A stretch of DNA of 64,000 nt from the NCBI RefSeq assembly GCF_000021945.1, contig NC_011831.1, forward strand, positions 248,001 through 312,000, written 5' to 3'. Source of the stretch: Chloroflexus aggregans DSM 9485. Its GTDB lineage: Bacteria; Chloroflexota; Chloroflexia; Chloroflexales; Chloroflexaceae. The notes beneath the pieces were generated by a model. It did no database searches. It was not told where the DNA came from and was given only the letters and a program-made list of their open reading frames with translations. The number at the start of each line of letters is the position of its first letter. The stretch's first letter is position 1. Positions 1 to 64,000 of this stretch are shown here, in pieces. The position numbers were made by a program, and so were the translations under genes.

Positions 1-3
1 TGA

Positions 4-753
4 CTATCGTCGTACTCTGCTTGCCGTGATCGGCGACCTCTGACGCAGGTCGGCTAAGGCAAATGGTGCATACAGCACGAGAATCGTGATAATACCGATT
101 ATCTCCATCCACACAATATAGATCGGCCACGGTCCTAGGAAATCAAGCAAACTGGGCGTGTATGGCTTGCGGGCCAAAAAGAGGTAATTACTATCGAGCA
201 GCCAATTGATCATGCCCACTATTGCCATAAGCAGATTGGCTCCGACGATCACTCGCCCCACCGATCCCCACGTGGGGCGATACTGTTCTAACGCGATCAT
301 CGTCAACGCAGCCAACACAATGCCACCGTGGGAAATAAAACTCTGGAAGGCACGAAAATGAGGAAAGCCGTATATGCCAATATCAGGCGTCAGCAAAGCT
401 TGCACGGCCCCACCGATACCCATAAAGTAGGCAAACTCGAATATGCGATAGCTCCGGGTCAGGAGCATGATGACGCTCAGCCACGTAAACAACGTACATA
501 GGTGCAGCGGCAACATGTACTGGATTGACCAGAGGCCATGGACCCAAAACCAAACGTTGTAGGCGAGTTCATTGATCGTGAGCACAGCGGCTAACCCATA
601 GCGCCACCACCGTGCGGCCATCGGCGATAAATGACGTGCCGGACCGAGCACCCAAACTGCGGCGGCAACGACACATCCAAGTGCAATCCAGTGCGGTACA
701 CTAAAGAGCACAAACGGTGGTCCCTCCCAGTACAAGCTAAAGATATCGGCCAT
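4..753 (-). CDS. TIGR02206/YwaF-like integral membrane protein
   Basis: A 249-residue polytopic membrane protein with about seven hydrophobic segments separated by short loops. The HLCTLFTW segment, the GAVQALLTPD turn and the late NYLFLARKP motif fit the TIGR02206 (YwaF) family of integral membrane proteins, whose biochemical role is unknown. I prefer the ATG at 753 because GAAGAGGTG lies just upstream; an in-frame GTG at 759 sits almost on that ribosome site. The gene is transcribed divergently from the flavoenzyme at 921, with 167 bases between them. The family call is fairly secure; the function is not known. Confidence 0.75.
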   Translation of the reverse strand: MADIFSLYWEGPPFVLFSVPHWIALGCVVAAAVWVLGPARHLSPMAARWWRYGLAAVLTINELAYNVWFWVHGLWSIQYMLPLHLCTLFTWLSVIMLLTRSYRIFEFAYFMGIGGAVQALLTPDIGIYGFPHFRAFQSFISHGGIVLAALTMIALEQYRPTWGSVGRVIVGANLLMAIVGMINWLLDSNYLFLARKPYTPSLLDFLGPWPIYIVWMEIIGIITILVLYAPFALADLRQRSPITASRVRR

Positions 754-920
754 TGCCACACCTCTTCGCGGTTATGAAGGATTCTCGTGCTTTTTACCCT
801 GCGCTATGTGTGTCGGATATCTTCATCATAGCAGAAGTAAAAATGTCGTGAGCGCCATCGTAACCTTTCTGTACACCCGAACATCTTTTTGGCAGATGCA
901 GAGAATACGAAAGGATAACC

Positions 921-2264
921 ATGACAGCACAACGAGTCATTGTTATTGGCGGCGGAGCTGCCGGAATGAGTGCAGCGGCCAAAGCGAAACGCACCAATCC
1001 GACAATCGATATTGTCGTTTACGAGCGATCAGGTTACGTTAGTTATGGAGCGTGCGGTTTTCCTTATGCAATCAAGGGTGAGATAGCCCGCGTTGAAGAT
1101 GTCGTCGTGCGTACCCCAGCCCAGTTTGCGCAGCAGGGTATTCAGGCGTTGATCCACCACGAAGTACTGGCTATCGATACGGCTCGCCAACGTGTGTTAG
1201 TACGCGACCTACATACCGGTCGTGAGTTTACCGACCATTGGGATGAACTGGTGGTGACCACCGGTGGTCAGCCGGCTCGTCCACCGCTACCCGGTCTCGA
1301 TTTGCCCGGCGTTTTCGGATTGCGCAGTGTCGAAGAGGCGATAGCTATCAAGACGTGGATCGGTGAGCAACGCCCACAGGCCGGCGTAATTATCGGCGGT
1401 GGTTATATTGGTCTTGAGATGGCCGAAGCATTAGATGCCCACGGTATCGCGCTCACACTGATCGAACGGCTGCCCCACGTGCTGCCGGCATTTGATCCTG
1501 AAATGGCCGCACAGGTCGAGGAAGAATTACGACGACAACGAGTGGATGTACGATTAGGACAGGCAGTGCAGGCTATTGTCGGTGATGAGCGGGTTCGCGG
1601 CGTCATAGTAGATGGTCAGACCATACCGGCAGAAATCGTGATTCTGGCTGCCGGAGTCAAGCCGAACGTCGGACTCGTCCGTGAGACCGGTATCGCGCTC
1701 GGTCCAACCGGTGCGATAGCGGTTGATGATCATCAGCGCACCAATGTACCGCGTGTCTGGGCAGCGGGTGATGTGGCCGAAGTATACCATCGGGTGACAG
1801 GCAAACCGGCTTGGATTCCACTCGGAACAACGGCGAACAAACAAGGGCGGGTTGCCGGCGAGAATCTAGCCGGTGGCAATGCCCGATTCGGTGGGGTCGT
1901 TGGTACGACGGTGGTCAAGGTGTTTGAACGTGAAGTAGCAATCAGTGGTCTGTCGCTGACACGAGCAAAGGCAGAAGGTTTCGACGCCGTTAGTGTCAGT
2001 GCTACAGCTTCTTCACGAGCGCACTATATGCCCGGTCATCAGCCGCTCACCGTTACCCTAGTTTTTGATCGGGCGACCCGTCGGCTGTTGGGTGGGCAAT
2101 TGATCGGGCGCGAAGGAGTCGCTAAGCGGGTCGATACGGTTGCAGCCGCTTTACAAGCCGGTTGGACGATTGATGAGTTCGCCGAGCTTGATCTGAGCTA
2201 TGCACCACCCTTTGCACCGGTCTGGGATCCTCTGTTGGTCGCAGCCAATCTGGCCCGGCGTTAG
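921..2264 (+). CDS. CoA-disulfide reductase / NADH oxidase-like FAD-dependent oxidoreductase
   Basis: A 447-residue class I pyridine nucleotide-disulfide oxidoreductase. An FAD-binding GGGAAGMSAA motif lies at residues 10-19, and the single redox cysteine is C45 in SYGACGFPY, the arrangement of CoA-disulfide reductases and related NADH or persulfide reductases rather than the CxxC of glutathione reductase. A second Rossmann motif (IIGGGYIGLEMAE, about residues 157-169) should bind NAD(P)H, and the AAGDVAEV segment closes the FAD site. The C-terminal 110 residues are the dimerization domain. AAAGGA upstream of the ATG is a good ribosome site. The probable job is cytosolic thiol or persulfide redox balance. 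The exact substrate cannot be read from sequence. A hairpin follows the stop. Confidence 0.85.
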   Translation: MTAQRVIVIGGGAAGMSAAAKAKRTNPTIDIVVYERSGYVSYGACGFPYAIKGEIARVEDVVVRTPAQFAQQGIQALIHHEVLAIDTARQRVLVRDLHTGREFTDHWDELVVTTGGQPARPPLPGLDLPGVFGLRSVEEAIAIKTWIGEQRPQAGVIIGGGYIGLEMAEALDAHGIALTLIERLPHVLPAFDPEMAAQVEEELRRQRVDVRLGQAVQAIVGDERVRGVIVDGQTIPAEIVILAAGVKPNVGLVRETGIALGPTGAIAVDDHQRTNVPRVWAAGDVAEVYHRVTGKPAWIPLGTTANKQGRVAGENLAGGNARFGGVVGTTVVKVFEREVAISGLSLTRAKAEGFDAVSVSATASSRAHYMPGHQPLTVTLVFDRATRRLLGGQLIGREGVAKRVDTVAAALQAGWTIDEFAELDLSYAPPFAPVWDPLLVAANLARR

Positions 2265-2280
2265 TCACCTGCCGCACTCC

Positions 2281-2304
2281 GGGGACGGCAGCAAAGCCGT
2301 CCCC
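2281..2304. terminator. hairpin between convergent genes
   Basis: GGGGACGGC (2281-2289) and GCCGTCCCC (2296-2304) form a perfect 9-bp GC-rich stem with a six-base loop in the 46-base gap between the flavoenzyme and the convergent methyltransferase remnant. There is no T-tract on either side, so it may be a bidirectional terminator or mRNA 3'-end stabiliser. Confidence 0.55.
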
Positions 2305-2310
2305 CATCCG

Positions 2311-3132
2311 CTAGATCGTTCCCTCTGCCTTACGACAAACGAAGATAGGTTCGTTTACCGGCAAACTCATTCGCTCAATATCGCCTTGATCGGGTGCAAT
2401 CTGCTGTGCATCCACCGTTTGCACGCAAAAACCTGCTTCCTGCAACCGCTGAATAATATCAGTCCCGTATATCCTCACATGATCATATTGACCAAAATAG
2501 CGTTCGCGTAGCAACGGATCGGTAATTGTAGCATCTTCAAATGTGTGTTCACCTTTGATCGGTACTAAAATCAGCGCTGTACCACCCGGCTTAAGCACTC
2601 GGTAACGTTCACGGATTGCTTCACGATCACGCGGTACATGCTCTAACACATGACTGCAAAGAATGAGATCACATGTGTTTGCGTTAAACGGAATAGCCGT
2701 AATATCAAAGCGCATTTTGGTCGATGAATCAAATAAATCGGCGGTGATATAACGTAGATGGGGCATCTGCGCAAACCGTCGCGCCAACCCCAATTCAGGT
2801 ACGAAATGCAGCATCGTTTGCGGCTGATCAGGCGTGATAAGGTGGAAACGCTCGAAAAAAAGTCAGATCAACCGATGCCGTTGCAAGGAGCGGCATACCG
2901 GACACCAGCGATGGTAGGGGCGGTGCAGGGTGATAAAACCGGACAGACGCGAATTGCAGAGGGGGCAGAACGCTGATTGACCCCTGAAGAGAAGTCGGCG
3001 TAACGTCATCGGCAATGCAAATAGGGTTTGTGCAATCATCAAATCAACCAGCCGACGCACCGGTGTCGACGAATGAAAGGCAAGACGACAATAAAAAGCA
3101 AACCGAGCAAAACGTTGGCGTATGTGGTCCAT
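2311..3132 (-). pseudogene. zinc-ribbon SAM-dependent methyltransferase interrupted by in-frame TGA
   Basis: Two open stretches in the same frame are parts of one protein of about 273 residues. The N-terminal part (3132 to 2866) carries a zinc ribbon, CPLC...CPVC, followed by RSLQRHRLI. The C-terminal part (2862 to 2311) is a class I methyltransferase with LILCSHVLEHV, LKPGGTALILVP and a closing QYDHVRIYG segment. They are separated only by a TGA at 2865-2863; the codons after it (LFFERF) continue the domain. In relatives of this family, as I recall them, the R-H-R-L-x position is followed by Trp, so a TGG-to-TGA change is likely. The downstream part has an internal ATG at 2814 but no convincing ribosome site. 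It could be a recent pseudogene, a sequencing error or readthrough. No ribosome site is evident at the 3132 ATG. Confidence 0.75.
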
Positions 3133-3217
3133 TTGCAGACAAGAGCAAGTGCTTCAATGAAAGACAAGCGCCGGAGCCTGTGCATGACCTACCCCGGCAC
3201 CTACGTGACTTCGTTCA

Positions 3218-4414
3218 CTACGCCTGATCGAGGTAATCCTTCAGCAGCTTCCCTAAGCGGGGATGGCGCAGCTTGCGCAGCGCCTTCACTTCAATTTGCC
3301 GCACCCGTTCGCGTGTCACCCCAAATGCTTTGCCCACCTCTTCAAGTGTGCGTGGTTGGCCATCGGCAAGACCGTAGCGCAGCTCAAGCACCCGCCGTTC
3401 ACGCTCACTGAGCTGGTCGAGGGCAGCGGCAATCTGCTGGCGCAACATACCGCTAGCGGCGGCATCGTCAGCATCGAGCGCGTGCGGATCAGGGATGAAG
3501 TCGGCGAGCGTACTATCAGCCTCTTCACCGACCGGTGTCGCAAGCGAAACCGGATCTTGCGCAGTCCGCCGTAGTTCACGCAGCTTTTCTTCGCTCATCC
3601 CAAGATGATTCGCCAGCTCAGTATCGGTCGGCTCACGGCCCAGCGACTGGGTGAGTTGCCGACGCGCAGACTGAATCCGATTGAGCGTCTCACCGAGATG
3701 AACGGGCAAGCGCACTAATCGTGACTGGTCGGCCAGCGCACGGGAGAGGGCCTGCTTGATCCACCATGTCGCATAGGTACTGAACTTATACCCCTTCGTG
3801 TGATCGAATTTTTCGATAGCGCGGAGCAGGCCAAGACTCCCCTCCTGAATCAGGTCGAGCAGCGGCAGACCACGATCACGGTAACGTTTGGCGATGCTCA
3901 CGACCAAACGCAAGTTCGCTGCTGCCATCTTTTGGCGTGCTTCATCGCCCTGCTCCTTTATCCGACGCAACTTTGCTGCTTCAGGGCTGTCGGGCGGCAG
4001 CGTAGCCAGTTTACGCTCAGCCGCTTGGCCGCGCTCGATCATCTGTGCCAACTGCTTCTCTTGTTCGGCGGTCAACAGCGGCACTTGCCCAATCTCGCGC
4101 AAATAGAGGCGCACACTATCACTAAGCAGTGCGTCTGACAGCTCATCGTCGAGGTCAAGATCGGTTACTGACGGTGTCAGCGACTCATCCCCACTAACCG
4201 GTTCATCACCGTCGTGGACGGGAACACCGGCTTCGGCTAAGGCGGCATAAATACTGTCGATCTGCTCGACCGACTCTTCGAGATTGGGAACCAGCCGCTG
4301 AATATCCTCAAAGGTGACAAAGCCCTGTTGCCGTCCCTGCGCGATCAGGGCCTGCACATCGGCGGGGCTGATCGCAGAACTGGTGCGGTCGGTCTCGGGC
4401 TGGCTCTGCGTCAT
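3218..4414 (-). CDS. sigA: RNA polymerase primary sigma factor
   Basis: A 398-residue sigma-70 group 1 factor. Order of parts: a short region 1.1-like N-terminus (about 15-65), an acidic linker rich in D and E (68-98), region 1.2 with [15 protein letters not shown] (about 100-114), region 2 with [13 protein letters not shown] and the [13 protein letters not shown] -10-melting segment (about 163-233), region 3 (242-318) and region 4 with the [11 protein letters not shown] helix-turn-helix that contacts -35 (near residues 366-376). The full set of regions and length support a housekeeping rather than alternative sigma. GAGGAAG precedes the ATG. The gene stands alone on the minus strand. TTGACA/TATAAT-type promoters found elsewhere in the window fit this factor. 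Confidence 0.93.
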
Positions 4415-4481
4415 ATTACTTCCTCGTTATGCGACCACACAGGTGTTAGCTATTGCGCATTTCGTATTGTAGCACAAGCTG

Positions 4482-5630
4482 TTACCCGCGCAGACCAAGC
4501 ACGGAGTGTGCAATCACTCCTCGCAAGATCTCTGAGGTTCCTTCGCCAATAGTCAGCAGGCGGGTATCACGGTACAATCGCTCAACCGGGTATTCTTGGC
4601 TGTACCCGTAGCCACCGAAGACCTGGATGGCATCGCGACAAATCCGCTCGGAGGCTTCTGAGGCGAAGAGTTTAGCGATAGCTGCCTCACGTGTGTACGG
4701 TTTACCGGCATCTTTCATCCGGGCTGCCGTATAAACCAGCGCACGAGCAGCAGCGAGATCAACCGCCATATTGGCAATCATATTCGCCACCGACTGATGA
4801 GCGCCAATCGGTTTGCCAAACGCCGTTCGCTCACGTGCATAGGCAACAGCAGCCTCATAGGCGGCTTGGGCTAACCCAATCGCCATGGCCCCGATCCCAA
4901 TCCGACCACCGTCGAGAACTTGTAGGAACTGGATGAACCCTCGGCCACGTTCGCCGAGCAGGTTTTCACGTGGCACACGCACATCATCAAGCATCACCGC
5001 AGTGCTCACCGAACCGCGCAGCCCCATTTTTGGCTCGTGCTTCCCGAAGCTTAACCCCGGAGTACCACGCGGCACAATGAAGGCTGAGATACCCTTCTTG
5101 CCCAATTCCGGGTCGGTTACTGCGGTAACGATGATATGGCCGGCAATTGGTGCGTTCGTAATCCACATCTTTTGGCCGTTGATCACCCACTCATCACCAA
5201 CCAGCCGAGCCGTTGTTCGCGTTGCACCGGCATCCGAGCCGGCGTGCGGTTCGGTGAGACCAAACGCCGCCAGATATTCACCTTTCGCAGCTGGAACGAG
5301 AAACCGACGCTTCTGGTCTTCCGTCCCGAACATCGCAATCGGCGCACTCCCCAGTCCGAGGTGGGCAGCATACGCCAACGCGGTACTACCACAGCAGCGG
5401 GCTACTTCCTCAATGGCAATAGCCGTGCTCACACTATCCGCACCGGCGCCGCCATATTCTTCGGGAAACGGTAGCCCCATCAGACCGAGCTGTGCCATTT
5501 TGGCAAAGGTCTCACTCGGAAAAGCGCTATGCTCATCGACATACCGCGCTTTTGGCGCAATCTCCTTCTCGGCGAATTCACGTACCGTTTGGCGAATCAG
5601 CTCTTGTTCGGGGGTTAATTCAAAATCCAT
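4482..5630 (-). CDS. acyl-CoA dehydrogenase
   Basis: A 382-residue FAD-dependent acyl-CoA dehydrogenase oxidising acyl-CoA to the 2-enoyl-CoA and passing electrons to ETF. The protein starts MDFELTPEQELIRQTVREFA, typical of short/branched-chain family members; the frame opens earlier but the ATG at 5630 has AGGCAGG just upstream and matches the family start. AFGLTEPHAGSDAGATRTTA (flavin/substrate site), the WITNAPIAGH stretch, and the C-terminal QVFGGYGYSQEYPVERLYRD are all present; the Glu of the YPVERLYRD-type segment region is the usual place for family fingerprinting. It lies 16 bases behind the stop of the GCS2-like gene, so the two are probably cotranscribed. The chain-length specificity cannot be told. 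It may serve amino-acid or fatty-acid breakdown. Confidence 0.9.
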   Translation of the reverse strand: MDFELTPEQELIRQTVREFAEKEIAPKARYVDEHSAFPSETFAKMAQLGLMGLPFPEEYGGAGADSVSTAIAIEEVARCCGSTALAYAAHLGLGSAPIAMFGTEDQKRRFLVPAAKGEYLAAFGLTEPHAGSDAGATRTTARLVGDEWVINGQKMWITNAPIAGHIIVTAVTDPELGKKGISAFIVPRGTPGLSFGKHEPKMGLRGSVSTAVMLDDVRVPRENLLGERGRGFIQFLQVLDGGRIGIGAMAIGLAQAAYEAAVAYARERTAFGKPIGAHQSVANMIANMAVDLAAARALVYTAARMKDAGKPYTREAAIAKLFASEASERICRDAIQVFGGYGYSQEYPVERLYRDTRLLTIGEGTSEILRGVIAHSVLGLRG

Positions 5631-5646
5631 AGCCTGCCTCGCTTCT

Positions 5647-6819
5647 CTAGCTATGCGCCGTTTGTACTGACGACTCGGTATCAAACGTCATGACCGGCAC
5701 ACCCTCTATTGTCTCGTTCATCAAGGAGTCGACAACCGCCTTCAGATCATTCGTCTCGGCAAAAACCCGCAACTGACGATCGGCACTCGTACCCTGATCG
5801 ACGATGGTAAGTAGATACTCGACCTCTTTGCGCGAACCGAGCATATCAACGACATCATCGACCAGCTCGACAATTTCGTGAACGAGCGCTTTTGCCTCGA
5901 CCTCTTTACGTTTCCCGAAATCGATCAACTTCCCGTCAAGCCCCCAGCGTTGTGCGCGCCATTTGTTTTCGTTGATCAGGGCACGGCGGTAGACACGGAA
6001 GGTGGTGTTCTCCTCAAACATGGTGTAGAACTTGACGATCAATGCCTGCATCGTTGCGGCTAACGCCAAACATTCCTCAACCTTGGTCGCAATATCGCAG
6101 ACACGGAACTCAAGCGTGCCGAAGAACGGATGAGGACGTAAATCCCACCAGATCTTTTTGCCGTTATCGATACAGCCGGTATTGATCAGCAACTGGACGT
6201 ACCGTTCAAACTCGCTGGCAGAATGGAAGGTTGGTGGAATACCGGTGCGCGGGAACGTGCTAAAGATGACGCTACGGTAAGACTTAAAGCCGGTGTTGCG
6301 CCCCATCCAAAACGGTGAAGAGGTGCTCAGCGCCAATAGATGTGGACAGATATACCGTGCAACATTCATCAATTCGATAGCCACTTCATTATTTGGCATA
6401 CCGATGTGGCAGTGCATACCAAAGATGAGTAATTGCAGAGCAGCTTCTTGCATTTCGCCCACGACCATGCGATAACGCTCGTCGGGCGTAATTTCTTGCT
6501 GCATCCACGACGAAAATGGATGGGTCCCGGCAGCCACAATACGCAGGTTATGACGTGCCGCTAGTCCGGCAATCGCCCCGCGGAGGCGTACAATTTCGGC
6601 CCGTGCTTCACTAATGGTACGGCAAGGGCGGGTACCGACCTCAACAATACTTTGGTGCATTTCGGGCTTGATCTGCTCACGCAAGATCGTGCGGCCTGGT
6701 TCGAGAATTTGGGTAATGTAACTGCGTAACTCACGGGTTTCAGGATCGACAATCTGATACTCCTCTTCGATCCCGATTGTAAACGCAAAATCGGCATCGT
6801 TGGGATTGTAGACGCTCAC
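5647..6819 (-). CDS. carboxylate-amine ligase, GCS2/YbdK family
   Basis: A 390-residue member of the glutamate-cysteine ligase type 2 (GCS2, YbdK) family. It opens with FTIGIEEEYQIVDPETREL, the metal/ATP-binding acidic motif, and contains FGMHCHIGMPNNE, RNTGFKSYRSVIF and DLRPHPFFGTLEFRVCD, all family hallmarks. Such enzymes make gamma-glutamyl or other ATP-dependent amide bonds; some act as gamma-glutamylcysteine ligases, many have unknown substrates. The start is GTG at 6819 with GAGGAG eight bases upstream. It heads a two-gene unit with the acyl-CoA dehydrogenase. A TATAAT-like -10 lies at 6868-6873 on the minus strand. Function beyond the family is uncertain. Confidence 0.85.
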   Translation of the reverse strand: MSVYNPNDADFAFTIGIEEEYQIVDPETRELRSYITQILEPGRTILREQIKPEMHQSIVEVGTRPCRTISEARAEIVRLRGAIAGLAARHNLRIVAAGTHPFSSWMQQEITPDERYRMVVGEMQEAALQLLIFGMHCHIGMPNNEVAIELMNVARYICPHLLALSTSSPFWMGRNTGFKSYRSVIFSTFPRTGIPPTFHSASEFERYVQLLINTGCIDNGKKIWWDLRPHPFFGTLEFRVCDIATKVEECLALAATMQALIVKFYTMFEENTTFRVYRRALINENKWRAQRWGLDGKLIDFGKRKEVEAKALVHEIVELVDDVVDMLGSRKEVEYLLTIVDQGTSADRQLRVFAETNDLKAVVDSLMNETIEGVPVMTFDTESSVQTAHS

Positions 6820-6867
6820 CGCACACTCCTCACTGATGATGGTATTTGTTTATTGCCGGTATGCTGT

Positions 6868-6873
6868 ATTATA
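6868..6873 (-). promoter_or_regulatory. candidate -10 box upstream of GCS2-like gene
   Basis: A perfect TATAAT on the minus strand about 50 bases before the GTG start. No good -35 lies 17 bases upstream (CCCACA is the best), so this is a weak prediction. Confidence 0.3.
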
Positions 6874-6920
6874 TCGCGTATTGCGGATTGTGTGGGGTGA
6901 GCCGATCAAGATTCCTCTTC

Positions 6921-8819
6921 TCACGCCGTGCGCCGTCGCCAACGTTCTCGTAGCAGCGTCAGTGTATTCCGCTGATAGTACAGCCATTCGATAAGCAAGA
7001 CGAGCAACGCCGCGAGTGCCAACCAACGCCAGATTTCTTGGCGACCATCACGCTCACGGGCAACCGTGCTCTGCGCACCGCTGATTTGTGGGATAACAAG
7101 ATCGCGTTGTGGCGTGATTTGTGATTCGTTGGGGGCAAATAGGTTGATGGCGAAGCGACGACTGGTGATGACCTCATTACCTCGCCGTTCTTCGAGCGTG
7201 TAAATACCGGGCAGTTCGGTGTCGGTGTAGAAGGTTTGATTGGCCTGGACCTGTACCTGACCATCACGTGAACTCGCCACCCGACCGTCAGGACGAATGA
7301 CACGCACCTCTTCGATACTGCTGTCAACCGGGGCCACAATCGGCTGACCGGTCGTCAGTTGCACACTACTCACCGGCAGGAGATAGTCAATCATATTGGA
7401 GAGTAACAATGGGAATCCGATGGTGAGTGGAAAATCGGAGAGGTGTAAGTCAAACGCCAGTACGATAATCCGACGCCCTTCACGCTCGCCGGCCAACAGC
7501 AGCGGGCCACCGTCGCTATCGACAATGACACGCGCCCACGATCCCGGAACAATGCGTAGTGCGCGCAGAATATTGACATCGGATAAGCGCACATTGCGCA
7601 GCAGTGGATCTTCGAGCGCCACCGGTCGGATGAGGGGAAAATCAAATTCACCGGTGATCGTAAAGAGTTCGGTACTCCGCAACGGGCCGATAAAGAGCAG
7701 GTTACCGGGTGGTAGCTCGGTTGGGGTGACGCCATCGAAAATAGTGAGCGGAATCTCCGCAGCACTCTCCGTGAATGTAAGGGTAGTAGTGGGCACGCGC
7801 GTAACTTCAAGCCCCGGCAACAGCGACAGTCCGGTCTCGAGGAAGCGATTACCATCGCTGACCAGTCGCACCTTTACCGTTTCACGTTGCGGACTAACCG
7901 CATACGCCCGATCATCTACCGGCAGCGCATCACCATTTTCGTCAAGTCGCGCTTCGACCACCGCCACCGTGGTCGGGAGCGTCTCCGTCCAACTCTGCTC
8001 ACGCCCTGGATCGATGGTCAAATCAACAGCATTCGCTAATATCCCATCGTAATAGAGTGAGAGGCGACGAGTCACCGGACTATTCCCGTAATTGATCGCC
8101 TGTACAAAGAGGGTCTGCTCGAACGGACCGGGTTGCAGCGCAATCGCGTTAATGGCTACGTTATCTGAGGCACGTCCGATCGGAAAGTAACGTACTCGTG
8201 CCGGTACCCGCAACCCATCGGGGATCGTGACATTTCCATCAGAGATAATTGCAACCTCACTATCAGGTTCGCGAGCAGCCAGCGCCGAAGCGAGGGTCAG
8301 TGCTTGCGTTAGATCGGACTGGGTACTATAACTCGGTTGGATATTCGCAATAATGCGACGTAGCTCGCGGCGGTCACTGGAAGCGGCAATAGGCGCTTCC
8401 ATCTGTCCTCCGATCGTGATAATCGTTGCCCGGCCGTTATCGGGTAGTTGGTCGATCAATGCAAGTGCCTGCCGGCGCGCAGCTTCCAAGCGGGTCGGTG
8501 GTTCGTCGGTTGCCAGCATACTGGTCGAACGGTCGAAGATAATGATCAGGTTGGTACCACTAATACCGGTGACCGGCAGGAACGGGCGGGCTAATGCCAA
8601 CACCAGCAACAACATCAGCAACAACTGTAACAAGAGAAGGAGATTACGGCGCAATTTCTGCCATGGTGCATTTGCCTCAACATCCCGCACCATGCGTTGC
8701 CAGAGAAACGTTGATGAAATCACCCGCTCTTCGCGACGCAGTTTGAGCAGATACATCGCCACGATAATCGGGCCAACAATCGCTGCACCAAGCAGAGCTA
8801 ACGGTGTGAGGAATGACAT
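6921..8819 (-). CDS. membrane-anchored VWA-domain protein (BatA-like N-terminus)
   Basis: A 632-residue protein beginning with the BatA-type two-helix membrane region (FLTPLALLGAAIVGPIIVAM, then KLRREERVISSTFLWQRM and a leucine-rich second helix). The VWA domain follows with the MIDAS motif IIIFDRSTSM (DxSxS). A long beta-rich region and a final transmembrane helix (WLALAALLVLLIEWLYY) end in a basic tail. The VWA domain should face the periplasm or cell exterior and bind a metal-dependent ligand. I chose ATG 8819 because GAGGGA sits nine bases upstream; GTG at 8840 would overlap the DUF402 stop by 4 bases and is the alternative. It is the last gene of the MoxR-DUF58-DUF402 operon, which suggests a MoxR/VWA chaperone-type role. 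Confidence 0.85.
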   Translation of the reverse strand: MSFLTPLALLGAAIVGPIIVAMYLLKLRREERVISSTFLWQRMVRDVEANAPWQKLRRNLLLLLQLLLMLLLVLALARPFLPVTGISGTNLIIIFDRSTSMLATDEPPTRLEAARRQALALIDQLPDNGRATIITIGGQMEAPIAASSDRRELRRIIANIQPSYSTQSDLTQALTLASALAAREPDSEVAIISDGNVTIPDGLRVPARVRYFPIGRASDNVAINAIALQPGPFEQTLFVQAINYGNSPVTRRLSLYYDGILANAVDLTIDPGREQSWTETLPTTVAVVEARLDENGDALPVDDRAYAVSPQRETVKVRLVSDGNRFLETGLSLLPGLEVTRVPTTTLTFTESAAEIPLTIFDGVTPTELPPGNLLFIGPLRSTELFTITGEFDFPLIRPVALEDPLLRNVRLSDVNILRALRIVPGSWARVIVDSDGGPLLLAGEREGRRIIVLAFDLHLSDFPLTIGFPLLLSNMIDYLLPVSSVQLTTGQPIVAPVDSSIEEVRVIRPDGRVASSRDGQVQVQANQTFYTDTELPGIYTLEERRGNEVITSRRFAINLFAPNESQITPQRDLVIPQISGAQSTVARERDGRQEIWRWLALAALLVLLIEWLYYQRNTLTLLRERWRRRTA

Positions 8820-8836
8820 AGTGGTACGTCCCTCAT

Positions 8837-9301
8837 TCACGCAAACGGCGGTACCCCGCGTGCGATCAGATCGCGTAATTCGGCAATTGCCGCCTGCACG
8901 GCTGCATCGGTGGCCGGTTCAGTACGGGCAAGGTCACGAGCAGCATACTCATCACCGTCGGCGACAATAACGTGCCGGCGGTCACCACTGACAATCAAAT
9001 CAATATCAAGATCTTCAGTCTCGATGGTGGTCTCATCGATCTGCGCCGGACGGGCAAGATTGCAATACCAACCGCGCGTTGGGCCGGCGGGCTGTTGCAC
9101 GCGAAAGATGTTGTACCACCGATCGCGGTAGAACGTCTCGATCATTATATCGCCGGGTTCAATCCGAAACAATCCTAGATCGACTACTCCTGATTGCCAC
9201 GTTGCCTGTACCGTCACACTTTGCGCATCGCGGGCAATAACGATAGCCGGATAGCGAATGATCTGAGCTTTGCTTGGTTTGAGCAATCGCACTTCGATCA
9301 T
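8837..9301 (-). CDS. DUF402 domain protein
   Basis: A 154-residue protein. The N-terminal half is a beta-barrel-like segment with a DMIIETFYRDRWYN strand. The C-terminal half has the DUF402 signature: W-Y-C-N-L-A...IDETTIETEDLDIDLIVSGD with acidic residues that bind a divalent metal in characterised members (Ntdp-type nucleotide phosphatases and FomD). The ATG at 9301 overlaps the DUF58 stop as ATGA, so translation is coupled. The location between DUF58 and the VWA gene is unusual: it ties a probable nucleotide- or RNA-linked phosphohydrolase to a MoxR cassette. Substrate unknown. Confidence 0.75.
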   Translation of the reverse strand: MIEVRLLKPSKAQIIRYPAIVIARDAQSVTVQATWQSGVVDLGLFRIEPGDIMIETFYRDRWYNIFRVQQPAGPTRGWYCNLARPAQIDETTIETEDLDIDLIVSGDRRHVIVADGDEYAARDLARTEPATDAAVQAAIAELRDLIARGVPPFA

Positions 9302-10176
9302 CGAATCACACCTGCCCGCCGTAACTGCCCGAAGACAAAATCCTCGATCGGTTCGGCAGTATTGACCGGGACATAGTGCATTCCACGTCCGTTGCAAAAT
9401 GCTTCAATCTCACGCTGCCATGCACGCAATGATTCGCGGTAACGTTCGAGAATATCGAGATCGGCGCTAATTTCGACTGCTGGGCCACCCTCGCTATCGA
9501 GCAAACGAATATCACCTTCAATTGGCGGATCGATCTCTTGCGGAGCGAGAATATGCATCACCGTAATCTCAAATGGGCGCGAGGTCAGCGTGCGGAGGGC
9601 ATCACGCCATCCCGGATCGAAGAGATCAGAACAGAGCAAAAGCGGGCCGGCGCTACGCGCCGTCTGCACATAATGACGACAGAACTGGGTCAGATTCGCA
9701 CTGCTACCGGCTGTGAGCCGCTGCAAGAAGTCAAATAACGTTACAGCGCTCCGTTTCCCACGGATACCACTAATTGCTGCCGGGCGACCACCAAAAGCGG
9801 TCACGGTTACTCGATCGAGATTAGTCAACGCGATGTAGCCAAACGCTGCCGCAATTTGACGAGCATAGTGCAGTTTTTCCGGTTCACCCCATGCCATGCT
9901 ACGACTGGTATCCACCAATAAGTGGACATTAAGCTCCTCTTCAGCGACGAACAGCTTCAGATAAAAGCGCTCGGCGCGGGCATACAGATTCCAGTCGATC
10001 TGGCGAATATCATCACCGGATGTGTACGGGCGAAAATCGGCAAACTCAACCGACGAGCCACGCTTCGGACTCCGCCGCTCACCTTGCAGATCACCGGCCA
10101 TCGCCCGTCGCGTTTGCAACGCCAGCCGATCAAGCTTACGCAAGAAGGCGGCTGTCAGCAGTGGCTCGGCCATCAT
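9298..10176 (-). CDS. DUF58 domain protein
   Basis: A 292-residue DUF58 protein. The RGSSVEFADFRPYTSGDDIR and IDWNLYARAERFYLKLF core motifs are present, followed by a VWA-like fold with LLVDTSRSM (DxSxS, MIDAS-like). DUF58 proteins almost always accompany MoxR ATPases and are thought to be their substrate-binding partners. The ribosome site AAGGAGG ends one base before ATG 10176 and four before ATG 10173, so the second Met (MAEP) may be the true start. It overlaps the MoxR stop and the DUF402 start, each as a 4-base overlap, consistent with fixed stoichiometry. Cytoplasmic; no membrane segment. Confidence 0.88.
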   Translation of the reverse strand: MMAEPLLTAAFLRKLDRLALQTRRAMAGDLQGERRSPKRGSSVEFADFRPYTSGDDIRQIDWNLYARAERFYLKLFVAEEELNVHLLVDTSRSMAWGEPEKLHYARQIAAAFGYIALTNLDRVTVTAFGGRPAAISGIRGKRSAVTLFDFLQRLTAGSSANLTQFCRHYVQTARSAGPLLLCSDLFDPGWRDALRTLTSRPFEITVMHILAPQEIDPPIEGDIRLLDSEGGPAVEISADLDILERYRESLRAWQREIEAFCNGRGMHYVPVNTAEPIEDFVFGQLRRAGVIR

Positions 10177-11174
10177 TCCTCCTTAACAGCCTCAAGCACG
10201 CCTTTTACCACTTCATCGGCGCTGACACCTTCAGCTTGTGCTTCAAAGTTAAGCACAACCCGATGGCGTAATGCCGGCAGGGCGGCCAGGCGAATATCAC
10301 CAAACGAAACGTTGTAACGGCCATCGAGCAAAGCCAGAATCTTACCGGCCAAAATCAGGGTCTGCATACCGCGTGGTGAAGCGCCGTAGCGCACATACTG
10401 CCTGGTAATAGCCGGAGCATCTTTACTCTCAGGATGGGTGGCTGTAATCAGGCGCGCAGCGTAAGCCAGCACGTGACTGGCAATCGGCACGGTACGGGCC
10501 AACGCCTGCATTTGCATAATAATAGAACCGTCGGCGACGTGCCGCGCTGCCGGTTGCCGAGCACTGGTAGTACGCTGCGCGATCTCGACTAACTCGGCTG
10601 CGGATGGGAAGGCGACATTAATCTTGAAAAAGAAGCGGTCAAGCTGGGCTTCCGGCAATGGATATGTTCCCTCCATTTCAAGCGGATTCTGCGTTGCCAA
10701 GACAAAAAACGGTCGTGGCAATTGGTGAATCGTCTTGGCAACCGTCACAGTACGCTCTTGCATCGCTTCGAGCAACGCCGATTGCGTTTTAGGTGTCGCA
10801 CGGTTGATCTCATCGGCCAACACCAGATTAGCGAAGATTGGCCCCGGCTCGAAGCGGAACATCTTGTGACCATGCTCATCTTCGCTGATCAAGGTCGTCC
10901 CGACAATATCGGCCGGCATGAGGTCGGGCGTAAACTGGATACGCGAGAATTTACAGTCGATGACATCAGCCAAGGTACGCACCAATGTCGTTTTTGCCAG
11001 GCCGGGTACCCCTTCAAGCAAGGCATTACCACCGGCGAGTAACGTAACGATCACCTGTCGGATCAGTTCGTGCTGACCAACTATTACCTGCGCAACTTCG
11101 GCCTCGATCTGTTGCGCACGTTGGCGAAACTCTTCCGGTGTAATGGTGATCGCGGCATCAGCAGCGTTGGTCAT
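10173..11174 (-). CDS. MoxR-family AAA+ ATPase
   Basis: A 333-residue MoxR ATPase. The P-loop is GVPGLAKTTLV (the Ala before Lys is normal for MoxR), Walker B is LVLADEINRATP, and the sensor region reads LATQNPLEMEGTYPLPEAQLDRF. MoxR proteins use ATP to remodel or activate partner proteins, often for metal or cofactor insertion, together with VWA-domain proteins. Here the partners would be the DUF58 and VWA proteins encoded directly downstream. It lies 46 bases after the Gln-rich membrane protein gene and shares a 4-base overlap with DUF58. Confidence 0.92.
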   Translation of the reverse strand: MTNAADAAITITPEEFRQRAQQIEAEVAQVIVGQHELIRQVIVTLLAGGNALLEGVPGLAKTTLVRTLADVIDCKFSRIQFTPDLMPADIVGTTLISEDEHGHKMFRFEPGPIFANLVLADEINRATPKTQSALLEAMQERTVTVAKTIHQLPRPFFVLATQNPLEMEGTYPLPEAQLDRFFFKINVAFPSAAELVEIAQRTTSARQPAARHVADGSIIMQMQALARTVPIASHVLAYAARLITATHPESKDAPAITRQYVRYGASPRGMQTLILAGKILALLDGRYNVSFGDIRLAALPALRHRVVLNFEAQAEGVSADEVVKGVLEAVKEE

Positions 11175-11220
11175 TCAGTTCTCCTTTAGTTGGTATCCGA
11201 CGATATGCACAACGTAGGAT

Positions 11221-12894
11221 TTACGGTTCGAGACGTGAGAAGTAATCGCGGACGAAATCTTGCAAATAGATCGGGACACTCCCGCGATCCAACGCTTCGG
11301 TCGCCGTGCGCCGGTATTGGGGAAAAATCTGCTCGTAGGGCACTACCGACGGGGTATTTATCCCACTCTGCTGCCCTTGCCCCGGACGAACTTCGCTACT
11401 ACCACCGCTTCCCTGTTGACCGGGAATGAAATCGGGATCGCCAATTTGGCCGGAAGGATTGAACGGTTGGTAGACGGTATCGCTATTGCCACCGTGACCC
11501 TGCTGTGAACTGGGACGATTGGGATCAACGTTACCCGGCACATTGCTCTGCTGCTGCCCAAGATTATCGGCGGTTGAACCACCACCCTGGCCGGGTTGGC
11601 CTTGCTGCCCTTGGCCGGGTTGACCCTGTTGACCCTGACCGGGCTGACCCTGACCGGGTTGATTTGGTTGCCCTTGGCCTTGCTGTCCTTGTTGGCCTTG
11701 CTGCCCCTGTTGCCCTTGGCCTTGTTGGGCTTGCTGACCTTGCTGACCGGGTTGACCGGCCTGTGCGATCTGTTGACGAGCAGCTTGGGTGTTATTCAAG
11801 GCTTGCTGAACGGCTTGCTGGTTAGCGGCAGCGGCTTGTGTATTGCGAACTTGTTGACTCGCTTGTTGCAGGGCTTGAGCGGCTGCTTGGGTATCACCCC
11901 GTTCGAGCGCTTGGGCGGCATCTTGTAATGCCTGTGCCGTTGCCGGATCGGATGCGGCTAATTGCGCAGCCTGCTGGGCGAGTTCTTGGGCCAGTGCTTC
12001 CCGTTCAGCCGCATTCATCTGATCGAGGCTCGCAGCCAAATTCTCCAATTGCTGACGTAGTTGATCGAGGGTTGGCCGGGGCGAAGCCTGGTTATTTGAC
12101 AATTGTTCTAACCGGCGGGCTAACTGTTCGAGGGCTGCCTGGCGCGCATCGATCTGCGAGTTCAGTTGCCGGCGTAGCTGCATTTCGGCTTGGGCCAAAT
12201 CGGCCAGGGCTTCTTGCCGGTCGCCGGGATTACGGGCCAGCTCAGCCTGCAATTGACGTAAAATCTCCTCTAGCTGCGCACGCTGTTCGGGTGTAAGATC
12301 ATCACGTGCGGCCAATTCCTCTTCTAGTGCTGCCAACTGCTGATTCACCTGTTCAATCGTCTCGGCCACCGCCTGGCGTTCGGCCAAAATGCGATCCATC
12401 GGGTTGGGGAGGGTAAGCAAGGCCACGAGCACCAGTGCCGGCAACAATGCCCACAACAATGGTCGGCGTGGAATCGCGATAGGAATCTGGCGCGGATGTA
12501 ACCGCGTCGCCAACGCACTCGCATCGGCTTGCTGATACGGTGCCAACGGTGTATCAGCACCGCTCTCGTACAATTCAATAGCCGTCGACAATCGTTCACG
12601 CAGGTTGAGGATGCGATCAACCCGCTGAGCTGCTCGACGCGGTGGTAAAGGTTTGAAAGCCGCCACACCGATAATAACGAGTAGCCAAACGATAAGGGGT
12701 AGCGTGACCCACCAGCTCAGATGAGGGATCGGAGTCACCCATCCAAGCGCAGCAACCGCAGCACTACCGGTCAGGCCGATCCAAAGCGTGCGGCTGGCAA
12801 GAACCAACCCATCGCTGAGGCGTAACTTAAGGCTCAGTGGGCGCAAGTGTCGACGCAAGGTTTGGTAGGTTAAAGGGTCTACAGCCTGCATCAT
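11221..12894 (-). CDS. Gln/Ala-rich membrane protein with GQQ repeat tail, DUF4175-like
   Basis: A 557-residue protein. Three hydrophobic helices lie in the first 150 residues (ASRTLWIGLTGSAAVAALGW, WVTLPLIVWLLVIIGVAAF, and a third beginning RRPLLWALLPALVLVALL). A long Gln/Ala/Leu-rich coiled-coil region follows, to about residue 385, then a low-complexity G-Q-Q/G-Q-P repeat of about 70 residues, a Gly/Ser linker and a conserved-looking tail, VPYEQIFPQYRRTATEALD, ending in YLQDFVRDYFSRLEP. The architecture resembles DUF4175-type proteins placed before MoxR/VWA operons. ATG 12894 follows AGGAAGGA by six bases; a TTG start at 12921 is less likely. The function is unknown; the topology suggests a membrane scaffold with an extended tail. 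Confidence 0.7.
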   Translation of the reverse strand: MMQAVDPLTYQTLRRHLRPLSLKLRLSDGLVLASRTLWIGLTGSAAVAALGWVTPIPHLSWWVTLPLIVWLLVIIGVAAFKPLPPRRAAQRVDRILNLRERLSTAIELYESGADTPLAPYQQADASALATRLHPRQIPIAIPRRPLLWALLPALVLVALLTLPNPMDRILAERQAVAETIEQVNQQLAALEEELAARDDLTPEQRAQLEEILRQLQAELARNPGDRQEALADLAQAEMQLRRQLNSQIDARQAALEQLARRLEQLSNNQASPRPTLDQLRQQLENLAASLDQMNAAEREALAQELAQQAAQLAASDPATAQALQDAAQALERGDTQAAAQALQQASQQVRNTQAAAANQQAVQQALNNTQAARQQIAQAGQPGQQGQQAQQGQGQQGQQGQQGQQGQGQPNQPGQGQPGQGQQGQPGQGQQGQPGQGGGSTADNLGQQQSNVPGNVDPNRPSSQQGHGGNSDTVYQPFNPSGQIGDPDFIPGQQGSGGSSEVRPGQGQQSGINTPSVVPYEQIFPQYRRTATEALDRGSVPIYLQDFVRDYFSRLEP

Positions 12895-12973
12895 CGCCAG
12901 TCCTTCCTGTATTGGCGGCAAGAGTATCGTACCACATTATGGATGACGCCGCGGCCCCTGAGCCGGTTCCCGG

Positions 12974-13402
12974 CTAATCTTCGCGTCGCCAGACGTGGCG
13001 CTCTATCACCTGTCGCACCAGCTCACCGTGCTCCCAAACCTCAACGACGCGCTGACTGACAATCGTCGTTGTGATCTTGAATGGCTCGACAACAGTGGGC
13101 ACGGTAACCGCTGTGGTTGGCGCAGGCGTTAGCGATGCACCGGCGGTGGTACTCCCCATACGACGGCGCAACCACGCCTTCCCGACTTCAACGGCAAGCG
13201 TTGCGGCTCCAAGCGCCAGTGCAGCGCCGATTTGGCGCATCTGTGCCGGAGAAAGTGCGAGTGGAAACGAACGTGGGGCAAGAGCGGTTGATTCGCGTGG
13301 CGCCAACGCATCGCTCTCGGTGAGCGCTGCACCGCAGGCACCACAATACCGGTTTTCGAGCGGGTTGCCATGGCGACAAGCCGGACAGATCCGTTCTACC
13401 AT
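12974..13402 (-). CDS. zinc-ribbon protein with membrane-proximal helix
   Basis: A 142-residue protein opening with a zinc ribbon, CPAC-x11-CGAC, that should bind one zinc. A Ser/Leu/Pro linker leads to a hydrophobic helix, QIGAALALGAATLAVEVG, and a basic RRRMG stop. The rest is Thr/Val-rich and ends VVEVWEHGELVRQVIERHV. I start it at ATG 13402 because GAGGTGA lies five bases upstream; GTG 13411 is possible. It precedes the Gln-rich/MoxR operon in the same direction, with 79 bases between the genes, and may be part of that unit. No specific function is recognised. Confidence 0.65.
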   Translation of the reverse strand: MVERICPACRHGNPLENRYCGACGAALTESDALAPRESTALAPRSFPLALSPAQMRQIGAALALGAATLAVEVGKAWLRRRMGSTTAGASLTPAPTTAVTVPTVVEPFKITTTIVSQRVVEVWEHGELVRQVIERHVWRRED

Positions 13403-13448
13403 AACGCTCACCTCGGTGTTCTGTCAGAATGCGGTAGATAACAGCCAA

Positions 13449-13471
13449 CCACCGGTAGAGCGTACCGGTGG
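13449..13471 (-). terminator. hairpin downstream of tatC
   Basis: CCACCGGTA (13449-13457) and TACCGGTGG (13463-13471) make a perfect 9-bp stem with a 5-base loop, 107 bases beyond the tatC stop and just ahead of the zinc-ribbon gene. No U-run follows. It could end the tat transcript or sit in the next gene's leader. Confidence 0.4.
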
Positions 13472-13577
13472 CAGAGGAGCTGCGCTTTTGTCCAGATAAC
13501 TGTATTATACCAATTTTGCGCAGACGATGACGGAATGTACAGGGATATGTCTACGACGAATGCTTGCCGGACGCCGG

Positions 13578-14363
13578 TTACACGCGACGAGTCTGCGTTT
13601 GATGCGGGACGAAGCGTGCAAGGATAATCCCAACCTCGTATAGCAAATACATCGGCAACGCCAAGAGTATCAGATTGACCGGATCGCCGGTCGGAGTAAT
13701 AAACGCTGCAATAATAACCACAATCACCAGAGCATACCGTCGGTAGCCGGCCAACTGTTTGGCCGTCGTCACATTCAGATACGCCAGTACATAAATAATG
13801 ATCGGTAGTTCAAAAACGATGCCGTTGATCAGCAACAGCATTGATACCGTCTCTAAGAAATCCGACAGCGTCGGCTGAGTTTGAATCAGGGGAGAGTCGG
13901 AAAAGCCGATCAAAAATCGGATTGCGACCGGTGTAGTGACGAACCAGCCAAAAGCAATCCCGGCCAAGAAAAAGAAGGTGACAAACGGTAACGCGCGAAA
14001 GATCAACCGCTTTTCGCTCGCGGTCAGCCCCGGAATAATGAAAGCCAGCAATTGATAGACGATCACCGGCATCGCCAGAATAACGCCGACAAGCAGGGCC
14101 ACTTTCATATAACTGGTAAACTGCTCGGTCGTACCAACCGACTGGATGGGGGCAAAACGCTCATTGACAGGGGCAAACGTGAGGATCAGAATATCGATCA
14201 GCTTAATCGGACCTTGTGGCCACACCGCGATAAAGCCCACCACCATGCCGATCAATACGCCAATGCCGGCCTTGATGATGCGGCTGCGCAATTCGATCAA
14301 GTGTTCGATTAATGTCATCGAAGCCTCGCCGGCTTCGTCGGTACGCGCCGGTTTCGTCGTCAT
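13578..14363 (-). CDS. tatC: twin-arginine translocase subunit TatC
   Basis: A 261-residue six-helix membrane protein. It has the TatC N-terminal signature MTLIEHLIELRSRIIKA (E and R residues that bind the twin-arginine signal), the periplasmic FTSYMKVALLVGVILAMPVIVYQ helix pair, FIIPGLTASEKR and the late ITPTGDPVNLILLALPM motif. With TatA/B it forms the receptor for folded proteins exported by the Tat pathway. It overlaps the tatB-like stop by 4 bases (ATGA), so the two are translationally coupled. Confidence 0.93.
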   Translation of the reverse strand: MTTKPARTDEAGEASMTLIEHLIELRSRIIKAGIGVLIGMVVGFIAVWPQGPIKLIDILILTFAPVNERFAPIQSVGTTEQFTSYMKVALLVGVILAMPVIVYQLLAFIIPGLTASEKRLIFRALPFVTFFFLAGIAFGWFVTTPVAIRFLIGFSDSPLIQTQPTLSDFLETVSMLLLINGIVFELPIIIYVLAYLNVTTAKQLAGYRRYALVIVVIIAAFITPTGDPVNLILLALPMYLLYEVGIILARFVPHQTQTRRV

Positions 14364-15079
14364 GGCGTCACAGACTCCTCAGAGACAATAGGAGATGGGG
14401 TGGCAGGTTGCCAATTTGCATCGAGCACGCCGCGCGCTTGCAATTGAACGACAATCGATTGAAACTCAGCAGCCAGCGTATTGAGACGCCGTACAAGATC
14501 GGCGAGTTCGTCTGCGGAAAGTGGTGGCTGCGTGGTCCCGTTATGGGTAGACGGCGGCGGATTCGGCTGCGACATCTCGGCAAACAAAGCCCGATCTTCG
14601 TCGGTTAAGGGTAGGGCGATACCGGAAGAAGACGGATCGGTCGCAGTTGTGGAAGCAACAGCGGTCGTAGCCGGCACCGGTGCGTGTGCTGGAGGACGGA
14701 TCGTAGGTTTGGTTGCCGGTTGCGCTTCAAGCACTGCCTTGGTCGTGTCGGTGGCAGTGGTCGCCTCTTGGAGCGTAGTTTGGACTTCCTGACCTACCGA
14801 CTTCACTTCATCAACAATCGCCTGCACATCGTTACGCACATCGAGCTGCTTACGTGTGTAAATCAGTTCGTCGCGCAACTGAGCAATCTCTCGCTCAAAC
14901 TCATTGCGCATTTCGTTAATCATTTGCAATTCAGGTGACTGTTGCTGCCATGCCAGAAATCTAGCCACCTGCTTGCCGGCAAATCGTCCTATTTCCGGTA
15001 GCCGTTCAGGGCCGAACAGCACGAGTGCGAGACCGGCGATCAAGATGAATTCAAACAGATGGACGTTAAATATCTCCAT
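14360..15079 (-). CDS. tatB: TatA/TatB-like Sec-independent translocase component
   Basis: A 239-residue protein with one N-terminal helix (LFEFILIAGLALVLFGPERL), the FGPERLPEIGRFAGK hinge and amphipathic helix of TatA/TatB, then a charged coiled-coil stretch (about 50-95). The distal half is rich in Thr, Ala and Pro. The Glu in the helix start (FEFI) and the Pro in the hinge favour TatB. At 239 residues it is longer than most TatB proteins. ATG 15079 has GGAG four bases upstream; ATG 15103 has none. It is followed by tatC with a 4-base overlap. No separate tatA is in the window. Confidence 0.85.
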   Translation of the reverse strand: MEIFNVHLFEFILIAGLALVLFGPERLPEIGRFAGKQVARFLAWQQQSPELQMINEMRNEFEREIAQLRDELIYTRKQLDVRNDVQAIVDEVKSVGQEVQTTLQEATTATDTTKAVLEAQPATKPTIRPPAHAPVPATTAVASTTATDPSSSGIALPLTDEDRALFAEMSQPNPPPSTHNGTTQPPLSADELADLVRRLNTLAAEFQSIVVQLQARGVLDANWQPATPSPIVSEESVTP

Positions 15080-15140
15080 ACGACTCCGTGGATTACCGGT
15101 CATTGGTAGTTCGTTATTATCTTACCACAGCACGCAAACA

Positions 15141-15206
15141 ATATGGATTGCGGCAGCCTTGTGTTCGCAATCCAAGGCGGTAGCCATGCTGCCGCAACCC
15201 AATATA
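15141..15206. repeat. degenerate hairpin element, ATGGATTGCGG family, copy 1
   Basis: An imperfect inverted repeat. The left arm contains ATGGATTGCGGCAGC and the right arm contains GCTGCCGCAACCCAATAT. An internal GCAATCC is also present. The same arm sequence recurs near 15291-15326 and at 29741-29773, so it is a dispersed family rather than a unique terminator. Confidence 0.6.
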
Positions 15207-15212
15207 CACCGG

Positions 15213-15282
15213 CTTCGTTCGTCTGAACCGGCGCACACCGTGCAGCACCAGAGCCGTTGCCCCTAACCCCAGCGCGATTCCT
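15213..15282. repeat. 70-bp direct repeat, copy 1 (duplicated 3' end of the YbaY-like gene)
   Basis: Identical as read to 15348-15417. On the minus strand it encodes the C-terminal membrane segment and RRFRR of the neighbouring protein, but it is out of any complete gene. Copies begin 135 bases apart, so this looks like a tandem duplication of gene end plus following hairpin. Confidence 0.9.
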
Positions 15283-15290
15283 GATCCAAT

Positions 15291-15326
15291 ATGGATCGCA
15301 GCAGGACTGCTGCCGCAATCCATAGT
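15291..15326. repeat. hairpin element, ATGGATTGCGG family, copy 2
   Basis: The left arm is ATGGATCGCAGCAG and the right arm CTGCTGCCGCAATCCAT. It lies directly behind the stop of the YbaY-like gene in the minus direction and could act as its terminator. It shares arm sequence with copy 1 and with the element at 29741-29773. Confidence 0.6.
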
Positions 15327-15338
15327 ATCACCGCTACG

Positions 15339-15869
15339 TTACGCCATCTTCGTTCGTCTGAACCGGCGCACACCGTGCAGCACCAGAGCCGTTGCCCCTA
15401 ACCCCAGCGCGATTCCTACCAACCACAGTTCACTCCCGGCGGCAGGAAGGGTCGCCCCGCGCACCGCTAACATCACCACGTTGATGTCGCTGCGCGGGGC
15501 ATTACCGGTAATGACCGGAATGAGATTAGCCGTTGTGAAGAGAGTACGACCACCCGATTGAATACGACCTTGCAGCGTATAGACCCGTCCGGCATCGATC
15601 AGCGCCGGATTGTAGGTCAGGTTGAACCGAAACGGTGGCTGTGCTCCACCGGTGGCGAATGTCTGTTCAACGATCACGCGACCACCGCTACCGGTGGAGG
15701 TTACTTCGGCAATTTGCAAGACCACCAGCGCATCGGCAGGCAAAAGAACCTGTTCGCGGTAGGTAATAATACCGGTTAAACTGGCCGTACTCTGTGCAGT
15801 GGCTAATGCCGGTAGTAGGGCAACAAACAGGCCAACGAACAGTGTAAAAATCTGGTACAGTCTGAGCAT
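15339..15869 (-). CDS. YbaY-like exported protein with C-terminal membrane anchor
   Basis: A 176-residue protein with a signal peptide (hydrophobic FTLFVGLFVALLPALATAQS, likely cleaved after the Ala-rich end). The central domain, GIITYREQVLLPADALVVLQ through GGRTLFTTANLIPVIT, fits the YbaY/YscW family of exported beta-rich proteins. The C-terminus reads LPAAG, then a hydrophobic helix and RRFRRTK, which is laid out like a sortase sorting signal with Ala in place of the usual Thr. It is transcribed divergently from purL. Its last 70 coding bases are duplicated downstream. The role of the family is not established. Confidence 0.7.
   Translation of the reverse strand: MLRLYQIFTLFVGLFVALLPALATAQSTASLTGIITYREQVLLPADALVVLQIAEVTSTGSGGRVIVEQTFATGGAQPPFRFNLTYNPALIDAGRVYTLQGRIQSGGRTLFTTANLIPVITGNAPRSDINVVMLAVRGATLPAAGSELWLVGIALGLGATALVLHGVRRFRRTKMA
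15348..15417. repeat. 70-bp direct repeat, copy 2 (inside the YbaY-like gene)
   Basis: The parent copy: it lies within the coding region and specifies the final hydrophobic helix and basic tail. It matches 15213-15282 base for base as read. Confidence 0.9.
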
Positions 15870-15882
15870 GAGCTACTCCGTG

Positions 15883-15913
15883 TTGCACCATCGGCAAAAG
15901 AAGATGGTATACT
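15883..15913 (+). promoter_or_regulatory. candidate purL promoter
   Basis: TTGCAC at 15883-15888 and TATACT at 15908-15913, separated by 19 bases, which is longer than optimal. The segment lies in the divergent gap before purL. Confidence 0.35.
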
Positions 15914-15976
15914 CAAGATTATAAACGATATACATGCGCAAAATGTGATCGCACAGCGCTCATCTTTGGAGTACGT

Positions 15977-18898
15977 ATGCCGCTCTATCTCGTGACAGTC
16001 GCGACGCGCACTGCCGTATCACAGACACTCTACCTACTCGACGGACCTGAACTTACACCGGTAGTAGTTTCGCAACTGGTCGAACAACTCCTTCACGATC
16101 CTGTCGTTCAGCAAGCTCACTGGCAAATGCTCACAGATGACCAACCCCCGACCGATCCTTTTTTACCCACAACTGATGCGCTCGTGGTGGAAGTTGCCTA
16201 TCGTCCCGGTGTGACCGATAGCGAAGGGGAAAGTGTGATCGAGGGAGCACGCCGATTAGGTGTGCGTGGCTTGACGCATGCGCGTGCGCTGCGACGTTAT
16301 GTGTTGCCACCGGAGACCGATCCGGTGCAGGCGGCGGCCGAGTTGGCGATTGAGGTCGTGCATACTACGATTGCGTACCGTACCGGCCAAGCAACGACGG
16401 CACGAGCAGCATTCTATGCGATGTTGGTCGCCGAACCGGCCCCGACCAGGCCGGTCGTTGCCAATATTCCCCTATGCACCGCCGATGATGACGAATTACT
16501 TAACATAAGTCAGCAAGGTGTTCTCGCGCTTGATTTGGCCGAAATGCGCGCCATTCAACGCTATTTTGCCGGACAAGGTCGCGATCCGACCGACGGAGAA
16601 CTCGAAACCATTGCCCAAACCTGGAGCGAGCACTGTTCACACAAGACGTTCAAAGCGCGTGTTCGGTATGAACAACCACCGGAGACATTACCGGTCAACG
16701 CCGATTTACATCCGATGCTTGCGCGATTGGCAAGCGGTCAGATGGAGATTGATAGCTTGATCCGCACCTTTCTGATGCGGGCAACCGAACAGGTGTTGGC
16801 CAAGCGTCATGATGAATGGGTACTTAGCGCGTTTGTTGATAATGCCGGAATTGTCGCATTCGGGCCAAACTATGAGGTTTCGTATAAGGTCGAGACGCAC
16901 AACCATCCGAGTGCGCTTGAGCCGTTTGGTGGAGCGAATACCGGTGTAGGCGGGGTCATTCGTGATGTATTGGGCGTATCGGCCCGCCCGATTGCCAATA
17001 TCGACGTGCTCTGTTTCGGCATGCCCGATGCACCGCCGCCGCCACCTGGTGTCCTCCATCCACGTCGGGTGGCAAGCGGTGTAGTTGCGGGTGTGCGCGA
17101 CTATGGCAACAAACTCGGTATTCCAACGGTGGGTGGAGCGGTATTGTTCGATCCCGGATATACTGCCAACCCGCTCGTCTATTGCGGGACCGTTGGGATA
17201 GCACCGCGCGGCCTACACCCACGTAATGTACGTCCCGGCGATATTATTGTGGTGATGGGAGGACGGACGGGGCGCGACGGTATTCATGGTGCGACATTTT
17301 CGAGTATCGAATTGACGCATACCACTGCGGTTGAGGTGGGCAGTGCGGTGCAGATCGGCGATCCGATCACTGAAAAGAAGATGCTCGATGTTCTGTTGCA
17401 GGCACGCGATGCCAGGCTGTACTCGGCGCTTACCGATTGTGGCGCCGGGGGATTATCTTCGGCAATCGGTGAGATGGGCGCCGAATTGGGTGCCGAGGTT
17501 CACCTTGAGCGTGTGCCGTGCAAATATGCCGGCTTGCAACCATGGGAGATTTGGCTTTCGGAGGCGCAAGAGCGAATGGTGCTCGCCGTACCACCCGATC
17601 GGCTGGTAGCACTATTAACGCTTTGTGTCGCCGAGGATGTTGAGGCAACGCCGATTGGCCGCTTTACCAACGATGGCCGCCTCCGCGTCTATTACCATGA
17701 TCTCGCCGTGGTTGATCTTGAGATGGCGTTTCTCCACGAGGGCCGACCCCAACGAATGCTCGAAGCGCGTTGGGAGCCATCACCGGCATTGACCCGTTCG
17801 CCACAGCTCGATCACGTCCAGCCGGAAGCTGCGTTGCTGGCGTTGCTGGCGCACCCATCGATTGCCTCGAAAGAGCGTATTATTCGCACCTACGATCACG
17901 AAGTCGGTGGTGGCACGGTGATCAAGCCGCTGGTGGGTGCGGCATTAGCCGGCCCCTCTGATGGAGCCGTCCTCCAGCCATTACCCGACAATCCGGCCGG
18001 CCTGGCATTAGGGTTCGGTATCTGTCCGCACTACGGTCAGCACGACCCATACTGGATGGCACTAGCCGCTATCGATGAGGCGCTACGGAATGTCGTGGCA
18101 GTCGGTGGTGATCCCGACCAAACGGCGATTCTTGACAATTTCTGCTGGGGTGATCCTAAACAGCCGGATCGCATGGCCGGGTTAGTACGGGCAGCGGCGG
18201 CATGTTACGATGGCGCAGTCGCGTTTGGTACACCCTTTATTAGTGGGAAGGACTCGCTCAATAACGAGTATCGCGATGCCGATGGCCGCCGGATAGCGAT
18301 CCCGCCCACGTTGCTGATTTCGGCAATGGCTTACGTCCATGATGTCAGGCAATGTGTGACGATGGATCTTAAACAGGCCGGCGATGTCATCTACTTGCTG
18401 GGGGCGACGCGGATCGAATTTGCCGGTAGTCATCTGGCCGCAGTAGGGATGATCGAAGATGGTGGTGCGCTGCCACAGGTCGATCTGGCAACCGCACGTG
18501 CAACGTTTCGTGCCTTACACCGCGCTATCCGTGCCGGCTTGGTGCGCGCCTGTCATGATTTGAGCGAGGGTGGGCTGGCGGTAGCGGCGGCTGAGATGGC
18601 GATTGCCGGTGAGCTTGGGTTGCAGCTCAACCTCGATACAATCGATCTCGATCCTATCGCGGCCTTGTTCAGTGAGTCACCAAGCCGGTTCTTGCTAGAA
18701 GTCGATCCTGCACAAACGGCAGCACTGGAAGCAGTGTTAGATGGTTTGCCACTGGTTCGCTTGGGGGTAGTCACGACAACGCCGGTTGTACAGATCACGC
18801 AGCACAATCGGCAGTTGATTGAGCTGCCGGTGACCAGGTTGCGCGAGGTATGGCAACATGGCCTCGATGCAATTAGTGTAAAGGACGAAGAACTATGA
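15977..18898 (+). CDS. purL: phosphoribosylformylglycinamidine synthase, PurS-PurL fusion
   Basis: A 973-residue enzyme of purine synthesis that converts FGAR to FGAM using ATP and ammonia delivered by a glutaminase. Residues 1-155 include PurS-like sequence (RPGVTDSEGESVIEGARRLG), and from about 170 the PurL core begins, with TWSEHCSHKTFKARVR (residues 215-230, catalytic His), VETHNHPSALEPFGGANTGV (substrate/ATP loop), and a second half-repeat with CHDLSEGGLAVAAAEM. It is longer than stand-alone PurL (about 725-750) because of the N-terminal extension, and there is no C-terminal glutaminase domain, so PurQ must be encoded elsewhere. GGAG lies five bases before the ATG. It overlaps the DUF1444 gene by 4 bases. 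Confidence 0.93.
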   Translation: MPLYLVTVATRTAVSQTLYLLDGPELTPVVVSQLVEQLLHDPVVQQAHWQMLTDDQPPTDPFLPTTDALVVEVAYRPGVTDSEGESVIEGARRLGVRGLTHARALRRYVLPPETDPVQAAAELAIEVVHTTIAYRTGQATTARAAFYAMLVAEPAPTRPVVANIPLCTADDDELLNISQQGVLALDLAEMRAIQRYFAGQGRDPTDGELETIAQTWSEHCSHKTFKARVRYEQPPETLPVNADLHPMLARLASGQMEIDSLIRTFLMRATEQVLAKRHDEWVLSAFVDNAGIVAFGPNYEVSYKVETHNHPSALEPFGGANTGVGGVIRDVLGVSARPIANIDVLCFGMPDAPPPPPGVLHPRRVASGVVAGVRDYGNKLGIPTVGGAVLFDPGYTANPLVYCGTVGIAPRGLHPRNVRPGDIIVVMGGRTGRDGIHGATFSSIELTHTTAVEVGSAVQIGDPITEKKMLDVLLQARDARLYSALTDCGAGGLSSAIGEMGAELGAEVHLERVPCKYAGLQPWEIWLSEAQERMVLAVPPDRLVALLTLCVAEDVEATPIGRFTNDGRLRVYYHDLAVVDLEMAFLHEGRPQRMLEARWEPSPALTRSPQLDHVQPEAALLALLAHPSIASKERIIRTYDHEVGGGTVIKPLVGAALAGPSDGAVLQPLPDNPAGLALGFGICPHYGQHDPYWMALAAIDEALRNVVAVGGDPDQTAILDNFCWGDPKQPDRMAGLVRAAAACYDGAVAFGTPFISGKDSLNNEYRDADGRRIAIPPTLLISAMAYVHDVRQCVTMDLKQAGDVIYLLGATRIEFAGSHLAAVGMIEDGGALPQVDLATARATFRALHRAIRAGLVRACHDLSEGGLAVAAAEMAIAGELGLQLNLDTIDLDPIAALFSESPSRFLLEVDPAQTAALEAVLDGLPLVRLGVVTTTPVVQITQHNRQLIELPVTRLREVWQHGLDAISVKDEEL

Positions 18899-19704
18899 AC
18901 GGGAAGACTCCGCTTGATCAGGCAGCATTTAGCGCTGAGATCGAGCGTCGTTTGCGGGAAGAAGCGACGGTGACAGTCCTCAGCCGTGACGGCGAGGTGC
19001 TACAGATAGTAGCCGGTAATCAACCGATACGTATTGATCTGACCAGATTTTACAATGCGTATGCACAAGCACCAGAGCATCTTGATCTGGTGTATGCCAC
19101 GCTGATGCGGGTCATTCACCAACAGACACCGCCACGAGAGGCTAACACGTTTGCCGACGTAGCCGATCGGGTGATGCCGATGCTTAAACCCATCGTGTTA
19201 CTCAATGCGGTGTTCGAGAAAAAATTGCCGATGTTGGCCTACCGACCGTTTTTGGCCGATCTGATCATCACCTACGTCATTGATGAGCCGCACAGCGTGG
19301 CCTATATCAACGAGCGCCATCTTGAGCGGTGGGGCATCGGTGAGCACCAGTTGCACGAACGAGCTTTGGCAAATCTGGCTGCACGCACCAAAGATCGTGC
19401 AACGTTTCTGATGACCGGAGAAGGTGTCCAACGGCTTATCGTCGCCAATACGCAAGACGGATATGATGCGACCCGTTTGCTTTTGCCCGATCTGTTGGCA
19501 AGTTGGCAACCTCAATTTCCGGGAAAGATGGTAATAGGCATTCCTAATCGTGATTTTCTGATTGCCTTTAGCGATGCCGATGAAGAGATTCTGACCAGTA
19601 TTGCTCATCAGATTCAGCTCGATGCAGCCCAGCGTGAGTACGGGCTGACCGATCAACTCTTTACGATTGAGCATGGTGAAGTGCGAGAATATCGGTGGGA
19701 GTAG
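18895..19704 (+). CDS. DUF1444 (YtpQ-like) protein
   Basis: A 269-residue soluble protein matching DUF1444/YtpQ in pattern: a short N-terminal helix region, IRIDLTRFYNAYAQAP, the central ADVADRVMPMLKPI and PMLAYRPFLADLIITYVIDEPHS segments, then WGIGEHQLHERALANL. The ATG overlaps the purL stop (ATGA), so it is translated with purL. The family has no known reaction, and coupling to a purine gene is the only clue. Confidence 0.75.
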   Translation: MNGKTPLDQAAFSAEIERRLREEATVTVLSRDGEVLQIVAGNQPIRIDLTRFYNAYAQAPEHLDLVYATLMRVIHQQTPPREANTFADVADRVMPMLKPIVLLNAVFEKKLPMLAYRPFLADLIITYVIDEPHSVAYINERHLERWGIGEHQLHERALANLAARTKDRATFLMTGEGVQRLIVANTQDGYDATRLLLPDLLASWQPQFPGKMVIGIPNRDFLIAFSDADEEILTSIAHQIQLDAAQREYGLTDQLFTIEHGEVREYRWE

Positions 19705-19746
19705 TGTTTTTGGATTGGCGGGAAAGGAGCAAGAACCCTGCTTGCC

Positions 19747-20451
19747 GTGGTGATAACATTTCTCCTGTATGGGGTGGCAATTTGGTTGTGGTGGCAGCAG
19801 CGTAATCCACTCTACGTGCTTGCATTAGCCGCCGGTCAGCTCAGTACTCTCCTCGAACCGTTTTGGCGATTGCTCTATAGTCTGCAAACGCTGCCTACGT
19901 TGAGTACGATTGTATCGGTGCTGAGTAGTCCGTTTGATGTGATGTCGTCACTACGCGCAGCATGGCCCGATACTTTACCGGCGATGATCATTCTCCAACT
20001 CTACCTGTATCGCTGGTGGAACCCTGGTGCGTGGAGTGGATTGTTTATCTACGCTATGTTTGTCAGTTTTCAATTATTGTTGAGCCTGCTCGGTTTACGT
20101 ACCGGAGCACCGCCGGTCTTGCTCAGTACATTGCCGTTTGCATTCAGTGTCGATCTATTGGCCGCACTGATGAGTGCAACAATTACCTACGGGCTGTGCT
20201 ACGTTTTCTTGAGTGTTTACCATTATTCGTGGCCGAGTATGGCTGTGACGATTTTGCCGATGCCACTGCTGTTTGGTGGATTGATTTATGGTGTGGTCGG
20301 GGGACCGTTGCTGATCGGGCGATTGCTGCCCGACGGTGAATGGCCGATGCGCATCGGGTTGTTTCTCACACTGGGCCTGTTAGGTTGGTGTATTGCCATC
20401 ATTACATCAGGGATCAGTCGTTCCAAACCTCTTGTGGGCGCTATTCGGTAG
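19747..20451 (+). CDS. polytopic membrane protein of unknown function
   Basis: A 234-residue protein with about six hydrophobic helices, short loops and few charges; I do not recognise the family. The assigned GTG at 19747 (or the next GTG at 19750) lies 17 bases from an AAAGGAG, which is too far. A CTG at 19738 would be spaced correctly, so the exact start is uncertain. It follows the DUF1444 gene by about 40 bases and precedes aat by 5, so it is probably in the purL transcript. Confidence 0.55.
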   Translation: MVITFLLYGVAIWLWWQQRNPLYVLALAAGQLSTLLEPFWRLLYSLQTLPTLSTIVSVLSSPFDVMSSLRAAWPDTLPAMIILQLYLYRWWNPGAWSGLFIYAMFVSFQLLLSLLGLRTGAPPVLLSTLPFAFSVDLLAALMSATITYGLCYVFLSVYHYSWPSMAVTILPMPLLFGGLIYGVVGGPLLIGRLLPDGEWPMRIGLFLTLGLLGWCIAIITSGISRSKPLVGAIR

Positions 20452-20456
20452 GCACT

Positions 20457-21053
20457 ATGTCGACCGTTCGTCTTACATCTGAGTTGTTACTGGCTGCCTA
20501 TCGCCAGGGCATTTTTCCGATGGCCGATGAGCATGGTGAGATCGGGTGGTACGAACCGATCCGGCGAGCAATTATTCCGCTCGATGAACGGTTTCACGTA
20601 CCACGCCGGTTGGCCCGGACCGTGCGATCGGGCTTCTTTACGGTGACCTACGATACAGCGTTTGAACAGGTCATTACTGCTTGCGCCGCACCGGCACCGG
20701 GCCGTGAATCAACATGGATTTCGCCGGAAATTATTCGGGCTTACAGTGAACTGCATCGGTTAGGTTATGCGCACAGTGTCGAATGTTGGCGTGATGGTCA
20801 GTTGGCCGGTGGATTGTACGGCGTGGCGGTGGGTGGCCTGTTTGCCGGCGAAAGTATGTTTCACCGCGTGCGTGATGCCAGTAAGGTTGCATTAGTGCAT
20901 CTTGTCGAGCGGCTCCGGCGCGGTGGATTTGTGTTGCTTGATTCGCAATTTATCGTCGGGCCGCACTTGTTGCAATTCGGGACAATTGAGATCTCACGGG
21001 CTGAGTATCACCGCTTGCTACGAGCAGCGCTCCAAGTACGGGCGGTCTGGTAA
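20457..21053 (+). CDS. aat: leucyl/phenylalanyl-tRNA--protein transferase
   Basis: A 198-residue transferase that adds Leu or Phe to proteins with basic N-termini, marking them for ClpAP (N-degron pathway). Recognised by LLLAAYRQGIFPMADE near the N-terminus, REIGWYEP-like sequence (EIGWYEPIRRAIIPLDERFHV), ESTWISPEIIRAYSELHRLG, HSVECWRDGQLAGGLYGVA, and FAGESMFHRVRDASKVALVH. ATG 20457 gives the standard N-terminus. The ribosome site is weak (GGTAGG). It sits 5 bases behind the membrane protein gene. Confidence 0.92.
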   Translation: MSTVRLTSELLLAAYRQGIFPMADEHGEIGWYEPIRRAIIPLDERFHVPRRLARTVRSGFFTVTYDTAFEQVITACAAPAPGRESTWISPEIIRAYSELHRLGYAHSVECWRDGQLAGGLYGVAVGGLFAGESMFHRVRDASKVALVHLVERLRRGGFVLLDSQFIVGPHLLQFGTIEISRAEYHRLLRAALQVRAVW

Positions 21054-21070
21054 GCAAGCGCACCTGTTTG

Positions 21071-21100
21071 TTCTAACGCACCCTCATAGTATGCTATAAT
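21071..21100 (+). promoter_or_regulatory. candidate promoter of the J-domain gene
   Basis: A perfect TATAAT at 21095-21100 with TTCTAA at 21071-21076 (18-base spacer). The -35 is weak. Transcription would start about 16 bases before the GTG start, just ahead of AAAGGGGG. Confidence 0.45.
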
Positions 21101-21122
21101 CCGCAACGCGAAAGGGGGTTGC

Positions 21123-22361
21123 GTGAACGACGATTTTGACCAACTTGACGACTACGCTATTCTCGGTATCCGGCCTGGAGCGTCGCCTAACGAGATCAAA
21201 CAGGCGTACCTTCAGCAGATTAGCCGCTATCACCCAGATCGCTTTGCCGGCGCATCTCCGGCCGAACAAGAGTACGCCGCTCGTCGCGCACGTCGCATTA
21301 ATCAAGCATACCAAAACTTGCGAAAGCGACGTCCGTCGGCTGTACCGTCGGCCTCGGTTCAACGTGACTATCAAGCCGAGTTGTACGATCAAGCACAAAA
21401 GCATCTCGCTGCCGGGAGACGCTTGCAGGCCCTGGCAACACTCCGTGAGCTACAGCAGATCAATCCGTGGTACCGTGATTGCGCTACCCTCATCGCCGAA
21501 CTTGAAGCAGAGTATCAACCGGTAGCGACCACCGGTAGGCGTCCTGTTTCACGTCGCACGATCTTGACCGTAGCGGTTGGCAGCCTGACATTTGCGTTTC
21601 TCGGCTGGTACGGCTGGCGACAATTCCAAGGGACGCAGACGGCATCAGGGTCGGTAGGTGCCACCATACCAACGCCCACAACAGCCGCACCGGCGCCAAC
21701 CACAGCACCTTCACCGACTTCAACCCTCTCGCCGACGGCAACCCGCACACCGGTACCAACCGCGATACCGACGCTGACTCCCACAGCGGCGGTTAGTCCT
21801 TCTCCTTCACCATTACCAAACCCAACGATTACCGGCGGACCGATCGTGTACCAGGCTGATTTTGGCCCAAACAGTGGCTGGCCAACGGCTAACGGCAACG
21901 GTTGGAGTGTCGGTGCGCGCGACGGGAGTTATATCATCCAAACGAATGTTGGTCTTGGGGATATTTGGGCGTTTCGCACTGCGCCGATCGGTCCTGACAT
22001 GATCATTGAAGTGACGGTGGATGTGCGTGGCGATTGGGCCGGTCTCGTTTTGCGGTTCAACGATCCACAGCGTTACATCCGTTTTCTGGTCAACCCGGCT
22101 AATGATACATTCCGCTGTGATGAACGTAACGGTGATCAACGGACATTGTTCGCCGAAGGTAGTGTGAGCCTTGGCGAACGCACTCGCCTTGTAGCCCGTC
22201 TTGAGGACGAGACCGTTGAGCTATGGATCAACGACCAACGAGTGAGTGAGATTAACAGTGCGACGCCAGCTCCAGATACGCGCTACGGATTCGTGGCGCT
22301 GGCCGAGCGAACCCCTACTACCGCAATCTTTCGCGACTTGGTCATCCGCGCACTCCGTTAG
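21123..22361 (+). CDS. membrane protein with N-terminal J-domain and C-terminal concanavalin-like domain
   Basis: A 412-residue fusion. Residues 1-65 form a DnaJ J-domain (LDDYAILGIRPGASPNEIKQ, with the HPD tripeptide in RYHPDRFAG), then a short TPR-like helical segment with LAAGRRLQALATLRELQQ. A transmembrane helix follows (ILTVAVGSLTFAFLGWYGW, near 140-158). A Thr/Pro/Ser linker leads to a beta-rich domain of about 170 residues (YQADFGPNSGWPT... IGPDMIIEVTVDVRG... VELWINDQRV) resembling 3-keto-disaccharide-hydrolase/LamG folds. The J-domain would be cytoplasmic and recruit DnaK; the C-terminal domain would be outside. GTG start with AAAGGGGG upstream. The overall function is unknown. Confidence 0.75.
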   Translation: MNDDFDQLDDYAILGIRPGASPNEIKQAYLQQISRYHPDRFAGASPAEQEYAARRARRINQAYQNLRKRRPSAVPSASVQRDYQAELYDQAQKHLAAGRRLQALATLRELQQINPWYRDCATLIAELEAEYQPVATTGRRPVSRRTILTVAVGSLTFAFLGWYGWRQFQGTQTASGSVGATIPTPTTAAPAPTTAPSPTSTLSPTATRTPVPTAIPTLTPTAAVSPSPSPLPNPTITGGPIVYQADFGPNSGWPTANGNGWSVGARDGSYIIQTNVGLGDIWAFRTAPIGPDMIIEVTVDVRGDWAGLVLRFNDPQRYIRFLVNPANDTFRCDERNGDQRTLFAEGSVSLGERTRLVARLEDETVELWINDQRVSEINSATPAPDTRYGFVALAERTPTTAIFRDLVIRALR

Positions 22362-22390
22362 CCCTGCAACTCATCATCTGACAAACAGTG

Positions 22391-23635
22391 TTAGCGGCGT
22401 GGAGGTAACCACATCGCCAGCGTTCCATCGCTGTGGCGTTTGGCAATGCCACGCCCGACATCCAACACGTAGACCCCATCACGAGCGCTGTATGCCAAGG
22501 CCCGGCCATCGTATGACCAGAGATCGAATGACAACGCATAGGCATCAAAATAGTTGATCTGGGCTAAAAACGCCTCACTCGGAGCGAAGGTTACGAGAGA
22601 GCGTGGTGTACCGCCAGTACGGTTGACAACCTGCCAACGCACTTGGACAAAACCATCGGTGGTGCGTCCGGCGGGGGTGAGGTATGCGATCTGTTCACCG
22701 GTTGGCGACCAGAAAAACGCGATGACGTTATCGTTCGCTGCCGAAAGAGTCTGCACCTTGCCGTCAAGTCCAACCAGTTTTAGCGGTCCAAAGCCATTGG
22801 GACCGACCGTTGTGTAGGCAATTTCGTCGCTTTGCGGAGAGCGACCAAAGATAATTGCCGCCATTGGTTCACGAGCCAAGGCTTGGGTTTGGGTTTCACC
22901 GACCTTCACACGGGAGAGGACACTTTCCACCTTCTCGACCATCGGTGGTCCTTCTACCGGTGGCTGCGCTACATAGAAAAAGCTCTCGCCGTCAACACTC
23001 CATGCCGGCGCCTGAAAGAAGCCGGGGTCGTTGAGTTCGTAGAGCGGTTGTTGCCGACCGGGTTGCACTGTTACGACGCGGCCATCTTCAAAGAGTGAGC
23101 CGTCGATATGGACGAGGAGTGATGAGCTGTCGGGTTGCCAAGCCAGATACAGGGAACTCGTTGAACTACTCACCAGCTCGGCGGGTCGTGAACCATCGGC
23201 CGGGACAATGTGTAACCCCAAGCCACGGGCGCGGTTCGATAGGAACGAGAGTGAGCGGCTGTCGGGTGACCAGACGATGTAGAGTGGCGGGTTGATCGTT
23301 GAGCGGTACAGTTCGAGACGGTTGCCGGTCGTTAAATCGATCACACGCAGCACGCTGGCATTCCCTTCCTGACCAATATATGCGATCCGGGTGCCATCGG
23401 GGGCTAATGCCGGGAAGCGAAACAACTCTGGACTGATGTCCTCGGCGAGTACTTGGACGGTGCCTTGACGATCGATGAGCGCTAATCTGCGATCTGGGCC
23501 TACGACCAGTAGTTTTTGGTCGAGTGGCCGATTGGTGAATAGGAGGAAGGTGATGATCCCGGCACTGAGAGTGCCGATCAGGATAACGATGCTGAGTAGG
23601 CCGATGAGCGTCAGAAGGATCCGCCGCGCAGCCAT
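22391..23635 (-). CDS. membrane-anchored WD40/TolB-like beta-propeller protein
   Basis: A 414-residue protein with an N-terminal anchor (ILLTLIGLLSIVILIGTLSAG) and an exported beta-propeller built of repeats such as FPALAPDGTRIAYIGQ, IVWSPDSRSLSFLSN, LAWQPDSSSLLVH, PAWSVDGESFFYV and FFWSPTGEQIAYL, the WSPDG-type blades of TolB/WD40-like (PD40) proteins. ATG 23635 has AAAGGAG seven bases upstream; the frame stays open into the adjacent repeat array but that extension is not protein-like. Its promoter must lie in the repeat array: a TATACT on the minus strand at 23674-23679 belongs to the first repeat unit. It probably monitors or scaffolds envelope components; the ligand is unknown. Confidence 0.8.
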   Translation of the reverse strand: MAARRILLTLIGLLSIVILIGTLSAGIITFLLFTNRPLDQKLLVVGPDRRLALIDRQGTVQVLAEDISPELFRFPALAPDGTRIAYIGQEGNASVLRVIDLTTGNRLELYRSTINPPLYIVWSPDSRSLSFLSNRARGLGLHIVPADGSRPAELVSSSTSSLYLAWQPDSSSLLVHIDGSLFEDGRVVTVQPGRQQPLYELNDPGFFQAPAWSVDGESFFYVAQPPVEGPPMVEKVESVLSRVKVGETQTQALAREPMAAIIFGRSPQSDEIAYTTVGPNGFGPLKLVGLDGKVQTLSAANDNVIAFFWSPTGEQIAYLTPAGRTTDGFVQVRWQVVNRTGGTPRSLVTFAPSEAFLAQINYFDAYALSFDLWSYDGRALAYSARDGVYVLDVGRGIAKRHSDGTLAMWLPPRR

Positions 23636-23660
23636 GGGGTTGCTCCTTTCCGGGAACAGG

Positions 23661-25094
23661 ATGGTGTATAAGTAGTATAACAAGTTTTTTTAACGCAGAG
23701 GCGCGGAGGACGCAGAGGCGCAGAGGGGCAAAGAACGCAAAGACGTTGATGCACAGAACGCCACCGGTAGGGGCACGGCACCGCCGTGCCCCTACGCAGG
23801 GCAAAAGGGCGCAGAGGGGTTAGCGCAAAGGCTGTTAACGCAAAGGCGCAAAGACGCAGAGGCGCAAAGGGCGCAGAGGCGGTAAAGGACGTGTATGGTG
23901 TATAAGTAGTATAACAAGATTTTTAACGCAGAGGTGCGGAGGACGCAGAGGCGCAGAGGGGCAAAGAACGCAAAGACGTTGATGCACAGAACGCCACCGG
24001 TAGGGGCACGGCACCGCCGTGCCCTTACGCAGGGCAAAAGGGCGCAGAGGGGTTAGCGCAAAGGCCGTTAACGCAAAGGCGCAAAGCGCAGAGGCGCAAA
24101 GGATGCTGACGCACAGGCCACCACCGGTAGGGGCACGGCACCGCCGTGCCCCTACGCAGGGCAAAAGGGCGCAGAGGCGGTAAAGGACGTGTATGGTGTA
24201 TAAGTAGTATAACAAGATTTTTAACGCAGAGGCGCGGAGGACGCAGAGGCGCAGAGGGGCAAAGAACGCAAAGACGTTGATGCACAGAACGCCACCGGTA
24301 GGGGCACGGCGGTGCCGTGCCCCTACGCAGGGCAAAAGGGCGCAGAGGGGTTAGCGCAAAGGCTGTTAACGCAAAGGCGCAAAGCGCAGAGGCGCAAAGG
24401 GCGCAGAGGCGCAGAGGGGCAAAGAACGCAAAGACGTTGATGCACAGAACGCCACCGGTAGGGGCACGGCACCGCCGTGCCCTTACGCAGGGCAAAAGGG
24501 CGCAGAGGGGTTAGCGCAAAGGCCGTTAACGCAAAGGCGCAAAGCGCAGAGGCGCAAAGGATGCTGACGCACAGGCCACCACCGGTAGGGGCACGGCACC
24601 GCCGTGCCCCTACGCAGGGCAAAAGGGCGCAGAGGGGTTAGCGCAAAGGCTGTTAACGCAAAGGCGCAAAGACGCAGAGGCGCAAAGCGCAGAGGCGCGA
24701 AGGGCGCAGAGGCGGTAAAGGACGTGTATGGTGTATAAGTAGTATAACAAGATTTTTAACGCAGAGGCGCGGAGGACGCAGAGGCGCAGAGGGGCAAAGA
24801 ACGCAAAGACGTTGATGCACAGAACGCCACCGGTAGGGGCACGGCACCGCCGTGCCCCTACGCAGGGCAAAAGGGCGCAGAGGGGTTAGCGCAAAGGCTG
24901 TTAACGCAAAGGCGCAAAGACGCAGAGGCGCAAAGGGCGCAGAGGCGGTAAAGGACGTGTATGGTGTATAAGTAGTATAACAAGATTTTTAACGCAGAGG
25001 CGCGGAGGACGCAAAGGCGCAGAGGGGCAAAGAACGCAAAGACGTTGATGCACAGAACGCCACCGGTAGGGGCACGGCGATGCTGTGCCCCTAC
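23661..25094. repeat. complex tandem repeat array with eight hairpins
   Basis: A 1.43-kb array without genes. Five long units start with the same segment (ATGGTGTATAAGTAGTATA) at 23661, 23895, 24193, 24728 and 24961. Within the units are runs of a degenerate 7-8 base word (GCGCAGAG, GCGCAAAG, ACGCAAAG) and eight copies of a 27-base hairpin with arms TAGGGGCACGGC and GCCGTGCCCCTA, beginning at 23768, 24001, 24128, 24299, 24459, 24586, 24834 and 25067. Open frames across it are low-complexity (Cys/Ala/Leu/Arg) and show no protein family features. There are no unique spacers, so it is not CRISPR. It separates the WD40 gene from menF. Confidence 0.95.
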
Positions 25095-25118
25095 TTTTTC
25101 CTGTTGCGAAACGTGTTA

Positions 25119-25130
25119 CTATGTACATAG
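25119..25130. promoter_or_regulatory. palindrome upstream of menF
   Basis: CTATGTACATAG, a perfect 12-base palindrome about 90 bases before the menF start, in the unique sequence right after the repeat array. It may be an operator; no partner is known. Confidence 0.25.
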
Positions 25131-25218
25131 CAGGTCGCTTCTCGACCGAATACACAGGTTACCGTAGGGGTCTTGCAAAAATAAAGTTGTAGCTCGCCTT
25201 TTTGACAGAAGGCCCACG

Positions 25219-26676
25219 TTGGAACATATGGCAAATCCACTTCTTGGGGTACGGGTAACGACCGCTACTCTCCGCGAAGTGCCTCGTATGGAGGCAGCAG
25301 CCGAGATTGCCCGACGCCGTGCGCGCGAATTAGGGCGTCCTGTTTTGGTCAGTGTGACAACACAAGTTGGTTTGCGTGATCCACTAGCGTTATTTGCCCG
25401 TGGTGCCGGCGTGACCCATAACCGTTTTTTTTGGAGTGTGCCGGCAGCCAATTTCGAGATTACCGGTCTAGGGGCAGCATGGAGCTTTACGCCTCCTCTC
25501 TCGACCGATCGCTTTGCCGCCAGTGCTGAGGCATGGCGGCAATTGATGGCTGAAGCGGTGATTGATGCCGACCGTGATCTACCGGTGCAAGGACCGCTGG
25601 CGGTGGCCGGGTTTCGTTTTGATCCCGATCATCCGCCGAGCGAGTTGTGGCGTGATTATCCCCATGCGCTACTCTTGGTGCCACGCTTGTTGATCGTGCG
25701 TCACGGTGATGTCACTACCTTAACGGTGAACGGTATGGTCGATGCGCAGAGTTCGACCCTGGCACTGGGGGCGGCAGCAGCCCGTCGCTTGCAAGCGCTG
25801 ATCGGGTTGCCGTGGCGGCCTAACCGACCACCGCTGGATGTGCAAGTTGATGTATCGCTTGATCCTGACGTGTGGAAGGCAATTGTTGCCGATGCTGTTA
25901 CCGATCTGCGTGCCGGTATGCTCGAGAAGGTGGTGTTGGCCCGTGCCATGCGGTTACGCGGGCCAGAGCCGTTCGATACGGCGGCTACCCTCGATACGCT
26001 GCGTCGTGATTATCCGCATACCTTTATCTTTGCAGTAGCACGCGGTGGACGCACGTTTCTGGGAGCTTCTCCCGAACGCTTGGTGTCTCTGCGTAATGGC
26101 GATGTGGCCGCTTCGGCGTTAGCCGGTTCGGCGCCACGTGGAAAAACGCCTGAAGAAGATGCTGCGTTGGCCTCGGCACTGTTGCAAAGCGAAAAGGATC
26201 GTGCCGAACACGCTTTTGTCGTGCAGATGATACGGGCAGCGCTGACCGATTACTGCGATGCGGTCCAAGCACCTGAGCTGCCTACGATTATGCAGGTGCG
26301 GAATGTCCAACATCTGTTTACGCCGATCACAGCCCGCATCCGTCCCGGTTACGATATCTTCGATCTGGTGCAACGGCTGCATCCTACGCCGGCAGTTGGT
26401 GGAAAGCCGGGTCCGGCTGCACTGGCTTGGATCCGCGCCCGTGAACAGCTCGACCGCGGTTGGTATGCTGCACCGGTTGGGTGGGTTGATGCGCGTGGTG
26501 ATGGCGAGTTCGCTGTAGCACTACGTTCGGCATTGATCGGTCGCCGTGAAGCGACGTTGTTTGCCGGCTGTGGCATTGTGGCCGCTTCTGATCCTGAGCG
26601 CGAGTTGGCCGAGACGCGGATAAAGTTGCGTGCGATGCTGGGCGCACTCGGTGTTGGTGATGAGATGATAGGGTAA
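25219..26676 (+). CDS. menF: isochorismate synthase
   Basis: A 485-residue chorismate-utilising enzyme that makes isochorismate for menaquinone. The C-terminal catalytic half has MLEKVVLARAMRLRGPEPFD, FIFAVARGGRTFLGASPERLV, AGSAPRGKTPEEDAALASAL, LPTIMQVRNVQHLFTPITAR, the LHPTPAVGGKPG segment and APVGWVDARGDGEFAVALRS, all diagnostic of MenF/EntC. TTG 25219 has AGAAGG six bases upstream; ATG 25228 is the alternative with a poorer site. Genomic pairing with menD downstream (about 110 bases) supports menaquinone rather than siderophore use. Menaquinone is the known quinone of Chloroflexus. Confidence 0.92.
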   Translation: MEHMANPLLGVRVTTATLREVPRMEAAAEIARRRARELGRPVLVSVTTQVGLRDPLALFARGAGVTHNRFFWSVPAANFEITGLGAAWSFTPPLSTDRFAASAEAWRQLMAEAVIDADRDLPVQGPLAVAGFRFDPDHPPSELWRDYPHALLLVPRLLIVRHGDVTTLTVNGMVDAQSSTLALGAAAARRLQALIGLPWRPNRPPLDVQVDVSLDPDVWKAIVADAVTDLRAGMLEKVVLARAMRLRGPEPFDTAATLDTLRRDYPHTFIFAVARGGRTFLGASPERLVSLRNGDVAASALAGSAPRGKTPEEDAALASALLQSEKDRAEHAFVVQMIRAALTDYCDAVQAPELPTIMQVRNVQHLFTPITARIRPGYDIFDLVQRLHPTPAVGGKPGPAALAWIRAREQLDRGWYAAPVGWVDARGDGEFAVALRSALIGRREATLFAGCGIVAASDPERELAETRIKLRAMLGALGVGDEMIG

Positions 26677-26789
26677 ACGATGCGGTGTCGCGGAGCTGCA
26701 TGCGGTAGCGAGGTGTGTGACCGTGTGCGATCCGTAACCCGTGTTCGCGACGTGCGCATGGGTGCGACATTGCTGTTATGAGGTTTCAT

Positions 26790-28559
26790 ATGGATTCTAC
26801 TGCGCACGTGACAACGCTGACTCGGTGGGTGGCAACAATTGCCCAAGGTTTGGCGGCAGGTGGAGTGCGGGATGTTGTGGTGTGTCCCGGTTCGCGGAGT
26901 ACACCACTGGCGTTGGCCGTAGCACGCTCACCTCATTTGCGGGTCTGGATGCACATCGATGAGCGATCGGCAGGCTTTTTCGCGCTTGGGCTGGCTCGTG
27001 CGCGCAGTGCGCCGGTTGCCGTGCTCTGTACTTCGGGGACGGCGGTGGCCAATCTGTTGCCGGCAGTGGTTGAAGCCAATTTAGCTCGGGTACCGTTGTT
27101 GTTGCTAACAGCCGACCGTCCGCACGAACTACGTGATAACGGCGCCCCACAGACGATTGATCAGGTCGGGATTTTTGGTCGCAATCCACGCTGGTCGGTT
27201 GATTTACCCACGCCTCAGGACGAGGCCTTGCCATATCTACGCGCAACGATAGGGCGGGCAATCGGAGTAGCCCGTAGCGCGCCGGCCGGTCCGGTACACC
27301 TCAATCTACCCTTTCGCGAGCCGTTGGTGCCCGACCGGGCGTTGCTGGCGAACCTCCTGGCCGAACCGGTGGCACCGGTATCGGTGATGCCGTCGCGCCG
27401 GATGGTGAGTGCTACCGAGATAGCAACCTTAGCAACGAGCCTTGCTGAGTATCGACGGGGTCTGATCATTGCCGGACCCGATTGCCCACCCGATCTTGGT
27501 CCATTGCTGGTACGGTTAGCCCACCGTCTGCGCTTCCCGATCCTTGCCGATCCGTTGTCGGGTGTACGGTATGGATCACACACCGATGAGCTGGTGCTCG
27601 GTGCATATGATGCTTTTCTGCGTGATGAGCACTTTGCCGCTACGTATGTTCCCGAAGTGGTGCTGCGTTTTGGGGCGATGCCAACCAGTAAGCCGGTCCT
27701 GCTGTATTTGCAACGGCATCCGCAGGTACGCCAGATTGTGATCGACGGTGGCGCAGGCTGGCGTGAACCGACCAGCCTGGCGAACGAGCATGTGCCGGTT
27801 GACGAACATTGGTTTTGTCTGGCGTTGGCCGATGCGCTCGCTTCTTCACAGCGCGAGGGACCGACCCTTTGGTTGCGCGCGTGGTTGACGGCAGAACAAG
27901 CGGCGCGGTCGGTCATCCAGGATCATGTGTTGTCGCAGACGGCGATTAGCGAGCCGGGATTGTTTGCGCGCCTTGGCGAGTGGCTGCCTGCCGGTACGAC
28001 GCTGTTCGTCGGCAATTCGATGCCGGTGCGTGATTGCGATAGCTTTCTCGGCCCACGCACTGCACCGCTGACCATACTCGGGAACCGTGGTGCGAATGGA
28101 ATTGATGGCTTGGTTTCAACCGGCTTAGGCTTAGCCGCCGGTGGTGCAGCGCCATTGGTGATGGCCCTCGGCGATCTATCGCTGTTGCACGATAGCAATG
28201 GCTTGCTTGCTGCTCGTTTCCATAACATAAATGCGACCATTATTTTAATCAATAATGACGGTGGCGGTATTTTTTCGTTCCTACCACAAGCGAGTGAGAC
28301 CGATCAGTTTGAGCTTCTGTTTGGCACACCGCACGGGATCGATTTTGCGCCGTTAGCGGCTTTGCACAATGCGCAGTACACGTTAGCGACGGATTGGTCG
28401 GTTGTACATACTGCCCTCACTGCCAGTTTTGCCGGTGGTTTGCACCTGATTGAAATCCGCACCCGCCGTGACCAAAATGTGATCGATCATCGCCGGATCT
28501 GGCCGTTGGTGAGCGCTGCGCTCAGCCGGGCCGGTGTGGTGGAAAGGATTGGTGCATGA
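26790..28559 (+). CDS. menD: SEPHCHC synthase (menaquinone biosynthesis)
   Basis: A 589-residue thiamin-diphosphate enzyme that joins isochorismate and 2-oxoglutarate to form SEPHCHC. It starts STAHVTTLTRWVATIAQGLA, has VVVCPGSRSTPLALAVAR and HIDERSAGFFALGLARA near the N-terminus, LLTADRPHELRDNGAPQTID, and the diphosphate-binding GDLSLLHDSNGLL...INNDGGGIFSFLPQ motif at the C-terminal domain. ATG 26790 has GAGG six bases upstream and is preferred over ATG 26778. Its stop overlaps the start of the lysJ-like gene by 4 bases. Confidence 0.94.
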   Translation: MDSTAHVTTLTRWVATIAQGLAAGGVRDVVVCPGSRSTPLALAVARSPHLRVWMHIDERSAGFFALGLARARSAPVAVLCTSGTAVANLLPAVVEANLARVPLLLLTADRPHELRDNGAPQTIDQVGIFGRNPRWSVDLPTPQDEALPYLRATIGRAIGVARSAPAGPVHLNLPFREPLVPDRALLANLLAEPVAPVSVMPSRRMVSATEIATLATSLAEYRRGLIIAGPDCPPDLGPLLVRLAHRLRFPILADPLSGVRYGSHTDELVLGAYDAFLRDEHFAATYVPEVVLRFGAMPTSKPVLLYLQRHPQVRQIVIDGGAGWREPTSLANEHVPVDEHWFCLALADALASSQREGPTLWLRAWLTAEQAARSVIQDHVLSQTAISEPGLFARLGEWLPAGTTLFVGNSMPVRDCDSFLGPRTAPLTILGNRGANGIDGLVSTGLGLAAGGAAPLVMALGDLSLLHDSNGLLAARFHNINATIILINNDGGGIFSFLPQASETDQFELLFGTPHGIDFAPLAALHNAQYTLATDWSVVHTALTASFAGGLHLIEIRTRRDQNVIDHRRIWPLVSAALSRAGVVERIGA

Positions 28560-29734
28560 CGAATACCATGCTCACAAATGCCGAGATTATTGCCCAAGAA
28601 GCGCAGTACACCAGTGGTCTTTACCCAAAACGACCATTGGCTATCGTGCGTGGCGAGGGTGCCCGTTTGTACGACGCCGAAGGACGAATGTACATTGACT
28701 GTGTGGGAGGTCAGGGGGCAGCTAATCTTGGTCACTGCCACCCGGCCATCGTCGCCGCTCTTCGCGAACAGGCTGAGCGGCTGATAAGCTGCCCAGAAAT
28801 CTTTCCTAATGATGTGCGGGCGGCGTATCTTAGTGAATTAGCGGCTGCGCTCCCCTTTCCTGCGCGTATATTTCTGTGCAATAGTGGTACCGAAGCGGTC
28901 GAAGCAGCCCTGAAATTCGCTCGTTTGCTGACCGGACGCCCCGGTATCATTGCTACGATGCGCGGCTTTCATGGACGCACGATGGGTGCGCTGAGCGCGA
29001 CATGGGAGAGTAAGTATCGGGAGCCGTTTTTACCACTGGTACCGGAGTTTAGTCACGTGCCGTATGGCAATCTCGATGCCTTGCGGGAAGCGATCGGTCC
29101 GCAAACGGCAGCCGTCTTGATCGAGCCGGTACAAGGAGAGGGAGGGGTACGTCCCGCTCCGCCCGGCTATCTAGCCGGAGTAGCCGAGATTTGTGCGGCA
29201 AACGGTTCGTTGGTATTGGTCGATGAAGTACAAACCGGCTTTGGCCGTACCGGCAAGCTGTTCGCAATCGAACACGATGGGATCGTGCCTGATATATTGA
29301 TTTTGGCGAAGAGTATCGCCGCGGGGATACCGATGGGTGCCGTCGCTATCCACGAGCGCTTCGGTCCGTTGCCGCCCGGTAGCCACGGTTCGACCTTTGG
29401 TGGTAATCCGTTGGCATGTGCAGCGGCTCGTGCAGCCTTGCGCGTCTACCGTGAGGAGCGCATCCCTGAACAGGCAGCAGTCAAGGGTGCGTGGCTCATG
29501 CAGGCGTTGCGTGAGCTAAAGCTGCCTACCGTGCGTGAAATTCGCGGGTTGGGCTTGTTGGTCGGTCTTGAACTCAAAAACCGTTCACAACCGGCGATTG
29601 CAGCACTTATCGAGCATGGAGTTTTAGCCCTTCCTGCCGGTCCGAATGTGCTACGCCTGCTGCCGCCGTTAGTTATTCAAATGGAAGAGCTTGAACAGGT
29701 GGTGCGGGCTATTGATGCGGTATTGGGTGCGTGA
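28556..29734 (+). CDS. lysJ: LysJ/ArgD-type acetylornithine or [LysW]-aminoadipate semialdehyde aminotransferase
   Basis: A 392-residue class III PLP aminotransferase. Motifs: GEGARLYDAEGRMYIDCVGG, NSGTEAVEAALKFAR, RGFHGRTMGALSATWESKYR, EPVQGEGGVRPAPP, LVLVDEVQTGFGRTGKLFA and the PLP-lysine segment ILAKSIAAGIPMGAVA, with Lys in LAKS. The SATWESKYREPFLPLV and LRLLPPLVIQMEELEQVV stretches resemble Thermus LysJ, which acts on LysW-bound lysine and ornithine precursors. ArgD remains possible. It overlaps menD by 4 bases (ATGA). A hairpin follows the stop. Confidence 0.82.
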   Translation: MTNTMLTNAEIIAQEAQYTSGLYPKRPLAIVRGEGARLYDAEGRMYIDCVGGQGAANLGHCHPAIVAALREQAERLISCPEIFPNDVRAAYLSELAAALPFPARIFLCNSGTEAVEAALKFARLLTGRPGIIATMRGFHGRTMGALSATWESKYREPFLPLVPEFSHVPYGNLDALREAIGPQTAAVLIEPVQGEGGVRPAPPGYLAGVAEICAANGSLVLVDEVQTGFGRTGKLFAIEHDGIVPDILILAKSIAAGIPMGAVAIHERFGPLPPGSHGSTFGGNPLACAAARAALRVYREERIPEQAAVKGAWLMQALRELKLPTVREIRGLGLLVGLELKNRSQPAIAALIEHGVLALPAGPNVLRLLPPLVIQMEELEQVVRAIDAVLGA

Positions 29735-29740
29735 TCGGTG

Positions 29741-29773
29741 ATGGATTGCGGAAGCAGGGCTTCCGCAATCCAT
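29741..29773. terminator. perfect hairpin between convergent lysJ and mnmG
   Basis: ATGGATTGCGGAAGC (29741-29755), loop AGG, GCTTCCGCAATCCAT (29759-29773): a 15-bp perfect stem filling the gap between two convergent genes. No T-tract. The arm sequence recurs near 15.1-15.3 kb, so it is also a dispersed element. Confidence 0.65.
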
Positions 29774-29779
29774 ACGCTC

Positions 29780-31750
29780 CTACTGGTTATACGTCGCTTC
29801 GGTATCGGTGTGGACTTGCCGACGTTCTAACGCAAACAAGATAATCGCTACATCGGCGGGGTTGATCCCGGCCAATCGTCCGGCTTGGCCAAGGGTTGCC
29901 GGACGGAACCGCATCAACACCTGCCGGGCCTCGTTGCGCAGCCCCGGCAACGTTGTGTAATCGAAATCGGGTGGGATGCGGCGATGCTCCATCTTCTGCA
30001 TTCGGGCCACTTCCCGCTCTTGACGCGCAATATACCCTCTGTATTTGCAACCGATCTCTACCTGTTCGGCTACCGATGGTGATAGATCGGGCAGATCGGG
30101 TATGGCGGTGCGCAGTTGCCGGTACGACACATCGGGTCGAGCCAACACTTCGGCGACGGTAGCCGGCTGGTTGAGTGGTTTGACCCCCTGCGCTTCGAGC
30201 GCATTATTGATCGCAGCCGAGGGAAAGATACACCGTTCGTGCATCTGCTGCAATGCTTGCTCGGCCTGTCGTCGCCGCTGCTCAACCACCGCTGCGCGGT
30301 CGCCGTCAACTAAGCCAAGCCGATAGGCGAGGGGGGTTAATCGCAGATCGGCATTGTCACCGCGAAGCAGGAGGCGATACTCGGCGCGGGAAGTAAACAT
30401 GCGATACGGTTCACGAATCTCCTTCGTCGTCAGGTCATCGATCAGGACACCGATGTACGCCTCGGCTCGACCTAATATTACCGGCGGTTTTCCTTGGACG
30501 TAGTGTGCCGCATTGATACCGGCCATTAACCCTTGAGCGGCTGCCTCTTCGTACCCGGTCGTTCCGTTGATCTGTCCGGCAAAGAAGAGACCGCGTAAGC
30601 GGCGGGTTTGCATATCGGCAGTAATCTCGCCGGTAGCAACCGCGTCGTACTCAATCGCATAACCGATCCGCATCAGTTCGACGTTGCGCAAGGCCGGGAT
30701 CGAACGTAGCATCGCCCATTGCACATCTTCCGGTAAGGACGTGTTACATCCCTGTACATAGACTTCGGCAGTTGTCCAGCCCTCAGGTTCGAGAAACAAG
30801 CTATGGCGCTCTTTGTCGGCAAAGCGAACAATTTTGTCTTCGATGCTCGGGCAATAGCGCGGCCCGACTCCTTCGATAATGCCGCTGAAGAGTGGGGCCC
30901 GATGCAAATTTTGCCGAATGATCGCGTGAAACTCCGGCGTGGTATGCACCTGATAGCAGGGTAACTGAGGACGCCAACCATTAAGTTGTGGATGCGGATA
31001 CACCGGCGCCGGTGGGCCATGGTATTCGGGGGGCGGGATGGTTTCACCCAATTCGGCGTAGTAATGGCCGAACGCCAACGGCTTGTCGCTGCCCGGCTGT
31101 AATTCGGTCAGCGAGAAGTCGATGGTTGCGGCTGCCAAGCGTGGTGGCGTTCCGGTCTTGAGACGTACCAGCGGAAAGCCGAGCGCCGCGAGGTCTTCAC
31201 TCAGCGCCATCGCCGGTGCTTCACCGGCCCGTCCGGCTCCCCATACCGCTTCGCCGGTAATCGCCCGCCCACGCAAGAAGGTACCGGTCGTCAGGATCAC
31301 CGCCGGTGCGAGATAACGCCAACCGGTGTGAGTCGTTACCGTAAAGCATTGGGTATCGGCATTAGGTGGAGCAATCCGTTCTACCATTGCCTGGCGTAAA
31401 TCGAGATTGGGTACTCGTTCGAGCGTCTCTTTCATCAGGCGAGCATACAGGCGCTTATCGCACTGGGCACGTAATGACTGTACTGCCGGTCCCTTGCTCT
31501 CGTTGAGTAGCCGAATCTGGATTGCACTACGATCGGTAATACGCCCCATCAGGCCGCCCATCGCGTCAATCTCGCGCACCAAATGCCCCTTCGCCGGGCC
31601 ACCGATGCTGGGATTGCACGACATATGGGCCAGCTTGTCGAGATCAATAGTCAACAACAGTGTCCGGCACCCTAGCCGGGCCGCAGCGTGAGCCGCTTCG
31701 CAACCGGCGTGGCCGGCACCTACCACAATCACATCGTACCGTGTCTGCAT
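29780..31750 (-). CDS. mnmG: tRNA uridine 5-carboxymethylaminomethyl modification enzyme MnmG
   Basis: A 656-residue FAD protein that, with MnmE, makes cmnm5U34 in tRNA. It has the FAD motif VVGAGHAGCEAAHAAARLG, the conserved SCNPSIGGPAKGHLVREIDA, RLNESKGPAVQSLRAQCDK (as LLNESKGPAVQ...), TTGTFLRGRAITG, LKTGTPPRL, YCPSIEDKIVRF, QGLMAGINAAHYVQG and the C-terminal AEYRLLLRGDNADLRLTP. Length is normal. ATG 31750 lacks a clear ribosome site. It is divergent from the receiver/RodZ-like gene with a 68-base gap. Confidence 0.96.
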   Translation of the reverse strand: MQTRYDVIVVGAGHAGCEAAHAAARLGCRTLLLTIDLDKLAHMSCNPSIGGPAKGHLVREIDAMGGLMGRITDRSAIQIRLLNESKGPAVQSLRAQCDKRLYARLMKETLERVPNLDLRQAMVERIAPPNADTQCFTVTTHTGWRYLAPAVILTTGTFLRGRAITGEAVWGAGRAGEAPAMALSEDLAALGFPLVRLKTGTPPRLAAATIDFSLTELQPGSDKPLAFGHYYAELGETIPPPEYHGPPAPVYPHPQLNGWRPQLPCYQVHTTPEFHAIIRQNLHRAPLFSGIIEGVGPRYCPSIEDKIVRFADKERHSLFLEPEGWTTAEVYVQGCNTSLPEDVQWAMLRSIPALRNVELMRIGYAIEYDAVATGEITADMQTRRLRGLFFAGQINGTTGYEEAAAQGLMAGINAAHYVQGKPPVILGRAEAYIGVLIDDLTTKEIREPYRMFTSRAEYRLLLRGDNADLRLTPLAYRLGLVDGDRAAVVEQRRRQAEQALQQMHERCIFPSAAINNALEAQGVKPLNQPATVAEVLARPDVSYRQLRTAIPDLPDLSPSVAEQVEIGCKYRGYIARQEREVARMQKMEHRRIPPDFDYTTLPGLRNEARQVLMRFRPATLGQAGRLAGINPADVAIILFALERRQVHTDTEATYNQ

Positions 31751-31818
31751 AATAACGAACGTGGTATAATGACGCAGCCTGTGACCAAAGTCGTTCGCTG
31801 CACATCAAATAAGCCAAT

Positions 31819-32766
31819 ATGCGAACCATTCTTATTATAGACGATGATGTCGCCTTTACGGCGAAATTGAAAGCACAACTCAGCGAAGCCGGTTATCGCG
31901 TGTTAAATAGCACGGTGCTTGCCCATGCCGAGCGCGAGTGTGCCCGTGAACGCCCCGATCTGGTATTACTCGAAGTACGCACCGAGCATGATGCCGGTTG
32001 GGAAGCGTTACCCCGCTTAGCCGCGTTCCAGCCGGTGATTGTATTGAGCAGCGCCGGTCTTGAAGAGGATGTGATGCGCGGCTTTGCCGCCGGAGCAGCC
32101 GATTACATCACCAAGCCGTACCGCACCGGCGAGTTATTGGCCCGGATTCAGGCTCGGATGCTGTCGGAAGCGCCGGTCATTGCGCCGACCAATCCCAAAA
32201 CTACCGTGATCGAGGAGATGACACCTGTGAGTACTAGCCGTCGTGCTAACGATGAAGAAACTGCCGAGCCGGTTTTTATGAGTGAAGCCGAGGAACTGGC
32301 GCTGTTGCGTCAAAGCGAACAGGCGCCCATCCGTCAGTTGAGTGAGAGTGAACAACATGCCAGTTTGGGTCACCGGCTCCGTGCCGAGCGTCAGCGCCGC
32401 CACTTGACGTTGGTGCAGATCGAGAATGACATAAAGGTACGGATGTATTATCTGCAAGCGATTGAAGATGAGCAATGGTCGCTGTTACCACGTGGCCCGG
32501 CAGCCTTGGGAATGATCCGCGCATATGCCGGCTATTTTGGGATCGACGCGTCGGCGGCTGAGGCCGAGTACCGGTTGCGCTATCAGGTTGAGGAAAAGAC
32601 ACCGTCGTTTTCGTTTACGGTTGGTAATGTCAATACACGACTCCCACGTCGTTCCCCACCGCGCTGGCTGATAGTGACTCTCGCCATCGTGCTAGCATTG
32701 GCGATTGCCGTTGGTGCGATCTATTATTTTGACCCGGCTTTCTTTAGTCAATTCATTGGCGGGTGA
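31819..32766 (+). CDS. pseudo-receiver domain fused to RodZ-like HTH and membrane anchor
   Basis: A 315-residue fusion. Residues 1-118 are a response-regulator receiver: acidic pair D8-D10 in ILIIDDDVAF, the Ser of VIVLSSAG and Lys of YITKPYRTGE are present, but the phospho-acceptor position is Glu52 (RPDLVLLEVRTEHDAG) instead of Asp. A 60-residue linker leads to a RodZ-type Cro/C1 helix-turn-helix (HASLGHRLRAERQRRHLTLV...YYLQAIEDEQWSLLP...MIRAYAGYFGID, about 175-250), then a transmembrane helix, WLIVTLAIVLALAIAVGAIY, and a very short outside tail. Glu may mimic a phosphorylated state. It may work in cell-shape or envelope control like RodZ. A TATAAT at 31765-31770 is a possible -10. No ribosome site is evident. 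Confidence 0.8.
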   Translation: MRTILIIDDDVAFTAKLKAQLSEAGYRVLNSTVLAHAERECARERPDLVLLEVRTEHDAGWEALPRLAAFQPVIVLSSAGLEEDVMRGFAAGAADYITKPYRTGELLARIQARMLSEAPVIAPTNPKTTVIEEMTPVSTSRRANDEETAEPVFMSEAEELALLRQSEQAPIRQLSESEQHASLGHRLRAERQRRHLTLVQIENDIKVRMYYLQAIEDEQWSLLPRGPAALGMIRAYAGYFGIDASAAEAEYRLRYQVEEKTPSFSFTVGNVNTRLPRRSPPRWLIVTLAIVLALAIAVGAIYYFDPAFFSQFIGG

Positions 32767-32864
32767 TCAACGGGGATGGGTGTGGTCACACGTTCCGCAT
32801 TGTGAGAGAGGTTGATAACCCGGACGATATTGGAACGTTGCGGTCGTAGGTTTCGTGGATACGA

Positions 32865-32899
32865 TAGGGGTGCAGCGACACAGCGTCACTGCACCCCTA
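32865..32899. terminator. hairpin between convergent genes
   Basis: TAGGGGTGCAG (32865-32875) and CTGCACCCCTA (32889-32899) form an 11-bp stem with a 13-base loop, between the receiver/RodZ-like gene and the convergent adenosyltransferase gene. Confidence 0.55.
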
Positions 32900-32909
32900 C
32901 GCTATGTGC

Positions 32910-33449
32910 TCACGGCTTTCGCCATGGAACATCATCGACACCCGCCCGTGCGTTGGCGATGCGTGCGGCAACAAATAAGAAATCCGACAGGCGATTGAGG
33001 TAGGGGAGCAACTCTGGATTAATTGCCTCTTCAGCAGCAAGTGAAACAACTACTCGTTCCGCGCGACGGCAAATGGTGCGTGCCAAATGCAGATACGCTG
33101 CTACAGTTGTCCCCCCGGGCAGAATAAACTGCTGGAGCGGTGCAAGTTCCGTCTCCATCGCGTCAATCTGCTCTTCGAGAAAGGCCGTCATTGTCGCAGA
33201 AACCCTTGGGATGTACGGTGAGTCGTTGGGTGAGGCCAGATCGGCGCCGACCACGAAGAGCTGATTTTGTACCTCCGCTAATACGGCATCGAGCATCGGA
33301 TCAGGGCCGGCTGCTCGCGCCACGCCAATTGCCGAGTTGCATTCGTCGGCGGTTCCATATGCCTCGACCCGCAGTACGTCCTTGCGTACTCGTGGGCCGC
33401 CAAAGAGACCGGTTTCACCGGTATCGCCGGTGCGGGTGTAGATTTTCAT
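32910..33449 (-). CDS. cob(I)alamin adenosyltransferase, PduO type
   Basis: A 179-residue adenosyltransferase that makes adenosylcobalamin from cob(I)alamin and ATP. It begins MKIYTRTGDTGETGLFGG (phosphate-binding loop), with VEAYGTADECNSAIGVAR, the FILPGGTTVAAYLHLARTICRRAER segment (catalytic Arg region) and LNRLSDFLFVAARIAN, all PduO-family features. ATG 33449 gives the standard N-terminus; the longer frame to 33491 adds non-family residues. Adenosylcobalamin would be needed by methylmalonyl-CoA mutase of the 3-hydroxypropionate cycle known in Chloroflexus. I saw no cobalamin riboswitch in the 260 bases upstream. Confidence 0.92.
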   Translation of the reverse strand: MKIYTRTGDTGETGLFGGPRVRKDVLRVEAYGTADECNSAIGVARAAGPDPMLDAVLAEVQNQLFVVGADLASPNDSPYIPRVSATMTAFLEEQIDAMETELAPLQQFILPGGTTVAAYLHLARTICRRAERVVVSLAAEEAINPELLPYLNRLSDFLFVAARIANARAGVDDVPWRKP

Positions 33450-33712
33450 ACAGTTACTCACATCTAGCAGGCAATAACGCCTAAACGACACGTGATACGA
33501 TATCGATCTGGTAGACCTTGTCGATCAATGTTACTATCGTAGTATACACGAGAACCCGATCCAATTTTCGGTACTACAAAATCCCATCTCGACTCCATCC
33601 GAAGAATTGGCTGCGATCTTGCCAAAACCGCCCCTTTCAGACTATCTTGTGCATGAGCGGCAAAGCAAGCGCTTGCCGGCAGACAAGCGCAGTGTAACGG
33701 CGGAGCAAACCT

Positions 33713-34651
33713 GTGAACGAACGTCAAACCCTTACGCGCTACGCATGGTTATCGATTGGGGCGGCGGTCGTAACGATTAGCCTCAAACTAGTCGCCTATC
33801 TGCTAACCGATTCTATCGGTATGCTGGCCGATGCCGTCGAATCGTTGGTAAATCTGGCCGCCGCAGTGATGGCGTTGTGGATGCTGACCATTGCGGCTCG
33901 TCCTGCCGATCGCGATCACACCTACGGTCATGGCAAAGCCGAATATTTTGCCGGTGCAATTGAAGGGGTTTTAATCATTATTGCCGCTATCGGGATTGGC
34001 TGGACGGCAATGATGCGCTTGTTTGCGCCGCAGCCCCTCGATCATACGGTAACCGGCTTGGTTGTGGCCGGGATTGCCACGCTGCTCAACGGTACGGTGG
34101 CGATGATCCTGCTAAAGGCGGGAAAGCGCTACGATTCGCTCACGCTTGAGGCTGATGGTCAGCACCTGATGACCGATGTGTGGACATCGGTCGCTGTCGT
34201 GGCCGGGATCGGGTTGGTGGCGCTCACCGGCTGGTATATCCTTGACCCGCTGATTGCACTGGCAGTAGCGGCAAACATCACCTTCACCGGAGTGCAATTG
34301 GTACGGCGAGCGGTTTTGGGCTTAATGGACACCGCGCTGCCCGAAGAAGAGATTTCGGCGATTCGCCATGCACTTGCCGATCTCAATGATTACGGCTGTG
34401 ATTACCATGCACTGCGTACCCGGCAAGCCGGTGCGCGTCGCTTTATCTCATTCCATCTGCTGGTTCCCGATACGTGGAGTATTCAGCAAGCTCACGCGAT
34501 GGCCGAGCAGGCTGAAGCAGCCGTTCGGGCTGCGGTACCGAATAGTACGGTCTTTACCCACCTTGAACCGCGCAACGATCCGGCGGCGCTGGCCGATATT
34601 GCGCTCGATCGGGCGGATGAAGCGGAGCATGTCGATCCGGTTGCTCGTTAA
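33713..34651 (+). CDS. cation diffusion facilitator transporter
   Basis: A 312-residue CDF exporter with six membrane helices and a cytoplasmic C-terminal domain. Helix 2 reads DSIGMLADAVESLVN, the loop has the family DHTYGHGKAEYFAG, and helix 5 has the H-x3-D site in QHLMTDVWTSV. The transport site in helix 2 is E43-x3-N47 where relatives have D/H-x3-D, so metal specificity may be unusual. The C-terminal domain has ISAIRHALADL and a terminal THLEPRNDP. GTG start with GCGGAG upstream. It exports a divalent metal (Zn, Fe, Mn or Co) by proton exchange; which one is not clear. Confidence 0.88.
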   Translation: MNERQTLTRYAWLSIGAAVVTISLKLVAYLLTDSIGMLADAVESLVNLAAAVMALWMLTIAARPADRDHTYGHGKAEYFAGAIEGVLIIIAAIGIGWTAMMRLFAPQPLDHTVTGLVVAGIATLLNGTVAMILLKAGKRYDSLTLEADGQHLMTDVWTSVAVVAGIGLVALTGWYILDPLIALAVAANITFTGVQLVRRAVLGLMDTALPEEEISAIRHALADLNDYGCDYHALRTRQAGARRFISFHLLVPDTWSIQQAHAMAEQAEAAVRAAVPNSTVFTHLEPRNDPAALADIALDRADEAEHVDPVAR

Positions 34652-34713
34652 CCCCTTGGTGGGCCGCACTGGGACGCAGCCCATGTCTCCCACGATGCCT
34701 TGGTGATCAGTCG

Positions 34714-36585
34714 TTATGTGAACGTAAACAATACCACCTGTACCATCCCCACGATGATGAAGACCACGATCACAATTGCGACAATCGCCCCCACAATCGC
34801 CCCTGCCCCAACTCCACGCTGCGGGCGTAACGGTTCGCCGGCCAGCGTCTGCCGCACTGCTTGCGCAAGCTGGGCCGGAATATTCGCCATAGTTGCTGGA
34901 TCTATCCCAACCCAAGCCCAATTGGTGTTGGCTACTGGAACGAGCAACTTGCGCGCTGGGTAGCGATTGAGCCGGTTCGGATCGCCAGTTGGCTGCCATG
35001 TGCCGACAATGAGATCAGCACTGGCCAGTTGCGCATCGGCATCGGGCGTGCCACTCGCAATCGTAAGTGCCAGTTGCGGAAACTGTTGGCGTAACACCCC
35101 AGCGATCTGCTCAGCTAATTCGCCCTCAGCCACCACTGCTACTCGCACCTGCGCTTGCCGGCTCAATTCAGCCGCTTCGCGCATTCGGGTGTCAGCGCGC
35201 AATGCGAACCCATGCGTAACCACTACCCCTGCCGCTATCAGGCCAAACGCGATCGCTTGCGCCAGATCGGCCAACAAGTTGCCGCTGAATGGCTCACCCA
35301 ACGCAATGCTAATCAAGCGGAAGAGCATGTAGATCAAGGCCGAAAGCAGGGTAAGCGACGCGACAAACAAAAAGCCAAAGAGGTAGATCCGCCGTACCAG
35401 CGAGCTGCGTTCGGCAACGCCGGTTTCGCCGGTCGTGGTGGCCGCACGTTGTATCTGCCGCCAGCATATTGCCCAGATTGTCAAGCCTGCAACCAGAGTC
35501 GCCCCAAACCACGCTAACGGTTCGCGCAGATCGGCGATCGCATCAGCGCCGGCAAACCCGCGAATAATGACGCTGAGCAGGCCACCGATCCCGACCAGCG
35601 TTGCCACCTGGCCGATCGCAGCAACCAAATACCACGCCAGCCGCCGCACCACCGCCTGCCGCGGCCCTTCAGCTATCGCCACCGCGTCGGTTTGGATGAC
35701 GGAAATGTGGTAGAGCGCAACCACCGCCAAGACGACCATCGGCGCAATTACGTCGATGAGATTGCCTTCGACCCTCAGACCCAACAGGCCGCGGAACACA
35801 CCCGCTAGCAAGAAGGTGGCGTTCGTCACGGCGGTGATGGTAGCGACGACAATCACCAGATAGAGGTAGAACTTGCGGAACGCCGAACTTCGCTCGTCTT
35901 CATCGGCGCTGGCAAAGAGACGCTGCGCCCGCCACCAATGGCCTAGCCAGACAATGACACCGATAAACACGTTAAGCATGGCGCTGATGAGGAGTTGGAC
36001 GACGGCGGTGCCACTCGCTGAGCCGAAAATGAGCCGGATGAGATCCATGACGCCATTCACCCAGATCACCAAACCGACCCCAGCGGCAAAGAGCAGGTAA
36101 ACCCGCCGCACCAGCGCCCCTGCGCCGGCTAGCGGCGCTTGATGGGCATCGTTGCGCGCCACGACGCTGTGATAGGCAAACAGCGCACCTAACACCAACG
36201 AGGCAATCACACCGTACCAGATTTGCGCTTGCGGATCGGTGCGGCGCGCGCCGCTCAGCAACGCGAACACGGTATCGAGCAACTCATAGACGCTGCCGGT
36301 CAACGGGATCAACAACGCCGCTAGATTGCCATACAAGTAGAGCTTGCGTACTGCTGACGCGCGCTCGTCTTGATCGCGCCGTGCCAGACGCTCACCCCAT
36401 AACCAGTGGATCAACCAGAGCGGCAAACAGATCACGAACGCCGCTAGTTGGAACGCGATTGCGCTAATTGATGGCAGGATAGATGCGACCAAGACGCCGT
36501 GCAGCAGCCAGATCAGCGACCATGCAAATCCTTGTAACCCGATCGTGGCGCTGATGTAGAGATACCATCGCCGTACTACTGCCAT
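34714..36585 (-). CDS. multi-repeat DUF5671 membrane protein
   Basis: A 623-residue protein with about six repeats of a roughly 80-residue membrane unit. Each starts with a (V/F)RR/K-x-Y-L-Y-type motif: VVRRWYLYISATIG, VRKLYLYGNLAALL, VRRVYLLFAAGVGL, FRKFYLYLVIVVAT, VRRLAWYLVAAIGQ and VRRIYLFGFLFVAS. This is the DUF5671 pattern. The C-terminal 110 residues are soluble-looking (VRVAVVAEGELAEQIAGVLR...ASADLIVGTWQPTGD), perhaps a periplasmic binding fold, then a final helix (IVGAIVAIVIVVFIIVGMVQ). ATG 36585 follows GGAGGG and overlaps the preceding stop by one base. Function unknown; the internal repeat suggests gene duplication. Confidence 0.7.
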   Translation of the reverse strand: MAVVRRWYLYISATIGLQGFAWSLIWLLHGVLVASILPSISAIAFQLAAFVICLPLWLIHWLWGERLARRDQDERASAVRKLYLYGNLAALLIPLTGSVYELLDTVFALLSGARRTDPQAQIWYGVIASLVLGALFAYHSVVARNDAHQAPLAGAGALVRRVYLLFAAGVGLVIWVNGVMDLIRLIFGSASGTAVVQLLISAMLNVFIGVIVWLGHWWRAQRLFASADEDERSSAFRKFYLYLVIVVATITAVTNATFLLAGVFRGLLGLRVEGNLIDVIAPMVVLAVVALYHISVIQTDAVAIAEGPRQAVVRRLAWYLVAAIGQVATLVGIGGLLSVIIRGFAGADAIADLREPLAWFGATLVAGLTIWAICWRQIQRAATTTGETGVAERSSLVRRIYLFGFLFVASLTLLSALIYMLFRLISIALGEPFSGNLLADLAQAIAFGLIAAGVVVTHGFALRADTRMREAAELSRQAQVRVAVVAEGELAEQIAGVLRQQFPQLALTIASGTPDADAQLASADLIVGTWQPTGDPNRLNRYPARKLLVPVANTNWAWVGIDPATMANIPAQLAQAVRQTLAGEPLRPQRGVGAGAIVGAIVAIVIVVFIIVGMVQVVLFTFT

Positions 36586-37076
36586 CAGCAGCCCTCCTTC
36601 TGCTCCCAGCACCACATCCAGATTCGCCAGCCGGAACTGCTGGTCAGTTGCCAGCCAGCAGCCGTTTGCTCTAATTCCATCGTAAAGGTGCTGCTTGATT
36701 GCGAGCTGCCAAACAGACCGCCACGATAAACATTCGTCTCTCGTACCGTTACCGTGGCCTGATTACCGTTGATCTCGGTATTGATGATCGCGTAGCTCGT
36801 ATCGCTATCAGAAACACCGAAGCGCTGCAATTGCTCGCGCATGACTTGCGCACTGCGCGGATAGCCGGGCAACGTTGGCGAGAGATAGCTATAAGCGCGA
36901 TCGTAATCGCCCCGTTGCACTGCCAATATGTAATTGAACGCCACGTCTTCCGGGCCGTTACCGGCTCGATATTCCGGTGCGGCGCGTGTAAATACCACCA
37001 CAACGGCGATAATCGCCAAGACCACGGCGCCGCCGACAATACCCCATAAAAAGCGGTCGCCCGATTGAATGCGCAT
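36585..37076 (-). CDS. membrane-anchored NTF2/DUF4878-like protein
   Basis: A 163-residue protein with one N-terminal helix (FLWGIVGGAVVLAIIAVVVVF) and an exported domain: PEDVAFNYILAVQRGDYDRAYSYLSPTL, then beta strands (TVTVRETNVYRGG...FTMELEQTAAGWQLTSSSGW), the layout of DUF4878/NTF2-like lipoprotein-type folds. It ends in an odd, Trp- and Cys-containing tail (RIWMWCWEQKEGC). The stop TGA overlaps the downstream DUF5671 start by one base, so the two are coupled. No catalytic role can be read. Confidence 0.65.
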   Translation of the reverse strand: MRIQSGDRFLWGIVGGAVVLAIIAVVVVFTRAAPEYRAGNGPEDVAFNYILAVQRGDYDRAYSYLSPTLPGYPRSAQVMREQLQRFGVSDSDTSYAIINTEINGNQATVTVRETNVYRGGLFGSSQSSSTFTMELEQTAAGWQLTSSSGWRIWMWCWEQKEGC

Positions 37077-37202
37077 AAGTGATGATCCCTTTCGTTATCA
37101 CCGGCAAGATGGTAACGCTATCTGCGCCACAATATTACACACGGCACAATTCCTCACGCTCTTTTTCTATCTTAGGTATGACGTATTGAACATCCGAAAA
37201 GT

Positions 37203-37808
37203 TCACCGTCGCCGCTTGTGGCGTGGCCGCCATTGATCGTGGTCGCGATAACGCTGCCGTAATCGCCGGCCATAGCTTCCCAACAACCCATTGCCGTTCG
37301 TCACCAACCAGTCGGCGATCGTGTGTGCGGCGCTGCCGGTGCAGAACCCGATGACGAAAGCCCACGTCTCAGTAGAATGCGCTCGTATCAATCCTTGCAC
37401 CCACGCTGCCCATTCGCGATGGTAGGCTGGCGTCGTCATGCCGAGTTGCCCCAGCCCCCAGACGACGGCAAACGCCAACCCGTACCCGACCGCTGCAAAA
37501 TAGCCGAGCCGCAATAGTGGCGAAATGACGAGACTGTGGCTCCAAAAGCCGCGATGCGGGATGAGCCACATGTAAGGCCTCCAGATCCAAAAGAAGATCC
37601 CCCAGCGGTTGTCAATCGCCGAGTCAATGTCAAGGTCGGGCGAGAACATGATCCCCGATAGCAGATGGGCACCGCCGAGCCAGAGACTACAGGCGAGAGC
37701 TGTGTCTGGTGCAATCGGCGTGAATTCCAGACAGGCATAATACGCTAGCGGGGTGATGGCTGCGCCACTGAGTACTGTGATAAGATCATGAGCGCGAGCG
37801 GATGGCAT
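37203..37808 (-). CDS. DUF2227/YdjM-like membrane metal-binding protein
   Basis: A 201-residue membrane protein. It has PSARAHDLITVLSG at the N-terminus, LLSGIMFSPDLDIDSAIDNRWG, and IPHRGFWSHSLVISPLLR, then GSAAHTIADWLVT. The His/Asp residues of these segments (HD, SPDLDID, HRG.WSHS, AHTIADW) match the DUF2227 family of putative metal-binding membrane proteins related to YdjM hydrolases. The tail is Arg-rich. It is 4 bases behind the GT87-like gene, so is probably cotranscribed. Confidence 0.75.
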   Translation of the reverse strand: MPSARAHDLITVLSGAAITPLAYYACLEFTPIAPDTALACSLWLGGAHLLSGIMFSPDLDIDSAIDNRWGIFFWIWRPYMWLIPHRGFWSHSLVISPLLRLGYFAAVGYGLAFAVVWGLGQLGMTTPAYHREWAAWVQGLIRAHSTETWAFVIGFCTGSAAHTIADWLVTNGNGLLGSYGRRLRQRYRDHDQWRPRHKRRR

Positions 37809-37812
37809 TGGT

Positions 37813-38994
37813 TTACGATTGAGTCAATGGTCTCACGGCACGCTGGCCGTGCCACAGCCGAAGCGCCATAAGAATAAAAAGGATGCAGGCTTGTCCGACA
37901 AGGCCAACAGCGAAGATTTGGCGTTCTTGCAATATGACGCCAGCCCATGGCAAGAGAAAGGCTGTGCCTAACCACCAATACTCAAGCCGGCGCTTGCTTG
38001 TTTGTAGTAGCCATAGGAAGGGGAAGAGTGAGCAGACGTGATCATAGTTGTTAAAATAGGGAATGGCGAGAATTGCTACCAGCATTGCCCAGTATAAGCC
38101 GAGCTCAATGTTGAATGAGAGCGACGTTGCCCACAAAAACCAGCCGGCTGCCATCAGAGCAAAGAGCAATCCGGCATAAAGCGCAGTTGAGATGACGGGA
38201 GCACCAAACAACAAACGCACGGCGATAATCGATCCGCCCGAACAATTCGGACACACACCGAAATCGGGCAGATTGCGAAATATCGCTAACATAGCTAGAT
38301 AATCGTTCAGCCACTGCGGATAAGCCAGCGTTACTCCAGCCAGTAAGCCGAGGATCGCCGCTGTCACCCCGGCCAGCGCCCGCCATTGCCATGGCCGGCG
38401 CTGGATAACGAGCCAGCCGCATGCAGCTATAAATGGTAGTACACCGACATGCGGCTTGAAGGTCATCAACAGCATCCCAATCACAAACAAACTGGCCGAT
38501 TGGCGCGAGGCCGCGTAGATGACAATAGCAATCCCTAGCAAGATCGACACAGTGAACTGGCCAACAATAACCAGACTAATCACCGTTGGCGATACGATCA
38601 TTACGCTCAACGCTACCACCCGCCATTTGGCTGACCACGGTAACGTGATCAGAATAACGCTGCCAGTCAGCATGCTCAAATTGATCCAAAACCACACGCG
38701 TGCAGCATGCTCAGGTGTTAGCCAGCCGAGAAAGAAGACGCTGTACGCAAACCATGGCGGATACACGTAGTGAGGATATTTGACAGTGTCGATGACTGGC
38801 CCGAAGAGTTGCCGCGCTAATCCTAATTGCGCGGCATAGTCGTAGAGACCGATGCCTCGCGTCAGCCCAACCGTAGGCACATAAAGGGTGAGAAAATCGG
38901 TTACGGCTGGAATTGGCAGTGGAATAAACGAAAGTGCGGCAATCATGATGACAAGCGCCACTCCAACACCCATCACGCGCCCAATTTGCAACAT
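37813..38994 (-). CDS. GT87-like polyprenyl-phosphate-dependent glycosyltransferase
   Basis: A 393-residue polytopic protein (about 10-11 helices) of the GT-C type, GT87/DUF2029-like. It has FLTLYVPTVGLTRGIGLYD in the first periplasmic loop (acidic/aromatic region), YPHYVYPPWFAYSVFFLGWL, MLLMTFKPHVGVLPF, and YFNNYDHVCSLFPFLWLL. Such enzymes transfer sugars from polyprenyl phosphates to cell-envelope polymers; the substrate is unknown. ATG 38994 is chosen because TTAGGAG lies five bases upstream; the frame extends to ATG 39051 but without a ribosome site. Cotranscribed with the DUF2227 gene. Confidence 0.75.
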   Translation of the reverse strand: MLQIGRVMGVGVALVIMIAALSFIPLPIPAVTDFLTLYVPTVGLTRGIGLYDYAAQLGLARQLFGPVIDTVKYPHYVYPPWFAYSVFFLGWLTPEHAARVWFWINLSMLTGSVILITLPWSAKWRVVALSVMIVSPTVISLVIVGQFTVSILLGIAIVIYAASRQSASLFVIGMLLMTFKPHVGVLPFIAACGWLVIQRRPWQWRALAGVTAAILGLLAGVTLAYPQWLNDYLAMLAIFRNLPDFGVCPNCSGGSIIAVRLLFGAPVISTALYAGLLFALMAAGWFLWATSLSFNIELGLYWAMLVAILAIPYFNNYDHVCSLFPFLWLLQTSKRRLEYWWLGTAFLLPWAGVILQERQIFAVGLVGQACILFILMALRLWHGQRAVRPLTQS

Positions 38995-39157
38995 TGCTAC
39001 TCCTAAGTCTACCAACTGGGTATACCAGCGCATGAGCAGACGTTGTTCCATCGACGCTATGCGTCATTGCGAGGATGCGATCCGTCCGCATTATCCTATG
39101 CCATACTGCACGAGCGCATCGGCTACGGTAACAAGCTGCGCCGTACCTGCCAAGTAA

Positions 39158-39170
39158 TGCTATAATAGCA
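39158..39170 (+). promoter_or_regulatory. palindromic -10 region upstream of the AlbA_2 gene
   Basis: TGCTATAATAGCA is an odd-length palindrome that contains a perfect TATAAT (39161-39166). It lies 30-40 bases before the AlbA_2 start. No clear -35 is seen, so an activator or the palindrome itself may decide use. Confidence 0.35.
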
Positions 39171-39199
39171 CAGGTGTTCGCTCTGTGACGGAGGTTTGT

Positions 39200-40570
39200 A
39201 TGGAATCGTCTCCCATTGCCGCTTTGCCCGGCCAGGCGCCAGGGCCGCGCCTAGCCTTTGCCGGTGATCGCCAACGCCCCGACGAAATCGCCGAGTCGCT
39301 GGCGGCGCTAGCTAATGCTCACGGCGGCGCGCTGGTGATCAGCGGCGGACGCGGCTCGCAACTCGCCCCCCTGCGCGATCCGGCCGCCGCTATTGAGCTG
39401 GCGTTATCGGCAGCGCTGGCTTGCACGCCTCCACTGATTATCCCACTGCCCCAAGTCGTTGTCTACCATGATATGCCCGTTGTCGTCGTGGAAGTTCCTG
39501 CCGGATTACCTTATGTCTATTCTATCAATGGCCGCTACTTACGCCGCGAAGGGGACAGCAACCAGCCGTTGTCACCGGCAGCACTCCACCGCCTGTTTAG
39601 CGAGCGGGCAGAACTGGGCTGGGAACGGCAGGTGCCACTCGGCGCCTCCTTCGCCGAACTCGATCCTGACCTCATCACCGCCTACGCGCGCCGAGTCGGT
39701 CCACCTGCCGGCGACGACCCAATGACTCTGCTAACCCGTCGTGGCTGCCTCATCGATAACCGGCCGACGAATGCCGGTCTTCTGCTCTTCGGACGCGATG
39801 TGGCTGTTCGTTTTCCCCAAGCCGAAATTACCCTTGTGCGCTACCGCGGTCGTGAGCCGGACGATGTCTTCGAGCGTGCCGATATTTGCGCGCCATTGCC
39901 TGACGCTATCCGTCGTGCCGAGCGTTGGCTTAACGATCATATGCGCAAAGGTTCGCGGATGATCGGCCTTGAACGCGAAGACTGGACGCAATTCCCACCG
40001 GCGGCTGTGCGTGAGGCATTGGTCAATGCGGTTGCCCATCGCGATTATGCAGCACGTGGCGAAGGAATTCGTATTACCCTCTTCAGCAACCGACTCGAAG
40101 TCTATTCACCCGGTCGTCTCCCCGGGCACGTCACTCTCGATAATATTCGCGCCGAACGGTTTTCGCGCAACCCGGCTATCGTGCAAGTCCTCGCCGATCT
40201 CGGTCTGGTCGAACGACTCGGCTATGGTATCGACCGCATGCTGCGCCACCTGGCTGCTGCCGGCTTACCACCGGCTACTTTCCACGAGACTGCTGCCGGT
40301 TTTTTAGTGATCTTGCCCGGTCACCCATTCGCCGAGGAACTCCCCGGTGGGATTGATACGACGGCATGGCGACGAATGGGGTTGAATGATCGTCAGATCA
40401 GCGCGCTCCTCTTCGTCGTTGAACAGCAACGGATCACCAATCGCGATCTGCAAGAGATGCATCCTGACGTTAGCCCAGAGACGATTCGCCGTGATCTATC
40501 CGATCTTGTGGCCCGTGGGTTACTTTTAAAGGTGGGAGATAAACGCGCAACCTATTATATTCTGAAGTAA
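39200..40570 (+). CDS. AlbA_2 / ATP-binding transcriptional regulator (RecG-like C-terminal HTH)
   Basis: A 456-residue protein. The N-terminal part (to about residue 130) is Schlafen AlbA_2-like, with AALANAHGGALVISGG and PYVYSINGRYLRREGDSNQP. The centre has the HATPase_c_4 features: QFPPAAVREALVNAVAHRDY, RLEVYSPGRLPG and LVERLGYGIDRMLR. The end is a winged helix with RQISALLFVVEQQRITNRDL and VSPETIRRDLSDLVARGLL. The family includes many predicted transcriptional regulators with unknown ligands. ATG 39200 follows GGAGG by five bases. Seven bases separate it from the TrmJ-like gene, so both are in one unit. Confidence 0.82.
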   Translation: MESSPIAALPGQAPGPRLAFAGDRQRPDEIAESLAALANAHGGALVISGGRGSQLAPLRDPAAAIELALSAALACTPPLIIPLPQVVVYHDMPVVVVEVPAGLPYVYSINGRYLRREGDSNQPLSPAALHRLFSERAELGWERQVPLGASFAELDPDLITAYARRVGPPAGDDPMTLLTRRGCLIDNRPTNAGLLLFGRDVAVRFPQAEITLVRYRGREPDDVFERADICAPLPDAIRRAERWLNDHMRKGSRMIGLEREDWTQFPPAAVREALVNAVAHRDYAARGEGIRITLFSNRLEVYSPGRLPGHVTLDNIRAERFSRNPAIVQVLADLGLVERLGYGIDRMLRHLAAAGLPPATFHETAAGFLVILPGHPFAEELPGGIDTTAWRRMGLNDRQISALLFVVEQQRITNRDLQEMHPDVSPETIRRDLSDLVARGLLLKVGDKRATYYILK

Positions 40571-40577
40571 CACGGGA

Positions 40578-41285
40578 ATGGAAGGGATAGTCGTTATTCT
40601 CCATCGTCCGCAAGATCCGCGCAACATCGGCGCGGTAGTACGGGCGATGCTCAACACCGGTTTTCAGCGGCTACGCCTTGTAGAACCGCCACCGTTCGAC
40701 CCTGACCTCATCGCCGCAGTCGCCCACCGGCCCGATCCGGTGCTTACGAGGCTGACGATCCACTCCGATCTGGCCGATGCTACGGCTGACATTCGCTACC
40801 TCGTCGGCACGAGTGACCGTCCCCACCTCAATCTCCCCTGGCGCAACGATGTGCGGCAGTGGGCTGTTGAACTACACCGGCGGGCAACGGTCGCCGGGCC
40901 GGTGGCGCTGCTCTTTGGTCCCGAAGATAATGGTTTGAGTCGAGAAGAGTTGAGTCGCTGCCACGAGATCATCGGCCTCCCGATTAATCCGGCTTATCCG
41001 ACGCTGAATCTTGCTCAAGCTGTCCTCCTCATCCTTTATGAACTCCAACAAGTCACACCACCATCGCCACCACCATCCCCACCGGCCGAACCACCCGCCG
41101 ATCTTGCGGATTATGATCGCCTCTTTACCGTCCTCGATGAACTGATCACCGCTACCCAATTTGTCAAAAGTGGTAACGGGATGGCTCTTCGCCGGCGGTT
41201 GCGAGCCATCATCAATCGTGCCGGTCTCAGTCAACGAGACGCAGCCGTCCTGACCGCACTCCTCCGAGCAGCCGTGCGACGTTGA
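40578..41285 (+). CDS. SpoU/TrmJ-type tRNA or rRNA methyltransferase
   Basis: A 235-residue SPOUT-fold 2'-O-methyltransferase. Motif 1 is VVILHRPQDPRNIGAVVRAM, motif 2 is ALLFGPEDNGLSREELSRC and motif 3 IGLPINPAYPTLNLAQAVLLILYEL, the order and wording of TrmJ. The C-terminal part, after a Pro-rich linker, has a dimerisation/RNA helix pair (RLFTVLDELITATQF...LRRRLRAIINRAGLS). It methylates a ribose in tRNA (position 32 in TrmJ). It follows the AlbA_2 gene directly. Confidence 0.88.
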   Translation: MEGIVVILHRPQDPRNIGAVVRAMLNTGFQRLRLVEPPPFDPDLIAAVAHRPDPVLTRLTIHSDLADATADIRYLVGTSDRPHLNLPWRNDVRQWAVELHRRATVAGPVALLFGPEDNGLSREELSRCHEIIGLPINPAYPTLNLAQAVLLILYELQQVTPPSPPPSPPAEPPADLADYDRLFTVLDELITATQFVKSGNGMALRRRLRAIINRAGLSQRDAAVLTALLRAAVRR

Positions 41286-41602
41286 GCGTTGACCTCCAGC
41301 CGGGAATGACGAACAACGGCGGTAGCAGGCGCGTAGGGTGTTGAAATGCGAAAACTCAAGACCTTGGGGAGTGGAACAGCCCCGATCCCGCCATTCCATC
41401 TATTGCATCAACATTGTGCATCGACTGTTGGGTGTCCGCCAGGCAGGTGGGCAGGTGCGAGACATCGAATTGGGAGCGATGAGACATCTGCGGTACGAGT
41501 AGTACACAGAACTACCAAAAATTAAACCTTTTAGATCTTTGTCTCCCCTCGTGCAGATAGTATCATGCCAGTACGCCATCCAGTCCGAGGAGCAGTATAC
41601 AT
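41286..41602. other. 317-base intergenic region, no gene found
   Basis: The gap between the TrmJ-like gene and the sensor kinase gene. It holds only short open frames with no ribosome sites and weak inverted repeats; no tRNA or riboswitch pattern is seen. The last 20 bases carry GAGGAG, the ribosome site of the kinase. Confidence 0.6.
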
Positions 41603-44600
41603 ATGAGTTTTGAGACAGATTCGCGTATCTTCAATTTTCGCTCCAAATCTAAAATTCAAAGCTCCTATCACCGCCTGCAATCGTGGTTCGGTCATGAACG
41701 TGGCGCACTATTTTTAGTCTGGTGCTTGCGGTTCGGTGGCTTACTATTGCTGATGGCTTGGGCCTGGTACCGGGCGGACGAGATACCTTCCCAACAACTG
41801 GGTAATGGTTGGTTAGCCATTATCGTCATGGGAATCTTTCATATCACTACTGCGATTTTTGGCATGCGTCGACCGGACAAATGGCGAGAACAAAATGTTA
41901 AGTTTTTACAAAATCTGATTGAATTACTGCTCATCAGTTTGGTAATCTTCTATTTAAACAGCGCCAATAATGTATTGTGGATTCTGTATCTTGTTCCAAT
42001 TGTCAGTGCAATTCGTTTTCTGATAGATAATAAGCGAACAATTGTTATTAGTGCTGCCATTGTGATGGCAACACTCGTCGGGTTTCTTTCTTCGTCTCGC
42101 CTTCTCGATGCTGGCGTGCCGTTAATCATTACGACATTTGGCACACTCGTGTTATACGTCTTGCGACGCCTCTCGATCAATCCCAGCGCTCTAGTCGATC
42201 AAAAGACTGAAATAGCGCAAATTCTCAATCAGTATCCAGGTGGAATCTGTGTTATCGATCAACAACGCCGCCTTGTCTTCGTCAACAGTTCGTTGGTGCA
42301 ACAGTTTGGGTCGTGGTCGCCAGCGCAGACATGCGATCAGTATCTGCGTTGTGAACATGCCAACTGTCTGGTCTGTCAACATCCGCAACCGTCCATAAGC
42401 CGACAAAACATGCGTCTACCCAATAATCTCAAAGTGTCTTTCAATGTCGAGTCACGAGCCATTGCCGATGGTCAGTTGCTATTGCTCTTTCTCAAACCTG
42501 CCAATGCGATCCGGCTCGATCTGTATGAACATCTGCTCCATGCGATTGTCGAGGGTAATGAACAGAGCTATCGGAACGCGCTTAGTCGACTCCTCGATTC
42601 GATATGTCAGGACTTTAGGGCGGAATCGGCGGCGATCTTTTGGCTTGTCGATGGTCGGCTACAGCGCGACATTTGCAGCGGCCCACCGTTACCTTTTACC
42701 GAGTATTACGAACCGGGACAAGGCATTACCGGTTTAACCCTCATCAGCATGGCCGACTCGCAACTAGGGCGCACGATTGTTGTCAATAATCTCGGCGAGT
42801 TGGAGTCGGCAAGCGTCTCCCATTCGCTCACCGAAACTTCGGTGATCTACCCAAAGTACCATGAACACTATCAACAGGCTTTGCCAAGCCATCAGGTACG
42901 ACACTTGATTGCAGCGCCGATCAATGGACGTCAGCGTATTATCGGCGTTCTTCGTTTAGTCAACCACCTAGATCAAGATGGAAAACCGGATGACGATGGT
43001 TTTCAACGTTTCCACGAAACCGATCTTAACCTGATCTGCGAACGACTGGCGCAAGCGTTAGAGTATCGCGAGTTTTACCTCGAACAGCAGCGACAACTTG
43101 ACGAAATTGGCCGTTTTTACCGGATCTATGCTGCCAGCACACGGGGCCGCGAAGTCTTTGAAACGATTGTTGAAGAGGCATTGCATGCTTTTTCCGACGC
43201 GAGTAAGTGTGAAATCCGACGATTCGACCGTTTTAGTCAAACCTTACAGTTTGAAGCAGCTCGCCACCGGCGCGGGTTCGACTACGGTTCACCACCGAGC
43301 AAGCTCAGTGGAGTTAATGCACGGGCAATCCGTGAAGAAAAGATCCAGTATGTTGAAGACACTCAACAGGATGCCGATTTTATTCAGCGCGATCCGCCAA
43401 TTGGCGCTTTAATGGTTGCACCGCTCATCGGTTATCTTGGGGTGAGTGGTATTCTTACGATCGATTATCCACAACCACGTACCTTTACCGCCGAAGAACG
43501 TAAACGGTTTGAGATGCTGGCTACCCACGCGAGGCTTGCGGCAGCCGTGATCTGGCGTAATGAGCAATCGGAATGCTTGTACCGTCATATTCAAAAGATC
43601 GGCCAGGAGGTCAGTGAGGGCTTATCGCAAGTATGTCAGAATGTCCTCGCTGCCTTACACCAATTGATCGGCTACGATGCTGCTTCAATTCAGTTGTTGA
43701 GCAACAGCTCTTTGCAAATTGTGGCATGTGATGGTTTTGCCAACCGCGATATCGTGTATACCCTTTGGTTTGCGACGGACGATGAATCTCTACCGCACAG
43801 TCGGGTTATTCATCAGCAGCAGCCGCTGATTGTCTACGATGTAGCGCAAGAGTTTCCTCAGTTTGTTGCGCAGGTCGCACATTACTATTCAGAGACAATC
43901 CACAGCGCGCTGTATTTGCCGCTGTTATACCGCAACCAATGCATTGGTCTCATCGCACTGAAGAGTAGTATCCCATCATTCTACCGATCCGGTGATTTGG
44001 TGATCGGGCAATTGATCACCAATGCAGCCGCATCGGCAATCGATAATGCCAGGCTCGTTGAAACTCTCCAATTGCGGCAAACCCAATTACACGATTTGCT
44101 CATTCATAGCACCAAACTGCTCGAAATACCAACTGAACAGCAACTCCTCAGATCGTATGCTCAGCTCGCTACCAGGCTGTTTGACTGTGAGCACTGTGCG
44201 ATCTTTCTCCGTCGGCGAGCGACCGGTCCGTTTGATATCGCCGCTTCTTCGCAAGATGAGATGCTAGACGACGACCCGTACTACCGGCAAATCGCGGAGA
44301 CGGTAGCCGCCGGCGACCGGATTATCAGACTATGTGGTGAGGAACTGAGTACGTTCTATGCCAGGCACGGCCTGACCGGCGATAATCTGATCCATCTGCC
44401 AACGGCTCGTGGCCGTTCACTGCTAGCCGGAAGTATTCAGGCTCAGGATGGATTGAACCTGGTTATTGTGTTAGAAAATCGCACCGTAAGCAGTGGTGAT
44501 GACAATTTTTCTGAAACTAGTGACGCATTCCTTATATTGTTTGGTCAACAGGTGCTTAATGGATTTGCGATTATTAATATGCGTCGGATTACACACGAGA

Positions 44601-45232
44601 GTCTAGGTATTGATGTGCATGATTTGCTGAACCTTGTCCAAGGCACCATTATTTTTCCGAGTACGATCTTACAAAAACAATTCGAGCGTGATGAAGCGCT
44701 CACACCATATCGCCAGCGCATCATCAATCTTAATCGAGCAGCCAATTATGTGTATCAAGAACTACGTAATATTCAGGATGACTTACGGGGTTTGTCAAAA
44801 CTAGAGAAACCTTTTATAGAACTGTTGAATGAACACTTGGAACTGGTACGAGAGAGAATTGGTGATCATGTTTCAATTCATATGGAATCATGTCCACAAG
44901 TCAATATACCTGCTGATGTGACATATGCCCTTTTCCGTATTTTTCAAGAAGCTCTGGCGAATATCGCAAAACATGCCGGATTTCGCGAACGAAAGTCAGG
45001 AAATATCTGGATTAGTTTCAATGTTGAACAACAGGATTTCATGTTTCTTATCGAAGATGACGGCAAAGGATTTGCAGCAACTCCGGCTAATCGTGAAGAG
45101 TCCTACGGTTTGAGAAGTATTTGTGATCGGGCTAAGCGTATCGGTGCAGTAGCGACAATTGAACCACGTATCAGTGGCGGGGTACGGGTCTGTGTGCAAG
45201 GGCGATTGGCAAAAGGAGAAATGTATGCATAA
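41603..45232 (+). CDS. large multi-GAF sensor histidine kinase (NarL-type)
   Basis: A 1209-residue membrane sensor. About five hydrophobic helices lie in the first 190 residues, then a PAS-like segment with GGICVIDQQRRLVFVNSSL. At least three GAF-like domains follow, with tracts such as LIAAPINGRQRIIGVLRLV, GALMVAPLIGYLGVSGILTID and ALYLPLLYRNQCIGLIALK. A helical dimerisation region has the phospho-acceptor His1006 in VHDLLNLVQG, and a C-terminal HATPase domain has RIFQEALANIAKHAG (N box) and LIEDDGKGFAATPAN (G1). Loops on the GAF domains are unidentified, so the ligand cannot be told. It is followed by its LuxR-type regulator, with an 8-base overlap. GAGGAG lies ten bases before the ATG. Confidence 0.85.
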   Translation: MSFETDSRIFNFRSKSKIQSSYHRLQSWFGHERGALFLVWCLRFGGLLLLMAWAWYRADEIPSQQLGNGWLAIIVMGIFHITTAIFGMRRPDKWREQNVKFLQNLIELLLISLVIFYLNSANNVLWILYLVPIVSAIRFLIDNKRTIVISAAIVMATLVGFLSSSRLLDAGVPLIITTFGTLVLYVLRRLSINPSALVDQKTEIAQILNQYPGGICVIDQQRRLVFVNSSLVQQFGSWSPAQTCDQYLRCEHANCLVCQHPQPSISRQNMRLPNNLKVSFNVESRAIADGQLLLLFLKPANAIRLDLYEHLLHAIVEGNEQSYRNALSRLLDSICQDFRAESAAIFWLVDGRLQRDICSGPPLPFTEYYEPGQGITGLTLISMADSQLGRTIVVNNLGELESASVSHSLTETSVIYPKYHEHYQQALPSHQVRHLIAAPINGRQRIIGVLRLVNHLDQDGKPDDDGFQRFHETDLNLICERLAQALEYREFYLEQQRQLDEIGRFYRIYAASTRGREVFETIVEEALHAFSDASKCEIRRFDRFSQTLQFEAARHRRGFDYGSPPSKLSGVNARAIREEKIQYVEDTQQDADFIQRDPPIGALMVAPLIGYLGVSGILTIDYPQPRTFTAEERKRFEMLATHARLAAAVIWRNEQSECLYRHIQKIGQEVSEGLSQVCQNVLAALHQLIGYDAASIQLLSNSSLQIVACDGFANRDIVYTLWFATDDESLPHSRVIHQQQPLIVYDVAQEFPQFVAQVAHYYSETIHSALYLPLLYRNQCIGLIALKSSIPSFYRSGDLVIGQLITNAAASAIDNARLVETLQLRQTQLHDLLIHSTKLLEIPTEQQLLRSYAQLATRLFDCEHCAIFLRRRATGPFDIAASSQDEMLDDDPYYRQIAETVAAGDRIIRLCGEELSTFYARHGLTGDNLIHLPTARGRSLLAGSIQAQDGLNLVIVLENRTVSSGDDNFSETSDAFLILFGQQVLNGFAIINMRRITHESLGIDVHDLLNLVQGTIIFPSTILQKQFERDEALTPYRQRIINLNRAANYVYQELRNIQDDLRGLSKLEKPFIELLNEHLELVRERIGDHVSIHMESCPQVNIPADVTYALFRIFQEALANIAKHAGFRERKSGNIWISFNVEQQDFMFLIEDDGKGFAATPANREESYGLRSICDRAKRIGAVATIEPRISGGVRVCVQGRLAKGEMYA

Positions 45233-45884
45233 ACCGGTACGAATCATAATTGCCGATGATATTCGTCCATTTGTCAAAGGTTTACGTGAAATGCTCACCG
45301 AAATACCCAATTTTACGGTGGTTGGTGAAGTGTTAACGGTAAGCCAGGTGGTAAGTACGGTACAATCACTTAAACCTGATGTTATTTTTATCGATATCAA
45401 TTGGCGTGAAGATCGTGGGGGTATTAGTACTCATCAGCATAATGAGCTTGGACTCCGTGCAATTAAAGACATCAAAACCAAGTTCCCTGAAGTGGCAGTG
45501 ATCGCGATGACCGCCTACTCGGAATTGATCGAGTTTGCCCGTCAGTATGGAGCCGACATCGCATTGCAGAAAGAACGGTTAAATAATTTTGAGGAATTAG
45601 AAGACTGCGTGCTACGCGCCATCGAAATAGCACGATCGCCTACTCGGCAGCGAACGTATGAGCCGTTGACCGAGCGTGAGCGACAAATCCTCACACTGAT
45701 GGCTCAAGGTCTGACCGAGTCGGAGATTGCCGACCATCTCTGCTGGGGTGTGGGTGTGGTGAAGCGCGATTCACGTGCGATCTTCGACAAACTTCAGGTG
45801 CGTAACCGTGCTCACGCAGTTGCGCGAGCCTACGATCTTGGTATTTTGTCGAAAGGGAGCAGTTGGTCACCTGAAACAGAGTGA
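45225..45884 (+). CDS. NarL/FixJ-type response regulator
   Basis: A 219-residue regulator. The receiver has the acidic pair DD11-12, the phospho-acceptor D57 (PDVIFIDINW) and a Lys in ALQKERLNN; a roughly ten-residue insertion (REDRGGISTHQH) follows the D57 loop. The C-terminal LuxR-type helix-turn-helix has LTERERQILTLMAQGLTESE and a recognition helix region VKRDSRAIFDKLQVRNRAH. The ATG at 45225 overlaps the kinase stop and has AAAGGAG six bases upstream; the frame opens at 45159 but that part encodes the kinase's end in another frame. The pair is almost surely cognate. Confidence 0.92.
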   Translation: MHKPVRIIIADDIRPFVKGLREMLTEIPNFTVVGEVLTVSQVVSTVQSLKPDVIFIDINWREDRGGISTHQHNELGLRAIKDIKTKFPEVAVIAMTAYSELIEFARQYGADIALQKERLNNFEELEDCVLRAIEIARSPTRQRTYEPLTERERQILTLMAQGLTESEIADHLCWGVGVVKRDSRAIFDKLQVRNRAHAVARAYDLGILSKGSSWSPETE

Positions 45885-45929
45885 GTAGAGGTAGGTTGCA
45901 ACGATTTCTCCACCATAACCTTACGCTTG

Positions 45930-45960
45930 AAACGGTACGCACTCGTACCGTTTTTTATTT
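45930..45960 (+). terminator. rho-independent terminator after the response regulator gene
   Basis: AAACGGTACG (45930-45939), loop CACT, CGTACCGTTT (45944-45953), then a T-rich run TTTATTT. A classic intrinsic terminator, 46 bases after the stop. Confidence 0.9.
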
Positions 45961-46205
45961 ATCTTTTGTCTAATGATCCGTTTGGTTATCAAGGTTCTGG
46001 TTGAAATGACACTTTTGGTTGAAGACAAACGCAGCGCTGTTACGTATATTAATAGTAAGTAATAAACCCATCGGTGAAAAGTAAAAAATACTTAAAAAAA
46101 GGAGGTGGCATGCCATAGTGAAAGCTTTAGGCAGGCTTCGGCGGAACACCGATCAACCGTGCCGATTTAGCCGGTGAGATGCCCCATCAGTGAAGGAGGA
46201 GGACT
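45961..46205 (+). other. leader region upstream of the PH-like/kinase pair, no gene found
   Basis: A 245-base stretch after the terminator. A candidate promoter is AAGACA (46022-46027), 17 bases, TATATT (46045-46050). A strong ribosome site, AAAGGAGGTGGC, lies at 46098-46109, right before ATG CCA TAG (46110-46118), then a GTG frame of 19 codons to 46177. GGCAT (46107-46111) and ATGCC (46179-46183) can pair around this, and inner arms CACCG/CGGTG are present. The real gene's own ribosome site (AAGGAGGAGGAC) is just before 46206. I find no match to a known riboswitch. Confidence 0.4.
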
Positions 46206-46628
46206 ATGACGCCCACACGCCAGAATCCCCCGACATCGTTCCGTCGTCACATTTTCTACCGCCTGCCACTCTTTATGGGCCTTGCTGCCCTTAACGGCTC
46301 GTTGCTGAGCCTTGGCATGGCAACACAGGCCGGTATCCTCACCATTATCAGCTTTGTGCCCTTGCTGTGGTTGATTGGGCTGATCGTTCACACGGCACGC
46401 TTCACTCTGGTGATTACCCCATATCTGATCGTTGTCGATGAAGGCGTCCCCACCGGTCAACGCCGCATCATCAAACGTGCCTTTGTCAGGGAATATCGGA
46501 TCTATCGCACACCGCTAGAGGTGTTGACCGATAGTGGGACGCTTGAGCTGCATATCGGGGATGAAACGCTGGTCTTTAGTGGACTGACCCCGTTTCGCGC
46601 GTTATGTGCGAAACTGGAGGTGTCGTGA
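46206..46628 (+). CDS. small PH-like membrane protein
   Basis: A 140-residue protein with two helices (FYRLPLFMGLAALNGSLLSLG and AGILTIISFVPLLWLIGLIVH) and a C-terminal beta-rich part (FTLVITPYLIVVDEGVPTGQ ... GTLELHIGDETLVFSGL), the layout of bacterial PH-domain (YdbT/bPH_2-like) proteins. A very strong ribosome site (AAGGAGGAGGA) precedes the ATG. The stop TGA overlaps the start of the kinase gene by one base, so the two are made together. Function unknown; it may anchor or be a partner of the kinase. Confidence 0.6.
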   Translation: MTPTRQNPPTSFRRHIFYRLPLFMGLAALNGSLLSLGMATQAGILTIISFVPLLWLIGLIVHTARFTLVITPYLIVVDEGVPTGQRRIIKRAFVREYRIYRTPLEVLTDSGTLELHIGDETLVFSGLTPFRALCAKLEVS

Positions 46629-47482
46629 TGAAGTACCTTCAGGGGCGAACGCGATTTGTGTTCACTCGTCGCTTAGCCCGTACTGCGCAGAGTGTTCTGT
46701 ATTTGGGGTATGACCATCTGACCGATCAGCCTGTGGTCATTAAGTTTCTCGCTCCGACGAGGCAAGGGTTGCCTTGGCCCAAAGCCGTTCGTGCCTTCCT
46801 GCACGAGATCGAGATGGTGATGGCCTTGCAAGATATTCGGGGTCGTGACGATGGGTGGCCGTATTTTCCGCGCTATATTACCAATGGCCGTAATGTGAAG
46901 GGATATTATTACGTGCAAAGCTATATTCCCGGCCAAACGTTGGCCGACATCCTTGCTGCCGGTCACCCATCGGATGCGGTAACGATTGCGTATGAATTGT
47001 GCCGAACGGTGCGCATCTTACACGCCCACAGGATCGTACACGGCGATCTGCACCCCCAAAATATCATCGTTCGGCGAGACGGTGCTGTAGCACTGGTTGA
47101 TTTCGGACTCAGTCGTTATTTCTACGAACAGGTCCCGTATTTGCGCGACATGGGTCGCCCTTTGTTCACACCGCCTGAGCAGATCGTCGGCAGACCGCTC
47201 GACGAACGAAGTGACCTATTCGCGCTTGGGCTAATCTTAGCGGAATTACTGGAGGGAGAGACACTACCGCCCACCACGCAGCGTCTCATTATGCACATGC
47301 AACGGCCGATCATAGACGAGCGTAACGTGCATTTGGACGATCTCATTACTGAGTTGGCGATGGTAGAGCAATTACAACAGGTACAGGCAGCGCATCGAAC
47401 GTTGTCACGCTGGTTGACGGTGTTGGGTATCGTGAGTACATTGATTATCGCGCTCTTCTATCTCGGCTTCTTGCTTCGCTAG
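46628..47482 (+). CDS. membrane-anchored Ser/Thr protein kinase-like protein
   Basis: A 284-residue Hanks-type kinase. The ATP lysine is K39 (VVIKFLAP), catalytic loop HGDLHPQN (D140, N145) and DFG D158 (LVDFGLSR); APE-like PPEQIVG and DERSDLFALGLILAELLEG are present. The glycine-rich loop is missing its glycines (RRLARTAQSVLYLG), and the HRDLKPEN loop reads HGDLHPQN. A C-terminal helix (WLTVLGIVSTLIIALFYLGFLL) anchors it to the membrane, with the domain inside. ATG 46628 has GGAGGTG upstream; the longer frame from 46604 overlaps the previous gene. Probably active but divergent. Confidence 0.82.
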   Translation: MKYLQGRTRFVFTRRLARTAQSVLYLGYDHLTDQPVVIKFLAPTRQGLPWPKAVRAFLHEIEMVMALQDIRGRDDGWPYFPRYITNGRNVKGYYYVQSYIPGQTLADILAAGHPSDAVTIAYELCRTVRILHAHRIVHGDLHPQNIIVRRDGAVALVDFGLSRYFYEQVPYLRDMGRPLFTPPEQIVGRPLDERSDLFALGLILAELLEGETLPPTTQRLIMHMQRPIIDERNVHLDDLITELAMVEQLQQVQAAHRTLSRWLTVLGIVSTLIIALFYLGFLLR

Positions 47483-47488
47483 ACATCA

Positions 47489-48493
47489 TCACACATCGTA
47501 CAAGGTACGCATTCGTTCGATCGTCTGTCGGATCATCTCAACAAGTTCAGGTGGTTCAAGGACACGGCAATGCTCACGATAGCGGAGGAGAATCTGTTCG
47601 GCCTGCCAGAGATCGCCGGTCTGGGCCGTCACCTCGGCACTACCGTCGAGATAATAGGTAACTTCACTATTGGGGAACCAGAGCGCAATATCGCGGTTCC
47701 GCGCCACTTGCGGCGATAACCGATAACGGAGCGTCCACATCCGACGCGGTGGGAGTTCAGGTGGTAATACCCGCCGCTCAACATGGAGCGATTCGGGGAT
47801 GATCCGATCAACGCGATACGGAATATAGCGGCCTATCGTTGCCTGATGGGGTGAGTTGTAGCAATAGGCTTCGAGGTAGGTATGCCCATCGCGCAAGAAT
47901 AGACGGGCCGGAGCTACCCGATGCTCTTCCGGTTCGTTGCTAAAATTTGACCGGTAGAGAAACCGTATGGCATACCGACGCAAGTTACGTTGCAGCCGGT
48001 TCAGCAGGTTCGGATCGATACTCGTACTGCTCTGCGGGAGTTCAATCTCAACGTTGTGCTGCCGATCAAGGTTCTGACGTCGCTCAGGCGGTAAGAGCGC
48101 GATAATGTGATCGAGTAACGAACGGATTTGGTGGCTATTTGGCCAGCTTTCCTCACCGAAAAAAGAGACGAGAAACGCCAGCGCCTCAAGCTCGTCGTCA
48201 GGTATATTGAGGAGGGTCAAGCGACCAAAATCGGTCAGGGCATAGCTGCCGTTGGGTTGACGTACGATCTCGCACAGAAACTCGTTGCGCAAAGCGTTGA
48301 AGTCGTGACGAAGGGCGACCAGTGCATTTGGTGGATAGATCGATTCACCGAAGGCACGGCGTGCATCGGCAATGAGTTCAGCCGGAGTTGCCGGGCTGCG
48401 AACAAAGCGACTCACCAGCCATAACCGGCGCTGCACGGTTAAGGCCGAACTCCGTTTCTGACCGCGACCACGGCGCGAACGCGGTTTCACCAC
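47489..48493 (-). CDS. WYL-domain transcriptional regulator
   Basis: A 334-residue protein with an N-terminal winged helix (RLWLVSRFVRSPATPAELIADA... NALVALRHDFNALRNEF) and a WYL-type ligand domain in which the strand reads AIRFLYRSNFSNEPEEHRVAPARLFLRDGHTYLEAYC, plus the C-terminal extension (DGSAEVTAQTGDLWQAEQILLRY). WYL proteins sense nucleic-acid or small ligands and often control stress or defence genes. The GTG start at 48493 follows GAGGTGAG. It is convergent with the kinase gene. A -10-like TATAAT lies at 48536-48541 (minus). Confidence 0.8.
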   Translation of the reverse strand: MVKPRSRRGRGQKRSSALTVQRRLWLVSRFVRSPATPAELIADARRAFGESIYPPNALVALRHDFNALRNEFLCEIVRQPNGSYALTDFGRLTLLNIPDDELEALAFLVSFFGEESWPNSHQIRSLLDHIIALLPPERRQNLDRQHNVEIELPQSSTSIDPNLLNRLQRNLRRYAIRFLYRSNFSNEPEEHRVAPARLFLRDGHTYLEAYCYNSPHQATIGRYIPYRVDRIIPESLHVERRVLPPELPPRRMWTLRYRLSPQVARNRDIALWFPNSEVTYYLDGSAEVTAQTGDLWQAEQILLRYREHCRVLEPPELVEMIRQTIERMRTLYDV

Positions 48494-48535
48494 AAGCTCA
48501 CCTCATCCCTGGTAAGAAGCGAACGTTTGTTGGGC

Positions 48536-48541
48536 ATTATA
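48536..48541 (-). promoter_or_regulatory. candidate -10 of the WYL gene
   Basis: TATAAT on the minus strand about 43 bases before the GTG start. A -35 is not clear. Confidence 0.3.
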
Positions 48542-48597
48542 CATGACTTGTTCGTACTATGGAGGTGTCATCCCCTACGATTCTCGTCCGGCAATCA

Positions 48598-48628
48598 AGA
48601 AGGGGTATGGCGTCACCATCCCCCTTCT
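48598..48628 (-). terminator. hairpin after the DHA2 pump gene
   Basis: A 13-bp stem with one mismatch: AGAAGGGGTATGG (48598-48610) and CCATCCCCCTTCT (48616-48628), loop CGTCA. It lies 32 bases beyond the pump stop in the minus direction, followed by TTGATT rather than a strict T-tract. Confidence 0.55.
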
Positions 48629-48659
48629 CATACCGTATCTGTGGTCGTATCGGTGATAG

Positions 48660-50525
48660 CTACTCCATCAATGGCGGTAAATCTTCGCCATAATTCTGCT
48701 TAAGGGGCAATTCGGGAATGAACAGCGCCAGTGCCAACCCGATCACCGCCAGCCAGATTGCGTACCAGTAGATTGTCGTCACGCTCTTGGTAAATGCATC
48801 TTTGAGCGCTGCGCTAATCTGCTCGCCGATTGCCCGCCCCTCAGCGCGAGCCTTCTGCTCAGCCCGGTCAAGTTGGGCCAATACCCGGTCGAGCGCCTGC
48901 GCGCGGGCCGCTGCCGGCAAGTTCCCGATCATATCCAGCATCGCCTTCTGTTGATCGGGCAGTTGGGGGTCGGCACGCAATGCCTCAATTGCGGCCGGAT
49001 CGGCATCGCGCAAGGCGCGGGTCAGTAAATCACGGCGCGACGCAAACTGATCGGCAATCGCCTGCTCGATCCGCACGGCCGGATCAACCGTTTCGCCACT
49101 TGCCCCCTCACCGGCACCCATCCCGTTGCGCAACGTGCTGCTGTCGAAGCGGGCAGCCATTTCCGGCGGCAACTGGGCCTGAATCGGGGCCAGATTCGCA
49201 GTGAGGGTTGTTGTCAACACGCCGGTAAGCAGCGCACCAAAGACCGCCGAACCGACCACTTGGCCGAGCTGCTGGAAGAATTGTCGGCTAGCCGTCGCTG
49301 CACCCATGTCGGTGCGCGGCACCGCGTTCTGCATCGCCAGATTGAGGATCGGCATCGAGGGGCCTAACCCCAATCCGAGTGCGATCATCCGCAGTCGTAC
49401 CATCCAGACCGACGTGTCAGGGGTGAGGGTGGTGAGCCACCACAGCGCAGCGACAATTATCGCCATCCCACCAACGATCACCCACTTATAGCGCCCGGTA
49501 CGCTGCACGATCTGCGATGACACCATCGCCCCCACCACAAGGCTAAGGGTGAGCGGGATAAGGGTCGTACCGGCAGCAGTGGCACTCACGCCGAGTACAT
49601 TGACCAGATAGAGCGAGAGGAAGAAGATCGCGGCGAACAGGGTTGCACCGACGGTGAAGCCGATGATGGTCGTGAGCGTAAAGGTGCGATTGCGGAACAG
49701 ATGCAGTGGCAAGATAGGTGATTCGGCCCGCCGCTCGATGAGCAGGAAGAAGATCAAGCCAATCGCACTGACGGCAAACAGACTGATAATGAACGGTGAT
49801 GTCCACGAAAAGTCGTTCTTGTCGAGGGTCAACGCCAACAAGAACGGGATCACGGTCAACAACAACGTCGCCGCACCGGCATAGTCAATCGCCGGTTTGA
49901 GACCACTGTGTAGGCGCGGTAGCTTGGCGATAATAAAACCGAGCGCCACCACCCCTAACGGCAAATTGACAAAGAACACCCAATGCCAGCTCAGATTGTC
50001 GGTGAGAAGGCCACCGATAAACGGCCCCACAACACTCGACAGACCAAACACGGCACCGAAGAGACCCATATAGCGCGCCCGTTCCGCCGGTGCGAAGAGG
50101 TCGGCGGGAATGGCGAACGCGGTCGAGGTTAGGGCTGCGGCACCGAAGCCTTGGAGACCGCGATAGAAGACCAGTTGGGTCATGTCACCGGCCAGCCCGC
50201 ACAGCAGCGAGCCAAGCAAGAAGACCGCGATCCCAAACAACAGAACATATTTACGTCCGTAGATGTCTGACAGTTTGCCGTAGATCGGCACCATCGACGT
50301 CGAAGCCAACAGATAGCCGGTCGAGACCCAACCGATCAGTTCAATTCCCTTGAGATCGGCTACGATCCGTGGTAGAGCGGTAGAGACGATAGTCTGATCG
50401 AGCGCCGAGAGAAACAAACCGAGCAAGACTCCGATTAAGATCAGCACTTTGCTGCGCTGATCGAGGGTAACTGCGTAATCGATTCGCGTTACCGTCGTGG
50501 AAGCCGGTGATGTTGTGGTAGTCAT
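48660..50525 (-). CDS. DHA2-type MFS drug efflux transporter
   Basis: A 621-residue 14-helix MFS exporter of the EmrB/QacA type. Motif A is GKLSDIYGRKYVLLFGI, and motif C-like glycines appear in GLSSVVGPFIGGLLTDN. Helices are regular up to about residue 440. A charged, helix-forming loop of about 130 residues (AQLPPEMAARFDSSTLRNG to EGRAIGEQISAALKDAFTKS) precedes the last helix, so it is about 100 residues longer than the family norm. It pumps out hydrophobic drugs or antibiotics by proton exchange. Directly behind a marR gene, in the same direction. Confidence 0.88.
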   Translation of the reverse strand: MTTTTSPASTTVTRIDYAVTLDQRSKVLILIGVLLGLFLSALDQTIVSTALPRIVADLKGIELIGWVSTGYLLASTSMVPIYGKLSDIYGRKYVLLFGIAVFLLGSLLCGLAGDMTQLVFYRGLQGFGAAALTSTAFAIPADLFAPAERARYMGLFGAVFGLSSVVGPFIGGLLTDNLSWHWVFFVNLPLGVVALGFIIAKLPRLHSGLKPAIDYAGAATLLLTVIPFLLALTLDKNDFSWTSPFIISLFAVSAIGLIFFLLIERRAESPILPLHLFRNRTFTLTTIIGFTVGATLFAAIFFLSLYLVNVLGVSATAAGTTLIPLTLSLVVGAMVSSQIVQRTGRYKWVIVGGMAIIVAALWWLTTLTPDTSVWMVRLRMIALGLGLGPSMPILNLAMQNAVPRTDMGAATASRQFFQQLGQVVGSAVFGALLTGVLTTTLTANLAPIQAQLPPEMAARFDSSTLRNGMGAGEGASGETVDPAVRIEQAIADQFASRRDLLTRALRDADPAAIEALRADPQLPDQQKAMLDMIGNLPAAARAQALDRVLAQLDRAEQKARAEGRAIGEQISAALKDAFTKSVTTIYWYAIWLAVIGLALALFIPELPLKQNYGEDLPPLME

Positions 50526-50587
50526 ACGATGTGTTACCTCTGTACGTCCTGAAATGTACCTGTTTTAGGAGAAACGAAGACCATGCA

Positions 50588-50605
50588 CCGCTCTAGCCAG
50601 AGCGG
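50588..50605 (-). other. hairpin between marR and the pump gene
   Basis: CCGCTCT, loop AGCC, AGAGCGG: a short 7-bp stem 35 bases after the marR stop. It may partly end transcription between the two genes. Confidence 0.3.
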
Positions 50606-50639
50606 CGCAGCAGAACACGAAGACTGCCGTTACCGTCCG

Positions 50640-51107
50640 TTATGGCTTTGTCACGAGCTGCCACTCACGGCAAGCCGCACTGAGCGCTTGCCCCAACTGA
50701 TCGAGCAACTCTGGCGGTAAGCGACTGAGATGACGACTCGCCTCGTTCAAGCGGATCTGACGAGCCTCGGCTGCTACTGCTTCCCCCAGCGGTGTGAGCG
50801 AAACCAGTTTCTGCCGACGGTCGTGCGGTGCTTCATAGCGTTCCACTAATCCATCTTGCACGAGTTGATCGATCATCTGGCTGGTCGTAGCTAAAGTGAG
50901 ATTGAGGTGTTCGCTCAGTGATGAGATCGTGGCTTTCTGTTGGCGTTGAATGTGCATCAGCGAGACGAGGCGCGGCATCGAGAGGTTGGTGCGCTGCAAA
51001 AATTGCAAGAGGGTATCCATGCTTTGCCCCATCAGCTCGCTATGCACGAGATTAAAGAGTTCCGCCACTCGTTCGGGGGTGTAGGGTGGATCGAGGATAT
51101 GAAACAT
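50640..51107 (-). CDS. MarR-family transcriptional regulator
   Basis: A 155-residue winged-helix regulator. It has SMPRLVSLMHIQRQQKATIS (helix region), LSEHLNLTLATTSQMIDQLVQDGLVERYEAPHDRRQKLVSLTPLG, the typical recognition helix and wing (D-x-R), and a C-terminal dimerisation helix. ATG 51107 with GAGGG upstream is preferred to the longer frame. It is preceded by an ideal promoter and a palindrome, and followed by an efflux pump, so it probably represses both. The ligand is unknown. Confidence 0.92.
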   Translation of the reverse strand: MFHILDPPYTPERVAELFNLVHSELMGQSMDTLLQFLQRTNLSMPRLVSLMHIQRQQKATISSLSEHLNLTLATTSQMIDQLVQDGLVERYEAPHDRRQKLVSLTPLGEAVAAEARQIRLNEASRHLSRLPPELLDQLGQALSAACREWQLVTKP

Positions 51108-51118
51108 AGTTAGCCCTC

Positions 51119-51148
51119 TCAAATAGTTTGTACTATCAAACTATTTGA
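51119..51148 (-). promoter_or_regulatory. MarR operator palindrome
   Basis: TCAAATAGTTTG (51119-51130), TACTAT, CAAACTATTTGA (51137-51148): a perfect 12-base inverted repeat with a 6-base spacer. It begins one base from the -10 box and covers the probable transcription start of marR, consistent with autorepression. Confidence 0.85.
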
Positions 51149-51177
51149 AGGATACAACAATCACGCGCTATTGTCAA
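51149..51177 (-). promoter_or_regulatory. marR promoter
   Basis: On the minus strand, TTGACA (51172-51177), 17 bases, TATCCT (51149-51154). A near-consensus sigma-70 promoter, directly adjoining the palindromic operator. Confidence 0.85.
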
Positions 51178-51247
51178 GAGGGAAATACCGAACAGGTTCC
51201 TGCGGTTCAGACATTACCGGCAAGCAAAGACAGCATCTCGTCATAAC

Positions 51248-51286
51248 GAACGGTAGCGGTACAAGCATGTCGTACCGCTACCGTTC
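51248..51286 (-). terminator. hairpin after bchH
   Basis: GAACGGTAGCGGTAC (51248-51262) and GTACCGCTACCGTTC (51272-51286), a perfect 15-bp stem with a 9-base loop, 24 bases beyond the bchH stop. Confidence 0.7.
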
Positions 51287-51310
51287 CTATTAGTCTCCGC
51301 TCGTCTAACG

Positions 51311-54300
51311 TTATGCTACTCCTTCGAGGCGGTCTTCGAGATCGGCATGCAACTCACGTAACCGCTCCAGCGTCTCCTCGTCGGTCTGCCAGATCCCACG
51401 CGCGTTGGCTTCAAGCAAGCGCCCCACCATATTGCGGGCTGCTGCCGGATTGAGTTGCTCGATCCGCGTGCGCATGGCATCGTCGAGCACGAAGGTCTTT
51501 GCCGCTTCATCGTACACCCACTTGTCAACCGCGTCGGTCGTTGCGCTCCAGCCGAGCATATAGGTGAAGCGGCTAGCGATCTCGGCGGCGCCGTTGTGGC
51601 CGTGGCGCAGCATGCCTTCATACCACTTCGGGTTAAGGAACTTGGTGCGATACTCCACCCGCAAGGTCTGCTCAAGCGTTTGCAGCTTGGTTTCGGCAGT
51701 AAAACTCTCGACGAAGTTGAGCGGCACGCGCTGTCCCGTTGCCCGCTCGGCCGCCGCCTTCAGCGCCCCCGAATAGCCGTAGTAGTGTTGCATGTCGGTC
51801 AAGCCATACTCCACACTGTCAATCTCTTGGGCGACACGACTGACGGTGCCGAGGAGGGCACGCAAGACTTCAGGTTGCGCTTCGCCATTCTGCCGTCCGC
51901 CAAAGGCGTAGGCATTGCGCTTGATGAACAGATCCTCCAGCTCTTCGCGCTTCTCCCACGCGCTGCCCTCAATCGCCTCATCCACATCGGTCCCGTAGGT
52001 ACCGGCTGCCTGCGTGAAGATGCGCGCCGTCGCCTGATCAAAACTCTTGCCGGCAGCCATCATCTCTTGCACGTGCTTGCGGATGTAGTTCATCTCAACC
52101 GGCTCATCGGCTGCCGCCGCTTCCCGTACCAATCGGTCGAGCATATCCATCGTGCCGGCGAAGATGTCGCGGAAGATACCGGAGGCGGTCATCAGCACAT
52201 CCACCCGTGGGCGTCCCAGCTCGGTCAGCGGGATGAGCGCGTAGCGACCGACCTTGCCTTGCCCATCCTTCACCGGACGCGCGCCGATCAGGCCAAGCAC
52301 AATACCAATCGACTCACCCTTGGTCTTGATCGCATCAAGCCCCCACAACACTTGGGCAATCGTTTCGGGGTACTGGCCGGTTTCAGCTCGATGCGCAGCA
52401 ATCAACGCCTCAGCGATCCGCACCCCGCGTTCGTAGGCGCTGTCGGTCGGCACCCGGAAGGGGTCGAGGCTATGGATGTTGCGTCCGGTAGGCAGCACCG
52501 TCACCCCATCGCGGATAATGTCGCCGCCGGGGGCTGCCGGAATATAGCGTCCGGCCAAGCCACGGACGAGATAGTCGAGTTCTTGCGTATTATCGCGTAA
52601 CGCTGCCAGCAATGCCCGTCCGTGCTGGATCAATCCCTGCACCTCATTGCCGGCGGGCAAGCCAAACTGTTGTGCAGCCTGCTCAGGCGACAGATGCCCA
52701 AAGACGGTCTGGTGGACGAAATCGGTACACCGCTCCTCAATCTCGTCGCGCAGGGCCAAGGCTTCGGCATCACCCTGTCGTGCCCGACTCAGCAACTCAC
52801 CGTAGCGCACCGTGGCATGACGTGCCGTGAGGAACAAATCGGCGAGACCGGGCAATTCGCCGCGCGGCACTTTGAGCGTCTCGACGATCAGGGTCAATTG
52901 CTCTTCGGGTGGTGGGGCGCTACCCAGCACATGCAACCGGTCGGTAATCATGGTCGCTGCCAGATCGCGCAGGTAGGCATAGGCACGTGATGCAAACCGA
53001 CTAAACGGCTCATCGGGCTGGCGCACCAGATCGTGGTCAAGATTGAGCAGTGCGATCTTCTGCATAATCGCGATTGCTTCAGGGCTTTGATCATCATCGG
53101 CGACCGACGCCGGGCGCTCGCGATACTCGGCCAGCAGGTCTTGCAGGGCCTGCAACTCGCGGTAAAGACCGGCCCGTCCGTATGGCGGAATGGCATGACC
53201 GATAATCGTGCTATAGCCGCGCCGCTTGGCGATATTGGCCTCAGCCGGGTTATTGATCGGATAGACGTAGAAGTTAGGCACCTCGCCGAGCAACACATCA
53301 GGCCAGCAGCGATCGGTGAGACCGAGTTGCAAACCGGGCATCCACTCGGCAGTACCGTGCATACCGAGATGGATGATCGCGTCGGCGTCGAAGCTTTCGC
53401 TGAGGTAGCGGTAGAAGAGCGCATACTGGTGGTGCGGCGTATTCTCCTTATCGAACAGCAACCGCATCGGATCGCCGGGCATCCCGATCACCGGCTGCAC
53501 ACCGATAAAGATATTGCCGATCTGGGTACCGGCCAAACGCACCTTATCGCGCCCCAACGGGGCAATGTCACCAGGGAAGGCGCCCCAACGGGCATTGATC
53601 CGCTCTTGATCGACGGGTCGCAGCCAGCGGTAGAAATCTTGCAGATCGGCGCTTATCCCCATCACCACCGGCGGATGGCCGGGTGGCAGTGGCTGATCGC
53701 TCACCAAACCCTCAAGGCAGCGGGCGAACGTCTCGGGATCGCGCGGATAACGACCAACCTGATACCCCTCGGCGGCCAACCGGTCGAGTATGGCGATCAA
53801 GCTGGCCGGCACATCGAGCAGAGCCGCTGTCGCCACCTTGCCTTGACCGGGCGGATAATTATAGACGATAATCGCCACCTTCTTCTCGCGGTTGGCCTTC
53901 TTGCGCAGGCGGACAAAGCCACGGGCAATGCGGGCCAGCCGTTCGAGACGGTCTGGCACCGTTGTGATCGTACTGCCACGCATCCCACCGAGCACCACCG
54001 GTGCAATCGCACCGTCCATTTCGGGCAAGCTATAGAGGAAGGTGCTCTGCAATGGCCCCACACCGCGCTCACGCCAATCGTCTTCATCCTGGACAAACAG
54101 CGGTTGGGCGACGATATACGGTACATCGAGCTTACTGAGCAACTCGCGGGCAACATCAACCGTCAAACCGGCCTTGGTCGAACCGGCGGGACCACCAACC
54201 AATGGAAAGCCCATCGTATTGATAATCAGATCGACCTTCATGTGGCTAAGCCATTCACGTACCACGATATGGCTCTCGATGCCCATCACAAAAATCGGCA

Positions 54301-55120
54301 GTACCCGCAGACCGGCGGCTTCGAGTGCATGCACAATTTTGTGATGGTAATCGGCCCCGGAAAGGATATGGGCGCGGAATGACAACACTGCCACCGTCCC
54401 GAGCGGTGCCGGTGCGCCTTTACGGGCACGGTTACGTTCTTTTTCCCAACGCTCATATTCAGCCGGGCTGGCAAACAGCTTTGGCGCATCGGGATGAGCA
54501 AAACCCATATTCGGCAGCTCAACTACCGGATCAACGCGCAGATGGCTCATCCCGCTATACTCACGTAAGATTAGCTTAAACATATTCGCCGCGTTGGCGA
54601 TACTGCGGTGCGTCCAGTAGTTATTGACGTTGGTCCAGTTGCGAAAATCGTTGAGGCGTTTACCGGGCAAGAAATTGATCAGCTTTGAGGTAATCTTTTG
54701 TAACTTGACATAACCGTATAAGGCATCTTCTTCACGGCCACCCACAAGCAAGCGGGCAACATTTTGCACCGGTTTCGGCATGCCTTTACCGGCCTTCAAG
54801 TTGTACGAGCCGACCTTATTGAGCCGCATCACCTCCGGCAGCCCCTCAAACGAAAAGACAACCGGTGGATCGTGCCGTTCCACCATTGGGATGAGGACTT
54901 CGGCGGTTTCGTTGAGCGTAATGAGCGAGAGGATCAAACACCGGCAGCGTGCAATTGCCGCTTCAACCTCAGCAGGTCGTGCGGTCACGTCACGATCTTC
55001 AAAGATATGCAAGCGAAAGTCGGGAACTTCTTTGCGCACCTCGGCCTCAGCACGACGGAAGAAATCCTGACTATACTGCTGCAAGCCGAGCACCATCACA
55101 AACTCTGTCGGCTGGCTCAT
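51311..55120 (-). CDS. bchH: magnesium-chelatase large subunit BchH
   Basis: A 1269-residue subunit that binds protoporphyrin IX and inserts Mg2+ with BchI and BchD, starting bacteriochlorophyll synthesis. Recognised by its length and by tracts such as VVFSFEGLPEVMRLNKVGS, IINTMGFPLVGGPAGSTKAG, FVQDEDDWRERGVGPLQSTF, KKVAIIVYNYPPGQGKVATA, IHLGMHGTAEWMPGLQLGLT, FYVYPINNPAEANIAKRRGY, EMNYIRKHVQEMMAAGKSFD and the final WYEGMLRHGHNGAAEIASRF with its Trp/His residues. No bchI or bchD is adjacent. Chloroflexus is known to carry several bchH paralogues, so this may be one of them. AAGGAG lies ten bases before the ATG. Confidence 0.95.
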   Translation of the reverse strand: MSQPTEFVMVLGLQQYSQDFFRRAEAEVRKEVPDFRLHIFEDRDVTARPAEVEAAIARCRCLILSLITLNETAEVLIPMVERHDPPVVFSFEGLPEVMRLNKVGSYNLKAGKGMPKPVQNVARLLVGGREEDALYGYVKLQKITSKLINFLPGKRLNDFRNWTNVNNYWTHRSIANAANMFKLILREYSGMSHLRVDPVVELPNMGFAHPDAPKLFASPAEYERWEKERNRARKGAPAPLGTVAVLSFRAHILSGADYHHKIVHALEAAGLRVLPIFVMGIESHIVVREWLSHMKVDLIINTMGFPLVGGPAGSTKAGLTVDVARELLSKLDVPYIVAQPLFVQDEDDWRERGVGPLQSTFLYSLPEMDGAIAPVVLGGMRGSTITTVPDRLERLARIARGFVRLRKKANREKKVAIIVYNYPPGQGKVATAALLDVPASLIAILDRLAAEGYQVGRYPRDPETFARCLEGLVSDQPLPPGHPPVVMGISADLQDFYRWLRPVDQERINARWGAFPGDIAPLGRDKVRLAGTQIGNIFIGVQPVIGMPGDPMRLLFDKENTPHHQYALFYRYLSESFDADAIIHLGMHGTAEWMPGLQLGLTDRCWPDVLLGEVPNFYVYPINNPAEANIAKRRGYSTIIGHAIPPYGRAGLYRELQALQDLLAEYRERPASVADDDQSPEAIAIMQKIALLNLDHDLVRQPDEPFSRFASRAYAYLRDLAATMITDRLHVLGSAPPPEEQLTLIVETLKVPRGELPGLADLFLTARHATVRYGELLSRARQGDAEALALRDEIEERCTDFVHQTVFGHLSPEQAAQQFGLPAGNEVQGLIQHGRALLAALRDNTQELDYLVRGLAGRYIPAAPGGDIIRDGVTVLPTGRNIHSLDPFRVPTDSAYERGVRIAEALIAAHRAETGQYPETIAQVLWGLDAIKTKGESIGIVLGLIGARPVKDGQGKVGRYALIPLTELGRPRVDVLMTASGIFRDIFAGTMDMLDRLVREAAAADEPVEMNYIRKHVQEMMAAGKSFDQATARIFTQAAGTYGTDVDEAIEGSAWEKREELEDLFIKRNAYAFGGRQNGEAQPEVLRALLGTVSRVAQEIDSVEYGLTDMQHYYGYSGALKAAAERATGQRVPLNFVESFTAETKLQTLEQTLRVEYRTKFLNPKWYEGMLRHGHNGAAEIASRFTYMLGWSATTDAVDKWVYDEAAKTFVLDDAMRTRIEQLNPAAARNMVGRLLEANARGIWQTDEETLERLRELHADLEDRLEGVA

Positions 55121-55161
55121 AGCACCATTGCTCCTTGTATCAGAGATACTAACCTGAGTAT

Positions 55162-55190
55162 ATTATGCAAGTGTACCGCTTAAAAAACAA
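55162..55190 (-). promoter_or_regulatory. candidate bchH promoter
   Basis: On the minus strand, TTGTTT (55185-55190), 17 bases, CATAAT (55162-55167), about 40 bases before the bchH start. Moderately good match; no regulator site recognised. Confidence 0.5.
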
Positions 55191-55208
55191 TCTGAACAGA
55201 AAAAGAAC

Positions 55209-55236
55209 AAAACCTGTGCAAAATTGCACAGGTTTT
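55209..55236 (-). terminator. intrinsic terminator of the 55263-55622 gene
   Basis: AAAACCTGTGCAA and TTGCACAGGTTTT form a 13-bp stem with a 2-base centre. In the minus direction it is followed by a T-rich stretch (GTTCTTTTTCTG). It lies 27 bases beyond the gene's stop and upstream of bchH's promoter. Confidence 0.8.
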
Positions 55237-55262
55237 GCGCGTGATTTGCGCAAACTTTCTTG

Positions 55263-55622
55263 CTAATCACCATACTCCATTACCGTACCCAGGTAGCGTA
55301 ATGCCTCTTGTTCGGTGCCAAACAAGCCGATCCCACTCACAAAACGTACCAGTGGTGCAAAAAAGAGCAAATGTTGCTCAGAAACAATAAATGCGATCCG
55401 TCCGAGATGTTTATGGTTCACGATTGCTTCTGTGCGTTGACGCGCCCCCCGATCGGCGCCGGAGATACGACGACCATCAACTAACAGATCGGTTGGCTTG
55501 GGGCACTGGTCGAGCAAGCGCCACATTTCGTGATAATACCGTTCCGCTTCGGCCAAGTGTAGATGATCCTCCATCACCACCCAGATCAGATCATGGGCCC
55601 GGCGACGAATGCGGTAGGGCAT
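55263..55622 (-). CDS. small soluble STAS/SpoIIAA-like protein
   Basis: A 119-residue protein without membrane segments. RRRAHDLIWVVMEDHLHLAEAERYYHEMWRLLDQ, a following CPKPTDLLVDGRRIS strand and FGTEQEALRYLG near the end give an alpha/beta pattern like STAS/SpoIIAA-type domains, which bind partners or lipids. I do not recognise a named family. The ATG has GGAG seven bases upstream and a good promoter. It is the gene upstream of bchH in the same direction but is separated by a terminator, so not an operon. Confidence 0.5.
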   Translation of the reverse strand: MPYRIRRRAHDLIWVVMEDHLHLAEAERYYHEMWRLLDQCPKPTDLLVDGRRISGADRGARQRTEAIVNHKHLGRIAFIVSEQHLLFFAPLVRFVSGIGLFGTEQEALRYLGTVMEYGD

Positions 55623-55658
55623 AGTGTACTCCCTCTCAAATTATGCGACGTTTTGCAC

Positions 55659-55687
55659 ATTATACATACTTTTGTTGTATATGTCTA
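55659..55687 (-). promoter_or_regulatory. promoter of the STAS-like gene
   Basis: On the minus strand, TAGACA (55682-55687), 17 bases, TATAAT (55659-55664), 37 bases before the ATG. Confidence 0.75.
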
Positions 55688-55735
55688 GCGAAATGGATGC
55701 CGTAAGTACCTATCAGGTGCGCATAGCGCTCGGTG

Positions 55736-55764
55736 TTGACGATCATTGCCGCCGCTGCTATAAT
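55736..55764 (+). promoter_or_regulatory. promoter of the 55820 gene
   Basis: TTGACG (55736-55741), 17 bases, TATAAT (55759-55764): a near-consensus sigma-70 promoter 56 bases before the ATG. Confidence 0.85.
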
Positions 55765-55819
55765 CGCGCCAACATCAGGCACAACAAACGCTCGGCGACC
55801 GTGAAGAGAGGCTTGTCAC

Positions 55820-56278
55820 ATGGGGTTCTTTGAATACTTCGTAACCGTTAGTCCTGAATTTGGCTCGTATGCCTGGACCTTTTTTATTGTTCAGATTCTG
55901 CTGGTCGCGGGCGGCGCCTACTTCATCTGGCTGCACACCGAGCGCAATATCGCCAGAGCAACTTTCTTTCGCCAATTGGGGATCGCTCTGATGATTGTCG
56001 GTGGTTTCGGCGTTGCGCTCGGTGTGGCTCGTATGCTCAACACACCAACGTTTAACCAACGCTTCTGGTTTTACATTCAGTTTGTGGTTGAGCTGATTTT
56101 AGGTGGGTACGTGGTTTACTATATGCGCAACGTGTTGCCCGAACTGGTGCGTAATTCACGTAACCGTACACCAACACCACGCCAGATGCCGTCTACTGCC
56201 GCTCCTGCCACACCGCGGCCCGTTGCGACAACCGGTCGTCGTGAAGCGCGCCGCGAGCGGAAACGGAAGCAACGGTAA
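55820..56278 (+). CDS. small membrane protein with basic tail
   Basis: A 152-residue protein with three helices (YAWTFFIVQILLVAGGAYFIWL, LGIALMIVGGFGVALGVARM and WFYIQFVVELILGGYVVYYM) and a strongly basic cytoplasmic tail of about 50 residues (RREARRERKRKQR). I do not recognise a family. It has its own promoter and terminator, so it is monocistronic. The basic tail could bind nucleic acid, ribosomes or lipids, but this is only a guess. Confidence 0.65.
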   Translation: MGFFEYFVTVSPEFGSYAWTFFIVQILLVAGGAYFIWLHTERNIARATFFRQLGIALMIVGGFGVALGVARMLNTPTFNQRFWFYIQFVVELILGGYVVYYMRNVLPELVRNSRNRTPTPRQMPSTAAPATPRPVATTGRREARRERKRKQR

Positions 56279-56350
56279 TTTGCCCGATGGGGATATAGCT
56301 ACCTATGTCCCTGGGTTGTCCCTGGTATCTCTGCTTGGCATTATTAGCGA

Positions 56351-56384
56351 GGAGTACATTCGTGTACTCCTTCGTTGCTTTTTG
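56351..56384 (+). terminator. intrinsic terminator after the small membrane protein gene
   Basis: AGGAGTACA (56351-56359), TTCG loop, TGTACTCCT (56364-56372), then a T run at 56380-56384. The T-tract is a few bases off the stem, but the tetraloop hairpin is clear. Confidence 0.7.
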
Positions 56385-56422
56385 AGTAACCGCACATCTG
56401 TGTGAGCCAATAGGAGAGACGC

Positions 56423-56839
56423 ATGCCGAACTACTGGTTGCTCAAGACTGAGCCATCGGTCTATAGCTTTGCCGATCTGGTACGGGAAGGTAGGACGGTG
56501 TGGGATGGTGTTGAAAACACGGTCGCACTCAAACATCTGCGTGCGATACGTCAGGGCGACGTAGCACTGATTTACCATACCGGTGATGAACGCCAAGCAG
56601 TTGGGTTGGCACAGATCGTCAGTGACCCGTACCCCGATCCCAAACAGCACGATCCTCGCTTGGTTGTGGTTGATGTTGTGCCGCTCCAGCCGCTCAACCG
56701 TCCGGTGACCCTCGCCGCCATCAAGGCCGATCCTTTTTTCGCCGATTTTGCGCTCGTGCGTCAGGGACGATTGTCAGTAGTACCGGTGACGTCTGCCCAA
56801 TGGGAACGGTTGTTGGTGATGGCTGAAACCGCTCTGTGA
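56423..56839 (+). CDS. EVE-domain protein
   Basis: A 138-residue EVE (PUA-like) protein. It has NYWLLKTEPSVYSFADLVRE, WDGVENTVALKHLRAIRQGD, VALIYHTGDERQAVGLAQIV and YPDPKQHDPRLVVVDVVPL, the whole family in order. EVE domains bind modified bases and often occur with RNA-modification or defence proteins; this one stands alone. GGAGAG lies before the ATG. Confidence 0.9.
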   Translation: MPNYWLLKTEPSVYSFADLVREGRTVWDGVENTVALKHLRAIRQGDVALIYHTGDERQAVGLAQIVSDPYPDPKQHDPRLVVVDVVPLQPLNRPVTLAAIKADPFFADFALVRQGRLSVVPVTSAQWERLLVMAETAL

Positions 56840-57085
56840 CGCACCCGTCGGGCAAGTTGTGGTATACTTCACAGCACGAGTGAGGTATGGTTCTAGTCGG
56901 TTAGTTCTTGGGTAATGCCCAGATTAATGGTTGTACCATGCCCATCGTCGCTTCTTTCCCCGGTGTGCATTGCGTGAATCTCGTATTGATACCGTATCGA
57001 GAGGGTGGCACAATACAGTAGCTCTATAAACACATCACATTCTCCCGTTGACATCTACCGCCATTGAAATGACAGGAGTGCTGCA

Positions 57086-57793
57086 ATGGAAGCAGCGACG
57101 ATTTTGGTGGTTGATGATGAACAACCGATTGTCGATTTGGTAAGTAGTTACCTTATCAATGAAGGGTTTATCGTACATCGTGCGTTTGACGGGCCGAGTG
57201 CGTTGGCTTTGGCACGTAGTGTGAAACCCGATCTCGTAATTCTCGACATTATGCTGCCCGGTCTTGATGGGATCGAGGTTTGTCGGCAATTGCACCGGGA
57301 AACGACCGTCTACGTGTTGATGTTAACGGCCCGCGCCGATGAGATCGATAAGCTGATCGGCCTGTCAGTAGGGGCCGATGATTATTTGACGAAGCCGTTT
57401 AGCCCGCGCGAACTGGTGGCACGGGTTAAAGCTATTTTACGCCGTAACCGTGCGGCCCGTGTGCTCGATGTTCATCAACGCCCGGTTTTGCAATTTGCCG
57501 GTCTGCTGATCGATCCCGAACGTCGGGAGGTGGAGCGTAATGGGATACGAGTTGATCTGACACCGCGTGAATTTGACCTGCTCTATACGTTGGCGAGTTA
57601 TCCGGGCCGGGTGTTTACCCGAGAAGAGTTGCTGCAACGGGTATGGGGTCCCGATTTTGCCGGTATTGATCGAGTGGTTGATGTCCATATCGGTACGTTA
57701 CGGCGCAAACTTGATGATGACCAACACGGTACGCCGCTTGTGCAGACGGTGCGCGGCGTAGGGTATAAGTTTGTCGGCGGCACACGATCATGA
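57086..57793 (+). CDS. OmpR/PhoB-type response regulator
   Basis: A 235-residue two-domain regulator. The receiver has DDE at 10-12, phospho-acceptor D54 (PDLVILDIMLPGLDG) and the Lys of DDYLTKPFSPREL. The winged helix has VDLTPREFDLLYTLASYPGRVFTREELLQRVWG and VVDVHIGTLRRKLDDD. AGGAG lies seven bases before the ATG. The stop overlaps the kinase start by 4 bases, so it is coupled with its partner kinase and the symporter downstream. Confidence 0.95.
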   Translation: MEAATILVVDDEQPIVDLVSSYLINEGFIVHRAFDGPSALALARSVKPDLVILDIMLPGLDGIEVCRQLHRETTVYVLMLTARADEIDKLIGLSVGADDYLTKPFSPRELVARVKAILRRNRAARVLDVHQRPVLQFAGLLIDPERREVERNGIRVDLTPREFDLLYTLASYPGRVFTREELLQRVWGPDFAGIDRVVDVHIGTLRRKLDDDQHGTPLVQTVRGVGYKFVGGTRS

Positions 57794-58965
57794 AATGGCT
57801 ACACCAACTCCGCTGGAAGCTGTTCGTTTCCCACCTTATTATTGTGCTAATGGCGTATGTGGTCCTACTGGTCACTGCAAATGTGTTAGCCAATCTGGGT
57901 CTAACCGGTTTTGCCCCGTTGACGCTTGGCGCTGCTGCCTCCGAAACGGGTCAGCTCGGTACAGATACGGTCAGTACAACCAATGCGTTGCAAGAACAAT
58001 TTCAGTCGGTAGTCCAGCAGTCGCTCTTGATTAGTGGCTTTGCCGCCCTTGCTGCTGCCGTGGTCGTTAGTCTGTTTGTCTCACGGCGGATTGTCGAACC
58101 GATTCAGACGTTGTCGCAGGTTAGTCGCCGGTTGGCGCAGGGATTTTACCGCGAACGAACGATCATCTATGCCGATGATGAGATTGCACAATTGGCGCAG
58201 AGTGTGAATCAGTTGGCCGATGCGCTCGATCAGACCGAGCGTCGCCGGTTGGCACTGCTCGCCGACGTGACGCACGAATTGCGGACACCGCTCGCAACCA
58301 TCGGCGGCTATATGGAAGGGTTGGTTGATGGGGTAGTGTCGGCAAATCCGGCAACGTTCAACCTGATCTTACGAGAAACACGCCGTCTCCAACGCTTGAT
58401 CGAAGACCTTGAGTTGCTGTCACGGGTTGAAGCCGGACAGTTACCGGTAATTGCGCGCGCCATCGATCTACGACCGGTGATCGAGGAGCAGATTGCTCAG
58501 TTTGAGCCGTTGTTCAGTAGTAATCAGGTGAACCTCATCCTTGATATGCCAGAGCAAGTACCGCAGGTGTGGGCCGATCCCGATCGGGTGGCGCAAGTGT
58601 TGATCAATATTCTGGTCAACGCTTGTCGCTACACCCCACCAGGTGGTAGTGTCACAGTACAGGTGCGTGTCGATGACCACGAAGTACGGGTTGCCGTGAT
58701 CGATACCGGTATCGGGATCGCTGCCGAGCATTTACCGCATGTGTTTGAACGATTTTATCGCGTGGATAAATCGCGTGCGCGGAATAGTGGTGGGAGCGGG
58801 ATCGGGTTGGCAATCGCCCGTCATCTTATTTATGCGCAGGGTGGTGAGATCTGGGCAGAAAGCGATGGTCTTGGGAAGGGTGCGCGCTTTATTTTTACCC
58901 TGCCAATCGCGCCGCAGATGGCGACGGTGCCGGTTGAGCCTGTGGTCATATCAGAAACAGCATGA
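57790..58965 (+). CDS. sensor histidine kinase
   Basis: A 391-residue sensor with helices at about 12-34 and 78-98, a short periplasmic part of roughly 45 residues, HAMP (RRIVEPIQTLSQVSRRLAQG), HisKA with H162 in ADVTHELRTPLATIGGYMEG, and HATPase with INILVNACRYTPPG (N box), VIDTGIGIAAEHLPHVFERF, and GIGLAIARHLIYAQGG. It is coupled to the response regulator upstream and to the symporter downstream by 4-base overlaps, so its stimulus is probably the transported solute or the transport state. Confidence 0.93.
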   Translation: MKWLHQLRWKLFVSHLIIVLMAYVVLLVTANVLANLGLTGFAPLTLGAAASETGQLGTDTVSTTNALQEQFQSVVQQSLLISGFAALAAAVVVSLFVSRRIVEPIQTLSQVSRRLAQGFYRERTIIYADDEIAQLAQSVNQLADALDQTERRRLALLADVTHELRTPLATIGGYMEGLVDGVVSANPATFNLILRETRRLQRLIEDLELLSRVEAGQLPVIARAIDLRPVIEEQIAQFEPLFSSNQVNLILDMPEQVPQVWADPDRVAQVLINILVNACRYTPPGGSVTVQVRVDDHEVRVAVIDTGIGIAAEHLPHVFERFYRVDKSRARNSGGSGIGLAIARHLIYAQGGEIWAESDGLGKGARFIFTLPIAPQMATVPVEPVVISETA

Positions 58966-61151
58966 ACACAAGTTTCTGGCTCGGTCTTTTTCAACTTTTT
59001 CTGGTGGTTGGTGGTGCATTGGCAGTGTCGCTGTTTATTATTGACCGCCTGTTTCCACCGATGCGCCAAGTCCAGGGGAACGTACCACCAACGCTTCCGT
59101 CTGCGCCACCGGCGAGCCGTCCTACGACGGTTGTTCCACCATCGCAGCGTTGGCCGGCAGCCCCACCATGGCTAGCGCATTACTGGCGAGAAAATCTCCA
59201 ACTGGTCAGCCCTCTCCTCGTGATCTGGTTGTTGAGTTTTGTCTTGCCGGTTGTATTGGCGGCGCCTCTCAATCAGATTAGCGTTCTGACCGGCTTCCCG
59301 CTTGGTTACTACATGGGAGCACAAGGTTCGCTAATCTGCTTTATCGTGTTAACTATTGTCTACAACTGGCGCATGCGTCTTCTCGATCGCCGCTACGGGT
59401 TGGATGCACCAACTACGCCCGAAGACCAAACAATCCGCCGGCGCTACTTGACACGATATATCATTTTTGCGATTGGATTATTGTTGTTGATAGCATTATT
59501 CTCCGTCCTTGAGACGTTCTTGAACATCCCTGCTGCTCTGATCGACTGGAGTTTTCTCGCGTTGGCAATTGGTCTGTATGCGATCATTGGTATTCGTTCG
59601 CGGGCCAATACGCTTGATGCTTACTATGTCGCCGACCGCAAGATACCGGGTATGCTGAACGGATTAGCGACCGGCTCGGACTGGATGAGTGCTGCCTCGT
59701 TTATCAGTATGGCCGGTGCGCTCTATCTGCTTGGCTTTGAGGGGTTGGCGTACATTACCGGTTGGACCGGTGGCTATGTATTGCTCGCTTTACTCTTAGC
59801 GCCATACATTCGCAAGTTTGGCCAATACACCCTCATCGATTTTATCAGTGCTCGCTATCCAGGAGTAGGGGCGCGTGTTATTGCTGCCATTCTCATCATT
59901 ATTATCTGCTTTACCTATGTTACTGCCCAAGTGACCGGGATCGGCATTATTATGAGCCGTTTTCTCGGGCTGAACTACATGGTTGGGGTGATTGTCGGGC
60001 TGGCCGCCGTCTTGCTCTGCTCCTACCTTGGTGGGATGCAGGCGATTACCTGGACGCAGGGTGTGCAGGGGATTATCCTCGTGGTTGCGTATCTGGTGCC
60101 GGTCACGTGGTTGTCGCAGAAACTGACCGGGGTGGCGCTGCCGCAGGTGATGTATGGTGAAGCGCTGCGTAACATTACTCGCCTGGAGGAGGCACAAAGC
60201 TTATCGAGTTATATCACGCCGTTTAACGATTGGTCGATCTGGAATTATCTCGCTTTGACCCTCTGCTTGATGCTAGGGACAGCCGGGATGCCCCATATTC
60301 TGGTCCGTTTCTACACCGTACCGACGGTGCGCGATAGCCGGAGCAGTGTTGCATGGGCGTTAGGCTGGATTTGCGTACTCTACCTGACCGCACCGGCGTA
60401 TGCGGCCTTCTCACGCTGGGAGATCCTTAGTTTGGTCGTTGGACAACCGATCACCAACTTGCCCGATTGGGCCAATCGTTGGGCGACAACCGGATTGCTG
60501 GCAATTGCCGATCATCCTGATATGGGGGGAAATGGTGATGGTGTCTTGCAATATAACGAGCTAAAGATCGATCAAGATTTAGTTGTCTTGGCGACTCCGG
60601 AGATTGCTGAATTGCCGGCAACGGTCGTGGCACTGGTCGCGGCAGGCGGTATCGCTGCCGCGCTTAGTACCGCCGATGGGTTGCTCATGGTCATTGCATC
60701 GGCAGTAACCCACGATATTTACCATCGTGCGTTGAATCCACGTGCCGGTTCGCGTGAGCGCCTGCTCTTAGGCCGGCTAGCGATCTTAGTCATCGCGATT
60801 TTGGCCGCTTTGACTGCACTACAGCGATTGACCATTATTGTGCAGTTGGTGGCGTGGGCATTTTCATTTGCCGCTGCAACCATCTTTCCGGTGTTAGTGT
60901 TGGGTATCTTCTGGCGACGTGCCAATAGTTACGGCGCAATAGCCGGAATGATCGGTGGTTTTTTAGTGACGGCGGTATACATGATGATCAGCTATATCAA
61001 CCCCGATTGGACGATCTTGGGTATTTCAAGCTCGGCTGCCGGGATTTTTGGCTTGCCGGTCAACTTTTTGGTAACGTGGTTGGTTAGCCGGTATACACCT
61101 CCGCCTAGCCCGGAAGTACGCGCGCTGGTTGATTATGTGCGCTACCCGTAG
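58962..61151 (+). CDS. sodium:solute symporter (ActP-like, VC_2705 subfamily)
   Basis: A 729-residue symporter of the SSS family with an additional N-terminal helix and a Pro-rich segment, then about 13 further helices. Motifs: ANTLDAYYVADRKIPG, NGLATGSDWMSAASFISMAG, FTYVTAQVTGIGIIMSRFLG, LMLGTAGMPHILVRFYTVP and the AALSTADGLLMVIASAVTHD segment, as in acetate/pyruvate transporters. An extra loop near residue 520 has a DHPDMGGNGDGVLQYNEL stretch resembling an EF-hand calcium loop. It overlaps the kinase gene by 4 bases. With acetoacetate-CoA ligase downstream, a short-chain organic acid is the likely substrate. Confidence 0.88.
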   Translation: MNTSFWLGLFQLFLVVGGALAVSLFIIDRLFPPMRQVQGNVPPTLPSAPPASRPTTVVPPSQRWPAAPPWLAHYWRENLQLVSPLLVIWLLSFVLPVVLAAPLNQISVLTGFPLGYYMGAQGSLICFIVLTIVYNWRMRLLDRRYGLDAPTTPEDQTIRRRYLTRYIIFAIGLLLLIALFSVLETFLNIPAALIDWSFLALAIGLYAIIGIRSRANTLDAYYVADRKIPGMLNGLATGSDWMSAASFISMAGALYLLGFEGLAYITGWTGGYVLLALLLAPYIRKFGQYTLIDFISARYPGVGARVIAAILIIIICFTYVTAQVTGIGIIMSRFLGLNYMVGVIVGLAAVLLCSYLGGMQAITWTQGVQGIILVVAYLVPVTWLSQKLTGVALPQVMYGEALRNITRLEEAQSLSSYITPFNDWSIWNYLALTLCLMLGTAGMPHILVRFYTVPTVRDSRSSVAWALGWICVLYLTAPAYAAFSRWEILSLVVGQPITNLPDWANRWATTGLLAIADHPDMGGNGDGVLQYNELKIDQDLVVLATPEIAELPATVVALVAAGGIAAALSTADGLLMVIASAVTHDIYHRALNPRAGSRERLLLGRLAILVIAILAALTALQRLTIIVQLVAWAFSFAAATIFPVLVLGIFWRRANSYGAIAGMIGGFLVTAVYMMISYINPDWTILGISSSAAGIFGLPVNFLVTWLVSRYTPPPSPEVRALVDYVRYP

Positions 61152-61243
61152 CAAGCGAGCGTAACCAATATCTGTTGCTTGCGGGAGCGCTCGATTGTCA
61201 GTTTATGGTACGAGAAGAAGTATTGGAGCGTTAACGGAGGCCA

Positions 61244-63232
61244 ATGATGACCACCGCGCCACGTTTATTGTGGGAACCACCGACCGAACTTCGCGATCAC
61301 TGCACGATGCGCACCTTTATGCGCTGGCTTGCGCAACGCTATGGCTTGCATTTTGACGATTATCATCAACTGTATCACTGGTCGGTTAATGAATTAGAAA
61401 CATTCTGGACAGCGTTGTGGGAGTATTACCAAATTAAAGCGTATACCCCCTACACAACGGTTTTATCGAGCCGCGAGATGCCGGGAGCGCGTTGGTTTGT
61501 CGGTGCCCAGCTCAATTATGCCGAGCATGTCTTTCGTCAGGCGACGCCAGATCGCCCGGCAGTGATCGTTGCTTCCGAACGGCAGCCACCAACGCCCTTG
61601 AGCTGGGCTGAGCTACAAGCGCAGACGGCAGCCATTGCGCAGACGTTACGCAATGCCGGCGTGGGGCCGGGTGATCGAGTGGTGGCGTATGTGCCGAATA
61701 CGCCCCACGCCTTGATCGGTTGTCTGGCGACGGTAAGCCTCGGTGCTATTTGGTCGAGCTGCTCACCTGATTTCGGTAGCCCCAGCGTGATCGACCGCTT
61801 CAGCCAGATTGCACCTAAGGTGTTGATTGCGGTTGATGGCTACCAGTATGGCGGCAAACCGTTTGATCGACGTGCCGAAGTAGCAGCAATTCAGGCAGCT
61901 CTGCCCAGCCTCGAATTGACGATTGGTATTGCTTATCTCGACCCGACGACCGATTTCGCCGGCTGGCGTGGACCGGTAGTGCAGTGGGAGGAGGCGGTGC
62001 AGACCTCTGCCGAACTACGCTTTACGCCGGTTGAGTTTAACGAACCGCTGTGGGTGTTGTATTCATCGGGCACGACCGGTCTCCCCAAACCGATTGTGCA
62101 TAGCCAGGGCGGGATTCTGCTCGAACACATCAAATCGCTCGATCTCCATTTCGACATGCGTCCGGGGGATACGTTCTTCTGGTATACCACCACCGGTTGG
62201 ATGATGTGGAATTTCTTGATCGGTGGGTTGCTCATCGGCGCTATCCCCATTCTCTACGACGGCAGCCCGGCCTATCCCGATATGGGCGTGCTGTGGCGCC
62301 TGGCCGAACAGACAAATATGCGCTATTTCGGTACCAGTGCTGGCTATATCACTGCGTTGATGAAAAGTGGCATCGAACCGGCAACGCAATATCAGCTCAG
62401 CACCTTGAAATCGATCGGTTCGACCGGTTCGCCCTTGCCACCGGAAGGGTTTGAATGGGTCTACGATCACATCAAGCGCGACGTTTGGCTCGTATCGTAC
62501 AGTGGTGGAACCGATGTATGCAGTGGGTTTGTCGGCGGTTGCCCCCTGTTGCCGGTCTACAGTGGCGAGATTCAATGCCGCATTCTTGGGTGCAAGGCGG
62601 AAGCCTACGACACCGACGGCCACAGTGTGATTGGCGTGATGGGCGAATTAGTTATCACCGCCCCGATGCCTTCGATGCCGATCTATTTCTGGAACGATCC
62701 CGACTATACCCGTTATAAAGCCAGCTACTTCGAGCAATACCCTGGGGTTTGGCGGCACGGCGACTGGATTGTGATTAACGAACGGGGTGGGGTCGTCATT
62801 TACGGTCGTTCTGACAGTACGATTAATCGGCAAGGCATCCGCATCGGGACCGGCGAGATTTACCGAGCAGTCGAGACCATCCCAGAAGTGCTGGATAGTC
62901 TGGTGATCGATCTGGAAGGGCTGGGTGGACGTTCGTATATGCCGCTGTTTGTGGTGTTGCGTGAAGGGGTCACGCTTGACGACGATTTGCGACAGCGTAT
63001 CAAGCACACTATTCGGACGAACCTCTCGCCCCGTCACGTCCCTGATGACGTGTTCCAGATTGATGCCGTACCGGTTACGCTCAGTGGGAAGAAATTGGAA
63101 GTGCCGATCAAGAAGATTCTACTGGGAGTCCCGGTTGAACGAGCAGCGAATCCCGACTCGCTGCGCAATCCCGAATCGCTCCAGTTTTTTGTTCGTTTGG
63201 CACAAACACTCGCCACGAACAAGACTGCCTAG
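61244..63232 (+). CDS. acetoacetate--CoA ligase
   Basis: A 662-residue ANL-superfamily ligase that forms acetoacetyl-CoA from acetoacetate, ATP and CoA. The adenylation motif is VLYSSGTTGLPKPIVHSQGG, and GGTDVCSGFVGGCPLLPVYSGEIQ is the family-diagnostic motif; SDSTINRQGIRIGTGEIYRAV is the hinge region, and SGKKLEVPIKKILLG carries the catalytic Lys. GGAGG lies before ATGATG; either Met may start. It is 92 bases after the symporter gene. Confidence 0.92.
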   Translation: MMTTAPRLLWEPPTELRDHCTMRTFMRWLAQRYGLHFDDYHQLYHWSVNELETFWTALWEYYQIKAYTPYTTVLSSREMPGARWFVGAQLNYAEHVFRQATPDRPAVIVASERQPPTPLSWAELQAQTAAIAQTLRNAGVGPGDRVVAYVPNTPHALIGCLATVSLGAIWSSCSPDFGSPSVIDRFSQIAPKVLIAVDGYQYGGKPFDRRAEVAAIQAALPSLELTIGIAYLDPTTDFAGWRGPVVQWEEAVQTSAELRFTPVEFNEPLWVLYSSGTTGLPKPIVHSQGGILLEHIKSLDLHFDMRPGDTFFWYTTTGWMMWNFLIGGLLIGAIPILYDGSPAYPDMGVLWRLAEQTNMRYFGTSAGYITALMKSGIEPATQYQLSTLKSIGSTGSPLPPEGFEWVYDHIKRDVWLVSYSGGTDVCSGFVGGCPLLPVYSGEIQCRILGCKAEAYDTDGHSVIGVMGELVITAPMPSMPIYFWNDPDYTRYKASYFEQYPGVWRHGDWIVINERGGVVIYGRSDSTINRQGIRIGTGEIYRAVETIPEVLDSLVIDLEGLGGRSYMPLFVVLREGVTLDDDLRQRIKHTIRTNLSPRHVPDDVFQIDAVPVTLSGKKLEVPIKKILLGVPVERAANPDSLRNPESLQFFVRLAQTLATNKTA

Positions 63233-63244
63233 ACCGTTGCTTGC

Positions 63245-64000
63245 TCATCCCAACGGGATACCTCGCGTGGCATTCTGGATTAATTGGCTTATTTTGGTAA
63301 GCAGATCGTGGGAGCGGTAGGGTTTAGGTAAGAAATCGGTGTATCGATCACTCGGAAGCTTGCCGGTTACTACTTGCTCTGCGTTCCCACTCATCAAGAG
63401 GACCGGTAACTGTAGCTCGTGCCGGCGGATCGCGTCGAGCAACTCAAGCCCATTCATCCCCGGCATAGCCAGATCGACCAGCGCAATGGTAATCGGTATC
63501 GTAGACTCGGTCAAGAGGGTAAGCGCCGACCGTCCATCACCTGCTTCAATCGTCACCATCCCGGCCCGCTCAAGAATCCGACGCAGTGTTGTGCGCACGG
63601 CTACGTCATCATCAGCAATAAGAGCGGTACCTTGCAACGTAATCGGCTTGGTGACAGGACTAGGACCGACTGCTACTTCTTTGCCGGCCGCCGGCAAGTA
63701 GATCGTAAAGCTCGAACCAAGACCAGGAGTACTTTCGACCTTGATAGCGCCATGGTGGCGGCGAACGATCCCTTGAACGGCGGCCAACCCCAAGCCGTGA
63801 CCCTTCGGTTTGGTGCTGAAAAATGGGTCGAAGATACGACGCATCGTGACTTCGTCCATCCCAACACCGGTATCACTGACCGTTAACGTCACATACCGTC
63901 CGGGTGGTATTGTCGGTGTCAGGTTCAGCCGGCGTAGATCGGTTGCACTTAAGGTGACAACGCCGGTGCGTAACGTAACCGATCCTCCGCGATCGCCAAT
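63245..64000 (-). CDS. hybrid histidine kinase, 3' part (HATPase plus receiver)
   Basis: The C-terminal 251 residues of a protein that continues past the right edge of the window. The ATPase part has LTVSDTGVGMDEVTMRRIFD, FFSTKPKGHGLGLAAVQGIV (F and G2 boxes) and LGSSFTIYLPAA. After a 25-residue linker comes a receiver domain, TALIADDDVAVRTTLRRILE, with phospho-acceptor Asp in ALVDLAMPGMNG and Lys in DFLPKPYRSH. The receiver placed at the C-terminus is typical of hybrid kinases that pass phosphate on to a separate partner or bind another protein. Convergent with the ligase gene, with only 12 bases between the stops. Confidence 0.88.
   Translation of the reverse strand: MGDRGGSVTLRTGVVTLSATDLRRLNLTPTIPPGRYVTLTVSDTGVGMDEVTMRRIFDPFFSTKPKGHGLGLAAVQGIVRRHHGAIKVESTPGLGSSFTIYLPAAGKEVAVGPSPVTKPITLQGTALIADDDVAVRTTLRRILERAGMVTIEAGDGRSALTLLTESTIPITIALVDLAMPGMNGLELLDAIRRHELQLPVLLMSGNAEQVVTGKLPSDRYTDFLPKPYRSHDLLTKISQLIQNATRGIPLG

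Follow-up and report, generated by a model that had tools for sequence, protein, structure and literature searches.

How a tandem array of long, unequal units came to lie between two divergent genes of the thermophilic green bacterium Chloroflexus aggregans DSM 9485, and what those units are made of, is the question raised by this locus, which we studied in a window of 64,000 nucleotides (the whole stretch of DNA analysed). The array separates a leftward gene encoding PD40 repeats (start codon near 23638) from a rightward isochorismate synthase gene (Table 1). The initial annotation, whose coordinates and counts proved correct, had described five long units 230-540 bases apart with a shared opening segment, and we found these units starting at 23661, 23895, 24193, 24728 and 24961 (spacings of 234, 298, 535 and 233 bp), each opening with the 30-bp segment ATGGTGTATAAGTAGTATAACAAGATTTTT.

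Table 1 Positions of the array, its components and the neighbouring features in the window
Feature	Position	Strand	Remarks
Downstream gene	22391..23638	-	PD40 (WD40-like) beta-propeller repeats, hydrophobic N-terminus; TolB-like, far below the TolB cut-off
Whole tandem array	23661..25094	.	five units headed by the putative promoter: 234, 298, 535 and 233 bp, and a truncated fifth
Putative promoter copy 1	23661..23690	-	-10 TATACT at 23674-23679, TG at 23681-23682; gene-proximal
Putative promoter copy 2	23895..23924	-	
Putative promoter copy 3	24193..24222	-	
Putative promoter copy 4	24728..24757	-	
Putative promoter copy 5	24961..24990	-	
CGCARAG words (n = 64)	23691..25055	+	in runs on both sides of each hairpin, several of them starting with TTAA
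REP hairpin 1	23767..23795	.	loop ACC
REP hairpin 2	24000..24028	.	loop ACC, CCCTTAC variant
REP hairpin 3	24127..24155	.	loop ACC
REP hairpin 4	24298..24326	.	loop GGT, 'flipped' copy
REP hairpin 5	24458..24486	.	loop ACC, CCCTTAC variant; in the exact copy of hairpin 2's block
REP hairpin 6	24585..24613	.	loop ACC; in the exact copy of hairpin 3's block
REP hairpin 7	24833..24861	.	loop ACC
REP hairpin 8	25066..25094	.	loop GAT and one further change; TTTTT follows
234-bp block	23944..24177	.	0 mismatches against 24402-24635
Block GAAACGTGTTACTATGTA	25108..25125	+	upstream of the isochorismate synthase gene, just past the right edge of the array; common to G004
Isochorismate synthase (menF-type) gene	25228..26676	+	other side of the array

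With P for the 30-bp segment, A and B for word runs and H for the hairpin, the units read P-A-H-B, P-A-H-B-H-B, P-A-H-B-H-B-H-B, P-A-H-B and P-A-H. The runs of CGCARAG words noticed earlier were confirmed, all 64 words lying on the forward strand and none on the reverse. TRF reported periods of 233 bp and 160 bp (scores 840, 790 and 618), long stretches were 97-99% identical at offsets of 233, 298 and 535, and we interpret the exact copy of the 234-bp block as a recent segmental duplication or conversion. The array is not of the CRISPR kind, the sequences between its hairpins being themselves repeated and variable in length, and it had no match in the plasmid collection. Within the host genome, a single contig of 4,684,931 bases, at least about 35 repeat arrays of such material were counted as word clusters in stretches chosen from pattern matches.

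All eight hairpins follow the pattern GTAGGGGCACGGC-NNN-GCCGTGCCCCTAC, so that the earlier count of eight stands while the length given as 27 bases is corrected to 29 bp (13-bp arms and a 3-base loop). They are strong (z -3.4 to -5.4), and with ≤2 mismatches the hairpin occurs at 206 genome sites against 0 for a reversed control, which excludes chance; many arrays of the host genome contain it, each with its own period. Together with palindromes of other cores it forms a GTAGGGGC..GCCCCTAC set, of which perfect members number 59 in the host genome (control 0) and 156 in another Chloroflexus genome, G003. Its ends, GTAG...CTAC, its palindrome within 20-40 bp, its high copy number and the presence of a RAYT gene in the genome (NF047646, 88.1 bits against an NCBIfam cut-off of 80) make assignment to the GTAG-tagged REP class a good one on sequence grounds. 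This class is known from several phyla including Chloroflexi (PMC3733652, PMC2817692) and its spread is attributed to RAYT transposases, at least as a working view (PMC3733652). The intact RAYT gene is flanked by a different palindrome, AGCACAGGATTAATCCTGTGCT, and since no RAYT gene with this exact hairpin at its flanks turned up in the host genome, mobility of this REP would follow from its class; RAYT genes and REP families show no strict match (PMC3733652), so the missing cognate weakens the claim of mobility, not that of membership. A truncated second RAYT gene (L065:14978-15337) has the GTAG REP GTAGGGGCGGGTTT inside its reading frame (GAGLKPAPT). Other arrays show further arrangements, with about 31 REP hairpins and zero CGCARAG words at L045:2942-4349 (genome about 1097.9-1099.3 kb), 13 hairpins at L046:3107-4122, and a separate array of GTAGGGGCACAGCGGTGCTGTGCCCCTAC hairpins of mostly 125-bp period at G000:C1:4392476-4393769.

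Read on the coding strand, the 30-bp segment opening each unit has the form of an extended -10 core promoter, TGnTATACT, and appears to be that of the leftward PD40/TolB-like gene, with predicted activity. Since a sigma-70 scan requiring a -35 hexamer returned no site at this promoter, we identify it from its conservation, sequence and position. Every genus-invariant residue of the promoter block is kept in all five window copies, and copy 1 differs by one A-to-T change in the upstream T/A run and at the TTTTTAACGC junction. Elsewhere in the 4.68-Mb genome no copy of the segment was found at ≤3 mismatches, and the promoter joined to TTTTTAACGC is confined to this array, which identifies it as captured local DNA and not as part of the dispersed repeat. 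Among 29 arrays scanned in the host genome, this one alone clearly repeats a promoter-like AT-rich segment; a possible second case of flank capture, the AT-rich repeated segment at L037:5944-6479, shares part of its sequence with a word element dispersed in other Chloroflexus genomes.

Comparison with relatives showed that the PD40-gene ortholog is present in eight of eight Chloroflexus genomes, all of which conserve the upstream block AAAtCtTGnTATACTACnnAnACA along with the ribosome-binding site and start codon; AAAtCtTGnTATACTACnnAnACA occurs once and is followed by GGAAAGGAG and the start codon. DNA farther upstream of the promoter block does not align between species. The promoter is single and the array is missing in all seven other genomes, the upstream DNA being limited to about 60 and 470 bp in two of them, and in genome G004 both genes are present in this arrangement but the array between them is missing. 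The block GAAACGTGTTACTATGTA also precedes the isochorismate synthase gene of G004. A single promoter in the relatives and none elsewhere in the host genome together mark the array as a tandem amplification of promoter, word run and REP hairpin. Judged from the sequences, gene-proximal copy 1 is the orthologous original, and the remaining four were copied along with the repeat. Gene content just upstream of the conserved promoter varies among Chloroflexus species (L026, L028, L029, L031 and L032), comprising regulator-like genes, a CRISPR array and others, and we interpret this DNA as a recurrent rearrangement boundary. The CRISPR array upstream of the ortholog in L031 (G003, about 4538766-4543007) has a GTAG REP (GTAGGGGCGACGCATGCGTCGCCCCTAC) in a spacer position. 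A CCCTC..GGGAGAGGG..GAGGG motif of intrastrand-triplex type lies beside repeat loci at the L044 array end and in the L032 upstream region (compare PMC4666352).

We consider it likely that the locus is a locally amplified composite repeat, a REP/word array that captured and multiplied the promoter of the neighbouring gene. As the orthologous sites without an array suggest, a run of dispersed CGCARAG words with a GTAG-type REP hairpin would have landed immediately upstream of the PD40/TolB-like gene's core promoter. Later tandem duplications would have had their breakpoints just downstream of the promoter, so that every added unit took a copy of the promoter with it. That the promoter was copied can be read directly from the array; its route was probably unequal recombination or replication slippage, aided by strong hairpins and low-complexity words. 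Nested duplications of unequal length, including the exact 234-bp block, would then have added hairpins. That this is a tandem array, as first described, and one grown by duplication, is borne out by the exact block copy and by its being missing in seven relatives. One gene would then be faced by a series of five complete extended -10 promoters with REP hairpins between them, compared with one promoter in the relatives. Transcription of the PD40 gene would likely be raised or buffered, and the distal copies would give long 5' leaders containing hairpins. The origin is most simply neutral or selfish, and no benefit can be argued.

A different reading takes the array for a selected regulatory one, in which the hairpins, in leader RNA or as DNA, are sites for protein binding, mRNA stability or gyrase and the copy number tunes the gene. 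The strength of the hairpins, the position between two divergent genes and the five intact promoters would suit it, as would hairpin 8, which closes the array on the right and, with the following TTTTT, resembles a plus-strand intrinsic terminator. However, the roughly 35 arrays of the same material elsewhere have different periods and suggest a general repeat process, the array is missing in seven sister species despite the conserved gene and promoter, and Rfam returned no family match up to E 1; we therefore regard this reading as unlikely. Near-identical repeats are hard to assemble, and a false duplication or collapse could be suspected, but the genome is one contig holding many such arrays, the unit lengths differ and the distinct variants (CCCTTAC, GGT and GAT) form a coherent nested pattern, which makes an assembly artefact very improbable. 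That the segment opens every unit might also suggest an element-borne promoter belonging to the dispersed repeat, a reading with hardly any probability left and refuted for the host genome and the genus: the segment is unique to the array and, at the orthologous sites of seven genomes, is single and repeat-free. Minus-strand ORFs of 156-212 aa are open across the array, but they stem from the word repeat and cross hairpins and promoters, and the two searched had no Pfam match, so a protein-coding repeat was rejected as having next to no likelihood. Amplification with promoter capture explains the structure of the array well.

Because the arms are symmetric, the orientation of a hairpin can be read from its three loop bases alone. 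The loops comprise six ACC, one GGT and one GAT with no alternating orientation; the last belongs to copy 8, where GAT had been noted and one further change was seen. Copy 4 had been described as an exact reverse complement of the element, and it is so at 29 of 29 positions relative to copies 1, 3, 6 and 7. A recent flip of its loop, by hairpin-mediated inversion (a strand switch across the palindromic arms), would account for this exact inversion between unchanged flanks. Against it, a census of sampled arrays in word orientation counted 35 GGT loops, more than of any other kind, and 10 ACC loops, of which six belong to this array; copy 8 at the far end has the related loop GAT; and an older GGT loop that was retained, or one gained by conversion from a different array, would serve equally well. 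A recent flip is thus doubtful: the inversion proposed for copy 4 holds as a relation between copies, but its polarity is doubtful, since copy 4 looks typical genome-wide and it may be the ACC copies that are derived.

Beyond the array, the word repeat TTAACGCARAGRCGCARAGRCGCARAG was found in at least 112 stretches, with a chance expectation estimated by base counting at about 0.001. The matches listed include Verrucomicrobia, Lentisphaerae, Acidobacteria, Planctomycetes, Spirochaetes, Chlamydiae, Armatimonadota, Sorangium, Desulfuromonadales, Gammaproteobacteria, Chloroflexota and Methanosarcinales, many of them in metagenome bins, where single taxon assignments may be wrong. Within Chloroflexota, where a search for the words had been proposed, they were found concentrated in the host's own family (Chloroflexaceae). 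TTAA-(CGCARAG)n runs span at least twelve phyla and are often paired, inverted and pointing inward. Among the matches listed, an inverted partner lay within 300 bp downstream of 45 of the 103 runs with enough flank and upstream of 3 of them (control 5/1652), and the pairs form palindromic elements with a median of 116 bp. Outside Chloroflexus the word element thus has terminal inverted repeats, as MITEs do; the TTAA at its ends could be a target or part of the ends.

Word pairs also cluster by GxxExxY (PF13366) genes. Around 75 such genes, tandem word pairs numbered 38 in the 29 kb lying no more than 200 bp from a gene and 10 in the 177 kb farther away, a density about 23-fold higher near the genes; some of the surveyed genomes were chosen for holding the word, a choice of which the distance effect within loci is independent. 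Within 400 bp of the genes 31 pairs pointed inward and 9 outward, six of the 75 genes had words on both sides, and at some loci, L269 and L212 among them, the words framing the gene lie tens of bases from it. Loci with such clusters among L193-L275 are L196, L201, L207, L212, L224, L226, L227, L236, L237, L244, L260, L269 and L271, mostly with inverted flanks. Y1 transposase loci contained 0 word pairs in 36 kb. Conversely, a GxxExxY gene lay near the word run in 2 of the 112 stretches among the matches listed, most runs having none. In the open literature searched, the word sequences of both strands gave chance primer matches or nothing, the word runs not being printed, and the GxxExxY papers found do not describe the association. 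This clustering points to a cassette with word-run ends, a lead and not a demonstration. Tentatively, and with somewhat less than even likelihood, we propose an undescribed, pan-prokaryotic mobile cassette composed of TTAA-(CGCARAG)n, a GxxExxY (PD-(D/E)XK-fold) gene and (CTYTGCG)n-TTAA, with the words as its terminal inverted repeats and with short, palindromic derivatives formed by deletion in both bacteria and archaea; one-armed remnants in Chloroflexus would have joined GTAG REPs and been amplified tandemly, here multiplying a promoter. The Chloroflexus word runs may be such remnants.

REP sequences are usually discussed as gene-end elements affecting supercoiling, termination or mRNA stability. 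The present array illustrates how a promoter can be multiplied where it stands by repeats that spread, with promoter number potentially tunable, and promoter capture is what is new relative to known REP-type arrays. GTAG REPs and REPtrons (PMC3733652, PMC2817692) likewise combine a short palindrome, a terminal GTAG, many copies and a RAYT gene in the genome. Unlike them, the array hairpin, a near-perfect palindrome, is tagged at both ends, sits within CGCARAG word runs, has been amplified as part of long tandem units, and was found flanking no RAYT gene. BIMEs, the enterobacterial REP clusters, also have conserved sequences between clustered REPs; the array differs in that its loops lie mostly in one orientation instead of alternating, and its units hold word runs and a captured promoter. 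As in bacterial minisatellites or VNTRs of promoter regions, tandem units lie upstream of a gene whose expression copy number could alter, but each unit holds a whole core promoter, so it is promoter number, not spacing, that would change. The short word elements of other phyla resemble MITEs in size and in their inverted ends, TTAA-CGCARAG...CTYTGCG, whereas these ends are runs of an 8-bp word and the longer form frames a GxxExxY gene in place of a known transposase. The word repeat has the broader weight, being common to distant phyla, with an inverted arrangement and a GxxExxY link that point to a mobile cassette. Elsewhere in the window, at 11584-11742, short GC-rich tandem repeats with TTGGCCTTGCTG-like units of 9-24 bp were observed.
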